DNA from: Succinivibrio dextrinosolvens DSM 3072
Lineage (GTDB): Bacteria; Pseudomonadota; Gammaproteobacteria; Enterobacterales; Succinivibrionaceae
DNA: 64,000 nucleotides
Direction of reading: 5' to 3'
Assembly: GCF_900167015.1 (NCBI RefSeq)
Contig: NZ_FUXX01000008.1
Location: forward strand, 1 to 64,000
Under the pieces are notes generated by a model, which had not been told where the DNA came from, searched no databases, and saw only the letters and a list, made by a program, of their open reading frames with translations. Shown one piece after another: positions 1 to 64,000 of this stretch (within the stretch, counting starts at the first letter, position 1; each line of letters begins with the position of its first letter). The translations under genes and the position numbers were made by a program.

Positions 1-18206: not shown

Positions 18207-20204
18207 ATGTCTTCAATCAGGTTATTGTCCAAACAGCTAGCAAGTCAGATTGCCGCCGGTGAGGTGGTGGAAAGACCTGCATCTGTGGTGAAAGAACTTC
18301 TTGAGAATGCTGTTGATGCCGGTGGTACACATGTTCTTTGTGAAATACGAAATGCAGGCAAGGTGCTAATTCGTGTTAGAGACAATGGTTCTGGAATTGT
18401 TAAGGAAGATCTCCCTTTAGCTCTTGCCCCTCATGCAACCTCTAAAATCTCCAGCGTTGAAGATCTTGCTGCAATTACTACTCTGGGCTTCAGAGGCGAG
18501 GCCTTAGCCTCCATTGCTTCTGTATCAAAGCTTGTTCTGACTTCGAAGACCGCAGACGAGGAGAATGCATACAGTGTCAGTGTTGAAGGTCCGGAACAGA
18601 ATCCTACAGTTAAACCTGCCGCTCATCCAACTGGAACTACGGTAGATGTTGGTGAACTGTTTTTTAATACACCTGCAAGAAGACGTTTTTTAAAATCCGA
18701 CAGAACAGAGTTTGCTCGAATCAAGGACATCTTTACCAGAATTGCTCTTGCTCATCCTGATGTTGGTTTTGAATTTATATCAGATTCTAAAACTGTTACC
18801 AGAGTTTCTCCTGCAAAGGGGGAGGGGATTGATCTAAGGCGTACTACTACCCTGATTGGAGCCGAATTCGGTGTTCAGGGGATGAGAGTCATCTGTGAAG
18901 ATCCTAATCTGCGAATTGAGGGCATGATCCTTCCTCCTCCAAGAGAGGAAGAAGCTCTTTCAGAAAAAATCTATATATTTTTAAATGGACGTCCTCTGGC
19001 GGATAAGGTTGTAACTCACGCTCTAAAAGAGGGTTTTTTTGAGGTTTTGGGAAAAACTCTGCCAATCCGCTGTGTTCTGTACATGGAAATTGACCCTGCC
19101 AAGGTGGATGTAAATGTACATCCTCGTAAGGATGAGGTTAGGTTCCATGAAACAACTCTGATACATGATCTGATTGTTGACAGTATTGTTTATGCACTAA
19201 GGAAAAACGGCATAGGTTCATATCAGCAGATGGTGAACAGTGATCCTTTAGGTCCTGATAGCAGCGCAGAACAGAACGAAATTCCTGAGGAGATTCATAG
19301 AGTTTCCTCTCATGTAACCTCATACGATATTACAGATAAATCACTTCCAGCTTTCCCTTCAGGCGTGGGGGCGTTTATTGATATCAGTAAGCTTGCAGAC
19401 AGAGGCAAGCCTGTAATCATCAGGGCATCTGACAGGAATACATCTAATTTAGGCTCTCAGTCATTCTCAGGAGGAAACTCTTCTGAATCCTCTTTAGGTA
19501 TGCATCGTGGACTTCATACCAGTTTTGCAACCAATGCTGATGACATCCAGAGAAACATAAATATATACAAAGCGTCTGTTGCTGCATCCAACATCAGTCT
19601 GAATGCCAGAACAAACCTTGAGAGTGCTCCATTCAGAACTTCAGAGCGCGATAACGGCATAGAGCTGATTGAGCTTATAACCGAGAAAACAGCTCTGATA
19701 AGGGCAAATCACAGTTTTTATCTTCTGAATATCAATGCAGTAAGGTCCAATCTTCTTGCGGATGAGTACAGCAAGGATATTATGGCCAACAGAGTTGAGC
19801 GCTTTAAAATGACACTGCCTTATACTCTGAATCATATTGATGATGAATTATGCAGACAGCTAAAGGACTGTTATTTCTCAGTGCAGAAGTGCGGTTTTGT
19901 TGTAAGAGTTCAGAAAAACAAGGTTGAGCTACTTGAGATTCCATTAAAACTCAAAGGGGCAAATATTGCTGGTATAGCGGTTAGGATCTTTAATCTTATT
20001 GTTTCTAACCATTCTGAACTTGATAGAGGTGAGTGTCCGGATGAACTTGCTCAAATAGTGGGGGCAAGCATTGTAATTGGCACAAATATGACTTCTGCAA
20101 TGGATATTATCAGCAGAATTCCTGATTTTTCTCGCCTGACTGAAATTGAAAATGCTGTAAAGGAGCTTGATTTAAAGCTTCTTGCACGTGATTTTGAGAA
20201 TTAA
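18207..20204 (+). CDS. mutL: DNA mismatch repair protein MutL
   Basis: 665 residues. The GHKL ATPase domain has 'IAAGEVVERPASVVKELLENAVDAG' (motif I), 'RDNGSGI' (motif II) and 'TLGFRGEALASIASV' (motif III). The transducer domain ends near 'KVDVNVHPRKDEVRF'. A variable Ser-rich linker (about residues 350-480) leads to the C-terminal dimerisation domain. I see no DQHAxxE endonuclease motif there, matching the non-nicking MutL of MutH-containing gammaproteobacteria. It lies 19 bp after amiB and 2 bp before miaA, clearly one operon. Confidence 0.95.
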   Translation: MSSIRLLSKQLASQIAAGEVVERPASVVKELLENAVDAGGTHVLCEIRNAGKVLIRVRDNGSGIVKEDLPLALAPHATSKISSVEDLAAITTLGFRGEALASIASVSKLVLTSKTADEENAYSVSVEGPEQNPTVKPAAHPTGTTVDVGELFFNTPARRRFLKSDRTEFARIKDIFTRIALAHPDVGFEFISDSKTVTRVSPAKGEGIDLRRTTTLIGAEFGVQGMRVICEDPNLRIEGMILPPPREEEALSEKIYIFLNGRPLADKVVTHALKEGFFEVLGKTLPIRCVLYMEIDPAKVDVNVHPRKDEVRFHETTLIHDLIVDSIVYALRKNGIGSYQQMVNSDPLGPDSSAEQNEIPEEIHRVSSHVTSYDITDKSLPAFPSGVGAFIDISKLADRGKPVIIRASDRNTSNLGSQSFSGGNSSESSLGMHRGLHTSFATNADDIQRNINIYKASVAASNISLNARTNLESAPFRTSERDNGIELIELITEKTALIRANHSFYLLNINAVRSNLLADEYSKDIMANRVERFKMTLPYTLNHIDDELCRQLKDCYFSVQKCGFVVRVQKNKVELLEIPLKLKGANIAGIAVRIFNLIVSNHSELDRGECPDELAQIVGASIVIGTNMTSAMDIISRIPDFSRLTEIENAVKELDLKLLARDFEN

Positions 20205-20206
20205 GT

Positions 20207-21163
20207 ATGAAAAATAAAGCTCTGGTTATTCTTGGACCAACCGCATCAGGTAAGACATCTTTAGCTCTGAATCTGGCAAAGCATCTTAAGATTGAGATTA
20301 TCAGTCTTGATTCTGCTCTGATATACAGAGAGATGGATATCGGTACCGCTAAGCCTACCAGAGAAGAGCAGGAATCCGTTCCTCATCATCTTATTGATAT
20401 CTGCGATCCTGCACAAAGCTACAGTGCTGCAAATTTCAGAGAGGATTGCATAAGACTTGTAGACGAAATAACAAAAAGAGGTGCTCTGCCTGTTATCTGC
20501 GGTGGCACCATGATGTATTACAAGGCTCTGGTTGATGGACTGTCTCCTCTTCCTCAGACAGATCCCAAGGTTCGAGAAAAGATTGCCAGTGAGGCTCAGG
20601 TTTACGGCTGGCCGAAGATGCATGAGCGACTGAAGGATGTTGATCCTGTATCTTATGAAAAGCTAAACCCAAATGACAAGCAGCGAGTTTCTCGTGCTCT
20701 TGAAATCTACGAAATGACAGGAAGAGCCATGAGCTCCTTCTTTGATACCAAAACTGACAGCTGTCCTTTTGAGCGCTTAGAATTCATTCTGCTTCCAAAG
20801 AATGATGACAGGGAAGAATTAAGAAAGCTTATCCGCAAAAGATTTGAACTAATGGTGGACAACGGTCTGATTGATGAGGTTTCCAAACTTAAGTCTCGCG
20901 GTGATCTGAATCTTGATATGCCGTCAATGAGATGTGTTGGCTACCGTCAGGTATGGGAATATCTGGACGGGAAATATGATAAGAATGAGATGGTTGAACA
21001 ATGTGTTATTGCAACTGCTCACCTTGCAAAGCATCAGATGACCTGGCTTAGAGGCTCTCTGTCCAAAGATCAGAATTATCTGGTAAAAAAGAGACTGAAT
21101 ATAGGAGATCCTGACAATCTTAAGATAGTATTGGATTCCTTAAAGGAGTTCTCTCTTTACTAG
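20207..21163 (+). CDS. miaA: tRNA dimethylallyltransferase
   Basis: 318 residues. The P-loop is 'LGPTASGKTSLALNLA', followed by 'ISLDSALIYREMDIGTAKPTREE' with the substrate-binding Asp, 'HHLIDICDP', 'ICGGTMMYYKAL' and the C-terminal 'HLAKHQMTWLRG'. It adds the isopentenyl group to A37 of UNN-reading tRNAs. In E. coli hfq follows directly. Here hfq is 7.2 kb downstream, after an inserted carbohydrate block. The start is 2 bp after the mutL stop. Confidence 0.95.
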   Translation: MKNKALVILGPTASGKTSLALNLAKHLKIEIISLDSALIYREMDIGTAKPTREEQESVPHHLIDICDPAQSYSAANFREDCIRLVDEITKRGALPVICGGTMMYYKALVDGLSPLPQTDPKVREKIASEAQVYGWPKMHERLKDVDPVSYEKLNPNDKQRVSRALEIYEMTGRAMSSFFDTKTDSCPFERLEFILLPKNDDREELRKLIRKRFELMVDNGLIDEVSKLKSRGDLNLDMPSMRCVGYRQVWEYLDGKYDKNEMVEQCVIATAHLAKHQMTWLRGSLSKDQNYLVKKRLNIGDPDNLKIVLDSLKEFSLY

Positions 21164-21261
21164 ACTGACTCTCCTCGGTGATTTCTGAATTAAATCACGG
21201 ATAGCTTTGTATCTCTACCTATAATTAAGGTATCTTCCTTTATTCCTGATAGAGATTGTAA

Positions 21262-22833
21262 ATGAAGCTTGTATCCTCTCTTCTGACTCTTGTCTTTCTG
21301 GCTGTCTTAAATGCTGCGCAGTCAGCACCTCTGGTTGAATCTCCTGCAGGTCAGATAGAAGGAGAGGATTTAAACGGTGTTGAAGTATTCAGAGGAATTC
21401 CATACGCCCAGACCGTAACAGATGAACTTCGCTTTGCTCCGCCTGTTGCAGTTCTGCCATTCAGTAAAAAATTCACTGCCAGCAGATTCTGTCCGATTGC
21501 CCCTCAGTCAGCCTTTTTAAATTACGACTCAACTCAGAGTGGAGGAGCCAATTATCTGTGTCTGAATATCTTCCGACCTAAAGGTATTAATCCTGACAGC
21601 AGAGTTCCTGTATATGTATGGATTCATGGTGGAGCTTTTGCTGCAGGTTCAGGAAGTATCCCTCTGTATGATGGCAGTCAGTTTGCAAAAGACGGCATTA
21701 TAACCGTTACCTTGAATTATCGACTGGGAGCAGAAGGCTTTCTGTATTCCAAAAAACTACTTACAAAATACGGTACAAGTGGAAACTGGGGCCTTATGGA
21801 TATCATAGAGGCTTTGAAGTGGATAAATAAGAACATAGGTAGTTTTGGTGGGGATATTTCCAATATTACTGTTGGAGGTAACTCTGCCGGTGCTATGGCA
21901 GCATCGGCTCTTATTCTGAATCCTCAGCTTAAAGGTCTTTTTCAGAAAGCTGTTCTGGAAAGCGGCACTCTTATATCCTATCCATTTTTAGGCTTTAATA
22001 CCGAGCAGAATCACGAGATTGCTGTGAGCAGAAGTCAGAAACTCTTCTCTGAGTTTGGTGTGGATGATTCTGATACCGGTATTGATATGCTGCGTTCACT
22101 TGATCCGTTTCTTCTGGCATATCACTGTGCCTATGACTATAACTTTGCAAACAATCGTGGCTCCTTCATGGTTCCTTACTTTGACGGAAATATTATTCCA
22201 AAATCACCATATCATGAGCTTAAGAAGGGGAATTATAACGATGTAACTGTGCTTATGGGGTATAACACAGATGAAGGAACCATGTTTGTTAATCCTGATA
22301 TCAGTGAAAATGACCTGATTTCAGGTTTTTATGCAAATTTTGATAAAAAAACGGCAGAATCTTTAAAAAATCTCTATAAAATCACCGAAAAAAGCTCATC
22401 TTTTGCAAAAACTTCAGAATTTCTTGGTGATGTAATGTTTAATCTTGGAATGAAAATATTTGCGGATAATCTTTCAAAAACTCAGAAAGTTTATGTTTAT
22501 CATTTTGATTATCTTCCAAAGAGTTCCAATAAAGATGGTTCTGGTGTACATCACTCATCTGAACTGAAATATGCCTTTTTGAATCTGCCACAGGATGCCA
22601 GTGATAAGACCAGAGATGTAGCTCAGGTATTTCATATGAGACTTTTGAATTTTCTGAAAACAGGAGATCCAAATTCAGATGGCTCAAAGAACACTCTTAT
22701 AAAATGGAAAACCTATGATACTACTGATAGTGCAGTACTCAGAATCGGTTCTTATACCGGTGTAGAGGAGTTTAAATTAAAAGATAAACTCTTAAAGCTT
22801 GAAGAGATATTTTTTGTTTCACAGAAGAACTGA
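21262..22833 (+). CDS. Secreted type-B carboxylesterase
   Basis: 523 residues with a signal peptide (cleavage near AQSA-P, residue 22). The alpha/beta-hydrolase of the carboxylesterase/lipase type-B family is plain: 'GIPYAQ', 'EDLCLNIFRP'-like 'NYLCLNIFRP', oxyanion loop 'WIHGGAFAAGSG' (120-131) and nucleophile elbow GGNSAGA with Ser208. The acidic residue is Glu339 in 'NTDEGTMF', and the His is near 430-431 in 'GVHHSSELKYAF'. It would hydrolyse carboxylic esters outside the inner membrane, perhaps plant or feed esters. It follows miaA by about 100 bp and is the first gene of the block separating miaA from hfq. Its stop codon directly abuts that of the next, opposite-strand gene. Confidence 0.9.
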   Translation: MKLVSSLLTLVFLAVLNAAQSAPLVESPAGQIEGEDLNGVEVFRGIPYAQTVTDELRFAPPVAVLPFSKKFTASRFCPIAPQSAFLNYDSTQSGGANYLCLNIFRPKGINPDSRVPVYVWIHGGAFAAGSGSIPLYDGSQFAKDGIITVTLNYRLGAEGFLYSKKLLTKYGTSGNWGLMDIIEALKWINKNIGSFGGDISNITVGGNSAGAMAASALILNPQLKGLFQKAVLESGTLISYPFLGFNTEQNHEIAVSRSQKLFSEFGVDDSDTGIDMLRSLDPFLLAYHCAYDYNFANNRGSFMVPYFDGNIIPKSPYHELKKGNYNDVTVLMGYNTDEGTMFVNPDISENDLISGFYANFDKKTAESLKNLYKITEKSSSFAKTSEFLGDVMFNLGMKIFADNLSKTQKVYVYHFDYLPKSSNKDGSGVHHSSELKYAFLNLPQDASDKTRDVAQVFHMRLLNFLKTGDPNSDGSKNTLIKWKTYDTTDSAVLRIGSYTGVEEFKLKDKLLKLEEIFFVSQKN

Positions 22834-23769
22834 TTATATCTTCATTTCAACTTCGAGAATTCTGGGAGCGCGATCCTTTATGGCAGAGTTGAGTGTGACC
22901 TTGCTTCCTTCATTTACTCCTTTCTGATAAGCCTCGATTGCAGCTTTACTTGAGGACATATAATGTTTTCTGCTCTGTGTTAGAGCAGGATATTTATGAG
23001 ATATGTAGGCAGTGATACTGTTCTCCGTTTTCTCTGTTAATGCATATTCTTCAATTTTTTTCTCAATAGATTTGAAATACCCCAGGATGAAGGCGTTTTT
23101 CTTTTCTTTAACTTTTGAAGAGAATAATCTTTTCAGCTCGGTTACTCTCCATTCAGGAAGATTTTTGTAGGCTTCGTTTCTTGCATCTTTGAATCTTTTT
23201 GATATTCCTTTCAGATAGTTGTAATCAATCTTAGTTTCAGTCAAATTAAGTTCTTCAGATATTACCTGCAGAAAACAGAAAAATGGCTCAATTGCTATCC
23301 TGTAAAAAGGAGGAACGTGCTGCTCTATGGCCAAGAGAAGGCGAGGATTCTGGAAAGTCTCTAACAACACCTCGCATTCGATGGTACTGGAATAGTTTCC
23401 AATTGCAGCTGCAGCCTGTCTGGATAAAACTGTAAAAATGTATTCACAGCACTCTAAAAGATCTGTCGGTCCAATAAGGCTGACAGTTTGAATCTTTGAG
23501 TTGCGGGTGTGCAGAATAGATTCGATTCCAAATGCTTTTTTGATGATAGAGAGCAGAAGATTCATACTTGTTTGTGTTGTCAGGGCACTTAAAGGCTTTA
23601 ACATTATTTCTCCAATGTCATTGCCTAAATTAAGTTCTGCTGTCTCAATTTTATATTTTTCCATCAGCTTCTGTGCTCTTGAAAGTGCAATGGCAGCCTC
23701 ATTGGGATTGGAACTGTCAGATAGAGCTAGAAGTTTTTTTATTTTTTCAATCAGTTCGCTTTTATTCAT
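22834..23769 (-). CDS. DUF2786-domain protein of unknown function
   Basis: 311 residues. The N-terminal ~45 residues ('LIEKIKKLLALSDSSNPNEAAIALSRAQKLMEKYKI') are the DUF2786 signature, a short helical domain often found in phage and plasmid proteins. The rest resembles the long accessory region seen in such proteins, with basic helices near 'RFKDARNEAYKNLPEWRVTELKRLF' and a conserved-looking 'SSSKAAIEAYQKGVNEGSKVTLN' end. No catalytic motif is visible. It converges on the carboxylesterase with no spacer at all, and no terminator is visible between them. The phage-like family suggests acquisition by transfer. Confidence 0.75.
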   Translation of the reverse strand: MNKSELIEKIKKLLALSDSSNPNEAAIALSRAQKLMEKYKIETAELNLGNDIGEIMLKPLSALTTQTSMNLLLSIIKKAFGIESILHTRNSKIQTVSLIGPTDLLECCEYIFTVLSRQAAAAIGNYSSTIECEVLLETFQNPRLLLAIEQHVPPFYRIAIEPFFCFLQVISEELNLTETKIDYNYLKGISKRFKDARNEAYKNLPEWRVTELKRLFSSKVKEKKNAFILGYFKSIEKKIEEYALTEKTENSITAYISHKYPALTQSRKHYMSSSKAAIEAYQKGVNEGSKVTLNSAIKDRAPRILEVEMKI

Positions 23770-23822
23770 ATTGAATTTCGGATAAAACAGCTTCGCCAGA
23801 CCATTATATATTGACCTGATAT

Positions 23823-23850
23823 AAAAAAGGCACCTTGTGATAAGGTGCCC
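23823..23850 (-). terminator. Terminator of the sugar porter gene
   Basis: Perfect 8 bp stem GGCACCTT (23829-23836) / AAGGTGCC (23842-23849) with a 5 nt loop. The A-run at 23823-23828 reads as a T-run on the minus strand. It lies 35 bp after the transporter stop. Confidence 0.85.
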
Positions 23851-23884
23851 TGATAAACGTTAGTATGGAAAATTTGTTACTTTA

Positions 23885-25489
23885 TTATTTTGATGATAAA
23901 GCTTCACCGATTTCCTCAAGAGTTCTACCCTTGGTCTCAGGCATCATGATTGCACACCAGATAATCTGAACAATCATCATTAGAGCGAAGAAACCGAACA
24001 TGTAGCCAGCATCGAAGTTTGCAATTGCAATTGGGAACAGCAGAGTTAGACCTGCAGCGAATACCCAGTGAGTTGCAGAACCTAGAGACTGACCGGCAGC
24101 TCTCTGATCGTTAGGGAAGATTTCAGAGATGAATACCCAGATGATGGTACCTGAACCGATTGCGTGTGATGCAATGAAGGTAATCATACATACAAGTACT
24201 AAGGTACTTACTGAGCCTAGTGAAGATGAAGCTTCGTGCTTAACCTGTAGGGCAATATCGCGAACCTCTTCTAAAGACTCACCGTCAAATGCAACCTTGG
24301 TACCGGTGTATGAAGCCTTCTGAGTTGAATCAGATAACTTCTTCTTTGCAGTCTCGTAAGCAACCTCAGCCTTTGACTTATCGTCAGCGGTGAAGAATAC
24401 AGTCTCGTTGTTCATGTTGATTAACTGTTCTGCAGTTGAAGCGGTATCAATTGCATTTGAAACAACCTTAAGCTCTTCGAAGTGGAAGAATGCATAGGTA
24501 CATACTGATAGAGATGCAATATAGCCAACACAGCCGATTAAAAGTAGGGTCTTACGACCTAGAAGGTCGATTAAGCGAATACCAATGAATGTTGCAATCA
24601 GGTTGGTTACACCAAGAGCGATTGAAGCTGCTACTGGATCCTCGATACCTGCTAGACCTAAAAGTCTTGGAGCGAAGTAAAGAATAATGTTAATACCTGA
24701 TAACTGGTTGAATGCTGCAATTAGGAATGCAAACAGAATTGGGTAACGAAGTCTCTTTGAGAAGAACTTTGATGCGCTCTGCTTTAACTTGCCTTCCTCA
24801 GCTGCTGATGCCTTAACAGTTGAAACAAGCTCATTTAACTCGTTGTCAGACATCTCTGGGGTGATTAAAGCGAATACCATCTTACCTTCTGCTTCGTTCT
24901 TAGCATCAACGATTAACCAACGTGGTGACTCTGGTAGAGAGAAACACATGATGGTGTAGATGATTGATGGGATAACCTGAATACCTAACATCCAGCGCCA
25001 TGCAGACTCATCAGGTGCGATGTTTGCAATCACATAGTTAGAGAAGAATGCGATTAGAATACCGAACACGATGTTGAACTGGAATAAACCGGTAAGTTTA
25101 CCTCTATCACCAGCAGGTGAGATTTCTGAAATAAACAGAGGTGCTGCAATAGTAGAAATACCGATTCCAAGACCACCGATGAAACGGAAGATGAAGAATG
25201 ATGATACGTTCCATGCTACAGCAGAACCGATAGCACCTACTAGGAATAGTACACCGTTAAAAATAAGGGTCTTTTTTCTTCCGTATTTTGCAGTAGGGAT
25301 ACTACCGAAAATAGAACCTAAAACGGTTCCCCATAGTGCAGCAGAAATTGCTAAACCATGCATTGAGCCAGAAAGAGACCATAACTGCTGAATTTTACTT
25401 TCAGCACCTGAAATAACTACGGTATCAAAACCGAATAAGAAACCTGCTAAGGCTGAAGTAATAGCCCACAGTAAGAGTTTTTTGTTCAT
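23885..25489 (-). CDS. MFS sugar porter with a large extracytoplasmic insert
   Basis: 534 residues, 12 predicted membrane segments. The sugar porter signatures are 'GFLFGFDTVVISGA' in TM1, 'KYGRKKTLI' in loop 2-3, 'AGDRGKLTGLFQF', 'PESPRWLI' before the central loop, 'NQLSGINIILYFAP' in TM7, 'DLLGRKTLL' in loop 8-9 and 'PETKGRTLEEIGE' at the C-terminus. Between TM9 and TM10 there is an extra hydrophilic stretch of about 85 residues ('ELKVVSNAIDTASTAEQLIN' onward). It would face the periplasm and is not in XylE/GalP. It is divergent from the LacI gene, with operators between them and a fructokinase downstream, so fructose or a related ketose is a likely substrate. The route would be PTS-independent. 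Confidence 0.88.
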   Translation of the reverse strand: MNKKLLLWAITSALAGFLFGFDTVVISGAESKIQQLWSLSGSMHGLAISAALWGTVLGSIFGSIPTAKYGRKKTLIFNGVLFLVGAIGSAVAWNVSSFFIFRFIGGLGIGISTIAAPLFISEISPAGDRGKLTGLFQFNIVFGILIAFFSNYVIANIAPDESAWRWMLGIQVIPSIIYTIMCFSLPESPRWLIVDAKNEAEGKMVFALITPEMSDNELNELVSTVKASAAEEGKLKQSASKFFSKRLRYPILFAFLIAAFNQLSGINIILYFAPRLLGLAGIEDPVAASIALGVTNLIATFIGIRLIDLLGRKTLLLIGCVGYIASLSVCTYAFFHFEELKVVSNAIDTASTAEQLINMNNETVFFTADDKSKAEVAYETAKKKLSDSTQKASYTGTKVAFDGESLEEVRDIALQVKHEASSSLGSVSTLVLVCMITFIASHAIGSGTIIWVFISEIFPNDQRAAGQSLGSATHWVFAAGLTLLFPIAIANFDAGYMFGFFALMMIVQIIWCAIMMPETKGRTLEEIGEALSSK

Positions 25490-25528
25490 TTGTTTAAATT
25501 TCCTTTGTCCTTACGTCCGCGCTTGCGG

Positions 25529-25542
25529 TGCAAAAAATTGCG
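25529..25542. promoter_or_regulatory. LacI-type operator 1 (TGCAAAAAATTGCG)
   Basis: 14 bp imperfect palindrome 40 bp upstream of the sugar porter ATG, differing from site 3 only at the last base. It is in a position to block the porter promoter. Confidence 0.55.
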
Positions 25543-25599
25543 ATATGCATAATGCCATACTGTTAAATTTAAAAAAATATTTTTATTCACAAAATATTA

Positions 25600-25613
25600 T
25601 GCAAAATTTTGCA
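25600..25613. promoter_or_regulatory. LacI-type operator 2 (TGCAAAATTTTGCA)
   Basis: Perfect 14 bp palindrome 71 bp from operator 1, close to seven helical turns, so it lies on the same face of DNA. An identical site lies inside the LacI gene at 26337-26350. Confidence 0.6.
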
Positions 25614-25847
25614 ATGTGTAAAAAAATGCAAAAAAACTAATATTTATGAAGACGATTCTTTATTGCTAGAACTCATATATAGAGCAGTTTTGATGGTCTA
25701 ATTAACAAGATAACTCTATGTTAAATAAGGGATATATATTGAATTAAAAAACTAGCGAATCCAGTTGTAAAGTATAATCTCCCCAAAAATTACTTATCTG
25801 AAGTTATTATTTTGAGGTTATTTAAGAATTATGTATAATTGTGCAAA

Positions 25848-25861
25848 TGCAAAAAATTGCA
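25848..25861. promoter_or_regulatory. LacI-type operator 3 (TGCAAAAAATTGCA)
   Basis: 14 bp near-perfect palindrome upstream of the LacI-family gene, likely used for autoregulation. It shares half sites TGCAAAA/TTGCA with operators 1 and 2. Confidence 0.6.
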
Positions 25862-25964
25862 TATAGTAATTTGATAATATTCAAAGATTGAAAACATTTT
25901 CACCACAACAAATTTTTTCATTTATATAATCTGCGAAGAGATTTGGGGTAGAAAAATAAAAAAT

Positions 25965-26969
25965 ATGGTTAATATTTCACAGATCGCCGAACATCTTGGA
26001 ATTTCACCTTCCACAGTCTCCAGAGCATTAAAAAAACCAGACATGGTTTCTCTAGAAACCAGACATAAGGTCTTGAATGCTGCTGAGAAGATGGGCTATC
26101 TACAGAAGCTGAGAGATGACATAACTGTTGCATCCTCAAGCAAGTTGATTGGTGTTATAGCAGCTGATTTAACCAATTCATTCTCAAATGCAATTGTTAA
26201 ATCAGTGACAGATTATCTTGATTCACAGAACTACTCTGTGATCGTTGGCTGTAATTATGAGCAGAGTTCTCTTGAGGCAAAGATCCTGAAACAGTGGGCT
26301 CCTCTTAATTTACGCGGCCTTATCATTATGCCGACTGCAAAATTTTGCAAAACTGTTGCTAATGATTTTATTGATATGCCGGTGGTACTGGTAGACAGAC
26401 ACCTGAATGAGCTGAATTTTGATAGTGTAATTGAGGACAATCTCGGTGGAGTTCAGCAGGTTTTAGATTATCTGCAGGAACTTGGTCACGAGAAAATCGC
26501 TTTTATCTCTGGTTCAAAAAAAGTTTACACATTCTCTCAGAGATGTGCCGGAGTTGAGCAGTCTGGTATTAAAACAGAAATTCACGAAATTATCGCTGAT
26601 TCATACGAAGAACTGTTTATCGGTGCGTTTGAACAGACAAATATTTTAATGTTAAGAGCAAAAGGCAGTAGACCAACTGCGATTATTGGTGCTAACAACG
26701 CGATTACATCAGGAATTCTATATGCTCTTAACCTGAAAGGATTCAAGATCCCAAATGATGTTTCAGTGGTTTCCTACGGAGACAGCAACTGGTGCCGTTT
26801 TTATCCGACACCTATTACTTCCGTATGTCAGCCAGTTGAAGAAATGGGAAGAATGGCTGCCACTATGGTTTTGGAACGTATTAATGGCAGCAGAGACAAG
26901 GTTAATAACGTGTGTTTAAAATCCATGCTGCTGCGTAGGGCTTCCACATCTAGCCCTAACGCAGACTAG
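25965..26969 (+). CDS. LacI-family transcriptional regulator of the fructose/sugar genes
   Basis: 334 residues. The N-terminal LacI helix-turn-helix and hinge ('NISQIAEHLGISPSTVSRALKKPDMVSLETRHKVLNAAEKMGY') is followed by a periplasmic-binding-like sensor domain ('LIGVIAADLTNSFSNAIVKSV', 'LVDRHLNELNFDSVIEDN', 'VSVVSYGDSNWCRFYPTPITSV'). It is divergent from the sugar porter and 130 bp before the fructokinase, so it most likely represses both in the absence of the sugar. Its own coding sequence contains a perfect copy of the 14 bp operator. The start has no strong SD. Confidence 0.9.
   Translation: MVNISQIAEHLGISPSTVSRALKKPDMVSLETRHKVLNAAEKMGYLQKLRDDITVASSSKLIGVIAADLTNSFSNAIVKSVTDYLDSQNYSVIVGCNYEQSSLEAKILKQWAPLNLRGLIIMPTAKFCKTVANDFIDMPVVLVDRHLNELNFDSVIEDNLGGVQQVLDYLQELGHEKIAFISGSKKVYTFSQRCAGVEQSGIKTEIHEIIADSYEELFIGAFEQTNILMLRAKGSRPTAIIGANNAITSGILYALNLKGFKIPNDVSVVSYGDSNWCRFYPTPITSVCQPVEEMGRMAATMVLERINGSRDKVNNVCLKSMLLRRASTSSPNAD
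26337..26350. promoter_or_regulatory. Intragenic LacI-type operator inside the regulator gene
   Basis: TGCAAAATTTTGCA, identical to operator 2, is placed 372 bp into the LacI coding sequence over the codons for TAKFCK. Like the lac O2 site inside lacZ, it could be an auxiliary operator for looping or a roadblock. It could also be chance in AT-rich DNA. Confidence 0.45.
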
Positions 26970-27099
26970 TATGGATCCTTTTTTGAAAAGACTGTCCAGG
27001 ATAGTTATTTCAAAAGAAAAGCAGGATTTCATACTGGGAATTAACGGATTATTTTGCAGTGTAGATACCTAGCAGCAACAGTTTTATTAGGAGATAAAA

Positions 27100-27996
27100 A
27101 TGCTAGATTTTTCAAAATTTAAAGGTAAAAAAGTAAAGTGTGCCGGCCTTGGTGAGGTGCTATTTGATGTATTCCCAACAGGCCCAAAGATTGGTGGAGC
27201 TCCTGCAAATTTTGCATACCACTGCAGACAGAATGGTCTAGAGTCACTTGCAATCAGTTCTGTTGGTACTGATTCATTAGGTTTTCAGGCTCGCAACCTT
27301 TTAGCTGCAAGATTTTTACCTGCACTTCTAATTGAAAATACTAAGGAAACCGGTGCTGTAAACGTTGATTTAACTGATGATGGCGTTCCAACATATACTT
27401 TCGTTGAAGATACTGCATACGACAATATTCCTCTGACCGAAACAGCACTTGGAATTGCAAGACAGCTTGATTTGATGTGCTTTGGTTCACTGGCTCAGCG
27501 TGGAAACGTTTCACACAGAACCATCATGGCCTTATTAGATGCAATGCCAAAAGGTTCATTACGCGTATTTGACGTAAATCTTCGCCGTAATTACTTCTCA
27601 AGAGAAATTATTGAAGCTTCTTTAAAGAGGACTGAAATCTTCAAGTGCAATGAAGACGAGCTACCTGTTTTATGTGAGTTTGCAAGATTACAGGAAAAGA
27701 CTGCTGCTGCTTACTATGAATATCTGAAGAGCCTTGGCATCTACTGCTTTATCTTCACTGAAGGAGCATCTCAGAGTACTGTATTCTTAAATGATGAGAT
27801 TTCTGTTCTGCCAACACCTAAGGTTGAGGTTGTTGATACTGTTGGTGCTGGTGACTCATTCACTGCAACCTTTATCAGCCGTTTAATGCAGGGCGATTCT
27901 CTGGTTGAGGCTCATAAAAAAGCAGTAAAAATTTCTGCATACGTTTGTACTCAGGCAGGTGCAATGCCTGATATGCCAGCAGAACTATTTGCTTAA
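27100..27996 (+). CDS. PfkB-family fructokinase
   Basis: 298 residues with SD AGGAGA 6 bp before the ATG. The PfkB/ribokinase signatures are 'GEVLFDVFPTGPKIGGAPANFAYH' (substrate loop), 'VFDVNLRRNYFS' and 'VDTVGAGDSFTATFISRL' with the catalytic Asp. The GGAPANFA motif and overall layout fit bacterial fructokinases, which make fructose 6-phosphate using ATP. Together with the LacI regulator and the divergent sugar porter this forms a complete uptake-and-phosphorylation unit. Ketohexose specificity is likely but not proven by sequence. Confidence 0.88.
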   Translation: MLDFSKFKGKKVKCAGLGEVLFDVFPTGPKIGGAPANFAYHCRQNGLESLAISSVGTDSLGFQARNLLAARFLPALLIENTKETGAVNVDLTDDGVPTYTFVEDTAYDNIPLTETALGIARQLDLMCFGSLAQRGNVSHRTIMALLDAMPKGSLRVFDVNLRRNYFSREIIEASLKRTEIFKCNEDELPVLCEFARLQEKTAAAYYEYLKSLGIYCFIFTEGASQSTVFLNDEISVLPTPKVEVVDTVGAGDSFTATFISRLMQGDSLVEAHKKAVKISAYVCTQAGAMPDMPAELFA

Positions 27997-28397
27997 TTTC
28001 ATATAAAATTTCATTATTTTTCCGTTGGTCTCAGTTAATCTGAGACCATTTTTTATCTGTACTGTCCATTTTTATCAATCTGTTCCATTTTCCTTCTGCA
28101 AGTAATTTCTTCGATTAATTTCCGAAAATTCGCAACTTCTGATCGTAAAGAAGCCTCAATTTTAGTGAATCGGCTAACATAATCTTAAAAAAATTACATT
28201 TATTTGCTAAAAATTAAAACATTTATAAAAAAAACATCAGTTTATTGCTACAATAATGGTGTTACTTGCATAAGTAGCACTGATGGCTTTTTGTCATCAA
28301 TAAAATAAGATGATAAGGGAAGTGAGAAATTCGCGGTTACAGCTGAATTCTCAACTTCAAGATTGCCCGATAAAATAAATATAACTAGGGATTTAAC
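27997..28397. other. Intergenic region before hfq
   Basis: After the fructokinase terminator (28026-28054) the region is AT-rich. A TACAAT -10-like hexamer is at 28249-28254. It is followed by two small hairpins in the presumed hfq leader: about 28258-28279, GTGTTACTT-gcat-AAGTAGCAC, and about 28280-28298, TGATGGC...GTCATCA. In E. coli hfq is read from promoters inside miaA. Here it must use its own, because the miaA link is broken. Confidence 0.45.
28026..28054 (+). terminator. Terminator after the fructokinase gene
   Basis: Stem TGGTCTCA (28026-28033) / TGAGACCA (28041-28048), 7 nt loop, then six T residues. Confidence 0.85.
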
Positions 28398-28652
28398 ATG
28401 GCTAAAGTACAATCACTTCAAGATCCATTCTTAAACGCATTACGTAAGGAACATATTGTCGTTTCAATTTACCTTGTAAATGGAATCAAGCTTCAGGGAC
28501 AGGTTGAGTCTTTCGACCAGTTCGTAGTTCTGTTAAAGAACCAGGTAAGCCAGATGGTTTATAAGCATGCAATTTCAACCATCGTTCCTGCTCGCGCAGT
28601 TAATATCACTACTGGCGACGAGAAAGAAGAAGAAAATCAATCTGCAGAATAA
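28398..28652 (+). CDS. hfq: RNA chaperone Hfq
   Basis: 84 residues, an Sm-like ring protein that pairs small RNAs with mRNAs. The N-terminus '[32 protein letters not shown]' (Sm1) and '[14 protein letters not shown]' (Sm2, YKHA signature) are fully conserved. The C-terminal tail is short and acidic ('[12 protein letters not shown]') compared with the ~102-residue E. coli protein. SD AGGGA precedes the start, and it is 29 bp before hflX. Confidence 0.97.
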
Positions 28653-28681
28653 ACATTTGTTCAATTTGAGACTGATTCATA

Positions 28682-30025
28682 ATGCCCAAACAAGAGTTTG
28701 AGTCGTTAGGCTCGACGCTATTAGTGCATGTTGAGTTAACTCAGATTCAATCACAAGAAGACCTAAAAGAATTACAGCTTCTAACAGAATCTGCATTAGG
28801 TGATGTCGTCGAGAGTGTTTCTTGTAAAAGAGATGCTCCGGATCCTAGCACCTTCATCGGCTCAGGTAAGGTCGAGGAAGTAGCCTCTTTAGTTAATGCA
28901 CTTGATGTTCAGACTGTAATTTTCAACAACAGTCTAACTCCTGCTCAGGAAAGAAATCTTGAAAAAGCCTTCGGTGTAAGAGTGATGGATAGAGTCGCTC
29001 TTATTCTCACTATTTTTGCTCAGAGAGCCCGCACTTATGAAGGTAAATTACAGGTAGAACTTGCTCAGCTTCAATACGAGCAGGCTCGTCTGGTCAGAGG
29101 TTGGACTCACCTTGAAAGACAGAAAGGTGGTTTTGGTCTTAGAGGTGGACCTGGTGAAACTCAGATCGAGCTTGATAGACGTGCATTAAGAGAAAGAATA
29201 GCTGCTATTAAAAAGTCTCTTGAAGTAGTGGCATCTCGACGCGAGCAGAACCGCAGTCTTCGAAAGAAAAATGCCATTCCGGTTGTTTCCTTTGTTGGTT
29301 ATACCAATGCAGGAAAATCAACTCTATTCAACCTTCTTACCAATGCTAAGGTTTACGCTGCAAATCAGCTGTTTGCGACATTGGATCCTACTCTTCGTAC
29401 AATTGAGCTTCCTGTCGTGGGAAAAACAGTTTTGGCTGATACTGTTGGCTTCATAAGACATCTTCCTCACGATCTTGTTGCTGCCTTTAAAGGAACATTG
29501 GAAGAAACTGCTCAGGCTGATCTTTTAATGCATATTGTGGACGCTTCCGATGAGAGAAAAGAGTCCAATATTGATGCTGTAAATGCAGTTCTGGAACAGG
29601 TTGGCGCCTCAGAGGTAAAAACTCTAATTGTCTACAACAAGGCTGACCTTGTAAAAGACTGTGCCAGAAATATCATAAGAGATGAAAGCGGAAAACCAAC
29701 CCGAGTCTATGTAAGTGCAAAGACCGGATGGGGCATTGATAATTTATTATCAGCAGTTAGCGAATTATTATCTGATAATTTATGTGAATTTACTGTTAAG
29801 ATAGGAGCTGAAAATGGAAGATTACGCAGTCTTTTATATGCAGCAAAATCGGTAGATTCAGAAAGTTATGATGATGAGGGATTTGCTGTACTTAACATAA
29901 GAATTACAGCGGTTGAGGCTTCTATTATAGATAGCAAGACCAACGGAGAACTTTCATTGTGCTGTTCATCACTGGAAAAGCCTTGGAAGAAAAGTAACGA
30001 ATTTGATTTTGACTCAGTGAATTAG
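28682..30025 (+). CDS. hflX: Ribosome-associated GTPase HflX
   Basis: 447 residues. The HflX N-terminal domain has 'DAPDPSTFIGSGKVEEVASL' and the glycine-rich linker 'RQKGGFGLRGGPGETQIELDRR'. The G domain follows with G1 'GYTNAGKSTLFN', G2 'FATLDPT', G3 'DTVGFIRHLPHDLVAAF' and G4 'NKAD'. HflX splits stalled ribosomes under stress. It keeps the usual place between hfq and hflK, 29 bp after hfq and 5 bp before hflK. Confidence 0.96.
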   Translation: MPKQEFESLGSTLLVHVELTQIQSQEDLKELQLLTESALGDVVESVSCKRDAPDPSTFIGSGKVEEVASLVNALDVQTVIFNNSLTPAQERNLEKAFGVRVMDRVALILTIFAQRARTYEGKLQVELAQLQYEQARLVRGWTHLERQKGGFGLRGGPGETQIELDRRALRERIAAIKKSLEVVASRREQNRSLRKKNAIPVVSFVGYTNAGKSTLFNLLTNAKVYAANQLFATLDPTLRTIELPVVGKTVLADTVGFIRHLPHDLVAAFKGTLEETAQADLLMHIVDASDERKESNIDAVNAVLEQVGASEVKTLIVYNKADLVKDCARNIIRDESGKPTRVYVSAKTGWGIDNLLSAVSELLSDNLCEFTVKIGAENGRLRSLLYAAKSVDSESYDDEGFAVLNIRITAVEASIIDSKTNGELSLCCSSLEKPWKKSNEFDFDSVN

Positions 30026-30030
30026 AAACT

Positions 30031-31251
30031 ATGGAAAATAATAAAGATCTAATGGGCTGGAATGCTCCTGGCTCAAATAATTCTTCAGACGAAGATAAAC
30101 AGAAAAACACGGACCCTTGGGGGCGTACCGTTAAACGCAATAATGATCCTGTTCAGGAGATTCTGAATCTTTTAAAGAATTTTCTTGGCAACAAGAAATC
30201 AGGATCAAATGGTGGTTCAAAACAGGATAAGCCAAGTCTCAATTTGATTGGTCTTATTGTTGCCGTTATTCTTGGCTTTTATATCTTCAGCGGATTCTAC
30301 ACCGTAAGAGAGGCTGAGAAGGGCGTTGTTCTTCGTTTTGGTAAGGTTTATAACGTTGTTGATTCCGGTCTGAGATGGAAATTCTCCGGTATCGATACTG
30401 TTAATGTTGTTGATATTGAACAGGTTCGTTCTATCCAGTCATCAGGCACCATGCTGACTGAGGACGAGAACGTTGTTATTGTTGAAATGGATGTTCAGTA
30501 CAGAATTTCAGATCCTGTTAAATATCTGTATTCTGTTGTAAATCCAGACAATACTCTTCTTGAAGCAACCGACAGTGCCTTAAGATATGTTGTTGGCCAT
30601 ACTCTGATGGATGACATTCTAACTTCCGGTAGAGAGATGGTAAGACAGACCACCCGTGAGCTTCTGACCTCAATTATTGAGCCATATAATACCGGTCTTA
30701 CTATTGTTGATGTTAACTTCCTTCCTGCAAGAGCTCCTGAACAGGTAAAAGAAGCCTTTGATGATGCTATCGCCGCACAGGAAGATGAGCAGAGATACAA
30801 ACGTGAGGCTGAGGCTTATGCAAACGAAGTTCTTCCAAAGGCTGAAGGTCAGGTTCAGAGAATCAGACAGGAAGCTGAAGGTTATCGTTCACAGGTTGTT
30901 CTGAAGGCAGAAGGTGAGGTTGCAAGATTCGAAAAGGTTCTTCCTGAGTACAATGCTGCTCCTGAAATCACCAAGACCAGAATTTACCTTGAAACCATGC
31001 AGGATGTTCTCTCAAAGTCTCAGAAGATTCTTCTGGATACTCCTAAAGGTTCATCTCCTGTACTTTATCTTCCTCTTCCTCAGAATGGTATGCAGCAGCT
31101 ACCTTCTAAGCCAAAGGCCTTAGAGGATAACAGCAGTGTAAATACCAAGGATCTGACAGATAAGGATAATGTAACTGTAACCGAGTCATATCCTCCTTTA
31201 TCAGGAAATACTCAGAGCACTTACGGAACTTCATCAAGAAGGGGTAGATAA
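30031..31251 (+). CDS. hflK: FtsH modulator HflK
   Basis: 406 residues. A Gly/Asn/Ser-rich cytoplasmic N-terminus is followed by one membrane segment ('LIGLIVAVILGFYIFSGFYTV', about residues 70-90) and a periplasmic SPFH/prohibitin domain. The Ala/Glu-rich helix 'RYKREAEAYANEVLPKAEGQVQRI' is typical. With HflC it forms the cage around FtsH. The last base of its stop is the first base of the hflC ATG. Confidence 0.95.
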   Translation: MENNKDLMGWNAPGSNNSSDEDKQKNTDPWGRTVKRNNDPVQEILNLLKNFLGNKKSGSNGGSKQDKPSLNLIGLIVAVILGFYIFSGFYTVREAEKGVVLRFGKVYNVVDSGLRWKFSGIDTVNVVDIEQVRSIQSSGTMLTEDENVVIVEMDVQYRISDPVKYLYSVVNPDNTLLEATDSALRYVVGHTLMDDILTSGREMVRQTTRELLTSIIEPYNTGLTIVDVNFLPARAPEQVKEAFDDAIAAQEDEQRYKREAEAYANEVLPKAEGQVQRIRQEAEGYRSQVVLKAEGEVARFEKVLPEYNAAPEITKTRIYLETMQDVLSKSQKILLDTPKGSSPVLYLPLPQNGMQQLPSKPKALEDNSSVNTKDLTDKDNVTVTESYPPLSGNTQSTYGTSSRRGR

Positions 31252-32246
31252 TGAATAAGAATACTTTAAATATCGGACTTATTCTGTTATTTGTTCTGGC
31301 TTTTATCGGCTTTAACAGTTTATATGTTGTAACAGAAGGTACTAAGGGAATTGTAACCAGATTCGGTAAGGTTGTAAGAGCTTCTGACGGCAAGCTTGAA
31401 ATTGTAGATCCAGGTCTTCACTTCAAGGCTCCTTTCATCGATCAGGTAAAAGCATTGGATGTAAAGATTCAGACCATCAGCTCATCTGCTGACAGATTCG
31501 TTACCTCAGAGAAGAAAGACGTTATCATCGATTCATACGTTAAGTGGCAGATTCTTGATGCTGCGACCTATTATCTGACCACTGCAGGTGGTAACAAGAT
31601 GCAGGCTGAAGAGCTGTTAAGACGTCGTATTAATAACTCTCTGAGAAGTCAGATTGGTAGACTTACAATTCATCAGATTGTATCTGGTCAGAACTCAGGC
31701 AAGAACACATCAACTCCAGAAGATGATAACGTGTTCGATTCAACTGATTCTGAGGTAGTTGCTGTTGCCAGTCAGTCTAAGCGAGATGAGGTTATGCAGA
31801 ACGCTTTAAAGGATATCGGCGCATCTGCAAAGGCTCTTGGTATCAAGATTGTTGATGTTAGAATCAAACAGATTAATCTTCCTCCAGAAGTTTCAAATTC
31901 CATTTATCAGCGTATGCGTGCTGAGCGTGATGCAGTGGCAAAACTTCACAGATCTCAGGGTAGAAAGGAAGCTGAAGCAATCAAGGCTCATGCGGACAGA
32001 GAGGTTGTTGTGAAGATCGCAGAGGCAGAGCGTCAGGCAAGAACTCTTCGAGGCGAGGGCGATGCGGAAGCTACAAGAATTTACGCTCAGGCCTACAAAC
32101 AGAATCCTCAGTTGTTTGAATTCTTAAGGTCAATGGATGCTTATAAGAAGTCAATGACGTCAGGAAAGGATGTTTTAGTACTGAAACCTGACAGCGAGTT
32201 CTTTAAGTTCTTTAATAACGCAAATGGTGCAAAAGCTACAAATTAA
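31251..32246 (+). CDS. hflC: FtsH modulator HflC
   Basis: 331 residues. N-terminal membrane anchor ('IGLILLFVLAFIGFNSLYVV') and SPFH domain with 'GIVTRFGKVVRA', 'PGLHFKAPFIDQV' and the coiled-coil 'RMRAERDAVAKLHRSQGRKEAEAIKAHADRE'. It is the partner of HflK. The start overlaps the hflK stop by one base. A strong terminator follows, so purA is not simply downstream in the same transcript. Confidence 0.95.
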   Translation: MNKNTLNIGLILLFVLAFIGFNSLYVVTEGTKGIVTRFGKVVRASDGKLEIVDPGLHFKAPFIDQVKALDVKIQTISSSADRFVTSEKKDVIIDSYVKWQILDAATYYLTTAGGNKMQAEELLRRRINNSLRSQIGRLTIHQIVSGQNSGKNTSTPEDDNVFDSTDSEVVAVASQSKRDEVMQNALKDIGASAKALGIKIVDVRIKQINLPPEVSNSIYQRMRAERDAVAKLHRSQGRKEAEAIKAHADREVVVKIAEAERQARTLRGEGDAEATRIYAQAYKQNPQLFEFLRSMDAYKKSMTSGKDVLVLKPDSEFFKFFNNANGAKATN

Positions 32247-32250
32247 TCAC

Positions 32251-32293
32251 ATACCTAAATCATTTTTGTATAATGGTTTAGGTATTTTTTTTT
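32251..32293 (+). terminator. Terminator (possible attenuator) between hflC and purA
   Basis: A 14 bp stem ATACCTAAATCATT (32251-32264) / AATGGTTTAGGTAT (32272-32285), with one G-T pair and a 7 nt loop, runs into nine T residues. It ends only about 30 nt before the purA ATG, leaving almost no room for a separate purA promoter after it. Confidence 0.8.
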
Positions 32294-32324
32294 GGCAATA
32301 ATTCGGAACGAGGATAAAAACAAA

Positions 32325-33623
32325 ATGCCTAATAATGTTATTGTGCTTGGTACACAATGGGGCGATGAAGGTAAAGGTAAGATCGCTGATTTACTGACTT
32401 CAAAAGCTAATATTGTTGTTCGCAGTCAGGGTGGTAACAATGCTGGTCACACTCTGGTTGTAGGAAACAAAAAGGTTGTTGTAAGACTTGTTCCTTCTGG
32501 AATTTTACATAAGGATTGCCTGTGCCTGATCGGCTCTGGTGTTGTTGTAAATCCAGGTGCGTTATTTGAAGAAATTGAAGAATTAAACAAGGCTGGTGTA
32601 GAGAATGTAGAGTCTAGAATCAAGATTTCTGGTGCTTCATCTCTGCTTCTTCCTGTTCATCCTGCTATTGATAAAGGCTCTGAGAAACTAAGAGGTAAGG
32701 GCGCAATCGGCACAACAGGCAGAGGAATCGGTCCTTGCTATGAAGATAAAGTTGCCCGTCGTGGTGTAAGGGTCGGTGACCTTTATGACATGGAAAACTT
32801 CAAGGAGAAATTAAAGGCTCTACTTGAGTACAGAAACTTCCAGTTAAAGAATTACTACCATGAGCCAGAAGTAAGCTTTGAATCTGTTCTTGAGTACATT
32901 GAAGGTGTTCGCGACAGATTACTTGCAATGGTTGATGACGTATCTCTGATCCTGGATAACGGTCGTCGTGCTAATAAGAAGATCCTATTTGAAGGAGCTC
33001 AGGGTACATTCTTAGACATTGATTATGGTACATACCCATATGTAACTTCATCAAACACTGTTGCTGGAGGCTGTGTAACCGGTTCTGGTGCAGGTCCTCT
33101 TCACATTGATTATGTTCTTGGTATTGCTAAGGTTTACACCACTCGCGTTGGTGGTGGTCCATACCCAACAGAACTGAATGATGAGGTCGGCGAAGGAATC
33201 CGTAAGCGCGGTGCTGAGTTTGGTGCTGTTACAGGTAGACCTCGTCGTACAGGCTGGTATGATGCTGTTGCAATGCGCAGAGCTGTAACTATCAACTCAT
33301 TAACCGGTCTTGCTCTTATGAAGATGGACGTTCTTGATGGAATGGATGAGATCAAGATCTGTACCGCTTACAAGTTAAAGGATGGCTCAATCAGCCAGCT
33401 TCCTCCTTTATCAGCTCATGAGTATGAGGGTATCACTCCTGTTTATGAGTCTATGCCAGGCTGGAAGGAATCAACCTTTGGTATTACCAAGTGGGATGAT
33501 CTCCCTGAGAATGCAAAACACTATATCAAGAGATTAGAAGAGCTATCAGGTGCTAAGGTTGCAATTCTTTCAACTGGCCCTGAAAGAGATCAGACTATCT
33601 ATTTAGATAATCCTTTTGATTAG
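32325..33623 (+). CDS. purA: Adenylosuccinate synthetase
   Basis: 432 residues from ATG 32325 ([19 protein letters not shown]), behind SD CGAGG. An upstream in-frame TTG at 32292 lies in the terminator T-run and is unlikely. Visible features are the P-loop GDEGKGK, '[11 protein letters not shown]', '[14 protein letters not shown]' and 'TTTGRPRR'-like '[13 protein letters not shown]'. It makes adenylosuccinate from IMP, aspartate and GTP. It sits downstream of hflC as in E. coli, but behind a strong terminator hairpin, and it converges on gltS. Confidence 0.96.
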
Positions 33624-33635
33624 TCTTCGGTTTAA

Positions 33636-33674
33636 AAAAAATCAGGTCATACTAGTATGAACCTGATTTTTTTT
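33636..33674. terminator. Bidirectional terminator between purA and gltS
   Basis: Stem AAATCAGGT / ACCTGATTT around an inner palindrome CATACTAGTATG, flanked by an A-run on the left and eight T residues on the right. It serves both convergent genes. Confidence 0.8.
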
Positions 33675-33688
33675 GCCTTTAAAACGGG

Positions 33689-34906
33689 TTAACCGAAAAA
33701 CTGCAGGAACATCGTAATAATAAACGCGTTCACAAAGTCGATAAATAAAGCGCCAACCATAGGAACAACAAAGAATGCCTTTGGAGATGGTCCGTTACCA
33801 CCTGTAAAGGTAGACATATTTGCCATGGCATTAGGAGTTGCACCCATTCCAAAACCGCACTGTCCAACGCAGATTACAGCTGCATCATAATCCTTACCCA
33901 TGATTCTGAATGTCACAAAGTAGGCAAATAAAGCCATAACAATGGTCTGAACAATAAGAATAGTAAACAATGGAATTGCAAGATCAATAAGTTCCCACAG
34001 TCTCATTGTCATTAGAGCCATTGCAAGGAAATACTGCAGTGAAAGACTGCCTATTACGTTGATTGTTCTGATAGGAATATGTTTTCCTTTCATATCAAAA
34101 TAGTTTCGAATTATTGAAGCGATAATCATAGGACCAATATATGCTGGTAAGATTACACCTATATTCTTAAGTCCTGTGATGATGAAACTACCTAGAACCA
34201 TTGATATGATGATATAGGCACATCCAGCCATGAGCTGAGATTCACTCATTGTCTTCTCTTCCTGTGTCAGAACACCTTCAACCATATCTCTGTTAGAGAC
34301 AGAGTTATCTGCATTATGGCAGTGGAACTTTGCTATTAATCTTTCTCCAACAGGACCGCCAATGATAGAGCCTGCTACAAGACCAAAGGTTGCTGCTGCG
34401 ATTGATACTGTCAGGCCGGCATCAAGACCATATCTCTGAAGTTCTGGTCCGAATGCAGCTGATGTTCCGTGACCTCCGGTAAGAGGAATTGAGCCTGCCG
34501 CCATTCCCAGTAAAGGTGATTCACCGAAAAGCTCTGCAATTCCGACACCAATTCCGTTCTGAATCACAATCAGAATAATTGAGCAGAATAGGAATAGTGC
34601 TACTCCAAGACCTCCACTAATCAGCATTCTGAAACTAGCTGTAAAGCCGATAGTGGTGAAAAAGGCAATCATCAGCAGATTCTTTAGCTGCTCGTCATAA
34701 GTGAAATTAAATGTATGTGTCTGGTGACCTATAAAGGTAACTATAGAAAAAATAATTCCGCCTAATACTGGTGAAGGAATAAAGTATTTTGTAAGAATAG
34801 GGAATATTTTTTTTATGAAATGACCTATACATAGCAGGATAACAGCCAGACCAAGGGTCATGGTCATATTAAGATCATAAGTATATAAAAAGGTTGTCTC
34901 TTGCAT
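33689..34906 (-). CDS. gltS: Sodium/glutamate symporter
   Basis: 405 residues, polytopic (about ten hydrophobic segments) with the GltS signatures 'IGVGIAELFGESPLLGMAAGSIPLTGGHGTSAAFG' in the first half and 'GFGMGATPNAMANMSTFT' in the second, the paired reentrant-loop regions. It imports glutamate with sodium. It is a single gene between purA (convergent) and ispB (same strand, about 75 bp upstream). Confidence 0.94.
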   Translation of the reverse strand: MQETTFLYTYDLNMTMTLGLAVILLCIGHFIKKIFPILTKYFIPSPVLGGIIFSIVTFIGHQTHTFNFTYDEQLKNLLMIAFFTTIGFTASFRMLISGGLGVALFLFCSIILIVIQNGIGVGIAELFGESPLLGMAAGSIPLTGGHGTSAAFGPELQRYGLDAGLTVSIAAATFGLVAGSIIGGPVGERLIAKFHCHNADNSVSNRDMVEGVLTQEEKTMSESQLMAGCAYIIISMVLGSFIITGLKNIGVILPAYIGPMIIASIIRNYFDMKGKHIPIRTINVIGSLSLQYFLAMALMTMRLWELIDLAIPLFTILIVQTIVMALFAYFVTFRIMGKDYDAAVICVGQCGFGMGATPNAMANMSTFTGGNGPSPKAFFVVPMVGALFIDFVNAFIITMFLQFFG

Positions 34907-34981
34907 TTTGATTTCCTGAATAAGAAAAGATCCTGCTTATAGTTGAAGTTTAATATTCGATTAGAAAATGTACAAAGAAAA

Positions 34982-35947
34982 TCAGTTGTTTCTTGTCGCA
35001 GCTTTTAACGCAAGAGCTTCTAGATTTTCTCTGTATTGCGATTGAGGCAATCTGGCCAGAGCTTTCTTTGCCTTTTCAACCGCGGCTAGCGCAAAATCCT
35101 TTGATTTTTGGATGGAATCTGTTTTGTTAATAAAGTTAAGTACAGAATCAAGATTTACATTTCTTATTGCTTCTTCCAGAAGTTTTCTGTCATCAGCAGA
35201 ACAGTTCTGTAAAGCAAGAATCAGCGGTAGGGTAATTCTGCCGTCCTCAAGATCCTCTCCGATATTCTTTCCGAGAGTTTGTGAAGATGAAGTGTAATCA
35301 AGAATATCGTCTGCAACCTGGAATGCTATGCCAAGCTGTTTTCCATACTCCTGAAGAGTGGATATAACCTCGTCCGACTCGCCGCTTAAGATACCGGCAC
35401 CGGCAGTTGCTAATTCGAACAGAGCTCCGGTTTTACAGTATATAGTATGTTCATAATCGGCGATTGAGATGTTTAAATCACCCTGAGTATGAAGCTGTTT
35501 GATTTCACCGGAAACCAGAGATGCCAAAGTATTGTTGAGCATACTTGCTATTCTTTGGTTATTAATGTCATGGATGCAGAAGAAACATCTTGTAAACAGG
35601 TAATCTCCTGCAAGAACAGCCGCATGATTTCCCTCTGTTTCGTTTAATGTTTCTTTTCCTCTTCTTACTGTAGCCCTGTCGATAACATCATCATGTACAA
35701 GTGTAGCTGTATGAAGAAGTTCTGTGGCGGCGGCAAAATTGTGAATAGACTTTATGTCTCCTTTTCCTCCTAAGGCACGCCATGCCATAAGAGTTAACAT
35801 AGGTCTCATTCTTTTTCCGCCAGATTTGACGACTCTGAGGCACATTTCATTAATTGAAGCCTCATAAATAGAGTCTGTCAGAACAGACGATAAAATTCCT
35901 TCAACGGAATTTAAATCCTGCTGAATAATAATGTCTTGGTTTTCCAT
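34982..35947 (-). CDS. ispB: Polyprenyl diphosphate synthase (octaprenyl type)
   Basis: 321 residues. First Asp-rich motif 'LVHDDVIDRATVRRGKETLN' and second 'QVADDILDYTSSSQTLGKN'. 'GGKRMRPMLTLMAWRALGG' near the N-terminus is typical of IspB. It makes the side chain for quinones, here presumably menaquinone. It is divergent from rplU, the same arrangement as in E. coli. No strong SD is evident. Confidence 0.93.
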   Translation of the reverse strand: MENQDIIIQQDLNSVEGILSSVLTDSIYEASINEMCLRVVKSGGKRMRPMLTLMAWRALGGKGDIKSIHNFAAATELLHTATLVHDDVIDRATVRRGKETLNETEGNHAAVLAGDYLFTRCFFCIHDINNQRIASMLNNTLASLVSGEIKQLHTQGDLNISIADYEHTIYCKTGALFELATAGAGILSGESDEVISTLQEYGKQLGIAFQVADDILDYTSSSQTLGKNIGEDLEDGRITLPLILALQNCSADDRKLLEEAIRNVNLDSVLNFINKTDSIQKSKDFALAAVEKAKKALARLPQSQYRENLEALALKAATRNN

Positions 35948-36248
35948 GCATTTCTCTCTGTTATCAGCAGTATTGTATCATTATATTAATTTCAATTAAT
36001 AAATTTCTTGAAATTAATCTTATTTAGAATTAAAATTCGTACCGCTTTTATAGGTCAGTTAATACAAATATTAATTTCTATGTATTAATGGAAGCTTCAA
36101 GCCAGAACAAATATTAATTGTGAGTCTATTTAAATAGACTTGCTTTTTATTCTTATTGTCTGTAAAATATTGACCCATTATGGCCCTAGAGGGCAAAGTT
36201 TTGTTTGATTGCGGGAGACGAACTCCTGCATTTATTCGGAGTTTGAGC
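35948..36248. other. ispB-rplU divergent control region
   Basis: 301 bp without a gene. It holds the rplU promoter (listed) and, in the rplU leader, two small hairpins: GGCCCTAGAGGGC near 36181-36195 and GCGGGAG-acga-ACTCCTGC near 36211-36229. The remainder is AT-rich and presumably contains the ispB promoter. Confidence 0.5.
36140..36168 (+). promoter_or_regulatory. Sigma-70-type promoter of rplU-rpmA
   Basis: TTGCTT (36140-36145), a 17 bp spacer and TAAAAT (36163-36168), 80 bp before the rplU ATG. It is upstream of leader hairpins such as those found in ribosomal protein operons. Confidence 0.6.
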
Positions 36249-36560
36249 ATGTACGCAGTTATTTTTTGCGGCGGCAAGCAGCACAAGGTTTCAGAGGGCG
36301 ACGTGCTAAGCGTTGAGCTTCTTGATGCTGAGGCTGGCAGCGATATCGAACTAGATAAAGTTCTATTAGTATCAGATGGCACCAACATTAAAGTTGGCGC
36401 TCCTTACATTGATGGCGCTAAGGTTACCGCTAAGGTATTAGGCGCACACGGTGGCGAGAAGATTAAGATTGTTAAATTCCGTCGTCGTAAGCACCACCAG
36501 AAGGTGACAGGTCACCGTCAGTGGTTTACCGATTTACAGATTACTGGTATTAATCAGTAA
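36249..36560 (+). CDS. rplU: 50S ribosomal protein L21
   Basis: 103 residues starting at ATG 36249 ([18 protein letters not shown]). The open frame back to 36180 is not coding by comparison with the family. The conserved end '[26 protein letters not shown]' is present. First gene of rplU-rpmA. Confidence 0.97.
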
Positions 36561-36578
36561 TATTAGGAGAGAACTGAA

Positions 36579-36842
36579 ATGGCACACAAGAAAGCTGGTG
36601 GTTCATCACGTAACGGCCGTGACTCACAAGGTCAGCGTCTAGGCGTTAAGGCTTATGCTGGTGAAGTAGTTACCGCAGGTAGCATCATCGTTCGTCAGCG
36701 TGGTACACATTTCCATGCAGGTGCAAACGTTGGTTTAGGTAAGGATGACACTCTATTTGCTAAGGCAAATGGTAAGGTTACCTTCGTAACTCGTGGTTCT
36801 AAGGGCCGTAAGTTTGTTGAGATCGTTGAGACTCAGCAGTAA
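36579..36842 (+). CDS. rpmA: 50S ribosomal protein L27
   Basis: 87 residues: '[20 protein letters not shown]' is the canonical N-terminus, which reaches the peptidyl-transferase centre. SD AGGAGAG. 18 bp after rplU and followed by a terminator. Confidence 0.97.
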
Positions 36843-36863
36843 TTCTTAAGAGTTACAATAAAG

Positions 36864-36888
36864 AGGCTCGCTCCGGCGGGCCTTTTTA
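36864..36888 (+). terminator. GC-rich terminator after rpmA
   Basis: Stem AGGCTCGC (36864-36871) / GCGGGCCT (36876-36883), 4 nt loop, then a short T-run. obgE lies 66 bp further on, so it may be read partly by read-through. Confidence 0.75.
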
Positions 36889-36912
36889 GTCTGTACATTA
36901 GTTTTTCTTTAG

Positions 36913-38106
<1,194 letters not shown>

Positions 38107-38108
38107 AA

Positions 38109-38591
38109 ATGGCAGATATTCAGATAATTGTTGCTCTTGCTGATAACTATGTAATTGGTAATAAAGGTGAAATTCCTTGGCATTTATCTGAAGATCTTAA
38201 ACATTTTAAAGCAATCACTACAGGCCATCCTGTAGTGATGGGCAGAAGAACTTTTGAGTCAATCGGTCGAGTTCTACCAAATCGTCTGAATATTATGGTA
38301 AGTTCAACTTTTGATAAGAAGGTTGATGGCCTGGTAGTCGTAAAGAGCCTTAAGGAAGCCATTGAACTGGTCGGAGATAAGACTCTGATGGTTATTGGTG
38401 GAGCCCGCATGTATGAAGAGGCACTTCCTCTGGCTACTGTTCTTCATCTTACAAGAATCAGAAAATCCGTTGATGGTGACACCAGATTCCCTGATTTCTC
38501 ATCTTATCCGTTCAAACTTGAAGAAAGTGAGACTTTCTATTCTGAAAGCTGTGGTTTTGAATACGTATTTGAAACCTGGAAGAGAGCCTAA
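38109..38591 (+). CDS. folA: Dihydrofolate reductase
   Basis: 160 residues: 'VALADNYVIGNKGEIPWHLSEDLKHFKAIT' with the substrate-binding acid, 'GRRTFESIGRVLPNRLNIM' (NADPH loop) and 'LMVIGGARMYEEALP'. It supplies tetrahydrofolate. It is 2 bp after obgE, so probably co-transcribed. Its stop overlaps the convergent apaH stop by 3 bases. Confidence 0.95.
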   Translation: MADIQIIVALADNYVIGNKGEIPWHLSEDLKHFKAITTGHPVVMGRRTFESIGRVLPNRLNIMVSSTFDKKVDGLVVVKSLKEAIELVGDKTLMVIGGARMYEEALPLATVLHLTRIRKSVDGDTRFPDFSSYPFKLEESETFYSESCGFEYVFETWKRA

Positions 38592-39469
38592 CTGCTTTTC
38601 TTCATTGAACTGAATTCGATTTTTACACCTGATTTGACGGTAGTTTTTTTGCCGTTTTCAACGCAAAGACAGGTTAGCTTGTTTCCCCATACGCAACCAG
38701 TATCAAGTGCGATAATATTCTTTTCATTACATTCTGCGTTTAGTGCAGCCCAATGACCGAATGCTAGAGTATATGCTGAATTCCTGTACATGTAAGGTTT
38801 ACCGTACTTAAACCATGGATACAGATGATCCTTTTCAGCTTCCTTTAGTGAACAGTCTGAATGCCCGTAGTCAAGGTTCAGTTTTTTATCGCAAAGTCTC
38901 ATTCTGGTGAATGCATTAACGATAAATCTCCAGTAATTCAGATCGCTGTATTCAAGTTCTTTTGTATAGCTGACAGGATGATCGGCATACATATTTGAAA
39001 GAAAGAGTTTACGTGTCAGAGGATCGGCCAGTACTGCGGAAAAGGCATCCGAATGCTTTTGAGCCTCTTCAAGATCCCACATAGGATAAACTCCAGCATG
39101 ACTTACGGCGAGCTTTTTGCTGTGATCGATGTAAATTAAAGGAGTTGAATAATAGAACTGAAGGTAACGGTCAAGCTTCTCTGAAGCAAGTAATCCTTCA
39201 AGATTATCCTTTTTTCTTGCAGCATGAAAACCGGCTGTAATTGCCAGAAAATTTAGGTCATGATTGCCCAGTACACAATGAATCTTATCTGGAAATTTCT
39301 GTTTCAGATTAATGATTGTATCAAGTGTTTTTTCAGGATGAGGGCCTCTTCCGATTAGATCTCCTGTCAGATAAAGTTCATCTTTTCCTGCAGTAAAATC
39401 AATTTTATGAAGAAGTTTTGAAAACTCATCATAACAACCGTGAAGGTCGCCAAATACATATGCTGACAT
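38588..39469 (-). CDS. apaH: Diadenosine tetraphosphatase (ApaH)
   Basis: 293 residues of the metallophosphatase family: 'YVFGDLHGCYDEFSKLL', 'YLTGDLIGRGPHPEKTL', 'VLGNHDLNFLAI' and 'AVSHAGVYPMWDLEEA', with all metal-ligand positions present. It hydrolyses Ap4A to ADP. It converges on folA with overlapping stop codons, a tight arrangement of two genes that are also neighbours in E. coli (in a different orientation). Confidence 0.94.
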   Translation of the reverse strand: MSAYVFGDLHGCYDEFSKLLHKIDFTAGKDELYLTGDLIGRGPHPEKTLDTIINLKQKFPDKIHCVLGNHDLNFLAITAGFHAARKKDNLEGLLASEKLDRYLQFYYSTPLIYIDHSKKLAVSHAGVYPMWDLEEAQKHSDAFSAVLADPLTRKLFLSNMYADHPVSYTKELEYSDLNYWRFIVNAFTRMRLCDKKLNLDYGHSDCSLKEAEKDHLYPWFKYGKPYMYRNSAYTLAFGHWAALNAECNEKNIIALDTGCVWGNKLTCLCVENGKKTTVKSGVKIEFSSMKKSS

Positions 39470-39602
39470 TTTATCCCCAAAGTGACACGTTCTGATACTT
39501 AATCTTATTTTTAATAAAATATTGGTATATTTTAGTATCTATACATTAAAACGCAAATCTACTTTTTTTTTGCAATTCTGAATGAATTTTGAATTAAATC
39601 AG

Positions 39603-40418
39603 CTAATTTTCGCTGAAAAAATTAACAATTTTAGGTGGATTACTGGTAATTTCTCCTTTTAAAAACATATCGACAATCCTGTCATTAAAAAGGTTATAGA
39701 TTACTCTCAGAGTCTGAGGTGACCAGTCATCGCTTAAAAACAGTTTTCCGTTTCCTTTCTGTTCATGACAGATAAGCTCTTTGCCGTTGTCATGCATCTG
39801 GATGATTCTCATAAGATCATCTGTTGCCTGTATAACAGCCTTATTTGCCACATCATGCATTGTGTCTCCAAATTGCAGCTCTGGTAGGCTCTGATGAAGA
39901 ATTTCTCCTCCATCGAGTTTTTGTGTTAGCCTGTGAATGGTTATGCCGGCCCAGTTTGGTCTTAGCATATAGAAAGGCCAGAAAAGAGTTGTGTTTCCCT
40001 TGAACCATGGAGATAGACCACCATGAATATTGAAATTATTACGCTGGTGGAGACTCAGAAACTTGTCGTCGAGCTTATGGATTCCGTAAGAAATCATAAG
40101 ATCTGCCTTTAGGCTTTTAACAAACTCATAAGTTTTGTCTGAATTCAGTTCTTCGAGATTAACTTCTAAAAAAGGAATGTGCTCTTTGAAGATCGCAGGA
40201 TCTGTCTTTTTAAAAAATCTATTCTCAGATTCGGCGCGTCTGTTAAAGTGAAGAATGAAGTTTTCCTTATCCTGTTCAGAAAGTGCAGCAGGAGGAATAG
40301 GCTCAAAACTTTCCCTAATCTCCATAACCATTCCTGCCAGCATATTCTGATTTAGGAGTTCATTGGCTACGTATAGATGTCTTGGATGGGATCCACATAG
40401 CAGTACAACTTTTTTCAC
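39603..40418 (-). CDS. Formyltransferase-family protein (surface-sugar type)
   Basis: 271 residues. The formyltransferase catalytic signature is intact: 'FNIHGGLSPWFKG' gives Asn130, His132 and Ser136, and 'QKLDGGEIL' gives Asp169, as in methionyl-tRNA and sugar formyltransferases. The N-terminus 'VVLLCGSHPRHLYVANELL' and the family style resemble formyltransferases in surface-polysaccharide clusters, which use 10-formyl-THF on amino sugars. It lies 18 bp downstream of a COG4310-type gene on the same strand, so the two form an operon. There are no glycan-synthesis genes around, so the acceptor is unknown. Confidence 0.75.
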   Translation of the reverse strand: MKKVVLLCGSHPRHLYVANELLNQNMLAGMVMEIRESFEPIPPAALSEQDKENFILHFNRRAESENRFFKKTDPAIFKEHIPFLEVNLEELNSDKTYEFVKSLKADLMISYGIHKLDDKFLSLHQRNNFNIHGGLSPWFKGNTTLFWPFYMLRPNWAGITIHRLTQKLDGGEILHQSLPELQFGDTMHDVANKAVIQATDDLMRIIQMHDNGKELICHEQKGNGKLFLSDDWSPQTLRVIYNLFNDRIVDMFLKGEITSNPPKIVNFFSEN

Positions 40419-40436
40419 AGAGAAAATCCTCTCTTG

Positions 40437-41807
40437 TTAATCGATAGGTTGAATAAGACCTTTTGTTTCTAATATATCAGCTACTGCCTGCAATTCCTGA
40501 CAGCTGCAGCCAAGTCTTTTGGCAATATATGACAGAGGTTTTGTTCCATCGCTGTAATTGAGTATAAACATGACTTTCTTGATAAAGAATGGATTATTTA
40601 TAATATCTTCCATGCTTGAATCTTTTCTGGCGCCGTTTGTGTTAACCCCTGGATATAAATCGTAATTTCCTAGTTTCACTTCTCCATTTGGATATTTGTT
40701 CAGATAATACTTTTCCTTTTCATGAACAGCTAAGAGTTTTTCAATCTGGTTGCAGGAATCTGAAAGAGCTTCAATTCCCATTAGTTCTTTATTATCAAGC
40801 GAAGTATGGTATTCAGGGTAGGTTCCGTAAACCTTTCTTGCAAGCTGTGATACTGGAAGATTAATTCCTGTTGAACAGTACTGTCTTTCATCTGAACCGC
40901 AGGATGGATCAAAGTTTTCTACTCTGATATGTCGTTTATCCTGAGGTGTATTATCATCCCAGAAATCTATACAGTCTCCATCGTTTATTCTGTCTACCAG
41001 GAGATCGAGGGGCGAGTCTTCCATTCTTGAACGTTTTAGTCGGAAGGTCTCCTGTAATCCTCCAAGACAGGTCAGGACCAGTCCTGCAAATGTATTGGAC
41101 TTAAGTTTCTCATAGTGATCTGAAATATAGGCTATGGAACCGATGGTTTCTGGGTTTATGATAAATCTGTAAGAAAAATGACGGTGTTTCCATTTTTTGA
41201 TTCTCTGATAAAGCATCGCCTGAACAATTGGTCCGCTTAGCTCGTTATTGGCCATTGATGGGTGACACAGATATGCTGTTATCAGTATTTCTTTCTTTGA
41301 TTCCCCTTCAAGAAGGCATTCTCCTGTTATAAGCTCACCATCTTTAAACTCACTTTTAATACATGCATGATAGACCCCCTTCTTTAAGGTCTTAAGCTGT
41401 TTCTGTGTCATGCAGAATCCCCAGTTTTTCTTGTAGTAGGATGTTGTATAGGGAATTGCATTATCAAGATATGGTGACACAAAAATATGTTTTTTTAATT
41501 CATCAAGGGAAATGAAATCATCAAAAGGTTGAGAATAGTTAACGATATTCAGGTTGTTATCCTTAAAGTCGATAATTCTTTTTTTATTTTGATCCTCTAT
41601 ATAGGCTTCGTGTATAACCCATTCCTTTGGTATTTCCCAGTTTAGAACCCTTTTTCCTGTTGGATAGGATAAAAGTGTAAATGGAACATATTCACTAAGG
41701 ATTTTCAGTGATTCTCTATATCCATCACCAAGAATGCTTCTGTTTAGAGGAAATAACCTGTCGAAAAGGGAATTTATCTCTTTGATATTGTTCAGACTGT
41801 TTTTCAT
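40437..41807 (-). CDS. COG4310/DUF4910 aminopeptidase-like protein with C-terminal winged helix
   Basis: 456 residues. The N-terminal 'RLFPLNRSILGDGYRESLKIL' is the hallmark of this family. The M28-like zinc-peptidase core shows 'CHPSMANNELSG' (His182 and the Asn/Asp position), 'INPETIGS' (Glu220), 'CGSDERQYC' (Asp306, Glu307) and 'EYHTSLDN' (His334). A winged-helix-like segment occupies about 395-456. Family members usually sit in lipopolysaccharide or pseudaminic/legionaminic acid loci. The real substrate is not established as far as I know. It is the upstream gene of a two-gene operon with the formyltransferase. Confidence 0.75.
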   Translation of the reverse strand: MKNSLNNIKEINSLFDRLFPLNRSILGDGYRESLKILSEYVPFTLLSYPTGKRVLNWEIPKEWVIHEAYIEDQNKKRIIDFKDNNLNIVNYSQPFDDFISLDELKKHIFVSPYLDNAIPYTTSYYKKNWGFCMTQKQLKTLKKGVYHACIKSEFKDGELITGECLLEGESKKEILITAYLCHPSMANNELSGPIVQAMLYQRIKKWKHRHFSYRFIINPETIGSIAYISDHYEKLKSNTFAGLVLTCLGGLQETFRLKRSRMEDSPLDLLVDRINDGDCIDFWDDNTPQDKRHIRVENFDPSCGSDERQYCSTGINLPVSQLARKVYGTYPEYHTSLDNKELMGIEALSDSCNQIEKLLAVHEKEKYYLNKYPNGEVKLGNYDLYPGVNTNGARKDSSMEDIINNPFFIKKVMFILNYSDGTKPLSYIAKRLGCSCQELQAVADILETKGLIQPID

Positions 41808-42025
41808 ATGAACTTATAATTTATTGTTTTTGGGGAAATTATAAAATTAGATCTATCTCTGTTTAACTATGGTCGATTTTAACAGTAATAATTATTAATT
41901 TATTTAGTTGCTGTATGTTTTTAAAATAATTTTTCTGTAAGTTAAAAAAAAATAGATACCTTAGGAAGATTGAGTGTTTATTTTTAAGTAAAATGTTTTT
42001 CTGAAAAAAAGAAAAGGACACAATA

Positions 42026-43867
42026 ATGCCATTTATCAAGAAAAGTTTTATTACAGAAAAGCTACTGCCTAACGTTGCTATCGAGAAGCTGATAAACAAC
42101 TATGTCCAGTTAAAAAAAGCAGGTTCAAACTATACCTGCTGCTGTCCTTTTCATCATGAGAAAACCCCTTCTTTTAGTGTAACTCCTTCCAAACAGATGT
42201 TCTATTGTTTTGGCTGCAAGGAACATGGAAACGTAATAGATTTTGTAATGAAATACAAGAATCTGGGATTTGTCGAGGCTGTTGAGGAAGTTGCACAGTT
42301 TGCAGGAATTGAGGTTGAATATGATAAGTCATCCTCTCATTCTAAAGATGAATATGATCGCCTAAAAGAGTACTACGATTTGATGGATAGGTGTGCAAGC
42401 CTGTTCTCATCCTATCTTAAAAGTCCTGAAGGTCAGGTCGGCTACAATTATTTTAGAAAAAGCAGAGGTCTATCAGACGAAACAATTCAGAAATGCAGAT
42501 TAGGCTTTGCTCCAGCAAATCCTAGATACCTGCAGGATGCTCTCTGCAAAAATCCTGGCGATGAGAAAAAGCTTATAGATCTTGGTCTGCTTGTTCAGGG
42601 CCAGTATGGTGTTCATGCCATGTATCGAAACAGAGTAATGATCCCTATTTTCGATAAAAGGGGACGCATTATCTCTTTTGGTGGCAGAACTATGGGTGAC
42701 GATAAGCCTAAGTATATGAACACCAAGGAAACTGCAATCTATAGAAAAAGGCAGGAACTGTTTGGTTTATACGAAAGCCTTCTTGTAAATAATAATCGTC
42801 CTCAAAGACTGGTTGTTGTTGAAGGATATATGGATGTTATCTCTGTTCGTCAGGCAGGATGTTCTTATGCTGTGGCATCTTTAGGTACTGCAACTACACC
42901 TGAGCAGATACAGACCATGTTCCGCTATACCGATAAGATTGTTTTCTGTTATGACGGTGATAGTGCCGGTAGAAATGCGGCCTGGCATGCTCTTCAGACT
43001 ATTACGCCTATCATGCAGGAAGGAAAAGAGATTAGCTTTGTTTTTCTTCCTCCAGAGCACGATCCTGATTCTCTTGTAAGAGAGAAGGGGCTGGATGCAT
43101 TTGTAAAATTCCTCGATGATGCAATGAGTTATCCTGAATTTCTTGTTCTTCATAATTCACAGTCATTTAATCTTCAGGATCCTAATGAACTGTCTGTTTT
43201 CATCAATAATTCAATTAAGCTTATTGCTCAGATCCCTCTTAGCGCTGTTCAGATGGTTTGCATAAAGCTGTTGTCTGGCCCATCTGGAATATCAGAGAAT
43301 CAGCTTTATGACATGCTTAAGGATAATAAGGAAACAGTTAAAACTCCTAAATCAGAGGACAAACGCAGCGTAGATAATACTTCCATCGAGATAAAGTCTG
43401 GCTCTAAGGATATACTCAAAACTCCAATGAGAAAACTGATGGCCTTTATCGTCCAGCAGCCTATCGTTGTATCATCCGTTTACCATGAATTTGCTCTGGA
43501 TACCTTTGTTGCATTATGTAAACGCATGAACATAAGCGGAAGTGAGCATCTTGAAGGCATACTCCAGCTGATTACAGAGAATCCGGAAATGACTCCTGCT
43601 AATTTTATAGAAATAACTCGAGGAACTGAGTATGAAAAGACAGTTCGTTATCTGATGGATGCTCCTTTGAATCTGGTAACAACAACAGGAGGGGAAATTC
43701 CTTTTAAAGATAGAATTGATTATTTTGCTGTTATTCTAGGTGAGGTTTTAATGAAACCTCTGAAAGATCGTGCAGAGGCTTTGAAAATACAGTTGTCTCA
43801 GGGAAACTCAAACGCTCTTGAAGAGCATGGGGCGATTCAGAGAATAATTAGAAATAATCTTGGTTAA
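42026..43867 (+). CDS. dnaG: DNA primase
   Basis: 613 residues. Zinc-binding CHC2 domain (Cys40, His43, Cys61, Cys64 in 'CPFHHEKTPSF...YCFGC'). RNA polymerase core with 'RNRVMIPIFDKRGRIISFGGR' and Toprim 'VVVEGYMDVISVRQAG' and 'FCYDGDSAGRNAA'. C-terminal helical DnaB-binding domain ('LNLVTTTGGEI' onward). It primes replication. In E. coli it is flanked by rpsU and rpoD. Neither is next to it here, but a CAU tRNA close to that locus in E. coli follows. SD AAAGGA precedes the start. Confidence 0.96.
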   Translation: MPFIKKSFITEKLLPNVAIEKLINNYVQLKKAGSNYTCCCPFHHEKTPSFSVTPSKQMFYCFGCKEHGNVIDFVMKYKNLGFVEAVEEVAQFAGIEVEYDKSSSHSKDEYDRLKEYYDLMDRCASLFSSYLKSPEGQVGYNYFRKSRGLSDETIQKCRLGFAPANPRYLQDALCKNPGDEKKLIDLGLLVQGQYGVHAMYRNRVMIPIFDKRGRIISFGGRTMGDDKPKYMNTKETAIYRKRQELFGLYESLLVNNNRPQRLVVVEGYMDVISVRQAGCSYAVASLGTATTPEQIQTMFRYTDKIVFCYDGDSAGRNAAWHALQTITPIMQEGKEISFVFLPPEHDPDSLVREKGLDAFVKFLDDAMSYPEFLVLHNSQSFNLQDPNELSVFINNSIKLIAQIPLSAVQMVCIKLLSGPSGISENQLYDMLKDNKETVKTPKSEDKRSVDNTSIEIKSGSKDILKTPMRKLMAFIVQQPIVVSSVYHEFALDTFVALCKRMNISGSEHLEGILQLITENPEMTPANFIEITRGTEYEKTVRYLMDAPLNLVTTTGGEIPFKDRIDYFAVILGEVLMKPLKDRAEALKIQLSQGNSNALEEHGAIQRIIRNNLG

Positions 43868-43957
43868 CCTGTTTTGCTACAGGTGCCGGACTTAACATCT
43901 GACAGCTAATTCCTTGACTGTACAACATAAAATAGGTACAATGTTTTCTCGAAATGT

Positions 43958-44034
43958 GGCCCATTAGCTCAGTTGGTCAGAGCAGACGACTCATAATCGT
44001 TTGGTCTCCCGTTCAAGTCGGGAATGGGCCACCA
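43958..44034 (+). tRNA. ileX: tRNA-Ile2 (CAU anticodon, lysidine type)
   Basis: 77 nt with encoded CCA. Acceptor GGCCCAT/ATGGGCC, D arm AGCTCAGTTGGTCAGAGC, anticodon loop CTCATAA with CAT at 43992-43994, T arm TCCCG-TTCAAGT-CGGGA. Overall it matches the E. coli ileX sequence ('GACTCATAATCG', 'TTGGTC') much better than elongator or initiator tRNA-Met. I therefore assign it to Ile2, whose C34 is converted to lysidine by TilS to read AUA. In E. coli ileX lies just beyond rpoD, so its position next to dnaG is conserved. Confidence 0.85.
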
Positions 44035-44048
44035 CTTCTTCCTCTTAT

Positions 44049-44558
44049 CTATTTTTTCTTCTCAAGTACTGCTGGACATTTACTCTTACTGTCTTGTGTT
44101 GCTGTTACGAAGTGACCGTCTTCTTCGACCATTACACTGCCGTTAGAGCTTCCAGAAACAATACGGACCTTCTTACCTATTCCATACTTGCATGAGAATG
44201 GCATATCAATGATCATTGGTCCGTTCTCTGTATCCACTGTCATTCTTACACCATCAGTTCTGTCGGCAAGCATAGAATATCCTTTTCCTGCAAGCAGACC
44301 TGCACCAGCGCCAACAAGTGTTCCTGTGGTATGTCCATTAATCATGTTACCTGCTATTGCACCTGCAACAGCTCCGATAACAGCGTTTGTTGTCGAATCC
44401 TGCTGCTTGTTATTCATGTCAATAAGTTCAATATCTGTAATGGTTCCGTCATAGTAGGCATTCATGGAGCCTGCCTCGGTTGTTGGATTTGTACATCCAC
44501 TTAATACAAGAACAGACGAAGCCATTACAATTGAAGATAAAGAATATTTGTTTTTCAT
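44049..44558 (-). CDS. Glycine-zipper outer-membrane lipoprotein (SlyB/Pcp-like)
   Basis: 169 residues. Lipobox 'VLVLSGC' (Cys22), then 'NAVIGAVAGAIAGNMINGHTTGTLVGAGAGLLAGKG', a 2TM glycine-zipper segment typical of SlyB/Pcp/OsmB-type lipoproteins, then a small beta domain. Probably outer-membrane anchored. Divergent from the rlmD-like gene. Confidence 0.82.
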   Translation of the reverse strand: MKNKYSLSSIVMASSVLVLSGCTNPTTEAGSMNAYYDGTITDIELIDMNNKQQDSTTNAVIGAVAGAIAGNMINGHTTGTLVGAGAGLLAGKGYSMLADRTDGVRMTVDTENGPMIIDMPFSCKYGIGKKVRIVSGSSNGSVMVEEDGHFVTATQDSKSKCPAVLEKKK

Positions 44559-44657
44559 TGAATAGTCCTTTTTATCAGCTCAACAAAAGCTAGTTTGAGA
44601 ATATTATCTCATTTTTGCTAAAATCGTTTTCGTATAAAAATTTAAAAATTGTCAGTT

Positions 44658-46034
44658 ATGTCTAAGAAAATTATAGTTTATAAAAATTACGAATCCCCTT
44701 GTCAGATCAAGATTAAAGAAGTTAATTCCTTCGGACAGGGAATAGCTGTCTTTGAAGATTGCGAAGTGTATGTCGAAGGTGCACTTGAAGGTGAAGAGAT
44801 TCTTGTTGAAATTGGGGCTCCTTTTGCAAATGGTTCAAAAAGAAGACCAGGAAAGATAATCTCTTTTATAAAAAAGTCTCCAGACAGAGCTGATGATTTT
44901 AACGGACTGGAACATCCGAGCCTGTATTCGTACGGTAATATGACCTATGAAGCTTCTCTAAGAAAAAAGAAGTCTGATATTGTTAACGCAGTCAGAAAAG
45001 CTGGATTATCTCCAGAGCTGGTTGAAGATGTTCAACCTTGTGATATTTCAAAACCTTCAAGATTTAAATCTATCAGACATTTTGCTGTAAATTCTGGCAG
45101 GATCATAAATGGCTTTTATAAAAGCCGATCCCATGATGTCATCGAAATAAAAGAGTCAAAGTTTGAACCTCGATGGTTCTCTGATTTTGCCATTAAACTT
45201 TGTGAAATACTTTCTTCGCTAAATGTATCTGTTTATGATGAAAAAACAGGATCTGGTGAGTTAAGGGCATTATTTTTAAGAGATACTCTTGAAGGGAGAT
45301 TATGTACTCTTATAGTTTCTTCAAAGGTTTCTGACGATATCAAAGAAGCTTATTTAAATACAGCAAAGCAGTTTGATATCGATTCTGTGTACATAAACGT
45401 TAATTCAGACAAAGGTAACAGGGTTCTTGGTGATATGACCTATCTTGCAGGAGGGGCAGAGTCAGTGGAACTGCCTCTATGCGGATATAAATTTACAGCA
45501 GGTCCTCATACTTTTTTACAGGTAAACTACCCTGTTGCTCAGAAGCTATACGAAACTGCTGTTTCCTGGTGTGGTCAGGAAAAGAGTGCTGTTGCGCTGG
45601 ATCTCTGCTGTGGTGTTGGTACTATGTCTCTTTGCTTAGCACCTCACTTCAAAGAGGTATATGGTCTTGAAATAGTTGAAGAATCTATTATTGCAGCAAA
45701 GAATAATGCCAAACTGAATGCTGTAGATAATGTGTTTTTTGATGTTGCTGATATTACAAAGGGGCTGCCTTCATATCTTAAGGATAAAAATATAAGGGCT
45801 ATTATCTGTGATCCTGCAAGATCCGGAATTGGAGATAAAGCTTGTCTACAGCTATGTAAACTTAAGGCTCCTCTGAAACTTGCTTATATTTTCTGTTCTC
45901 TGACTGCCTTATCAAGAGATCTTAAGATACTATGTTCAAACGGTTATAAGGTTGAAGCAGTAAAAGGCTTTGATATGTTCCCATTTTCATCCCACGTAGA
46001 AACCGTTGTCCTTATGTCACGTGTAGAAAGATAA
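44658..46034 (+). CDS. 23S rRNA (uracil-5)-methyltransferase family protein (RlmD-like) without Fe-S cysteines
   Basis: 458 residues from ATG 44658. An N-terminal TRAM domain is followed by the m5U methyltransferase fold: SAM motif 'ALDLCCGVGTMSL', motif IV 'ICDPARSGIG', nucleophile Cys in 'YIFCSLTALSRDL' and base Glu in 'HVETVVLMSR'. RlmD/RlmC normally carry a 4Fe-4S cluster through a CX5CX2C block just before the 'xSYExQLxxK' segment. Here the corresponding stretch ('LEHPSLYSYGNMTYEASLRKKK') has no cysteine, so the cluster appears lost. It should still be a SAM-dependent RNA m5U methyltransferase. Which uridine it modifies (U1939 or U747 equivalent) is uncertain. Confidence 0.8.
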   Translation: MSKKIIVYKNYESPCQIKIKEVNSFGQGIAVFEDCEVYVEGALEGEEILVEIGAPFANGSKRRPGKIISFIKKSPDRADDFNGLEHPSLYSYGNMTYEASLRKKKSDIVNAVRKAGLSPELVEDVQPCDISKPSRFKSIRHFAVNSGRIINGFYKSRSHDVIEIKESKFEPRWFSDFAIKLCEILSSLNVSVYDEKTGSGELRALFLRDTLEGRLCTLIVSSKVSDDIKEAYLNTAKQFDIDSVYINVNSDKGNRVLGDMTYLAGGAESVELPLCGYKFTAGPHTFLQVNYPVAQKLYETAVSWCGQEKSAVALDLCCGVGTMSLCLAPHFKEVYGLEIVEESIIAAKNNAKLNAVDNVFFDVADITKGLPSYLKDKNIRAIICDPARSGIGDKACLQLCKLKAPLKLAYIFCSLTALSRDLKILCSNGYKVEAVKGFDMFPFSSHVETVVLMSRVER

Positions 46035-46042
46035 TAGAGAAA

Positions 46043-46531
46043 TTAATTGGGGATAGCTTTTTCTAAAAAAAGAAGTTTTCTTTTTCTTTCCAATCCCCAT
46101 GCATAACCTGTCAGACTGCCATTTGTTCCTATAACTCTATGACAAGGAATAATGAGCGCGATTGGATTATGGGAAACTGCTCCTCCGATGGCCTGCGCTG
46201 ATATTTTATTTTTTCCTTTCTTTTCAGATAAATGTTTTGCAAGCTCTCCATAGGTTACTGTTTTTCCATGAGGAATATTTAATAAATCCTGCCAGACATC
46301 TTTTCGAAATTCAGTGCTGTTTAAGGCCGTTTGAGGAGTGAAATCAGGAGCTTTTCCCTCAAAATAAATATCCAGCCATCTTTTGGTCTGAGTAAATATC
46401 GGAAGCATGCTTTCTGTGTTGGCTCTATATTGGAGACTGCTGTCATCAAAAACAAGGCCTGTCAGTCTGTTACCATCACTTGTAATGATGATTCTGCCAA
46501 GTGGCGAGTTATAGAACTGAACAAAATTCAT
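46043..46531 (-). CDS. ogt: Methylated-DNA--protein-cysteine methyltransferase
   Basis: 162 residues from ATG 46531 (SD TTGGAG, 9 nt upstream). An in-frame TTG at 46546 overlaps that SD and is unlikely. Active-site 'IPCHRVIG' with the acceptor Cys, 'VTYGELAKHL' and 'AIGGAVSHNPIALI' are present. It repairs O6-alkylguanine by suicide transfer. It is tail-to-tail with the rlmD-like gene, 8 bp apart. Confidence 0.93.
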   Translation of the reverse strand: MNFVQFYNSPLGRIIITSDGNRLTGLVFDDSSLQYRANTESMLPIFTQTKRWLDIYFEGKAPDFTPQTALNSTEFRKDVWQDLLNIPHGKTVTYGELAKHLSEKKGKNKISAQAIGGAVSHNPIALIIPCHRVIGTNGSLTGYAWGLERKRKLLFLEKAIPN

Positions 46532-46697
46532 TTTGATATGCTCCAAATGTCATCAAATTTCAATCTCGAACTCTAAAAAATACAGTCTTGTGAGCCATTT
46601 CTAGACTTGATTTCATTGAAAGTGTTATTTTTAAATAAAGTCATAATTACATTATATATTTTTATATTGCAGTTGAATTCATGAGGATGTGTTTATC

Positions 46698-48644
46698 ATG
46701 TCTTACGGTTTGCAGATCGCTTCATTAGTTATCATCTTCATTGTGGTGATGGAGTTTTATCGCTATCGTAGATTGAATCTGCTCACTACAAAAATGTTTG
46801 AAGTACTGATTTTTCTTTCAGTCACCAGCATCCTGTTTAAGTCATTATGTATATTTTTCTATTACAATCCAGAACACTTTACTATCCTAAGCGCAAAGCT
46901 TATTCATCAGCTGTTCTATGTAACTGTTAATATTAATATCTGGATGATTTACATGTATATTGATCTTAGAACCAGATCAATAAAAAACTACACAACTCCT
47001 CAGTTTGTATTAAGAATTCTCCCTCTTTTTCTTTCTTTTTTAATGGTGCTTCTAGGAGACATCAATTATTACTGTGAGCCGGATGCGGCCTATGCCTATG
47101 GCATAATTCCTCTGAGCAGTTATTTTGCTTTTCCTTGTTATTTCCTTATGATAGTTTTCCTGCTATTAAGATCAGATCAATTCAAGGAAAAACAATATCA
47201 TTTTGAATTTACTCTTTTTTTATCTATTTGGCTGGTAACAGCTCTGGTTCAGTATCTCTGCCCTTATATGCACTTGTCTTCAGCGTCATCCTGTGTTGCA
47301 GTGCTGTTTTACTACCTTATTTTTGAAAACCCAAAAGATCATACAGATAAGGATATTTCCTCCGCATTTTCCAGATACGCATTTGAGTACACTGTTCAGG
47401 AGTTTTTTAAATTAAGAAGACATTTCTGGGTGATTAATTTTTCATTACAGAATGTTGAAGCGATCAGATCTACATACGGACAGAAGGCCTGCATTGAATG
47501 TCTGGAGAAGGCTATTCAGACTATTCCTGAATTTAAGAGTTATAACATTTTCAGAACGTTAGAATATAGTTTTGGTTTTATTATCAACTCTAAAGAAGAA
47601 CTGAATAATCTTTATGGAAGCTATAAATTATCTGATAGAACTTTGTTTCTGACTGATTACATGGTGGCCCCTTCTTTTTCTGTATGTTCTATTGAATGTC
47701 CTGCAATTGTTTCCTCTTCTGAAGGACTTATTTCACTTCTTGCCTTCTGTAAAAACGGAGTAGAGTCTAAATCTGGCTCATCTATCCAGATAATTGATAA
47801 ATCAACTGCTGAAAAAAGAAACTATATTACAGCCGTAGAAAGTCTGCTTCAGAAAGCTGTGGATGAGGATGGCTTTGAAGTTTACTATCAGCCAATTGTA
47901 AACTCTATAACTCATAAATGTGTTTATTTTGAAGCCTTAGTCTGATTGAAAGATAAAGATACATTGAGCTATATTTCTCCTGATGTATTCATTCCTATTG
48001 CTGAGAAAAAGGGCCTTATATCTCAGCTTGGTGATCGAGTAATGAACAAAGTCTGCAGCTTTGTAAGAAAATACAATCTTGATAAACAATCTTTTGTGGG
48101 GGTTGGTGTAAATCTATCTGGTTTTCAGTTGCAGGATCCTTCTTTACCTTATCGTCTGCATCAGTCTGTAAAGAATTATGACATTTCTACGAAGTTTATT
48201 AATTTTGAAATAACAGAGACTATTGCTGTTCATTCCCGCAATGCCGTAATTGCAGCTAACATTGAGAAACTCAAGAAAATGGGCTACAAATTTTCTATGG
48301 ATGATTTCGGTACCGGATATTCAAACTTTTCGAATATGTCATCCATTAACTATGATTTAGTCAAAATCGACAAATCCATGATCTGGCAGGCTTTTGATGG
48401 GAAGAATAGAAAATCAATGACAGTTCTGATTTCTATTATCAATATGATTCATTCGATTGGCTGTACAGTGGTCGCAGAAGGTATAGAGACAGAGAGTCAG
48501 GCTGAGTTCCTAAGGGAATGTGGTATAGAATTTCTGCAGGGCTTCTTTTTCTCCAAGCCTTTATCTGAAGATAGTTTTCTTGAATATTTGTCTAAAATGG
48601 ATGATGAATCAGTGGTATCTGAGTTGAATATACTGAAAAAGTAA
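46698..48644 (+). pseudogene. Membrane-anchored GGDEF-like/EAL protein interrupted by an in-frame TGA
   Basis: ATG 46698 (SD GAGGA) opens a frame with six or seven N-terminal membrane helices (about 1-215), a degenerate GGDEF-like region without the GGDEF signature (about 230-380), and an EAL domain. At 47943-47945 a TGA stop falls directly after 'YFEALV', and the same frame continues at once with 'LKDKD...SPDVFIPIAEKKGLI' to 48644. EAL proteins have Arg here (EALVRL), so one C-to-T change of CGA to TGA explains the break. The rest of the EAL domain is intact ('FEITET', 'SMDDFGTGYSNF', 'VKIDKSMI', 'VAEGIET'). It is either a fresh nonsense pseudogene, a phase-like variant or a base error. If whole, it would hydrolyse c-di-GMP. 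Confidence 0.8.
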
Positions 48645-48683
48645 AAAAAATCCCAGACATCATGCTATGAGTAATGTCTGGGA
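48643..48683 (-). terminator. Terminator of pyrBI (also able to act for the EAL gene)
   Basis: 10 bp stem TCCCAGACAT (48651-48660) / ATGTCTGGGA (48674-48683). The A-run at 48643-48650 is a T-run on the minus strand, ending the pyrBI transcript. On the plus strand T residues follow only after about 10 nt. Confidence 0.8.
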
Positions 48684-48712
48684 AAGTAAAACTTTTTTTT
48701 GCTGACTAGAAA

Positions 48713-49210
48713 CTAATCACCAAGTCCATTGAATTCTAAAACCACTTCTCTTGTGAAAACTCTCTCACAGTAACGGCATTTCATCATAATCTGATTGCCT
48801 TCTGTTGAGATTTTAAAGCGAGCATTTGCATCTTTTTCTTCATTTGTGATGCAGTTGCTGTTAGGGCACTTGAATACACCTACGGTTTCAGCCGGTAATC
48901 TTAACTTATACTTGTCTACAACTTTATAATCTTCAATCTGATTTATGGTTGCATTAGGAGCAAGTACTGCAATCTGCTCTGTCTGTGCTGGTGAAAAAAC
49001 TACGTCAGAAATCTTGATGATATCTTTTTTTCCAAGCTCTCCTGAGCGAAGATTGAATCCTACAGTTAGCTGGTTGTCCTTTCCCAGGAATTTAAACATA
49101 CGAATAATGTTGATGGCCTGACCAGGAGCAATATGATCGATTACTGTTCCGTTTGCAATTGCCTCTACAAGGAGTTTTGATTTATTGTTTTCTACATGAG
49201 CTTCTGACAT
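48713..49210 (-). CDS. pyrI: Aspartate carbamoyltransferase regulatory subunit
   Basis: 165 residues. The N-terminal nucleotide-binding domain has 'VEAIANGTVIDHIAPGQA' (CTP/ATP site). The C-terminal zinc domain has 'CPNSNC' and 'MKCRYCERVF' giving the four Cys ligands. It makes ATCase allosteric. It starts 1 bp after the pyrB stop, with the short N-terminal extension MSEAHVENN. Confidence 0.96.
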   Translation of the reverse strand: MSEAHVENNKSKLLVEAIANGTVIDHIAPGQAINIIRMFKFLGKDNQLTVGFNLRSGELGKKDIIKISDVVFSPAQTEQIAVLAPNATINQIEDYKVVDKYKLRLPAETVGVFKCPNSNCITNEEKDANARFKISTEGNQIMMKCRYCERVFTREVVLEFNGLGD

Positions 49211-49211
49211 T

Positions 49212-50135
49212 TTAAATCTCCTTGTTCAGAACTAGTGAAAGAATTGCTTCGCGGGCATATACACCGTTTGCAGCCTGCTTGAAGTAGTATGCATATGGGG
49301 TGTCATCAACAGAAGATACGATTTCGTCTATTCTTGGAAGAGGGTGAAGAATCTTCATGTTTTCCTTGGCATCAGCAAGAATTTCTGGGGTTAGGATATA
49401 TTTTGACTTCAGATGCTGGTATTCTGTTTCGTCGAATCTTTCTTTCTGTACTCGAGTCATATAAAGAATATCGATCTTTGGCATAACCTCTTCAAGGTTA
49501 CTGTGTACAGAGAAGGTGATTCCTCTCTTGGTCAGATCGTCAAGAATATACTGTGGCATTGCCAGTGATTCTGGGGATACCAGGTAAATTCTTGCGTTAT
49601 ACAGGGATAGAGCTTCTGCCAGAGAGTGAACAGTACGTCCGTACTTCAGATCGCCAACGAATGCAATTGAAATATCCTCAAGTCTTCCCTGTGTCTCTTT
49701 AATGGTAAACAGGTCTAGCATTGTCTGAGATGGATGCTGGTTAGAACCGTCTCCTGCGTTGATAACTGGTACAGGTGAAATATCTGCAGCAAGTCTTGCT
49801 GCGCCTTCCTTGTTGTGTCGAATAACCAGAGCATCAGTGTATGAGGTGATAATTCTCATTGAATCCATGAAGGTTTCACCTTTTTTGCCCAGTGAAGTGT
49901 TAGCTGCATCTGGGAAGCCGATTACTCGTCCGCCTAGTCTCTGAATGGCGGTTTCGAAAGAAAGACGGGTTCTGGTTGAACCTTCAAAGAAAGTTACACC
50001 GATCAGTTTGTCTTTTAAAAGATCGTTGCGAGGATTCTTTTTTAGTTCGAACGCAGTTTTTAGGATTAATTCGATATGGTCTTTAGAGAATTCAGATATA
50101 GAGATTATATCTTTCTGGAAAAGTGGATTTGTCAT
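49212..50135 (-). CDS. pyrB: Aspartate carbamoyltransferase catalytic subunit
   Basis: 307 residues from ATG 50135 ([20 protein letters not shown]). The frame stays open to 50354, but the extra 73 residues are not part of the family and cover the promoter and leader. Signatures are '[13 protein letters not shown]' (carbamoyl phosphate loop), '[19 protein letters not shown]', '[16 protein letters not shown]' and '[10 protein letters not shown]'. It catalyses the first committed pyrimidine step. In an operon with pyrI. Confidence 0.97.
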
Positions 50136-50183
50136 GTTTTGTCCCTTTACTGTTAGAAAACCAGCAAGAACTGGGACGCATTC

Positions 50184-50231
50184 GCTTTCAGGAGCGCTTG
50201 CGTTTACGCTGTTCCTGAAAGCTACATTATA
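50184..50231 (-). promoter_or_regulatory. pyrBI promoter -10 and 5' leader hairpin
   Basis: On the minus strand TATAAT lies at 50231-50226. It is followed almost at once by an inverted repeat with perfect 10 bp arms GCTTTCAGGA / TCCTGAAAGC (50222-50213 and 50193-50184) enclosing a 19 nt GC-rich loop that can pair further. No clear -35 is seen. The hairpin lacks a T-run, so it is not a classical attenuator. It would form at the extreme 5' end of the pyrBI mRNA, about 50 nt before the pyrB start. Confidence 0.5.
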
Positions 50232-50372
50232 CTCTAGAAGATTATTTTTTTTGTGAGAAAGCAGAAATTTAAATTTCGGAGCGCTGTAACCGCCTGAAAA
50301 ATCACTTTTTACTTCTGATAGATATAAATTTAAATCGCACCAAAAAAGTGCCATGACTATCAGATGTATTTT

Positions 50373-51011
50373 TTATTTTTCAGCTTCATCCTTATTTTTA
50401 TGACTCTGTAAAAGTTCTAACTTCAGAATTCCTTCTCTGTAGATTTTTGAGAAATCCTTAAACTCCAGCAATGGATTCTGATCACCAAATATATTTCCTG
50501 ATAGGCAGGCCATCAGAAAGATACTGTATAGTGATGAAAAGAAGTAATCTGTCATTTTCTGACTTACATGCAGTCTGGCACAGTGCTTGTTCCAAAGATC
50601 TTTTGTAGGAAGAATAGATTCCTCATTCATCAGTTTTGCAATGTTAGGATTCTTGATTGCAAGATTGAAAAGCATCTGATAGCGACGGATAAACTGAGGC
50701 TCATCAAAGAATTTTTCAATACCGATTACAGCATTGTTGAACAATTCTCCAACAGTTTTACTTTCATATAAACTCTCATGCTGAATAATTGGCATATGAG
50801 ATTTGAAACTTCTCTGAAGAATAGCCTTAAGAATTTCATTTTTATCCTTGAAGTAAAGATAGATTGTTGATCTTGCCATCTTTCCTTCTTTTGCAATATC
50901 AGAAAAAGTTGTTTCCTCAAAACCGTTCTCGAGAAAAAGTTTATCTGCGCAGGCCAGAATTTCCTCTGGTCGAGATTCCTTTCTTCTTACTCTTTGTTTC
51001 TGTTCTTCCAT
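50373..51011 (-). CDS. TetR-family transcriptional regulator
   Basis: 212 residues from ATG 51011 (SD GAGGA, 5 nt upstream). A longer frame to 51032 has no SD. The N-terminal TetR helix-turn-helix is clear ('EILACADKLFLENGFEETTFSDIAKEGKMARSTIYLYFKDKNEIL'). The ligand domain is divergent, and the effector and targets are unknown. The adjacent genes are pyrB and a small secreted protein, and neither is an obvious target. Confidence 0.88.
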   Translation of the reverse strand: MEEQKQRVRRKESRPEEILACADKLFLENGFEETTFSDIAKEGKMARSTIYLYFKDKNEILKAILQRSFKSHMPIIQHESLYESKTVGELFNNAVIGIEKFFDEPQFIRRYQMLFNLAIKNPNIAKLMNEESILPTKDLWNKHCARLHVSQKMTDYFFSSLYSIFLMACLSGNIFGDQNPLLEFKDFSKIYREGILKLELLQSHKNKDEAEK

Positions 51012-51177
51012 ATTTATCCTCGTTTGGGACAATATACTTAGTTTTTACATATATTACAACTAGGCAAATTTATCATATCTGTTTGTTTTTAATCCATAAT
51101 TTCTAAGTAATTTCTAAGGCGGATTCATTACTCTGTGACTCAGCAAGACAAACTTGTTTTTTTAGGAGCTGTTTTGT

Positions 51178-51441
51178 ATGAAATTAAATAAAATCCTTAC
51201 TGTTTCTGCTTTAGTATTAAGCTTATCTGCTGCTAATGTAGCAAATGCTGGCGACAGCTTTGGATTCTTTTATAGCAAGGATGGAAGTAATTTCTCGTAT
51301 AGCAATGGATTTCCATTCCATCCAAGACCTCACTATAGACCTCATGAGCACGTTGTAGAGCATCATCATTTTTATCATGAGCCACCACGTCCTCATCACC
51401 ATCACCATCATCACCACCATCATCACCACTGGGATGATTAG
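51178..51441 (+). CDS. Small secreted histidine-rich protein
   Basis: 87 residues with SD TTAGGAG. It has a signal peptide (cleavage at ANA-GDS, about residue 24), and the mature ~63-residue peptide is rich in His, Pro, Phe and Tyr. It ends with twelve consecutive His followed by WDD. The His codons alternate CAT/CAC irregularly. Such stretches bind Zn, Ni or Cu, so a periplasmic metal buffer or metallochaperone is a fair guess. I know no named family for it. It is monocistronic, with a small GC-rich hairpin (51463-51480) just after the stop. Confidence 0.75.
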   Translation: MKLNKILTVSALVLSLSAANVANAGDSFGFFYSKDGSNFSYSNGFPFHPRPHYRPHEHVVEHHHFYHEPPRPHHHHHHHHHHHHWDD

Positions 51442-51462
51442 TAGAGGACAGATTAATAATTC

Positions 51463-51480
51463 TCCCTCCAAAAGGAGGGA
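51463..51480 (+). terminator. Weak terminator-like hairpin after the His-rich gene
   Basis: TCCCTCC (51463-51469) / GGAGGGA (51474-51480), AAAA loop, with only a short T-poor tail. It may stabilise the mRNA 3' end rather than terminate efficiently. Confidence 0.45.
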
Positions 51481-51650
51481 AATTTAATGAGTAAATTTTT
51501 AATAAACTAATAAAATCAACAAGATACAGAATGATAATTAATATTTTGCCGCAGAGAATCATACACTTGTTGTTTAATTATATAAACAATTTTATAAATA
51601 ACTCTTTACAAACACACCTGTTTTAAAGATAATACTACGGCAAAATCCAC

Positions 51651-51726
51651 AGGGGCATAGTTCTAATGGTAGAACAGCGGTCTCCAAAACCGACGGTTGT
51701 GAGTTCGAGTCTTACTGCCCCTGCCA
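51651..51726 (+). tRNA. trpT: tRNA-Trp (CCA anticodon)
   Basis: 76 nt with encoded CCA. AGGGGCA/TGCCCCT acceptor, D arm 'TAGTTCTAATGGTAGAACA', anticodon loop CTCCAAA with CCA at 51684-51686, T arm 'GTGAGTTCGAGTCTTAC'. Close to E. coli tRNA-Trp. A single isolated tRNA gene. Confidence 0.96.
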
Positions 51727-51905
51727 CTCTCCTCAAATACTCATCTTTTTTTCATTAAATAATTTTGCTAAGTCTGATTGTTTCTTTTCAGATCTGTTCT
51801 GTATTGGATATAATTGTTTTAGTTTTTTTGATTCTGCCACGTACAGTTTCAAACATTGGATAAAACTGGATTCAGAGCTTTCTTCAAAACTGATTTTAAA
51901 TTTTT

Positions 51906-52610
51906 ATGATATTAAAAAGTACTCAGATAACATGGAAACTTAAAGAAGGGATTGTACTTAAGTATGGTCCGGACTTGGATGTTCCAGAGAAAAAAGACAA
52001 TAATTCAGAACTGTTATCCATTGCTACAGAAAAAGAACTTGATGCAATGAGTCAATCTCAAAATACTGTTGTTTCATCTCCTGATACAGCTATAAATGTG
52101 GCTGTTACTGATTCTGAAAACAGTACAACTTCTGCTGAAATAGCAGAAAACGTGAATTCTCAGACAGCACCATCTTTATCCCCCGAGAATATTGTCGAAG
52201 CGGATCGTATACCTCAATCATATCCTGAGAGTATTAATGCTCACCTGGTTAATGTTTCTTCTGCTTCTCCTGTTGTGGATGGAGTTCCTGTATCAGCATC
52301 ATCAATACCTGTAACTAATGGCGCAAGATGGCAGTCTCTGCCATATAGATTAAGACCTAAAAGAGCAGATGTTTTCATTGATATGCAGTCATCTGTAGAT
52401 TTCCTGTCATCTCTTGCCGATTATCTAAAGAAATGTGGTCTGGATGTAAAGGAATACAATGATGAATTCCGATACCTCCCATCCGATGTGATTCTTGCCG
52501 ATGTCTCAAGAATTATAGATGCAGGCTCTGTACTGGTACTGCAGAGAGGCAAACGCTATATTTGGGAAGCTCTTTTAAAAGAGTTTGGAGCTCGTTTGAA
52601 TGGCAACTAA
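51906..52610 (+). CDS. holD: Probable DNA polymerase III psi subunit (HolD-like) with long linker
   Basis: 234 residues. The N-terminal 'LKSTQITWKLKEGIVLKY' resembles the conserved psi peptide 'LGITQWSLRRPGALQG' that binds the clamp loader. The C-terminal ~85 residues ('WQSLPYRLRPKRADVFIDM' onward, ending in 'KRYIWEALLKEFGARL') could be the chi-binding fold. Between them is about 110 residues of Ser/Thr/Glu/Pro-rich, probably disordered sequence, so the protein is much longer than E. coli HolD (137). The main support is synteny: it overlaps rimI by 11 nt, as holD-rimI do in E. coli. Confidence 0.55.
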   Translation: MILKSTQITWKLKEGIVLKYGPDLDVPEKKDNNSELLSIATEKELDAMSQSQNTVVSSPDTAINVAVTDSENSTTSAEIAENVNSQTAPSLSPENIVEADRIPQSYPESINAHLVNVSSASPVVDGVPVSASSIPVTNGARWQSLPYRLRPKRADVFIDMQSSVDFLSSLADYLKKCGLDVKEYNDEFRYLPSDVILADVSRIIDAGSVLVLQRGKRYIWEALLKEFGARLNGN

Positions 52611-53100
52611 TTCTTTTTACACAAGAATTCTTACAAGAGATGATCTTTCTCTTGTTAACAGTATGGAAAAGATAGAGTTCAGAACCCAGAAAAATGCCTG
52701 GAACGCCCAGTCTCTAATCGAATGCTTTGATGACAGCTACATAATCATTGGTCTTTTTAATTATCAGACTCTGATTGGCTTTTCTGTCATATACAATACA
52801 AAATTTACAACAGATCTATTAACCATAGGGGTCGATCCTGATTATCAGGGAAAGAAACTTGGAAGCCTTCTTTTGAAGGATACTTTGCTGGTGGCTCTTA
52901 ATAATCAGGTTCAGGAATGTTTTCTTGAGGTTAGAGTCAGCAACATTGTTGCGCAGAATCTATATAAGAAGTTTGGCTTTAAAATTGTCGGCACCCGTCC
53001 TGCCTATTATAATCCTGTCGGAAATTCTCCTGCAGAGGATGCTTATACTATGCATCTTTGTGATATTCAAGAAAATCTTGATATGACGCTCTCACTTTAA
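52600..53100 (+). CDS. rimI: Ribosomal protein S18 alanine N-acetyltransferase
   Basis: 166-residue GNAT protein. Acetyl-CoA motif 'IGVDPDYQGKKLGSLLLKDTL', then 'ECFLEVRVSNIVAQNLYKKFGFKIVGTRPAYYNP' with the RimI-typical E-V-R-x-S-N-x-x-A-x-x-L-Y segment. It acetylates the N-terminal alanine of S18. It overlaps the holD-like gene, so translation is coupled. Confidence 0.9.
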   Translation: MATNSFYTRILTRDDLSLVNSMEKIEFRTQKNAWNAQSLIECFDDSYIIIGLFNYQTLIGFSVIYNTKFTTDLLTIGVDPDYQGKKLGSLLLKDTLLVALNNQVQECFLEVRVSNIVAQNLYKKFGFKIVGTRPAYYNPVGNSPAEDAYTMHLCDIQENLDMTLSL

Positions 53101-53474
53101 CATTGTTCATGTTTATTTCTTACCGTTATTTTGTTAAAAATGATCATTGATGTTCTATCTTTTAGTGTCAAATAGATTATGCTGCAAGTTTTTTTTAATG
53201 ATAAAAAAACGCGATAATACAAAATGTTATGCACTAAATGAAAGCAATTGATTTATCAGAAGAAATTATTTTTATAATTTTTTAACTAATTGAATTTTAA
53301 GCCTTTATTTGTAGAAAAGGGGAGATTATTAGCGAATAAGGAATAGTTTTGACTAAGATCTACATTTTGTAGGACAGGTATAGAACCTATAATACATAAG
53401 GAAGTATGACTAATCGTCTTCTTTAAAATTACAATGTTGTCACGAAAGTGTCTTTAATCAAACAGGGAAATGCG
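53101..53474. other. Intergenic region and leader before pntA
   Basis: 374 bp without a gene. AT-rich, with a TATAAT hexamer at 53388-53393 about 80 bp before the pntA start and no well-spaced consensus -35. The in-frame GTG at 53448 is upstream of the true pntA start and has no SD. No clear operator is visible. Confidence 0.45.
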
Positions 53475-55010
53475 ATGCTTATAGGTATTCCTAAAGAAAG
53501 TTTAAGCGGTGAAACAAGAGTTGCTGCAACTCCTGACACTGTTGCAAAACTTAAAAAATTAGGCTTTGAAATTGCTGTTCAAAGCGAAGCTGGTGCGCTT
53601 TCAAGTTTTGACGATGCTGCCTTTGAACAGGCAGGTGCTAAGGTTGTCAATAAAAAGCAGGTTTGGGGAGCTGATATTATTTTCAAGCTGAATGCCCCAA
53701 CTGATGCCGAAATTGAGCTTATGCACGAAGGTCAGACTTTAGTAAGCTTTATTCGTCCTGCTCAAAATAAGGAGCTTGTAGATAAGCTGAATGCTAAAAA
53801 GATTACAGTTTTAGCAATGGACATGGTTCCACGTATTTCACGTGCCCAGTCTTTAGATGCTTTATCTTCAACTGCAAACATTTCTGGTTACCGTGCTGTT
53901 ATTGAAGCAGCACATGCCTTTGGAAGATTCTTTACCGGTCAGGTTACTGCCGCAGGTAAAGTACCTCCTGCAAAAGTGATGGTTATTGGTGCTGGTGTTG
54001 CTGGTCTGGCAGCTATTGGTACCGCTCACTCATTAGGCGCGATTGTTCGTGCATTTGATACCCGTCTTGAAGTTGCCGACCAGATTAAATCAATGGGTGG
54101 CGAATTCTTAAAACTCGACTTTAAGAATGAAGATGGTGGCTCAAGTGACGGTTACGCAAAGGTAATGTCTGATGAGTTTATCAAAGCTGAAATGGAATTA
54201 TTCGCAAAGCAGTGTAAGGAAGTAGATATCATCATTACTACTGCTGCAATTCCTGGTAAGCAGGCACCTCGCCTGATCAGCAAGGAAATGATTTCAACTA
54301 TGAAGTCAGGTTCCGTAATTGTTGATTTGGCTGCTGCTACCGGTGGTAACTGTGAAGGCACTGAAGCCGGAAAGGTTATCACAACTCCAAACGGCGTAAA
54401 GATGATTGGTTATACTGATCTTGCTGCACGTCTTCCTGCTCAGTCTTCACAGTTATACTCAACAAACCTGGTAAATCTTGCAAAATTACTGTGCAAGAAC
54501 AAAGACGGTCTGATTGATGTTGATTTTGAAGATGTTGTTTTACGCAACATGACCGTAACCAAGGATGGTGAGGTTACCTTCCCACCTCCAAAGATCAGCG
54601 TTTCTGCTGCTCCTCAGGCTACCAAGGCTGCTGAGGCTCCTAAGGTAGAACCAAAGAAGCCAAATACCGCTCTGAAGATCGGTTGTCTGGTTGGTATGGT
54701 TGTGCTGTTCATGCTAATGGGCGCTTACGCTCCTTCAGAGTTCCTGCCACACTTCACTGTATTCGTACTTGCAGTAGTTGTTGGTTACTATGTTGTTTGG
54801 AATGTTTCTCATTCACTGCATACACCTCTGATGTCTGTAACTAATGCTATTTCGGGTATCGTGGTCGTTGGTGCCATGGTTCAGATCAGTAATAGCTCAG
54901 TTCTAATTGGCATATTTGCCTTTATCGGTGTGTTAATTGTATCCATCAATATCTTCGGTGGTTTCGCAGTAACACGTCGTATGCTGGCAATGTTCAGAAA
55001 ACAGCAATAG
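53475..55010 (+). CDS. pntA: NAD(P) transhydrogenase subunit alpha
   Basis: 511 residues from ATG 53475 ([20 protein letters not shown], matching the E. coli start), with SD AGGGAAA. NAD(H)-binding domain I has '[30 protein letters not shown]' and '[14 protein letters not shown]'. An Ala/Pro/Lys linker precedes four membrane helices at the C-terminus. It couples hydride transfer between NAD(H) and NADP(H) to proton movement. Operon with pntB. Confidence 0.97.
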
Positions 55011-55031
55011 TAGGTAAGGAGAGAATTTAGT

Positions 55032-56555
55032 ATGTTATTAGGTTTAACTCATATGGCCTACATTCTTGCAGCGCTATTATTCATCACAGCGCTAGCAGGT
55101 CTATCAAAGCAGGAAACTGCAAAAATGGGCTGTTTGTCTGGTATGGTTGGTATGACCATTGCTCTACTGGCAACCTTTACCACCGTAAGCCCATTCGGAT
55201 TCGCTGCAATTATCATTGCAATGCTGATCGGTGCAGTTATTGGTCTATATGTTGCAAAGAAAGTTCAGATGACTCAGATGCCTGAGCTTATCGCTTGTCT
55301 GCACAGCTTTGTAGGTCTTGCTGCTGTACTTGTAGGCTTTAACAGCTTTATTAAGCTAGGTGCAGATCCTGCTGCAGTTGCAAGCTGCGCAGTTCCATTT
55401 GAAGGCTCAACTCAGGAAGTTCTAGAGAAAGTTGCTCAGTGCAAAGAGCAGGCTGTTTCAGCATTAGCTCACCCACAGATGACTTTAGCTATGTTCAACA
55501 CTGAACTGGTTGAAATCTTCCTTGGTATCTTCATCGGTGCTGTTACCTTCACTGGTTCTATCGTAGCTTACGGTAAACTAAATGGTACATACAGTCTACG
55601 TATCTTCAAGTCAGCACCTCTGACTTTACCATTTGGTAATGCCATGAACCTAGGTGCTTTAGTAGTATCATTCCTACTTCTGATCTGGTTCGTAGCTGGA
55701 GCAGAGCTTTCAACACTTCATGCTCCAGTCCTACCTTTACTTGCAATGACCATCATTGCTCTAGTATTTGGTGTTCACCTGGTTGCAGCTATCGGCGGTG
55801 CTGATATGCCTGTAGTTATCTCAATGCTGAACTCATACTCAGGTTGGGCTGCTGCAGCATCAGGCTTCATGCTCTCAAACGATCTTCTGATTGTTACCGG
55901 TGCTCTAGTAGGTTCTTCAGGTGCTATTCTGTCATACATCATGTGTAAGGCAATGAACCGTTCATTTATCTCTGTTATTGCTGGTGGCTTCGGTAACGAG
56001 GTTGTTGTAAGCAAGGATGATGAGCAGATGGGCGAGTACCGTGAGCTTAAAGCAGCTGATGTTGCTGAGTTATGTAAGAATTCAAGCTCAGTAATCATTG
56101 CTCCTGGTTATGGTATGGCTGTTGCACAGGCACAGAATGCAGTTGCATCTCTAACCGAGAAATTAAAGGCTCGTGGTGTTGATGTTCGTTTTGCTATTCA
56201 CCCTGTTGCAGGTCGTCTGCCTGGACATATGAACGTTCTTCTTGCAGAAGCTAAGGTTCCATATGATATCGTATTCGAAATGGATGAAATCAATGATGAC
56301 TTTGAGAATACAGATACCGTTCTGGTTATCGGAGCTAACGACACTGTAAACCCAGCTGCAGCAGAAGACCCAACCAGCCCAATTGCAGGTATGCCTGTTC
56401 TTGAGGTATGGAAGGCTCGCAACGTTGTTGTATTCAAGCGTTCTATGAATCCTGGCTACGCTGGTGTTCAGAACCCTCTGTTCTTCAAGGAAAACTCAGC
56501 AATGTGCTTCGGTGATGCCAAGAAGACAGTTGAAGAGATTGTTGCTAACATCTAA
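55032..56555 (+). CDS. pntB: NAD(P) transhydrogenase subunit beta with an N-terminal-half loop insertion
   Basis: 507 residues against about 462 in E. coli. Membrane domain II is followed by NADP(H)-binding domain III ('[17 protein letters not shown]', '[20 protein letters not shown]', '[12 protein letters not shown]', '[16 protein letters not shown]'). The extra length is mostly one insertion of about 37 residues between 'GFNSF' (about 102-106) and 'VEIFLGIF' (about 160), in a loop between membrane helices. It contains Cys119 and Cys137. SD GGAGAG, 21 bp after pntA. Confidence 0.96.
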
Positions 56556-56575
56556 TTTATAACAAAATATTTATA

Positions 56576-56612
56576 AAAATCCTCTAGTTACCAAAATTAG
56601 AGGATTTTTTTT
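56576..56612 (+). terminator. Terminator after pntAB
   Basis: 10 bp stem AAATCCTCTA (56578-56587) / TAGAGGATTT (56598-56607), 10 nt loop, then a T-run to about 56612. Confidence 0.88.
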
Positions 56613-56690
56613 GTCTTTTTTCTAAAGTTCATCTTCAATAATTCCGATAACCTATGTAGAGGGGAGATGTAACCATTTTAGGAGGAAAGT

Positions 56691-57338
56691 ATGAGTATAG
56701 ATGCAAATGCACTTACTAGCATTCAAAATGCTATCGCAAGCTTTTCTTCTTCAAATACGCAGAACTCTGTATATCAGAATAATGTTCAGACTCTATCTGA
56801 TGCCAGTGCTTCAGTAAGTACTGAAACCAGGTATAAAAAGGCATTCGAAGAGAAACTGAAAAAAGCTACTGGTTCTGATGAAGTTGAGATTAGCAAAGAC
56901 GCAATAGATGCTTTAAAGAATTATAACCTGAAGGGAAATGAGGATACTGAGAAGACAGATAAGTCTGATAAGACAGCGTCCTCTGATGTATCTTATACCT
57001 ACGATTACATGACTTTAAAGAAACAGCGTGAGCAGAATCTGGCAAAAATCGAGAAAGAGATAAATGATCGATATGCTCCTGCAAGTTCTGCTCAGGATGA
57101 ATCTCTCTTAGAGACAGAGGAAGCTTCGGAAGCTCCTGTAGAGACTTCGACAACATTAAATACTCAGCCACGTACTGATGAGCCCCAGAGTGTATCTGCT
57201 GATAATGAAAGTCCGGCAAATCCTCAGGGAAAACCTCAGACTATTTCTGATAATGCTACAAATGAGCAGACTCAGAATGATTCAAATATAAACGGCGCTG
57301 ATGAGATGTCGGAATCTGCTTCCTTAAGCAACGTATAA
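56691..57338 (+). CDS. Acidic low-complexity cytoplasmic protein of unknown function
   Basis: 215 residues with a perfect SD (TAGGAGG, 7 nt before ATG). No signal peptide or membrane segment. The N-terminal ~60 residues are Ser/Asn/Gln-rich. A short charged segment ('RYKKAFEEKLKKATGSDEVEISKDAIDALKNY', about 47-80) and a helix near 'YMTLKKQREQNLAKIEKEINDRY' could be structured. The last ~85 residues are Glu/Ser/Thr/Asn/Pro-rich and likely disordered. The 'VEISKDAIDAL' piece faintly recalls short motifs in flagellar and other secreted proteins, but I do not assign a family. Confidence 0.65.
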   Translation: MSIDANALTSIQNAIASFSSSNTQNSVYQNNVQTLSDASASVSTETRYKKAFEEKLKKATGSDEVEISKDAIDALKNYNLKGNEDTEKTDKSDKTASSDVSYTYDYMTLKKQREQNLAKIEKEINDRYAPASSAQDESLLETEEASEAPVETSTTLNTQPRTDEPQSVSADNESPANPQGKPQTISDNATNEQTQNDSNINGADEMSESASLSNV

Positions 57339-57367
57339 AGAATTTAAGTGTGTGATAATTGTGCCGA

Positions 57368-57440
57368 AATCTGCATCTGACTAATTCGGATGCAGATGAT
57401 AGGATAAAAGATGAAGCTTTTGGGCCTCATCTTTTTTTTA
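57368..57440 (+). terminator. Hairpin pair downstream of the acidic protein gene
   Basis: First a stem ATCTGCATC (57369-57377) / GATGCAGAT (about 57389-57397). Then a second structure with arms AAGATGA-AGC (57408-57417) and GGCCTCATCTT, running into a T-run at about 57431-57438. The second is the likely terminator. It lies against the 3' end of the convergent crr-like gene. Confidence 0.6.
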
Positions 57441-57974
57441 ATTTACTTTATCGTCTTCCAGGATAACCCATGTACATGGAGTCTGACCTGCTACAACCTT
57501 TCCTGATGCGCTGATAACTCTGGCAATTGGTGCTGATGAGTTAACAACAATCATTGAGGTAATAGTCGATTCAAGCTGATCTGAGACATTGTTTATATCA
57601 ATGTTTATTATGGGAGTTCCTGTTTCAACCTTATCTCCAATTCCGACATTTGAACTTAAACCTTCACCTGAGAAGTTTGAGGTTCCAATACCAAAAGTTA
57701 CGTATACTTCAATCCCGGTTTCAGTTCTGATTGCAAATGCATTATTTGAGGCAACAAGTCGTGAAACAATTCCTGAACATGGAGCCAGGATCTGAGAATC
57801 GTCAGGAATGATTGCTATACCGTCTCCAATAAGTTTTTCTGAGATAACCAGATCTGGTACTTCTCCTAATGGAACCAGAGTTCCTGATACAGGAGCCAGA
57901 AGCTCTAAATCTGCTTCGTTTTTAGCTTCATCAATAGCATCATCGTTCTTTGAAAAGAAAGAAAAAAGTCCCAT
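57438..57974 (-). CDS. EIIA-Glc (Crr)-like protein lacking both active-site histidines
   Basis: 178 residues. The EIIA-Glc fold is recognisable along its whole length: 'MGLFSFFSK', 'LELLAPVSGTLVPLGEVPD', 'KLIGDGIAI', 'ILAPCSGIVSRL' and 'GIEVYVTFGIGTSNFSGEGL'. In E. coli EIIA the phosphorylated His90 is in 'FVHFGIDT' and the supporting His75 in 'TNHAFS'. Here the aligned residues are Thr93 ('YVTFGIGT') and Asn78 ('SNNAFA'), so phosphotransfer should be impossible. The gene follows the degenerate ptsI in the classical ptsI-crr order, 88 bp apart. It could be a non-phosphorylatable regulatory EIIA, locked in the 'dephospho' state, or a protein under relaxed selection. Confidence 0.82.
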   Translation of the reverse strand: MGLFSFFSKNDDAIDEAKNEADLELLAPVSGTLVPLGEVPDLVISEKLIGDGIAIIPDDSQILAPCSGIVSRLVASNNAFAIRTETGIEVYVTFGIGTSNFSGEGLSSNVGIGDKVETGTPIINIDINNVSDQLESTITSMIVVNSSAPIARVISASGKVVAGQTPCTWVILEDDKVN

Positions 57975-58062
57975 AGATAATCCTAATCAGATAGTAATAG
58001 CGGTCACTGCCTAACAATAAATATTTCCAAAAGCATATCGTTCAAATTGTATCCAAATTCTT

Positions 58063-59718
58063 TCAGTAAGAGAATGAATTTAGAATATCGCTTAATTCTG
58101 CGCCTGTATAGCAGTTGACGATTTTGTTATATAGCTCTATGTCAAAGTCTGGCTGAATATCATGTTCCAGATTAAGTCTTTCAACCACGCCCTTAACCTT
58201 TTGAATATTATAAGTTCCTGTTACAAGATAAGATACTCCCATTTTGTAAAAGAATGGTAGCAGCTCTGTTCTGGCAGCAAATCTACCTGCAATTCCAAGT
58301 GTAATTCCTGCTTCATGTGCTGCTTTTGCGGCCATGGCAATCATTTTCGCAAGCACTGGTGTAAAAGCAGAATCAGCAGGACAAGGAGCTGAAGCGTATT
58401 CTGCCAGAGAGCTTGTGCCAAGAAGCATCATTGCGCTATTTGTTGCAAATGCAGGGGCAAGAAGAACGGCAGCGGGTGTTTCAACCATAAATGAAATGAG
58501 CATTTTTCCATGAGGAATCTTCTGTGCATCAAGCTCATCCTGACAGTCATTTGCAAGTTTAAACAGGTAATCCTTTTCGCTGATTCTTGTGATTAAAGGA
58601 AAGACAATGGTTATCTCCTGTCCTACAGAGGCTCTGAGCATTGCTCTGATTTCTTTTTTCAGAAGTGCTGTTCCAACTCCTGCTCCATAGCCCTTAAGAG
58701 GGCCATCATCATCTGTAATTACAGTAAACAAAGGTTTTTTATCATCGGCAAAATCGAAGGTTCTTGAGGTAAGCGGTGCATTCTTTTTTACTTTCGAGAA
58801 AATTTGATAAAACCTCTGGGTCATTTCCTCTTCTGTTGGTTCTGTCATGGAACTGAGGAAAAGAAACTCAGATCGGAGTAGACCTAAGCCGTTTGCAGTA
58901 ACCTTCTCCACGTCATCATTCGGACTGATTGCTCCTACAGCAGCTCCTAGTGTGATATTAAGAAGAGATTCGTCGTTGATTTGAAATAATTGAGAGTCTT
59001 GCCTACGCAGGATTCCCTGTGTCATATCCTCAGGAGGTTCAACAATTACAACCGCGGCATTACTATCGACAATGACGTAGGTTCCGGATTTTATGTTTGT
59101 TGCATCAAATACACCGAATACAGCAGGAATATTCAGTTCTCTTAAAACTACTCCAAGATGACTTGAATCTCTTCCTTCCTCAAGAACTACTCCCTTAACA
59201 AATTTCGTTTCTAAAGAAAGAAGCTGTGCAGGGGAAATTGTTCTTGCTATAAGAATAACGTCTTCTTTTAACTCTGGAAGTTCAATTTCATCTGCCTTAG
59301 AGTGTTCAAGAGTACGAATAAACTCATTAAGCAGAGAAAGAATCTCATCCTTATCGTTTTTAATATCTGTTTCTCTTTTAAAGAAGTTATCAAGATTTTC
59401 AATAAGTACTGTTCTTGCTGCCATGCTTGCAGAACAGCCACGCTTTATAAGTTCGAGAATTTCTATTTTATTATCTGCTGAGGTTATGAAGCCTGCTGTA
59501 GCTCCAAGCAGATCTCTAACTGAATCTTTTGCAGGATTAACAATCTGAAGAAGTTTCTGTGCAAAACGAGATGATTTTTTATTAAATCTGTCGATCTCTG
59601 TTTCAACATCATATGCAAAAATTTCATCGGTCGAATTTGTATTTTTTGTTTTTGAAATTGTTAAAGATGGGGCTGCACCAACTCCAGCTCCTGCAGATAC
59701 TCCAGATAATGTATACAT
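58063..59718 (-). CDS. PTS Enzyme I (PtsI)-like protein with a degenerate PEP site
   Basis: 551 residues from ATG 59718 (SD AGGAG). The longer frame to 59796 runs into cysZ. The EI fold is clear. The phospho-His is kept (His187 in 'GRDSSHLGVVLRELNIPAV'), as are Arg282 ('LLRSEFLFL'), Arg319 ('RTFDF') and Glu413 ('MVETPAA'). By eye alignment with E. coli EI, Asn454-Asp455 of 'GTNDL' is Ser-Ser (436-437), Arg465 is Pro446, Cys502 of 'GMCGE' is Ala477 and Glu504 is Arg479. The 'NPFLGWR' loop is 'GPLKGYG'. PEP/Mg binding and protonation should fail. It sits 8 bp after cysZ, with no ptsH. Confidence 0.82.
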   Translation of the reverse strand: MYTLSGVSAGAGVGAAPSLTISKTKNTNSTDEIFAYDVETEIDRFNKKSSRFAQKLLQIVNPAKDSVRDLLGATAGFITSADNKIEILELIKRGCSASMAARTVLIENLDNFFKRETDIKNDKDEILSLLNEFIRTLEHSKADEIELPELKEDVILIARTISPAQLLSLETKFVKGVVLEEGRDSSHLGVVLRELNIPAVFGVFDATNIKSGTYVIVDSNAAVVIVEPPEDMTQGILRRQDSQLFQINDESLLNITLGAAVGAISPNDDVEKVTANGLGLLRSEFLFLSSMTEPTEEEMTQRFYQIFSKVKKNAPLTSRTFDFADDKKPLFTVITDDDGPLKGYGAGVGTALLKKEIRAMLRASVGQEITIVFPLITRISEKDYLFKLANDCQDELDAQKIPHGKMLISFMVETPAAVLLAPAFATNSAMMLLGTSSLAEYASAPCPADSAFTPVLAKMIAMAAKAAHEAGITLGIAGRFAARTELLPFFYKMGVSYLVTGTYNIQKVKGVVERLNLEHDIQPDFDIELYNKIVNCYTGAELSDILNSFSY

Positions 59719-59726
59719 GGCAACTC

Positions 59727-60500
59727 CTAGTTGTTTTGGCGTATGTTCTGAAGAATATTTTTCTGTATTTCCAGATAATATTTTGTTCCTGCGCAAACTG
59801 CTGCAGGAGGAATTAGAATATTCAGAACTGGCACAGACAGAGACAGTGCAATCACTGTTCCAAAGCTTAAGGTTGCAACAGGATTGTTTTTAAGGTCTCT
59901 CTGCATCGAATTAAAAGGTATTTTGTGATTGTCATATGCATAGTCACAGTACTGAAGACAACCCATCCAGGCTGTAAGTCCGAACCAGAGAACGGGTGAA
60001 ATCAGGTTTAGTCCCGGAACGAAGGAAATGATCAGACATGCCAATGCCAGAGGCAGAAAAAACATCTGTTTTTTCAGTTCTCTGAAAAGTATTCTAGGAA
60101 CATCCTTTATCAGCTGAGGTATGGTCATATCCTCACCATGGCTCTGATTTAGTATCATTTCAGCCTTATCAGCAAGTAATCCATAAAAAGGAGATGCGAT
60201 TATGGTTGCCAGTGTTGAGAAGATATAACAGCTTACGAAGATAATCGTGATACTCAGAAAGGCTGAGATAATATATGCTAGAAAATTCAGGTATGAAGGG
60301 ATTTCTTCAAAGATGTTAAAAACAAGATCTTTGAGATTTGTGAACAGATAATAGCCTAGAGATGACAGCAGAATCAGATTAACTATAATTGGCAGGATAA
60401 TATAAATACGGCACTGCTTTGATAATGCCATTCTGATTCCATTCTTTAGATACGTAACTGCATCCATTATTCCTAATCTTACAGTTGTAGTCTCCTGCAT
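59727..60500 (-). CDS. cysZ: Sulfate transporter CysZ
   Basis: 257 residues with the CysZ/EI24 membrane fold: hydrophobic segments near 30-52, 68-95, 148-170 and 210-235, plus the signature 'ASPFYGLLADKAE' and 'LQYCDYAYDNHKIPFNSM'. It brings sulfate to the cysteine pathway. First gene of a cysZ-ptsI-like-crr-like unit and divergent from zipA. In E. coli the order is ligA-zipA-cysZ-cysK-ptsHI-crr, so this is the same ancestral region with cysK and ptsH missing. Confidence 0.9.
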   Translation of the reverse strand: MQETTTVRLGIMDAVTYLKNGIRMALSKQCRIYIILPIIVNLILLSSLGYYLFTNLKDLVFNIFEEIPSYLNFLAYIISAFLSITIIFVSCYIFSTLATIIASPFYGLLADKAEMILNQSHGEDMTIPQLIKDVPRILFRELKKQMFFLPLALACLIISFVPGLNLISPVLWFGLTAWMGCLQYCDYAYDNHKIPFNSMQRDLKNNPVATLSFGTVIALSLSVPVLNILIPPAAVCAGTKYYLEIQKNILQNIRQNN

Positions 60501-60731
60501 ATTTCTCCCTAATATAATTTTATGGTTTCAAATGAAAGATAACCACTGGTGTAATTCTAAGCGCTTTCTATGATAATTCTGCTTCAATACTACCATTTCA
60601 TAATGCTAATTTTTCGAAAATTCCTCTCAATTTCGTTTTTATTTTTTTTTAAGCAGATTGTTTCAAAAGACTTAAAGGTCTATATGCGGTAAAATACTTA
60701 GGATATAGAGAATAAATAATTAGGAGTTCCA

Positions 60732-61454
60732 ATGACTTTCAACGATTCAAGTTCAATTATTCTGATTGTAGGGGCTGTTGCAATTTTAGCTTTCGTTGTT
60801 CATGGTCTGTGGTTCTCCGGACGTAGTGTTAATCGTAAACTTGTAAAGACTTCAAAAGAAGATCAGGAAATTGCTAATTCTTCAGCCGTTGGCAAGGTAA
60901 GAATTGTAATGCCTCAGACTGAAGGTGATTCTCTGGATGCTGTTCCTCAGAAGGTTGAAACCTTTGTTAATAAGACTGATGGCAAAAAAGACCCTCAGGA
61001 AACAGAGAACAAGGAAAAGCCTGCAGCCAAGTTTAATATCAGCCAAACCTATGAACTTAATTTATATGCTGCAGACGGTCGTTCATATAAGGGCTTGGAC
61101 CTTGAGGAATTATTTGGTAACTATGGCTTTATAAGAGGGGAGAAGGATATTTACTGTGTTTATGAAAATCCTTCTTTAAAAGACCATATTGTATTCAGAA
61201 TCTGTTCATTGGAGGCCCCATATTCTTTCCCTAAGGATATGACTGATTTTTCAACTCGCTCTTTAGCTATCTATATGCATTTACCTCAGAAAGGAAAATG
61301 CTTCATTTACTTCAAAGCAATGAGAATTGCTGCAAACTGTCTGATTGAGCATTTAGGCGGTGTATTGTTTGACAATGATAACTGCGAAATGACAGAAGAT
61401 AAGCTGGATTCGATTGAACGTACCTTAAAAGCCTATGACAAATCAGAGGATTAA
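60732..61454 (+). CDS. zipA: Cell division protein ZipA
   Basis: 240 residues. Short periplasmic N-terminus, one membrane helix ('IILIVGAVAILAFVVHGLWF', about 9-28), a charged linker (about 30-100), then the FtsZ-binding ZipA C-terminal domain ('LNLYAADGRSYKGLDLEELFGNYGFI' to 'LIEHLGGVLFDNDNCEMTEDKLDSIERTLKAY'). It tethers the Z-ring to the membrane. SD TTAGGAG. Its stop directly abuts the ligA ATG. Confidence 0.94.
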   Translation: MTFNDSSSIILIVGAVAILAFVVHGLWFSGRSVNRKLVKTSKEDQEIANSSAVGKVRIVMPQTEGDSLDAVPQKVETFVNKTDGKKDPQETENKEKPAAKFNISQTYELNLYAADGRSYKGLDLEELFGNYGFIRGEKDIYCVYENPSLKDHIVFRICSLEAPYSFPKDMTDFSTRSLAIYMHLPQKGKCFIYFKAMRIAANCLIEHLGGVLFDNDNCEMTEDKLDSIERTLKAYDKSED

Positions 61455-63536
<2,082 letters not shown>

Positions 63537-63550
63537 TTTTAATTTCTCAA

Positions 63551-63587
63551 AAAAAAGGCTAACGGTTAACGTTAGCCATTTTTTTTT
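63551..63587. terminator. Bidirectional terminator between ligA and mltD
   Basis: 8 bp stem GGCTAACG (63557-63564) / CGTTAGCC (63570-63577), 5 nt loop, with an A-run on the left and a T-run on the right. Confidence 0.88.
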
Positions 63588-64000
63588 AATTTTTTATTTT
63601 CAGTGGGATATCTTCAGTGTATTTCTCTGCAGATCTTCCATATATAGCCTTTTCGAACTCATCTGCATGCTCAATAGGAACAAGCAATCCTCTTGAAGGA
63701 TCTATCCTGTCTGAGGTATATCCTGAATTTAGCTTTTTCAGAATATCTAAAGATGCTCCTGATAATCTTGCGGCCTCATGTAAAGAGTTTACCTTTCCTG
63801 CAACTTCGACTTTTCTGAAAGGAGTTCTATTCTTGATATTTGGTAAGGTTACCCCATAAGCCTGAGGATTCTTCAAAATATCAGAATATGCTTTGAATCT
63901 TGTCAGATAAGTTCTTGCTGTTCTTGAAACAACAATATCGTCTGCAGTAGGCTCTGCAATTCCTTTTTTCTGAGCATTTGAAATTGCTCTTTTAACTCCG
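63586..64000 (-). CDS. mltD: C-terminal part of a MltD-like lytic transglycosylase (cut by window edge)
   Basis: The frame is open from the right window edge (no stop from 64000 down) to the stop at 63586, giving the last ~137 residues. 'GVKRAISNAQKKG', 'RTARTYLTRFKAYSDILKNPQAYGVTLPNIKNRTPF' and 'SLHEAARLSGASLDILKKLNSGY' match the region after the catalytic SLT domain in MltD. The catalytic domain itself lies beyond the window. The protein ends shortly after 'GLLVPIEHADEF', with none of the C-terminal LysM repeats of E. coli MltD. An internal TTG at 63876 is not the start. Confidence 0.75.
   Translation of the reverse strand, partial: GVKRAISNAQKKGIAEPTADDIVVSRTARTYLTRFKAYSDILKNPQAYGVTLPNIKNRTPFRKVEVAGKVNSLHEAARLSGASLDILKKLNSGYTSDRIDPSRGLLVPIEHADEFEKAIYGRSAEKYTEDIPLKIKN

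Follow-up and report, generated by a model that had tools for sequence, protein, structure and literature searches.

The PTS is a textbook case of signaling by phosphate state. In Escherichia coli, the phosphorylated form of EIIA-Glc activates the adenylate cyclase CyaA. Within Enzyme I (EI), Cys502 is the acid that protonates enolpyruvate, Asp455 is a ligand of Mg, and Thr168 is the hydrogen bond partner of His189. In EI from E. coli and from thermophiles, four arginines hold the PEP phosphate, the ligands Arg296 and Arg332 together with Arg358 and Arg465, and the carboxylate rests on the backbone amides of residues 454 and 455 (PMC9856155). PEP, on binding, drives EI from the open to the closed state and brings His189 into the pocket (PMC8295985). 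In Vibrio cholerae, EIIA-Glc is tethered to the membrane by an N-terminal element irrespective of phosphorylation, and this element is required for membrane partners only (PMC6123446). PTS-derived systems that regulate rather than transport have been described, such as the PTS-Ntr and other permease-free regulatory PTSs (e.g., in Brucella; PMC2937029), and unphosphorylated EIIA-Ntr has a function of its own (PMC4314083).

Here we analyzed a locus of Succinivibrio dextrinosolvens DSM 3072 that encodes a PtsI-like protein and an EIIA-Glc-like protein, designated EI* and EIIA*, both altered at their active sites. The two form a lineage-wide pair. We consider it about an even chance that they are PTS pseudoenzymes with the roles of switch and regulator that arose, in the same genomic position, from an active ptsI-crr pair. 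No earlier description of such a dead pair was found in the literature searched.

Organization of the cysZ-EI*-EIIA* locus

The window, i.e., the whole stretch of 64,000 nucleotides that was analyzed, carries two uninterrupted open reading frames on the minus strand. One encodes EI*, a pseudo-Enzyme I with the PtsI fold (positions 58063..59718; start ATG at 59718; 551 amino acids), and the other encodes EIIA*, an EIIA-Glc-like protein in which both phosphotransfer histidines are lost (57438..57974; 178 amino acids). On the same strand lies the sulfate transporter gene cysZ (59727..60500; PF07264/NF003433), the first gene of a probable operon. Read along the minus strand, the order is cysZ, EI*, and EIIA*. 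The EI* ATG follows the cysZ stop after 8 nucleotides (nt), a gap of 88 nt separates EI* from EIIA*, and both genes are probably cotranscribed with cysZ. The zipA and ligA genes diverge on the other flank of cysZ, and pntAB converges on EIIA*. This arrangement is the E. coli order, ligA-zipA-cysZ-cysK-ptsH-ptsI-crr, minus cysK and ptsH; the absence of ptsH from the operon is a loss beyond those named in the original prediction for this DNA.

A terminator scan between EIIA* and the next gene gave no match; the AT-rich inverted repeat near 57434-57405 was noted by visual inspection alone. A 215-amino-acid protein with no Pfam match, encoded on the plus strand at window positions 56691-57338, also converges on EIIA*; it is kept in relatives and is fast evolving (dN/dS of 0.14 to 0.6).

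Active-site residues of EI* and EIIA*

EI* matched PF02896 (1.1e-33) and PF00391 (1.3e-15), with the HPr-binding N-domain PF05524 slightly under the cutoff, and scored 192.1 bits against TIGR01417, below the curated cutoff of 341.7. EIIA* matched PF00358 at 1.7e-33 and scored 139 bits against NF006962 (Crr), for which the cutoff is 212. Profile-profile alignment with hhalign spanned the full length of EI* and EIIA* unambiguously (E values of 6e-76 and 3e-52), in agreement with the full-length frames originally described, and ruled out misalignment of the active sites. The AlphaFold model of EI* (pLDDT of 65 and poor in the barrel; used for fold comparison only) matched both the EI C-domain (Z of 22 over 253 residues) and the N-domain (Z of 19). 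The predicted model of EIIA* matched the EIIA-Glc structures 2mp0 and 1f3g with TM-scores of 0.74 by query and 0.87 to 0.88 by target (Foldseek, 1e-13).

For EI, the profiles set 39 EI* sequences against 28 canonical EIs (that of E. coli, 8 same-group EIs of sister genera, and 19 second EIs of the family). His187 of EI* (59158..59160, minus strand, as for all residues below) corresponds to the phosphohistidine His189 of E. coli EI and is His in all 38 rows having the column. At the position of Asn454-Asp455, EI* has Ser436-Ser437 (58408..58413; Ser-Ser in 39/39); Cys502 is replaced by Ala477 (58288..58290; Ala in 38/39 and Val in 1) and Glu504 by Arg479, a change shared by 36 of the 39. Cys446-Pro447 aligns to Asp464-Arg465. 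Arg is lost from the Arg465 column, and 28 of the 39 sequences have an Arg one column earlier. The original prediction, which had listed His187 as kept and Ser-Ser, Pro, Ala, and Arg at these positions, was confirmed in every one of them by the profile-profile alignment. Two further losses, R358G and D508R, were found in 39/39, and the Thr168 column holds Phe or Leu in every row having it.

Other parts of the old active site persist. The PEP-phosphate ligands Arg296 (Arg282 in EI*; 58873..58875) and Arg332 (Arg319; 58762..58764) and the Mg ligand Glu431 (Glu413; 58480..58482) are each retained in 39/39, and Arg296, Glu298, Arg332, Asp335, Asp339, Lys340, Glu431, and Gly503 are invariant in the EI* set. 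The His189 loop is near-invariant (P165, G184, S187, H189, R195, and P200 at 97 to 100%). Newly fixed residues occur in the same active-site loops, namely, Asp349, Tyr357, Gly358, Ser454, Ser455, Ala502, and Arg508.

In EIIA*, the alignment placed Asn78 at His75 (57741..57743, minus strand) and Thr93 at the phosphohistidine His90 (57696..57698, minus strand; His positions in mature numbering), again as first read from the DNA. Among the 39 EIIA* proteins, His90 is lost in all and His75 in 38. F41I and F88Y (mature numbering) and R166W (gene numbering) are fixed; since F41I and F88Y alter the partner-binding face, the known partners of EIIA-Glc should not be assumed for EIIA*. A short hydrophobic N terminus is present in all EIIA* rows, judged from the sequence only. 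Taken at the level of sequence, the residues lost from both proteins support the conclusion that PEP-dependent phosphotransfer has been lost by the EI*-EIIA* pair.

Other PTS components in the genome and family

The claim that sugar phosphotransfer is gone stood for the pair but not for the cell. The S. dextrinosolvens genome encodes a second EI in which no catalytic residue is missing (C15, L144:2216-5384), an HPr that retains its His (C51), and an EIIA that retains both His residues (C44, L141:5293-6051), the last within a sugar ABC transporter operon. Since the active sites of all three are intact, phosphotransfer was lost by the pair and not by the cell. The suggested search for an intact ptsI/ptsH/crr set was therefore answered with an EI, an HPr, and an EIIA, and no EIIC of PF02378, the one EIIC family searched, was found in the genome. 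Under these circumstances, the C44 EIIA may belong to a PTS that regulates an ABC importer. The C44 operon also contains rbsA/rbsC-like genes, transketolase halves, and a sugar kinase gene, and in this genome, as in many others of the family, the second EI adjoins an OtnK-like (DUF1537-type) gene. Six genera (g2 to g6 and g8) have a complete IIA-EI-HPr-EIIC cluster in addition to the dead pair. Given these other components, the pair is not kept for want of another PTS.

A second EIIA-Glc paralogue without the histidines, having Asn at both His sites, was found in 11 Succinivibrio genomes (L142:4572-5072, G000:C77; also L122-L131). Most copies adjoin a LysR gene, and many of the genomes also have a gene for an AEC-family permease in line with the paralogue.

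Distribution and descent of the pair

A six-frame search of 57 Succinivibrionaceae genomes found EI* in 39 of them, representing eight genera, at 43 to 100% identity and with no internal stops; in every case EIIA* came next, in the same orientation. The pair occupies the slot ligA-zipA/cysZ-EI*-EIIA*/pntBA. Sister genera g7 and g9 have a ptsI-crr pair with the full set of catalytic residues in this slot, from zipA-cysZ to pntBA, in g7 together with ptsH, and the ancestral position proposed for the pair was thereby upheld. In the tree, all EI* sequences fell on one side of a branch with support of 100/100; this branch has a length of 2.7, which is very long, and the case for descent from the ptsI of that slot is therefore based on gene order and not on the tree. 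Outside the Succinivibrionaceae, no relatives were found at an E value of 1e-56 among 395 genomes of the order, and in a class-level search of 369 genomes, the S. dextrinosolvens genome alone matched at 1e-58. A contig scan with peptide patterns, which reach close relatives only, returned only Succinivibrio, Succinatimonas, and unclassified gammaproteobacterial records. In one Succinatimonas MAG, a Cas9-like frame lies downstream of the pair (L017:4227-6968). An assembly artifact was discarded as an explanation, the pair being present in isolates (S. dextrinosolvens ACV-10 and S. faecicola) and in a one-contig genome (G031); since the EI*/EIIA* substitutions recur across relatives, they are not sequencing errors.

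The gap between the cysZ stop and the EI* start is -23 to +19 bp in g1, g3 to g6, g8, and g10 and wider in g2, the single exception outside g2 being a gap of 92 bp in g1. The three genes cysZ-EI*-EIIA* are spaced by a few bases in seven of the eight genera, and no comparably tight cysZ adjacency was found in the lineages with catalytic residues. The adjacency may be the mere result of losing the intervening genes ptsH and cysK. One Succinivibrio genome (G044, L132:3566-4964) has cysZ and an intact EIIA* with 97 nt between them; no EI* remnant was found in the slot and no EI* elsewhere in the assembly, a single case in a draft of 86% completeness. In another genome (G056, L114:2756-4861), ptsI runs across three overlapping frames adjoining ptsH and crr; because the cyclase gene of this genome is also split, assembly indels are likely behind the broken ptsI.

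In g12 and g13, the search returned no EI match, only a PEP-synthase-like one. Both carry orphan crr genes (L070, L071, L077, L086, L087, L089, and L093), and the one in L077 has Asn in place of His75 and retains His90. An EIIA-Glc-family protein was found in 57/57 genomes, g12 and g13 included, and a cyaA-type adenylate cyclase in 55/57. This co-occurrence, persisting even where no EI was found, would suit a role of EIIA* in acting on CyaA, a class I adenylate cyclase, or on a different cytoplasmic partner of EIIA-Glc, with the link to cysZ accidental. However, EIIA* cannot be phosphorylated, and it is the phosphorylated form that activates CyaA in E. coli. EIIA* also retains the hydrophobic N terminus, which in V. 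cholerae EIIA-Glc is needed for membrane partners only (PMC6123446), and we regard such a role as unlikely.

Selection on EI* and EIIA*

Against a relative at a dS of 0.55, dN/dS was 0.016 for EI*, 0.052 for EIIA*, 0.016 for pntB, and 0.021 for pntA. Against more distant strains it was 0.015 to 0.025 for EI*, 0.045 for ligA, and 0.08 for zipA, figures that are only indicative at the high dS involved. Overall, the ranges were 0.025 to 0.052 for EIIA* and 0.016 to 0.024 for pntAB, and EI* was lower than ligA and zipA in the same comparisons. EI* and EIIA* are under strong purifying selection. The kept role envisaged in the original prediction is borne out by values of about 0.02 across relatives, not near 1, by the absence of frameshifts in EI*, and by substitutions fixed across eight genera. 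Slow decay of an unused ptsI-crr pair would explain why the catalytic residues are gone, but neither the dN/dS of about 0.02 nor the conserved pocket is compatible with it; no frameshift or stop occurs within EI* in any of the 39 genomes, identical substitutions are fixed across deep divergence, and we consider decay extremely improbable.

Mean entropy in EI* was 0.57 in the pocket loops versus 1.70 elsewhere (P of 1e-17). The pocket-loop value is also lower than the 0.88 of the canonical EI set, although the two sets differ in depth and the within-set contrast is the stronger one. Variability within EI* was greatest in the HPr-binding subdomain, with a mean entropy of 2.06. This pattern indicated that selection keeps the pocket and the His189 loop and has released the HPr interface. 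The pocket was remodeled and then fixed. An EI-like scaffold, as the protein had been described, is too weak a term, since the catalytic pocket and the His189 loop are the most conserved parts.

The released interface bears on the possibility that EI* serves as a phosphohistidine sink, accepting phosphate from HPr~P on His187 and so tuning a separate active PTS. His189 is invariant, and the genome has the HPr with its His and the second EI with all catalytic residues. Nevertheless, no part of EI* is less conserved than the HPr-binding subdomain, and the positions that correspond to HPr contacts in the EIN-HPr complex have changed in the 39 EI* sequences: M78 is Gly in 25, D82 is mostly lost, R126 is lost, and L85 is Asn in 35. 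A phosphate sink therefore appears quite improbable.

A new enzyme would also account for the conservation of the pocket. In that case, the His187 swivel domain and the remodeled pocket would run another reaction, with EIIA* as partner or target, as might be expected from the retention of both halves of the old active site (the His189 loop; R296, E298, R332, D335, D339, K340, and E431) and the fixation of new residues in the same loops. Yet the general acid Cys502 has become Ala and the Mg ligand Asp455 has become Ser, the hydrogen bond partner of His189, Thr168, is lost, and no reaction is known to use such a site. We view a new enzymatic activity as unlikely, if by no means negligible.

Discussion

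The loss of residues combined with the kept constraint suggests that the pair has been turned into a new kind of regulator or sensor. We infer a transporter regulator in EIIA* and a switch in EI* from the tie to cysZ, the constraint, the remodeled pocket, the cysZ-EIIA* arrangement of G044, the AEC-linked paralogue, and the N terminus. As part of a pseudoenzyme pair, EIIA* would be permanently unphosphorylated, probably tethered to the membrane through the short hydrophobic N terminus, and would bind its partner directly, by analogy with unphosphorylated EIIA-Glc in inducer exclusion. The likeliest partner would be a transporter, with the operon mate CysZ as the first candidate; the original prediction had put forward permeases, glycerol kinase, and adenylate cyclase as candidate partners. 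In EI*, the retained Arg296/Arg332/Lys340/Glu431 pocket would still accommodate an anionic metabolite, and the open-to-closed swing of the His189 domain would persist and serve as a signal to EIIA* (or CysZ) in place of the catalytic step.

The proposed mechanism is weakest at two steps, the link to CysZ and the ligand. The affinity of the pocket for PEP may be poor, given that Arg358, the Mg ligand Asp455, and most equivalents of Arg465 are gone. A sulfur-containing anion, or another anion resembling PEP, might be the ligand on Arg296/Arg332; in simulations, the sulfate of sulfoenolpyruvate shifts towards these two arginines (PMC9856155). It is conceivable, though doubtful, that cysZ-EI*-EIIA* forms a metabolite-sensing module in which a catalysis-free EI swing controls an unphosphorylatable EIIA and thereby sulfate uptake.

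In most of the Succinivibrionaceae, the first and the last soluble PTS components remain under strong selection, stripped of their phosphate chemistry. If the pseudoenzyme pair is confirmed, the conformational switch of Enzyme I and the binding surface of EIIA can operate without phosphotransfer, and the locus would provide a natural pair for testing phosphotransfer-free PTS function. Annotation will label the two genes ptsI and crr, implying sugar uptake that they cannot support.

EI* resembles PtsI (TIGR01417/NF008382) in fold, domain order, His189, Arg296, Arg332, Lys340, Glu431, and gene position but differs in N454S, D455S, C502A, R358G, E504R, and D508R, in the loss of the R465 position and T168, and in its unconserved HPr-binding subdomain. 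EIIA* likewise shares the fold, the hydrophobic N terminus, and the gene position of EIIA-Glc (Crr, NF006962), whereas His75 and His90 are replaced and F41I, F88Y, and R166W are fixed. The PTS-Ntr, whose EIIA has a function when unphosphorylated, as is proposed for EIIA*, still phosphorylates and has neither the fixed loss of both active sites nor the cysZ operon. Inducer exclusion (LacY, MelB, MalK, and GlpK) shares the mode of action proposed for EIIA*, in which a transporter is bound directly and without phosphate; however, its state is switched by phosphorylation, whereas that of EIIA* would be permanent or set by EI*.
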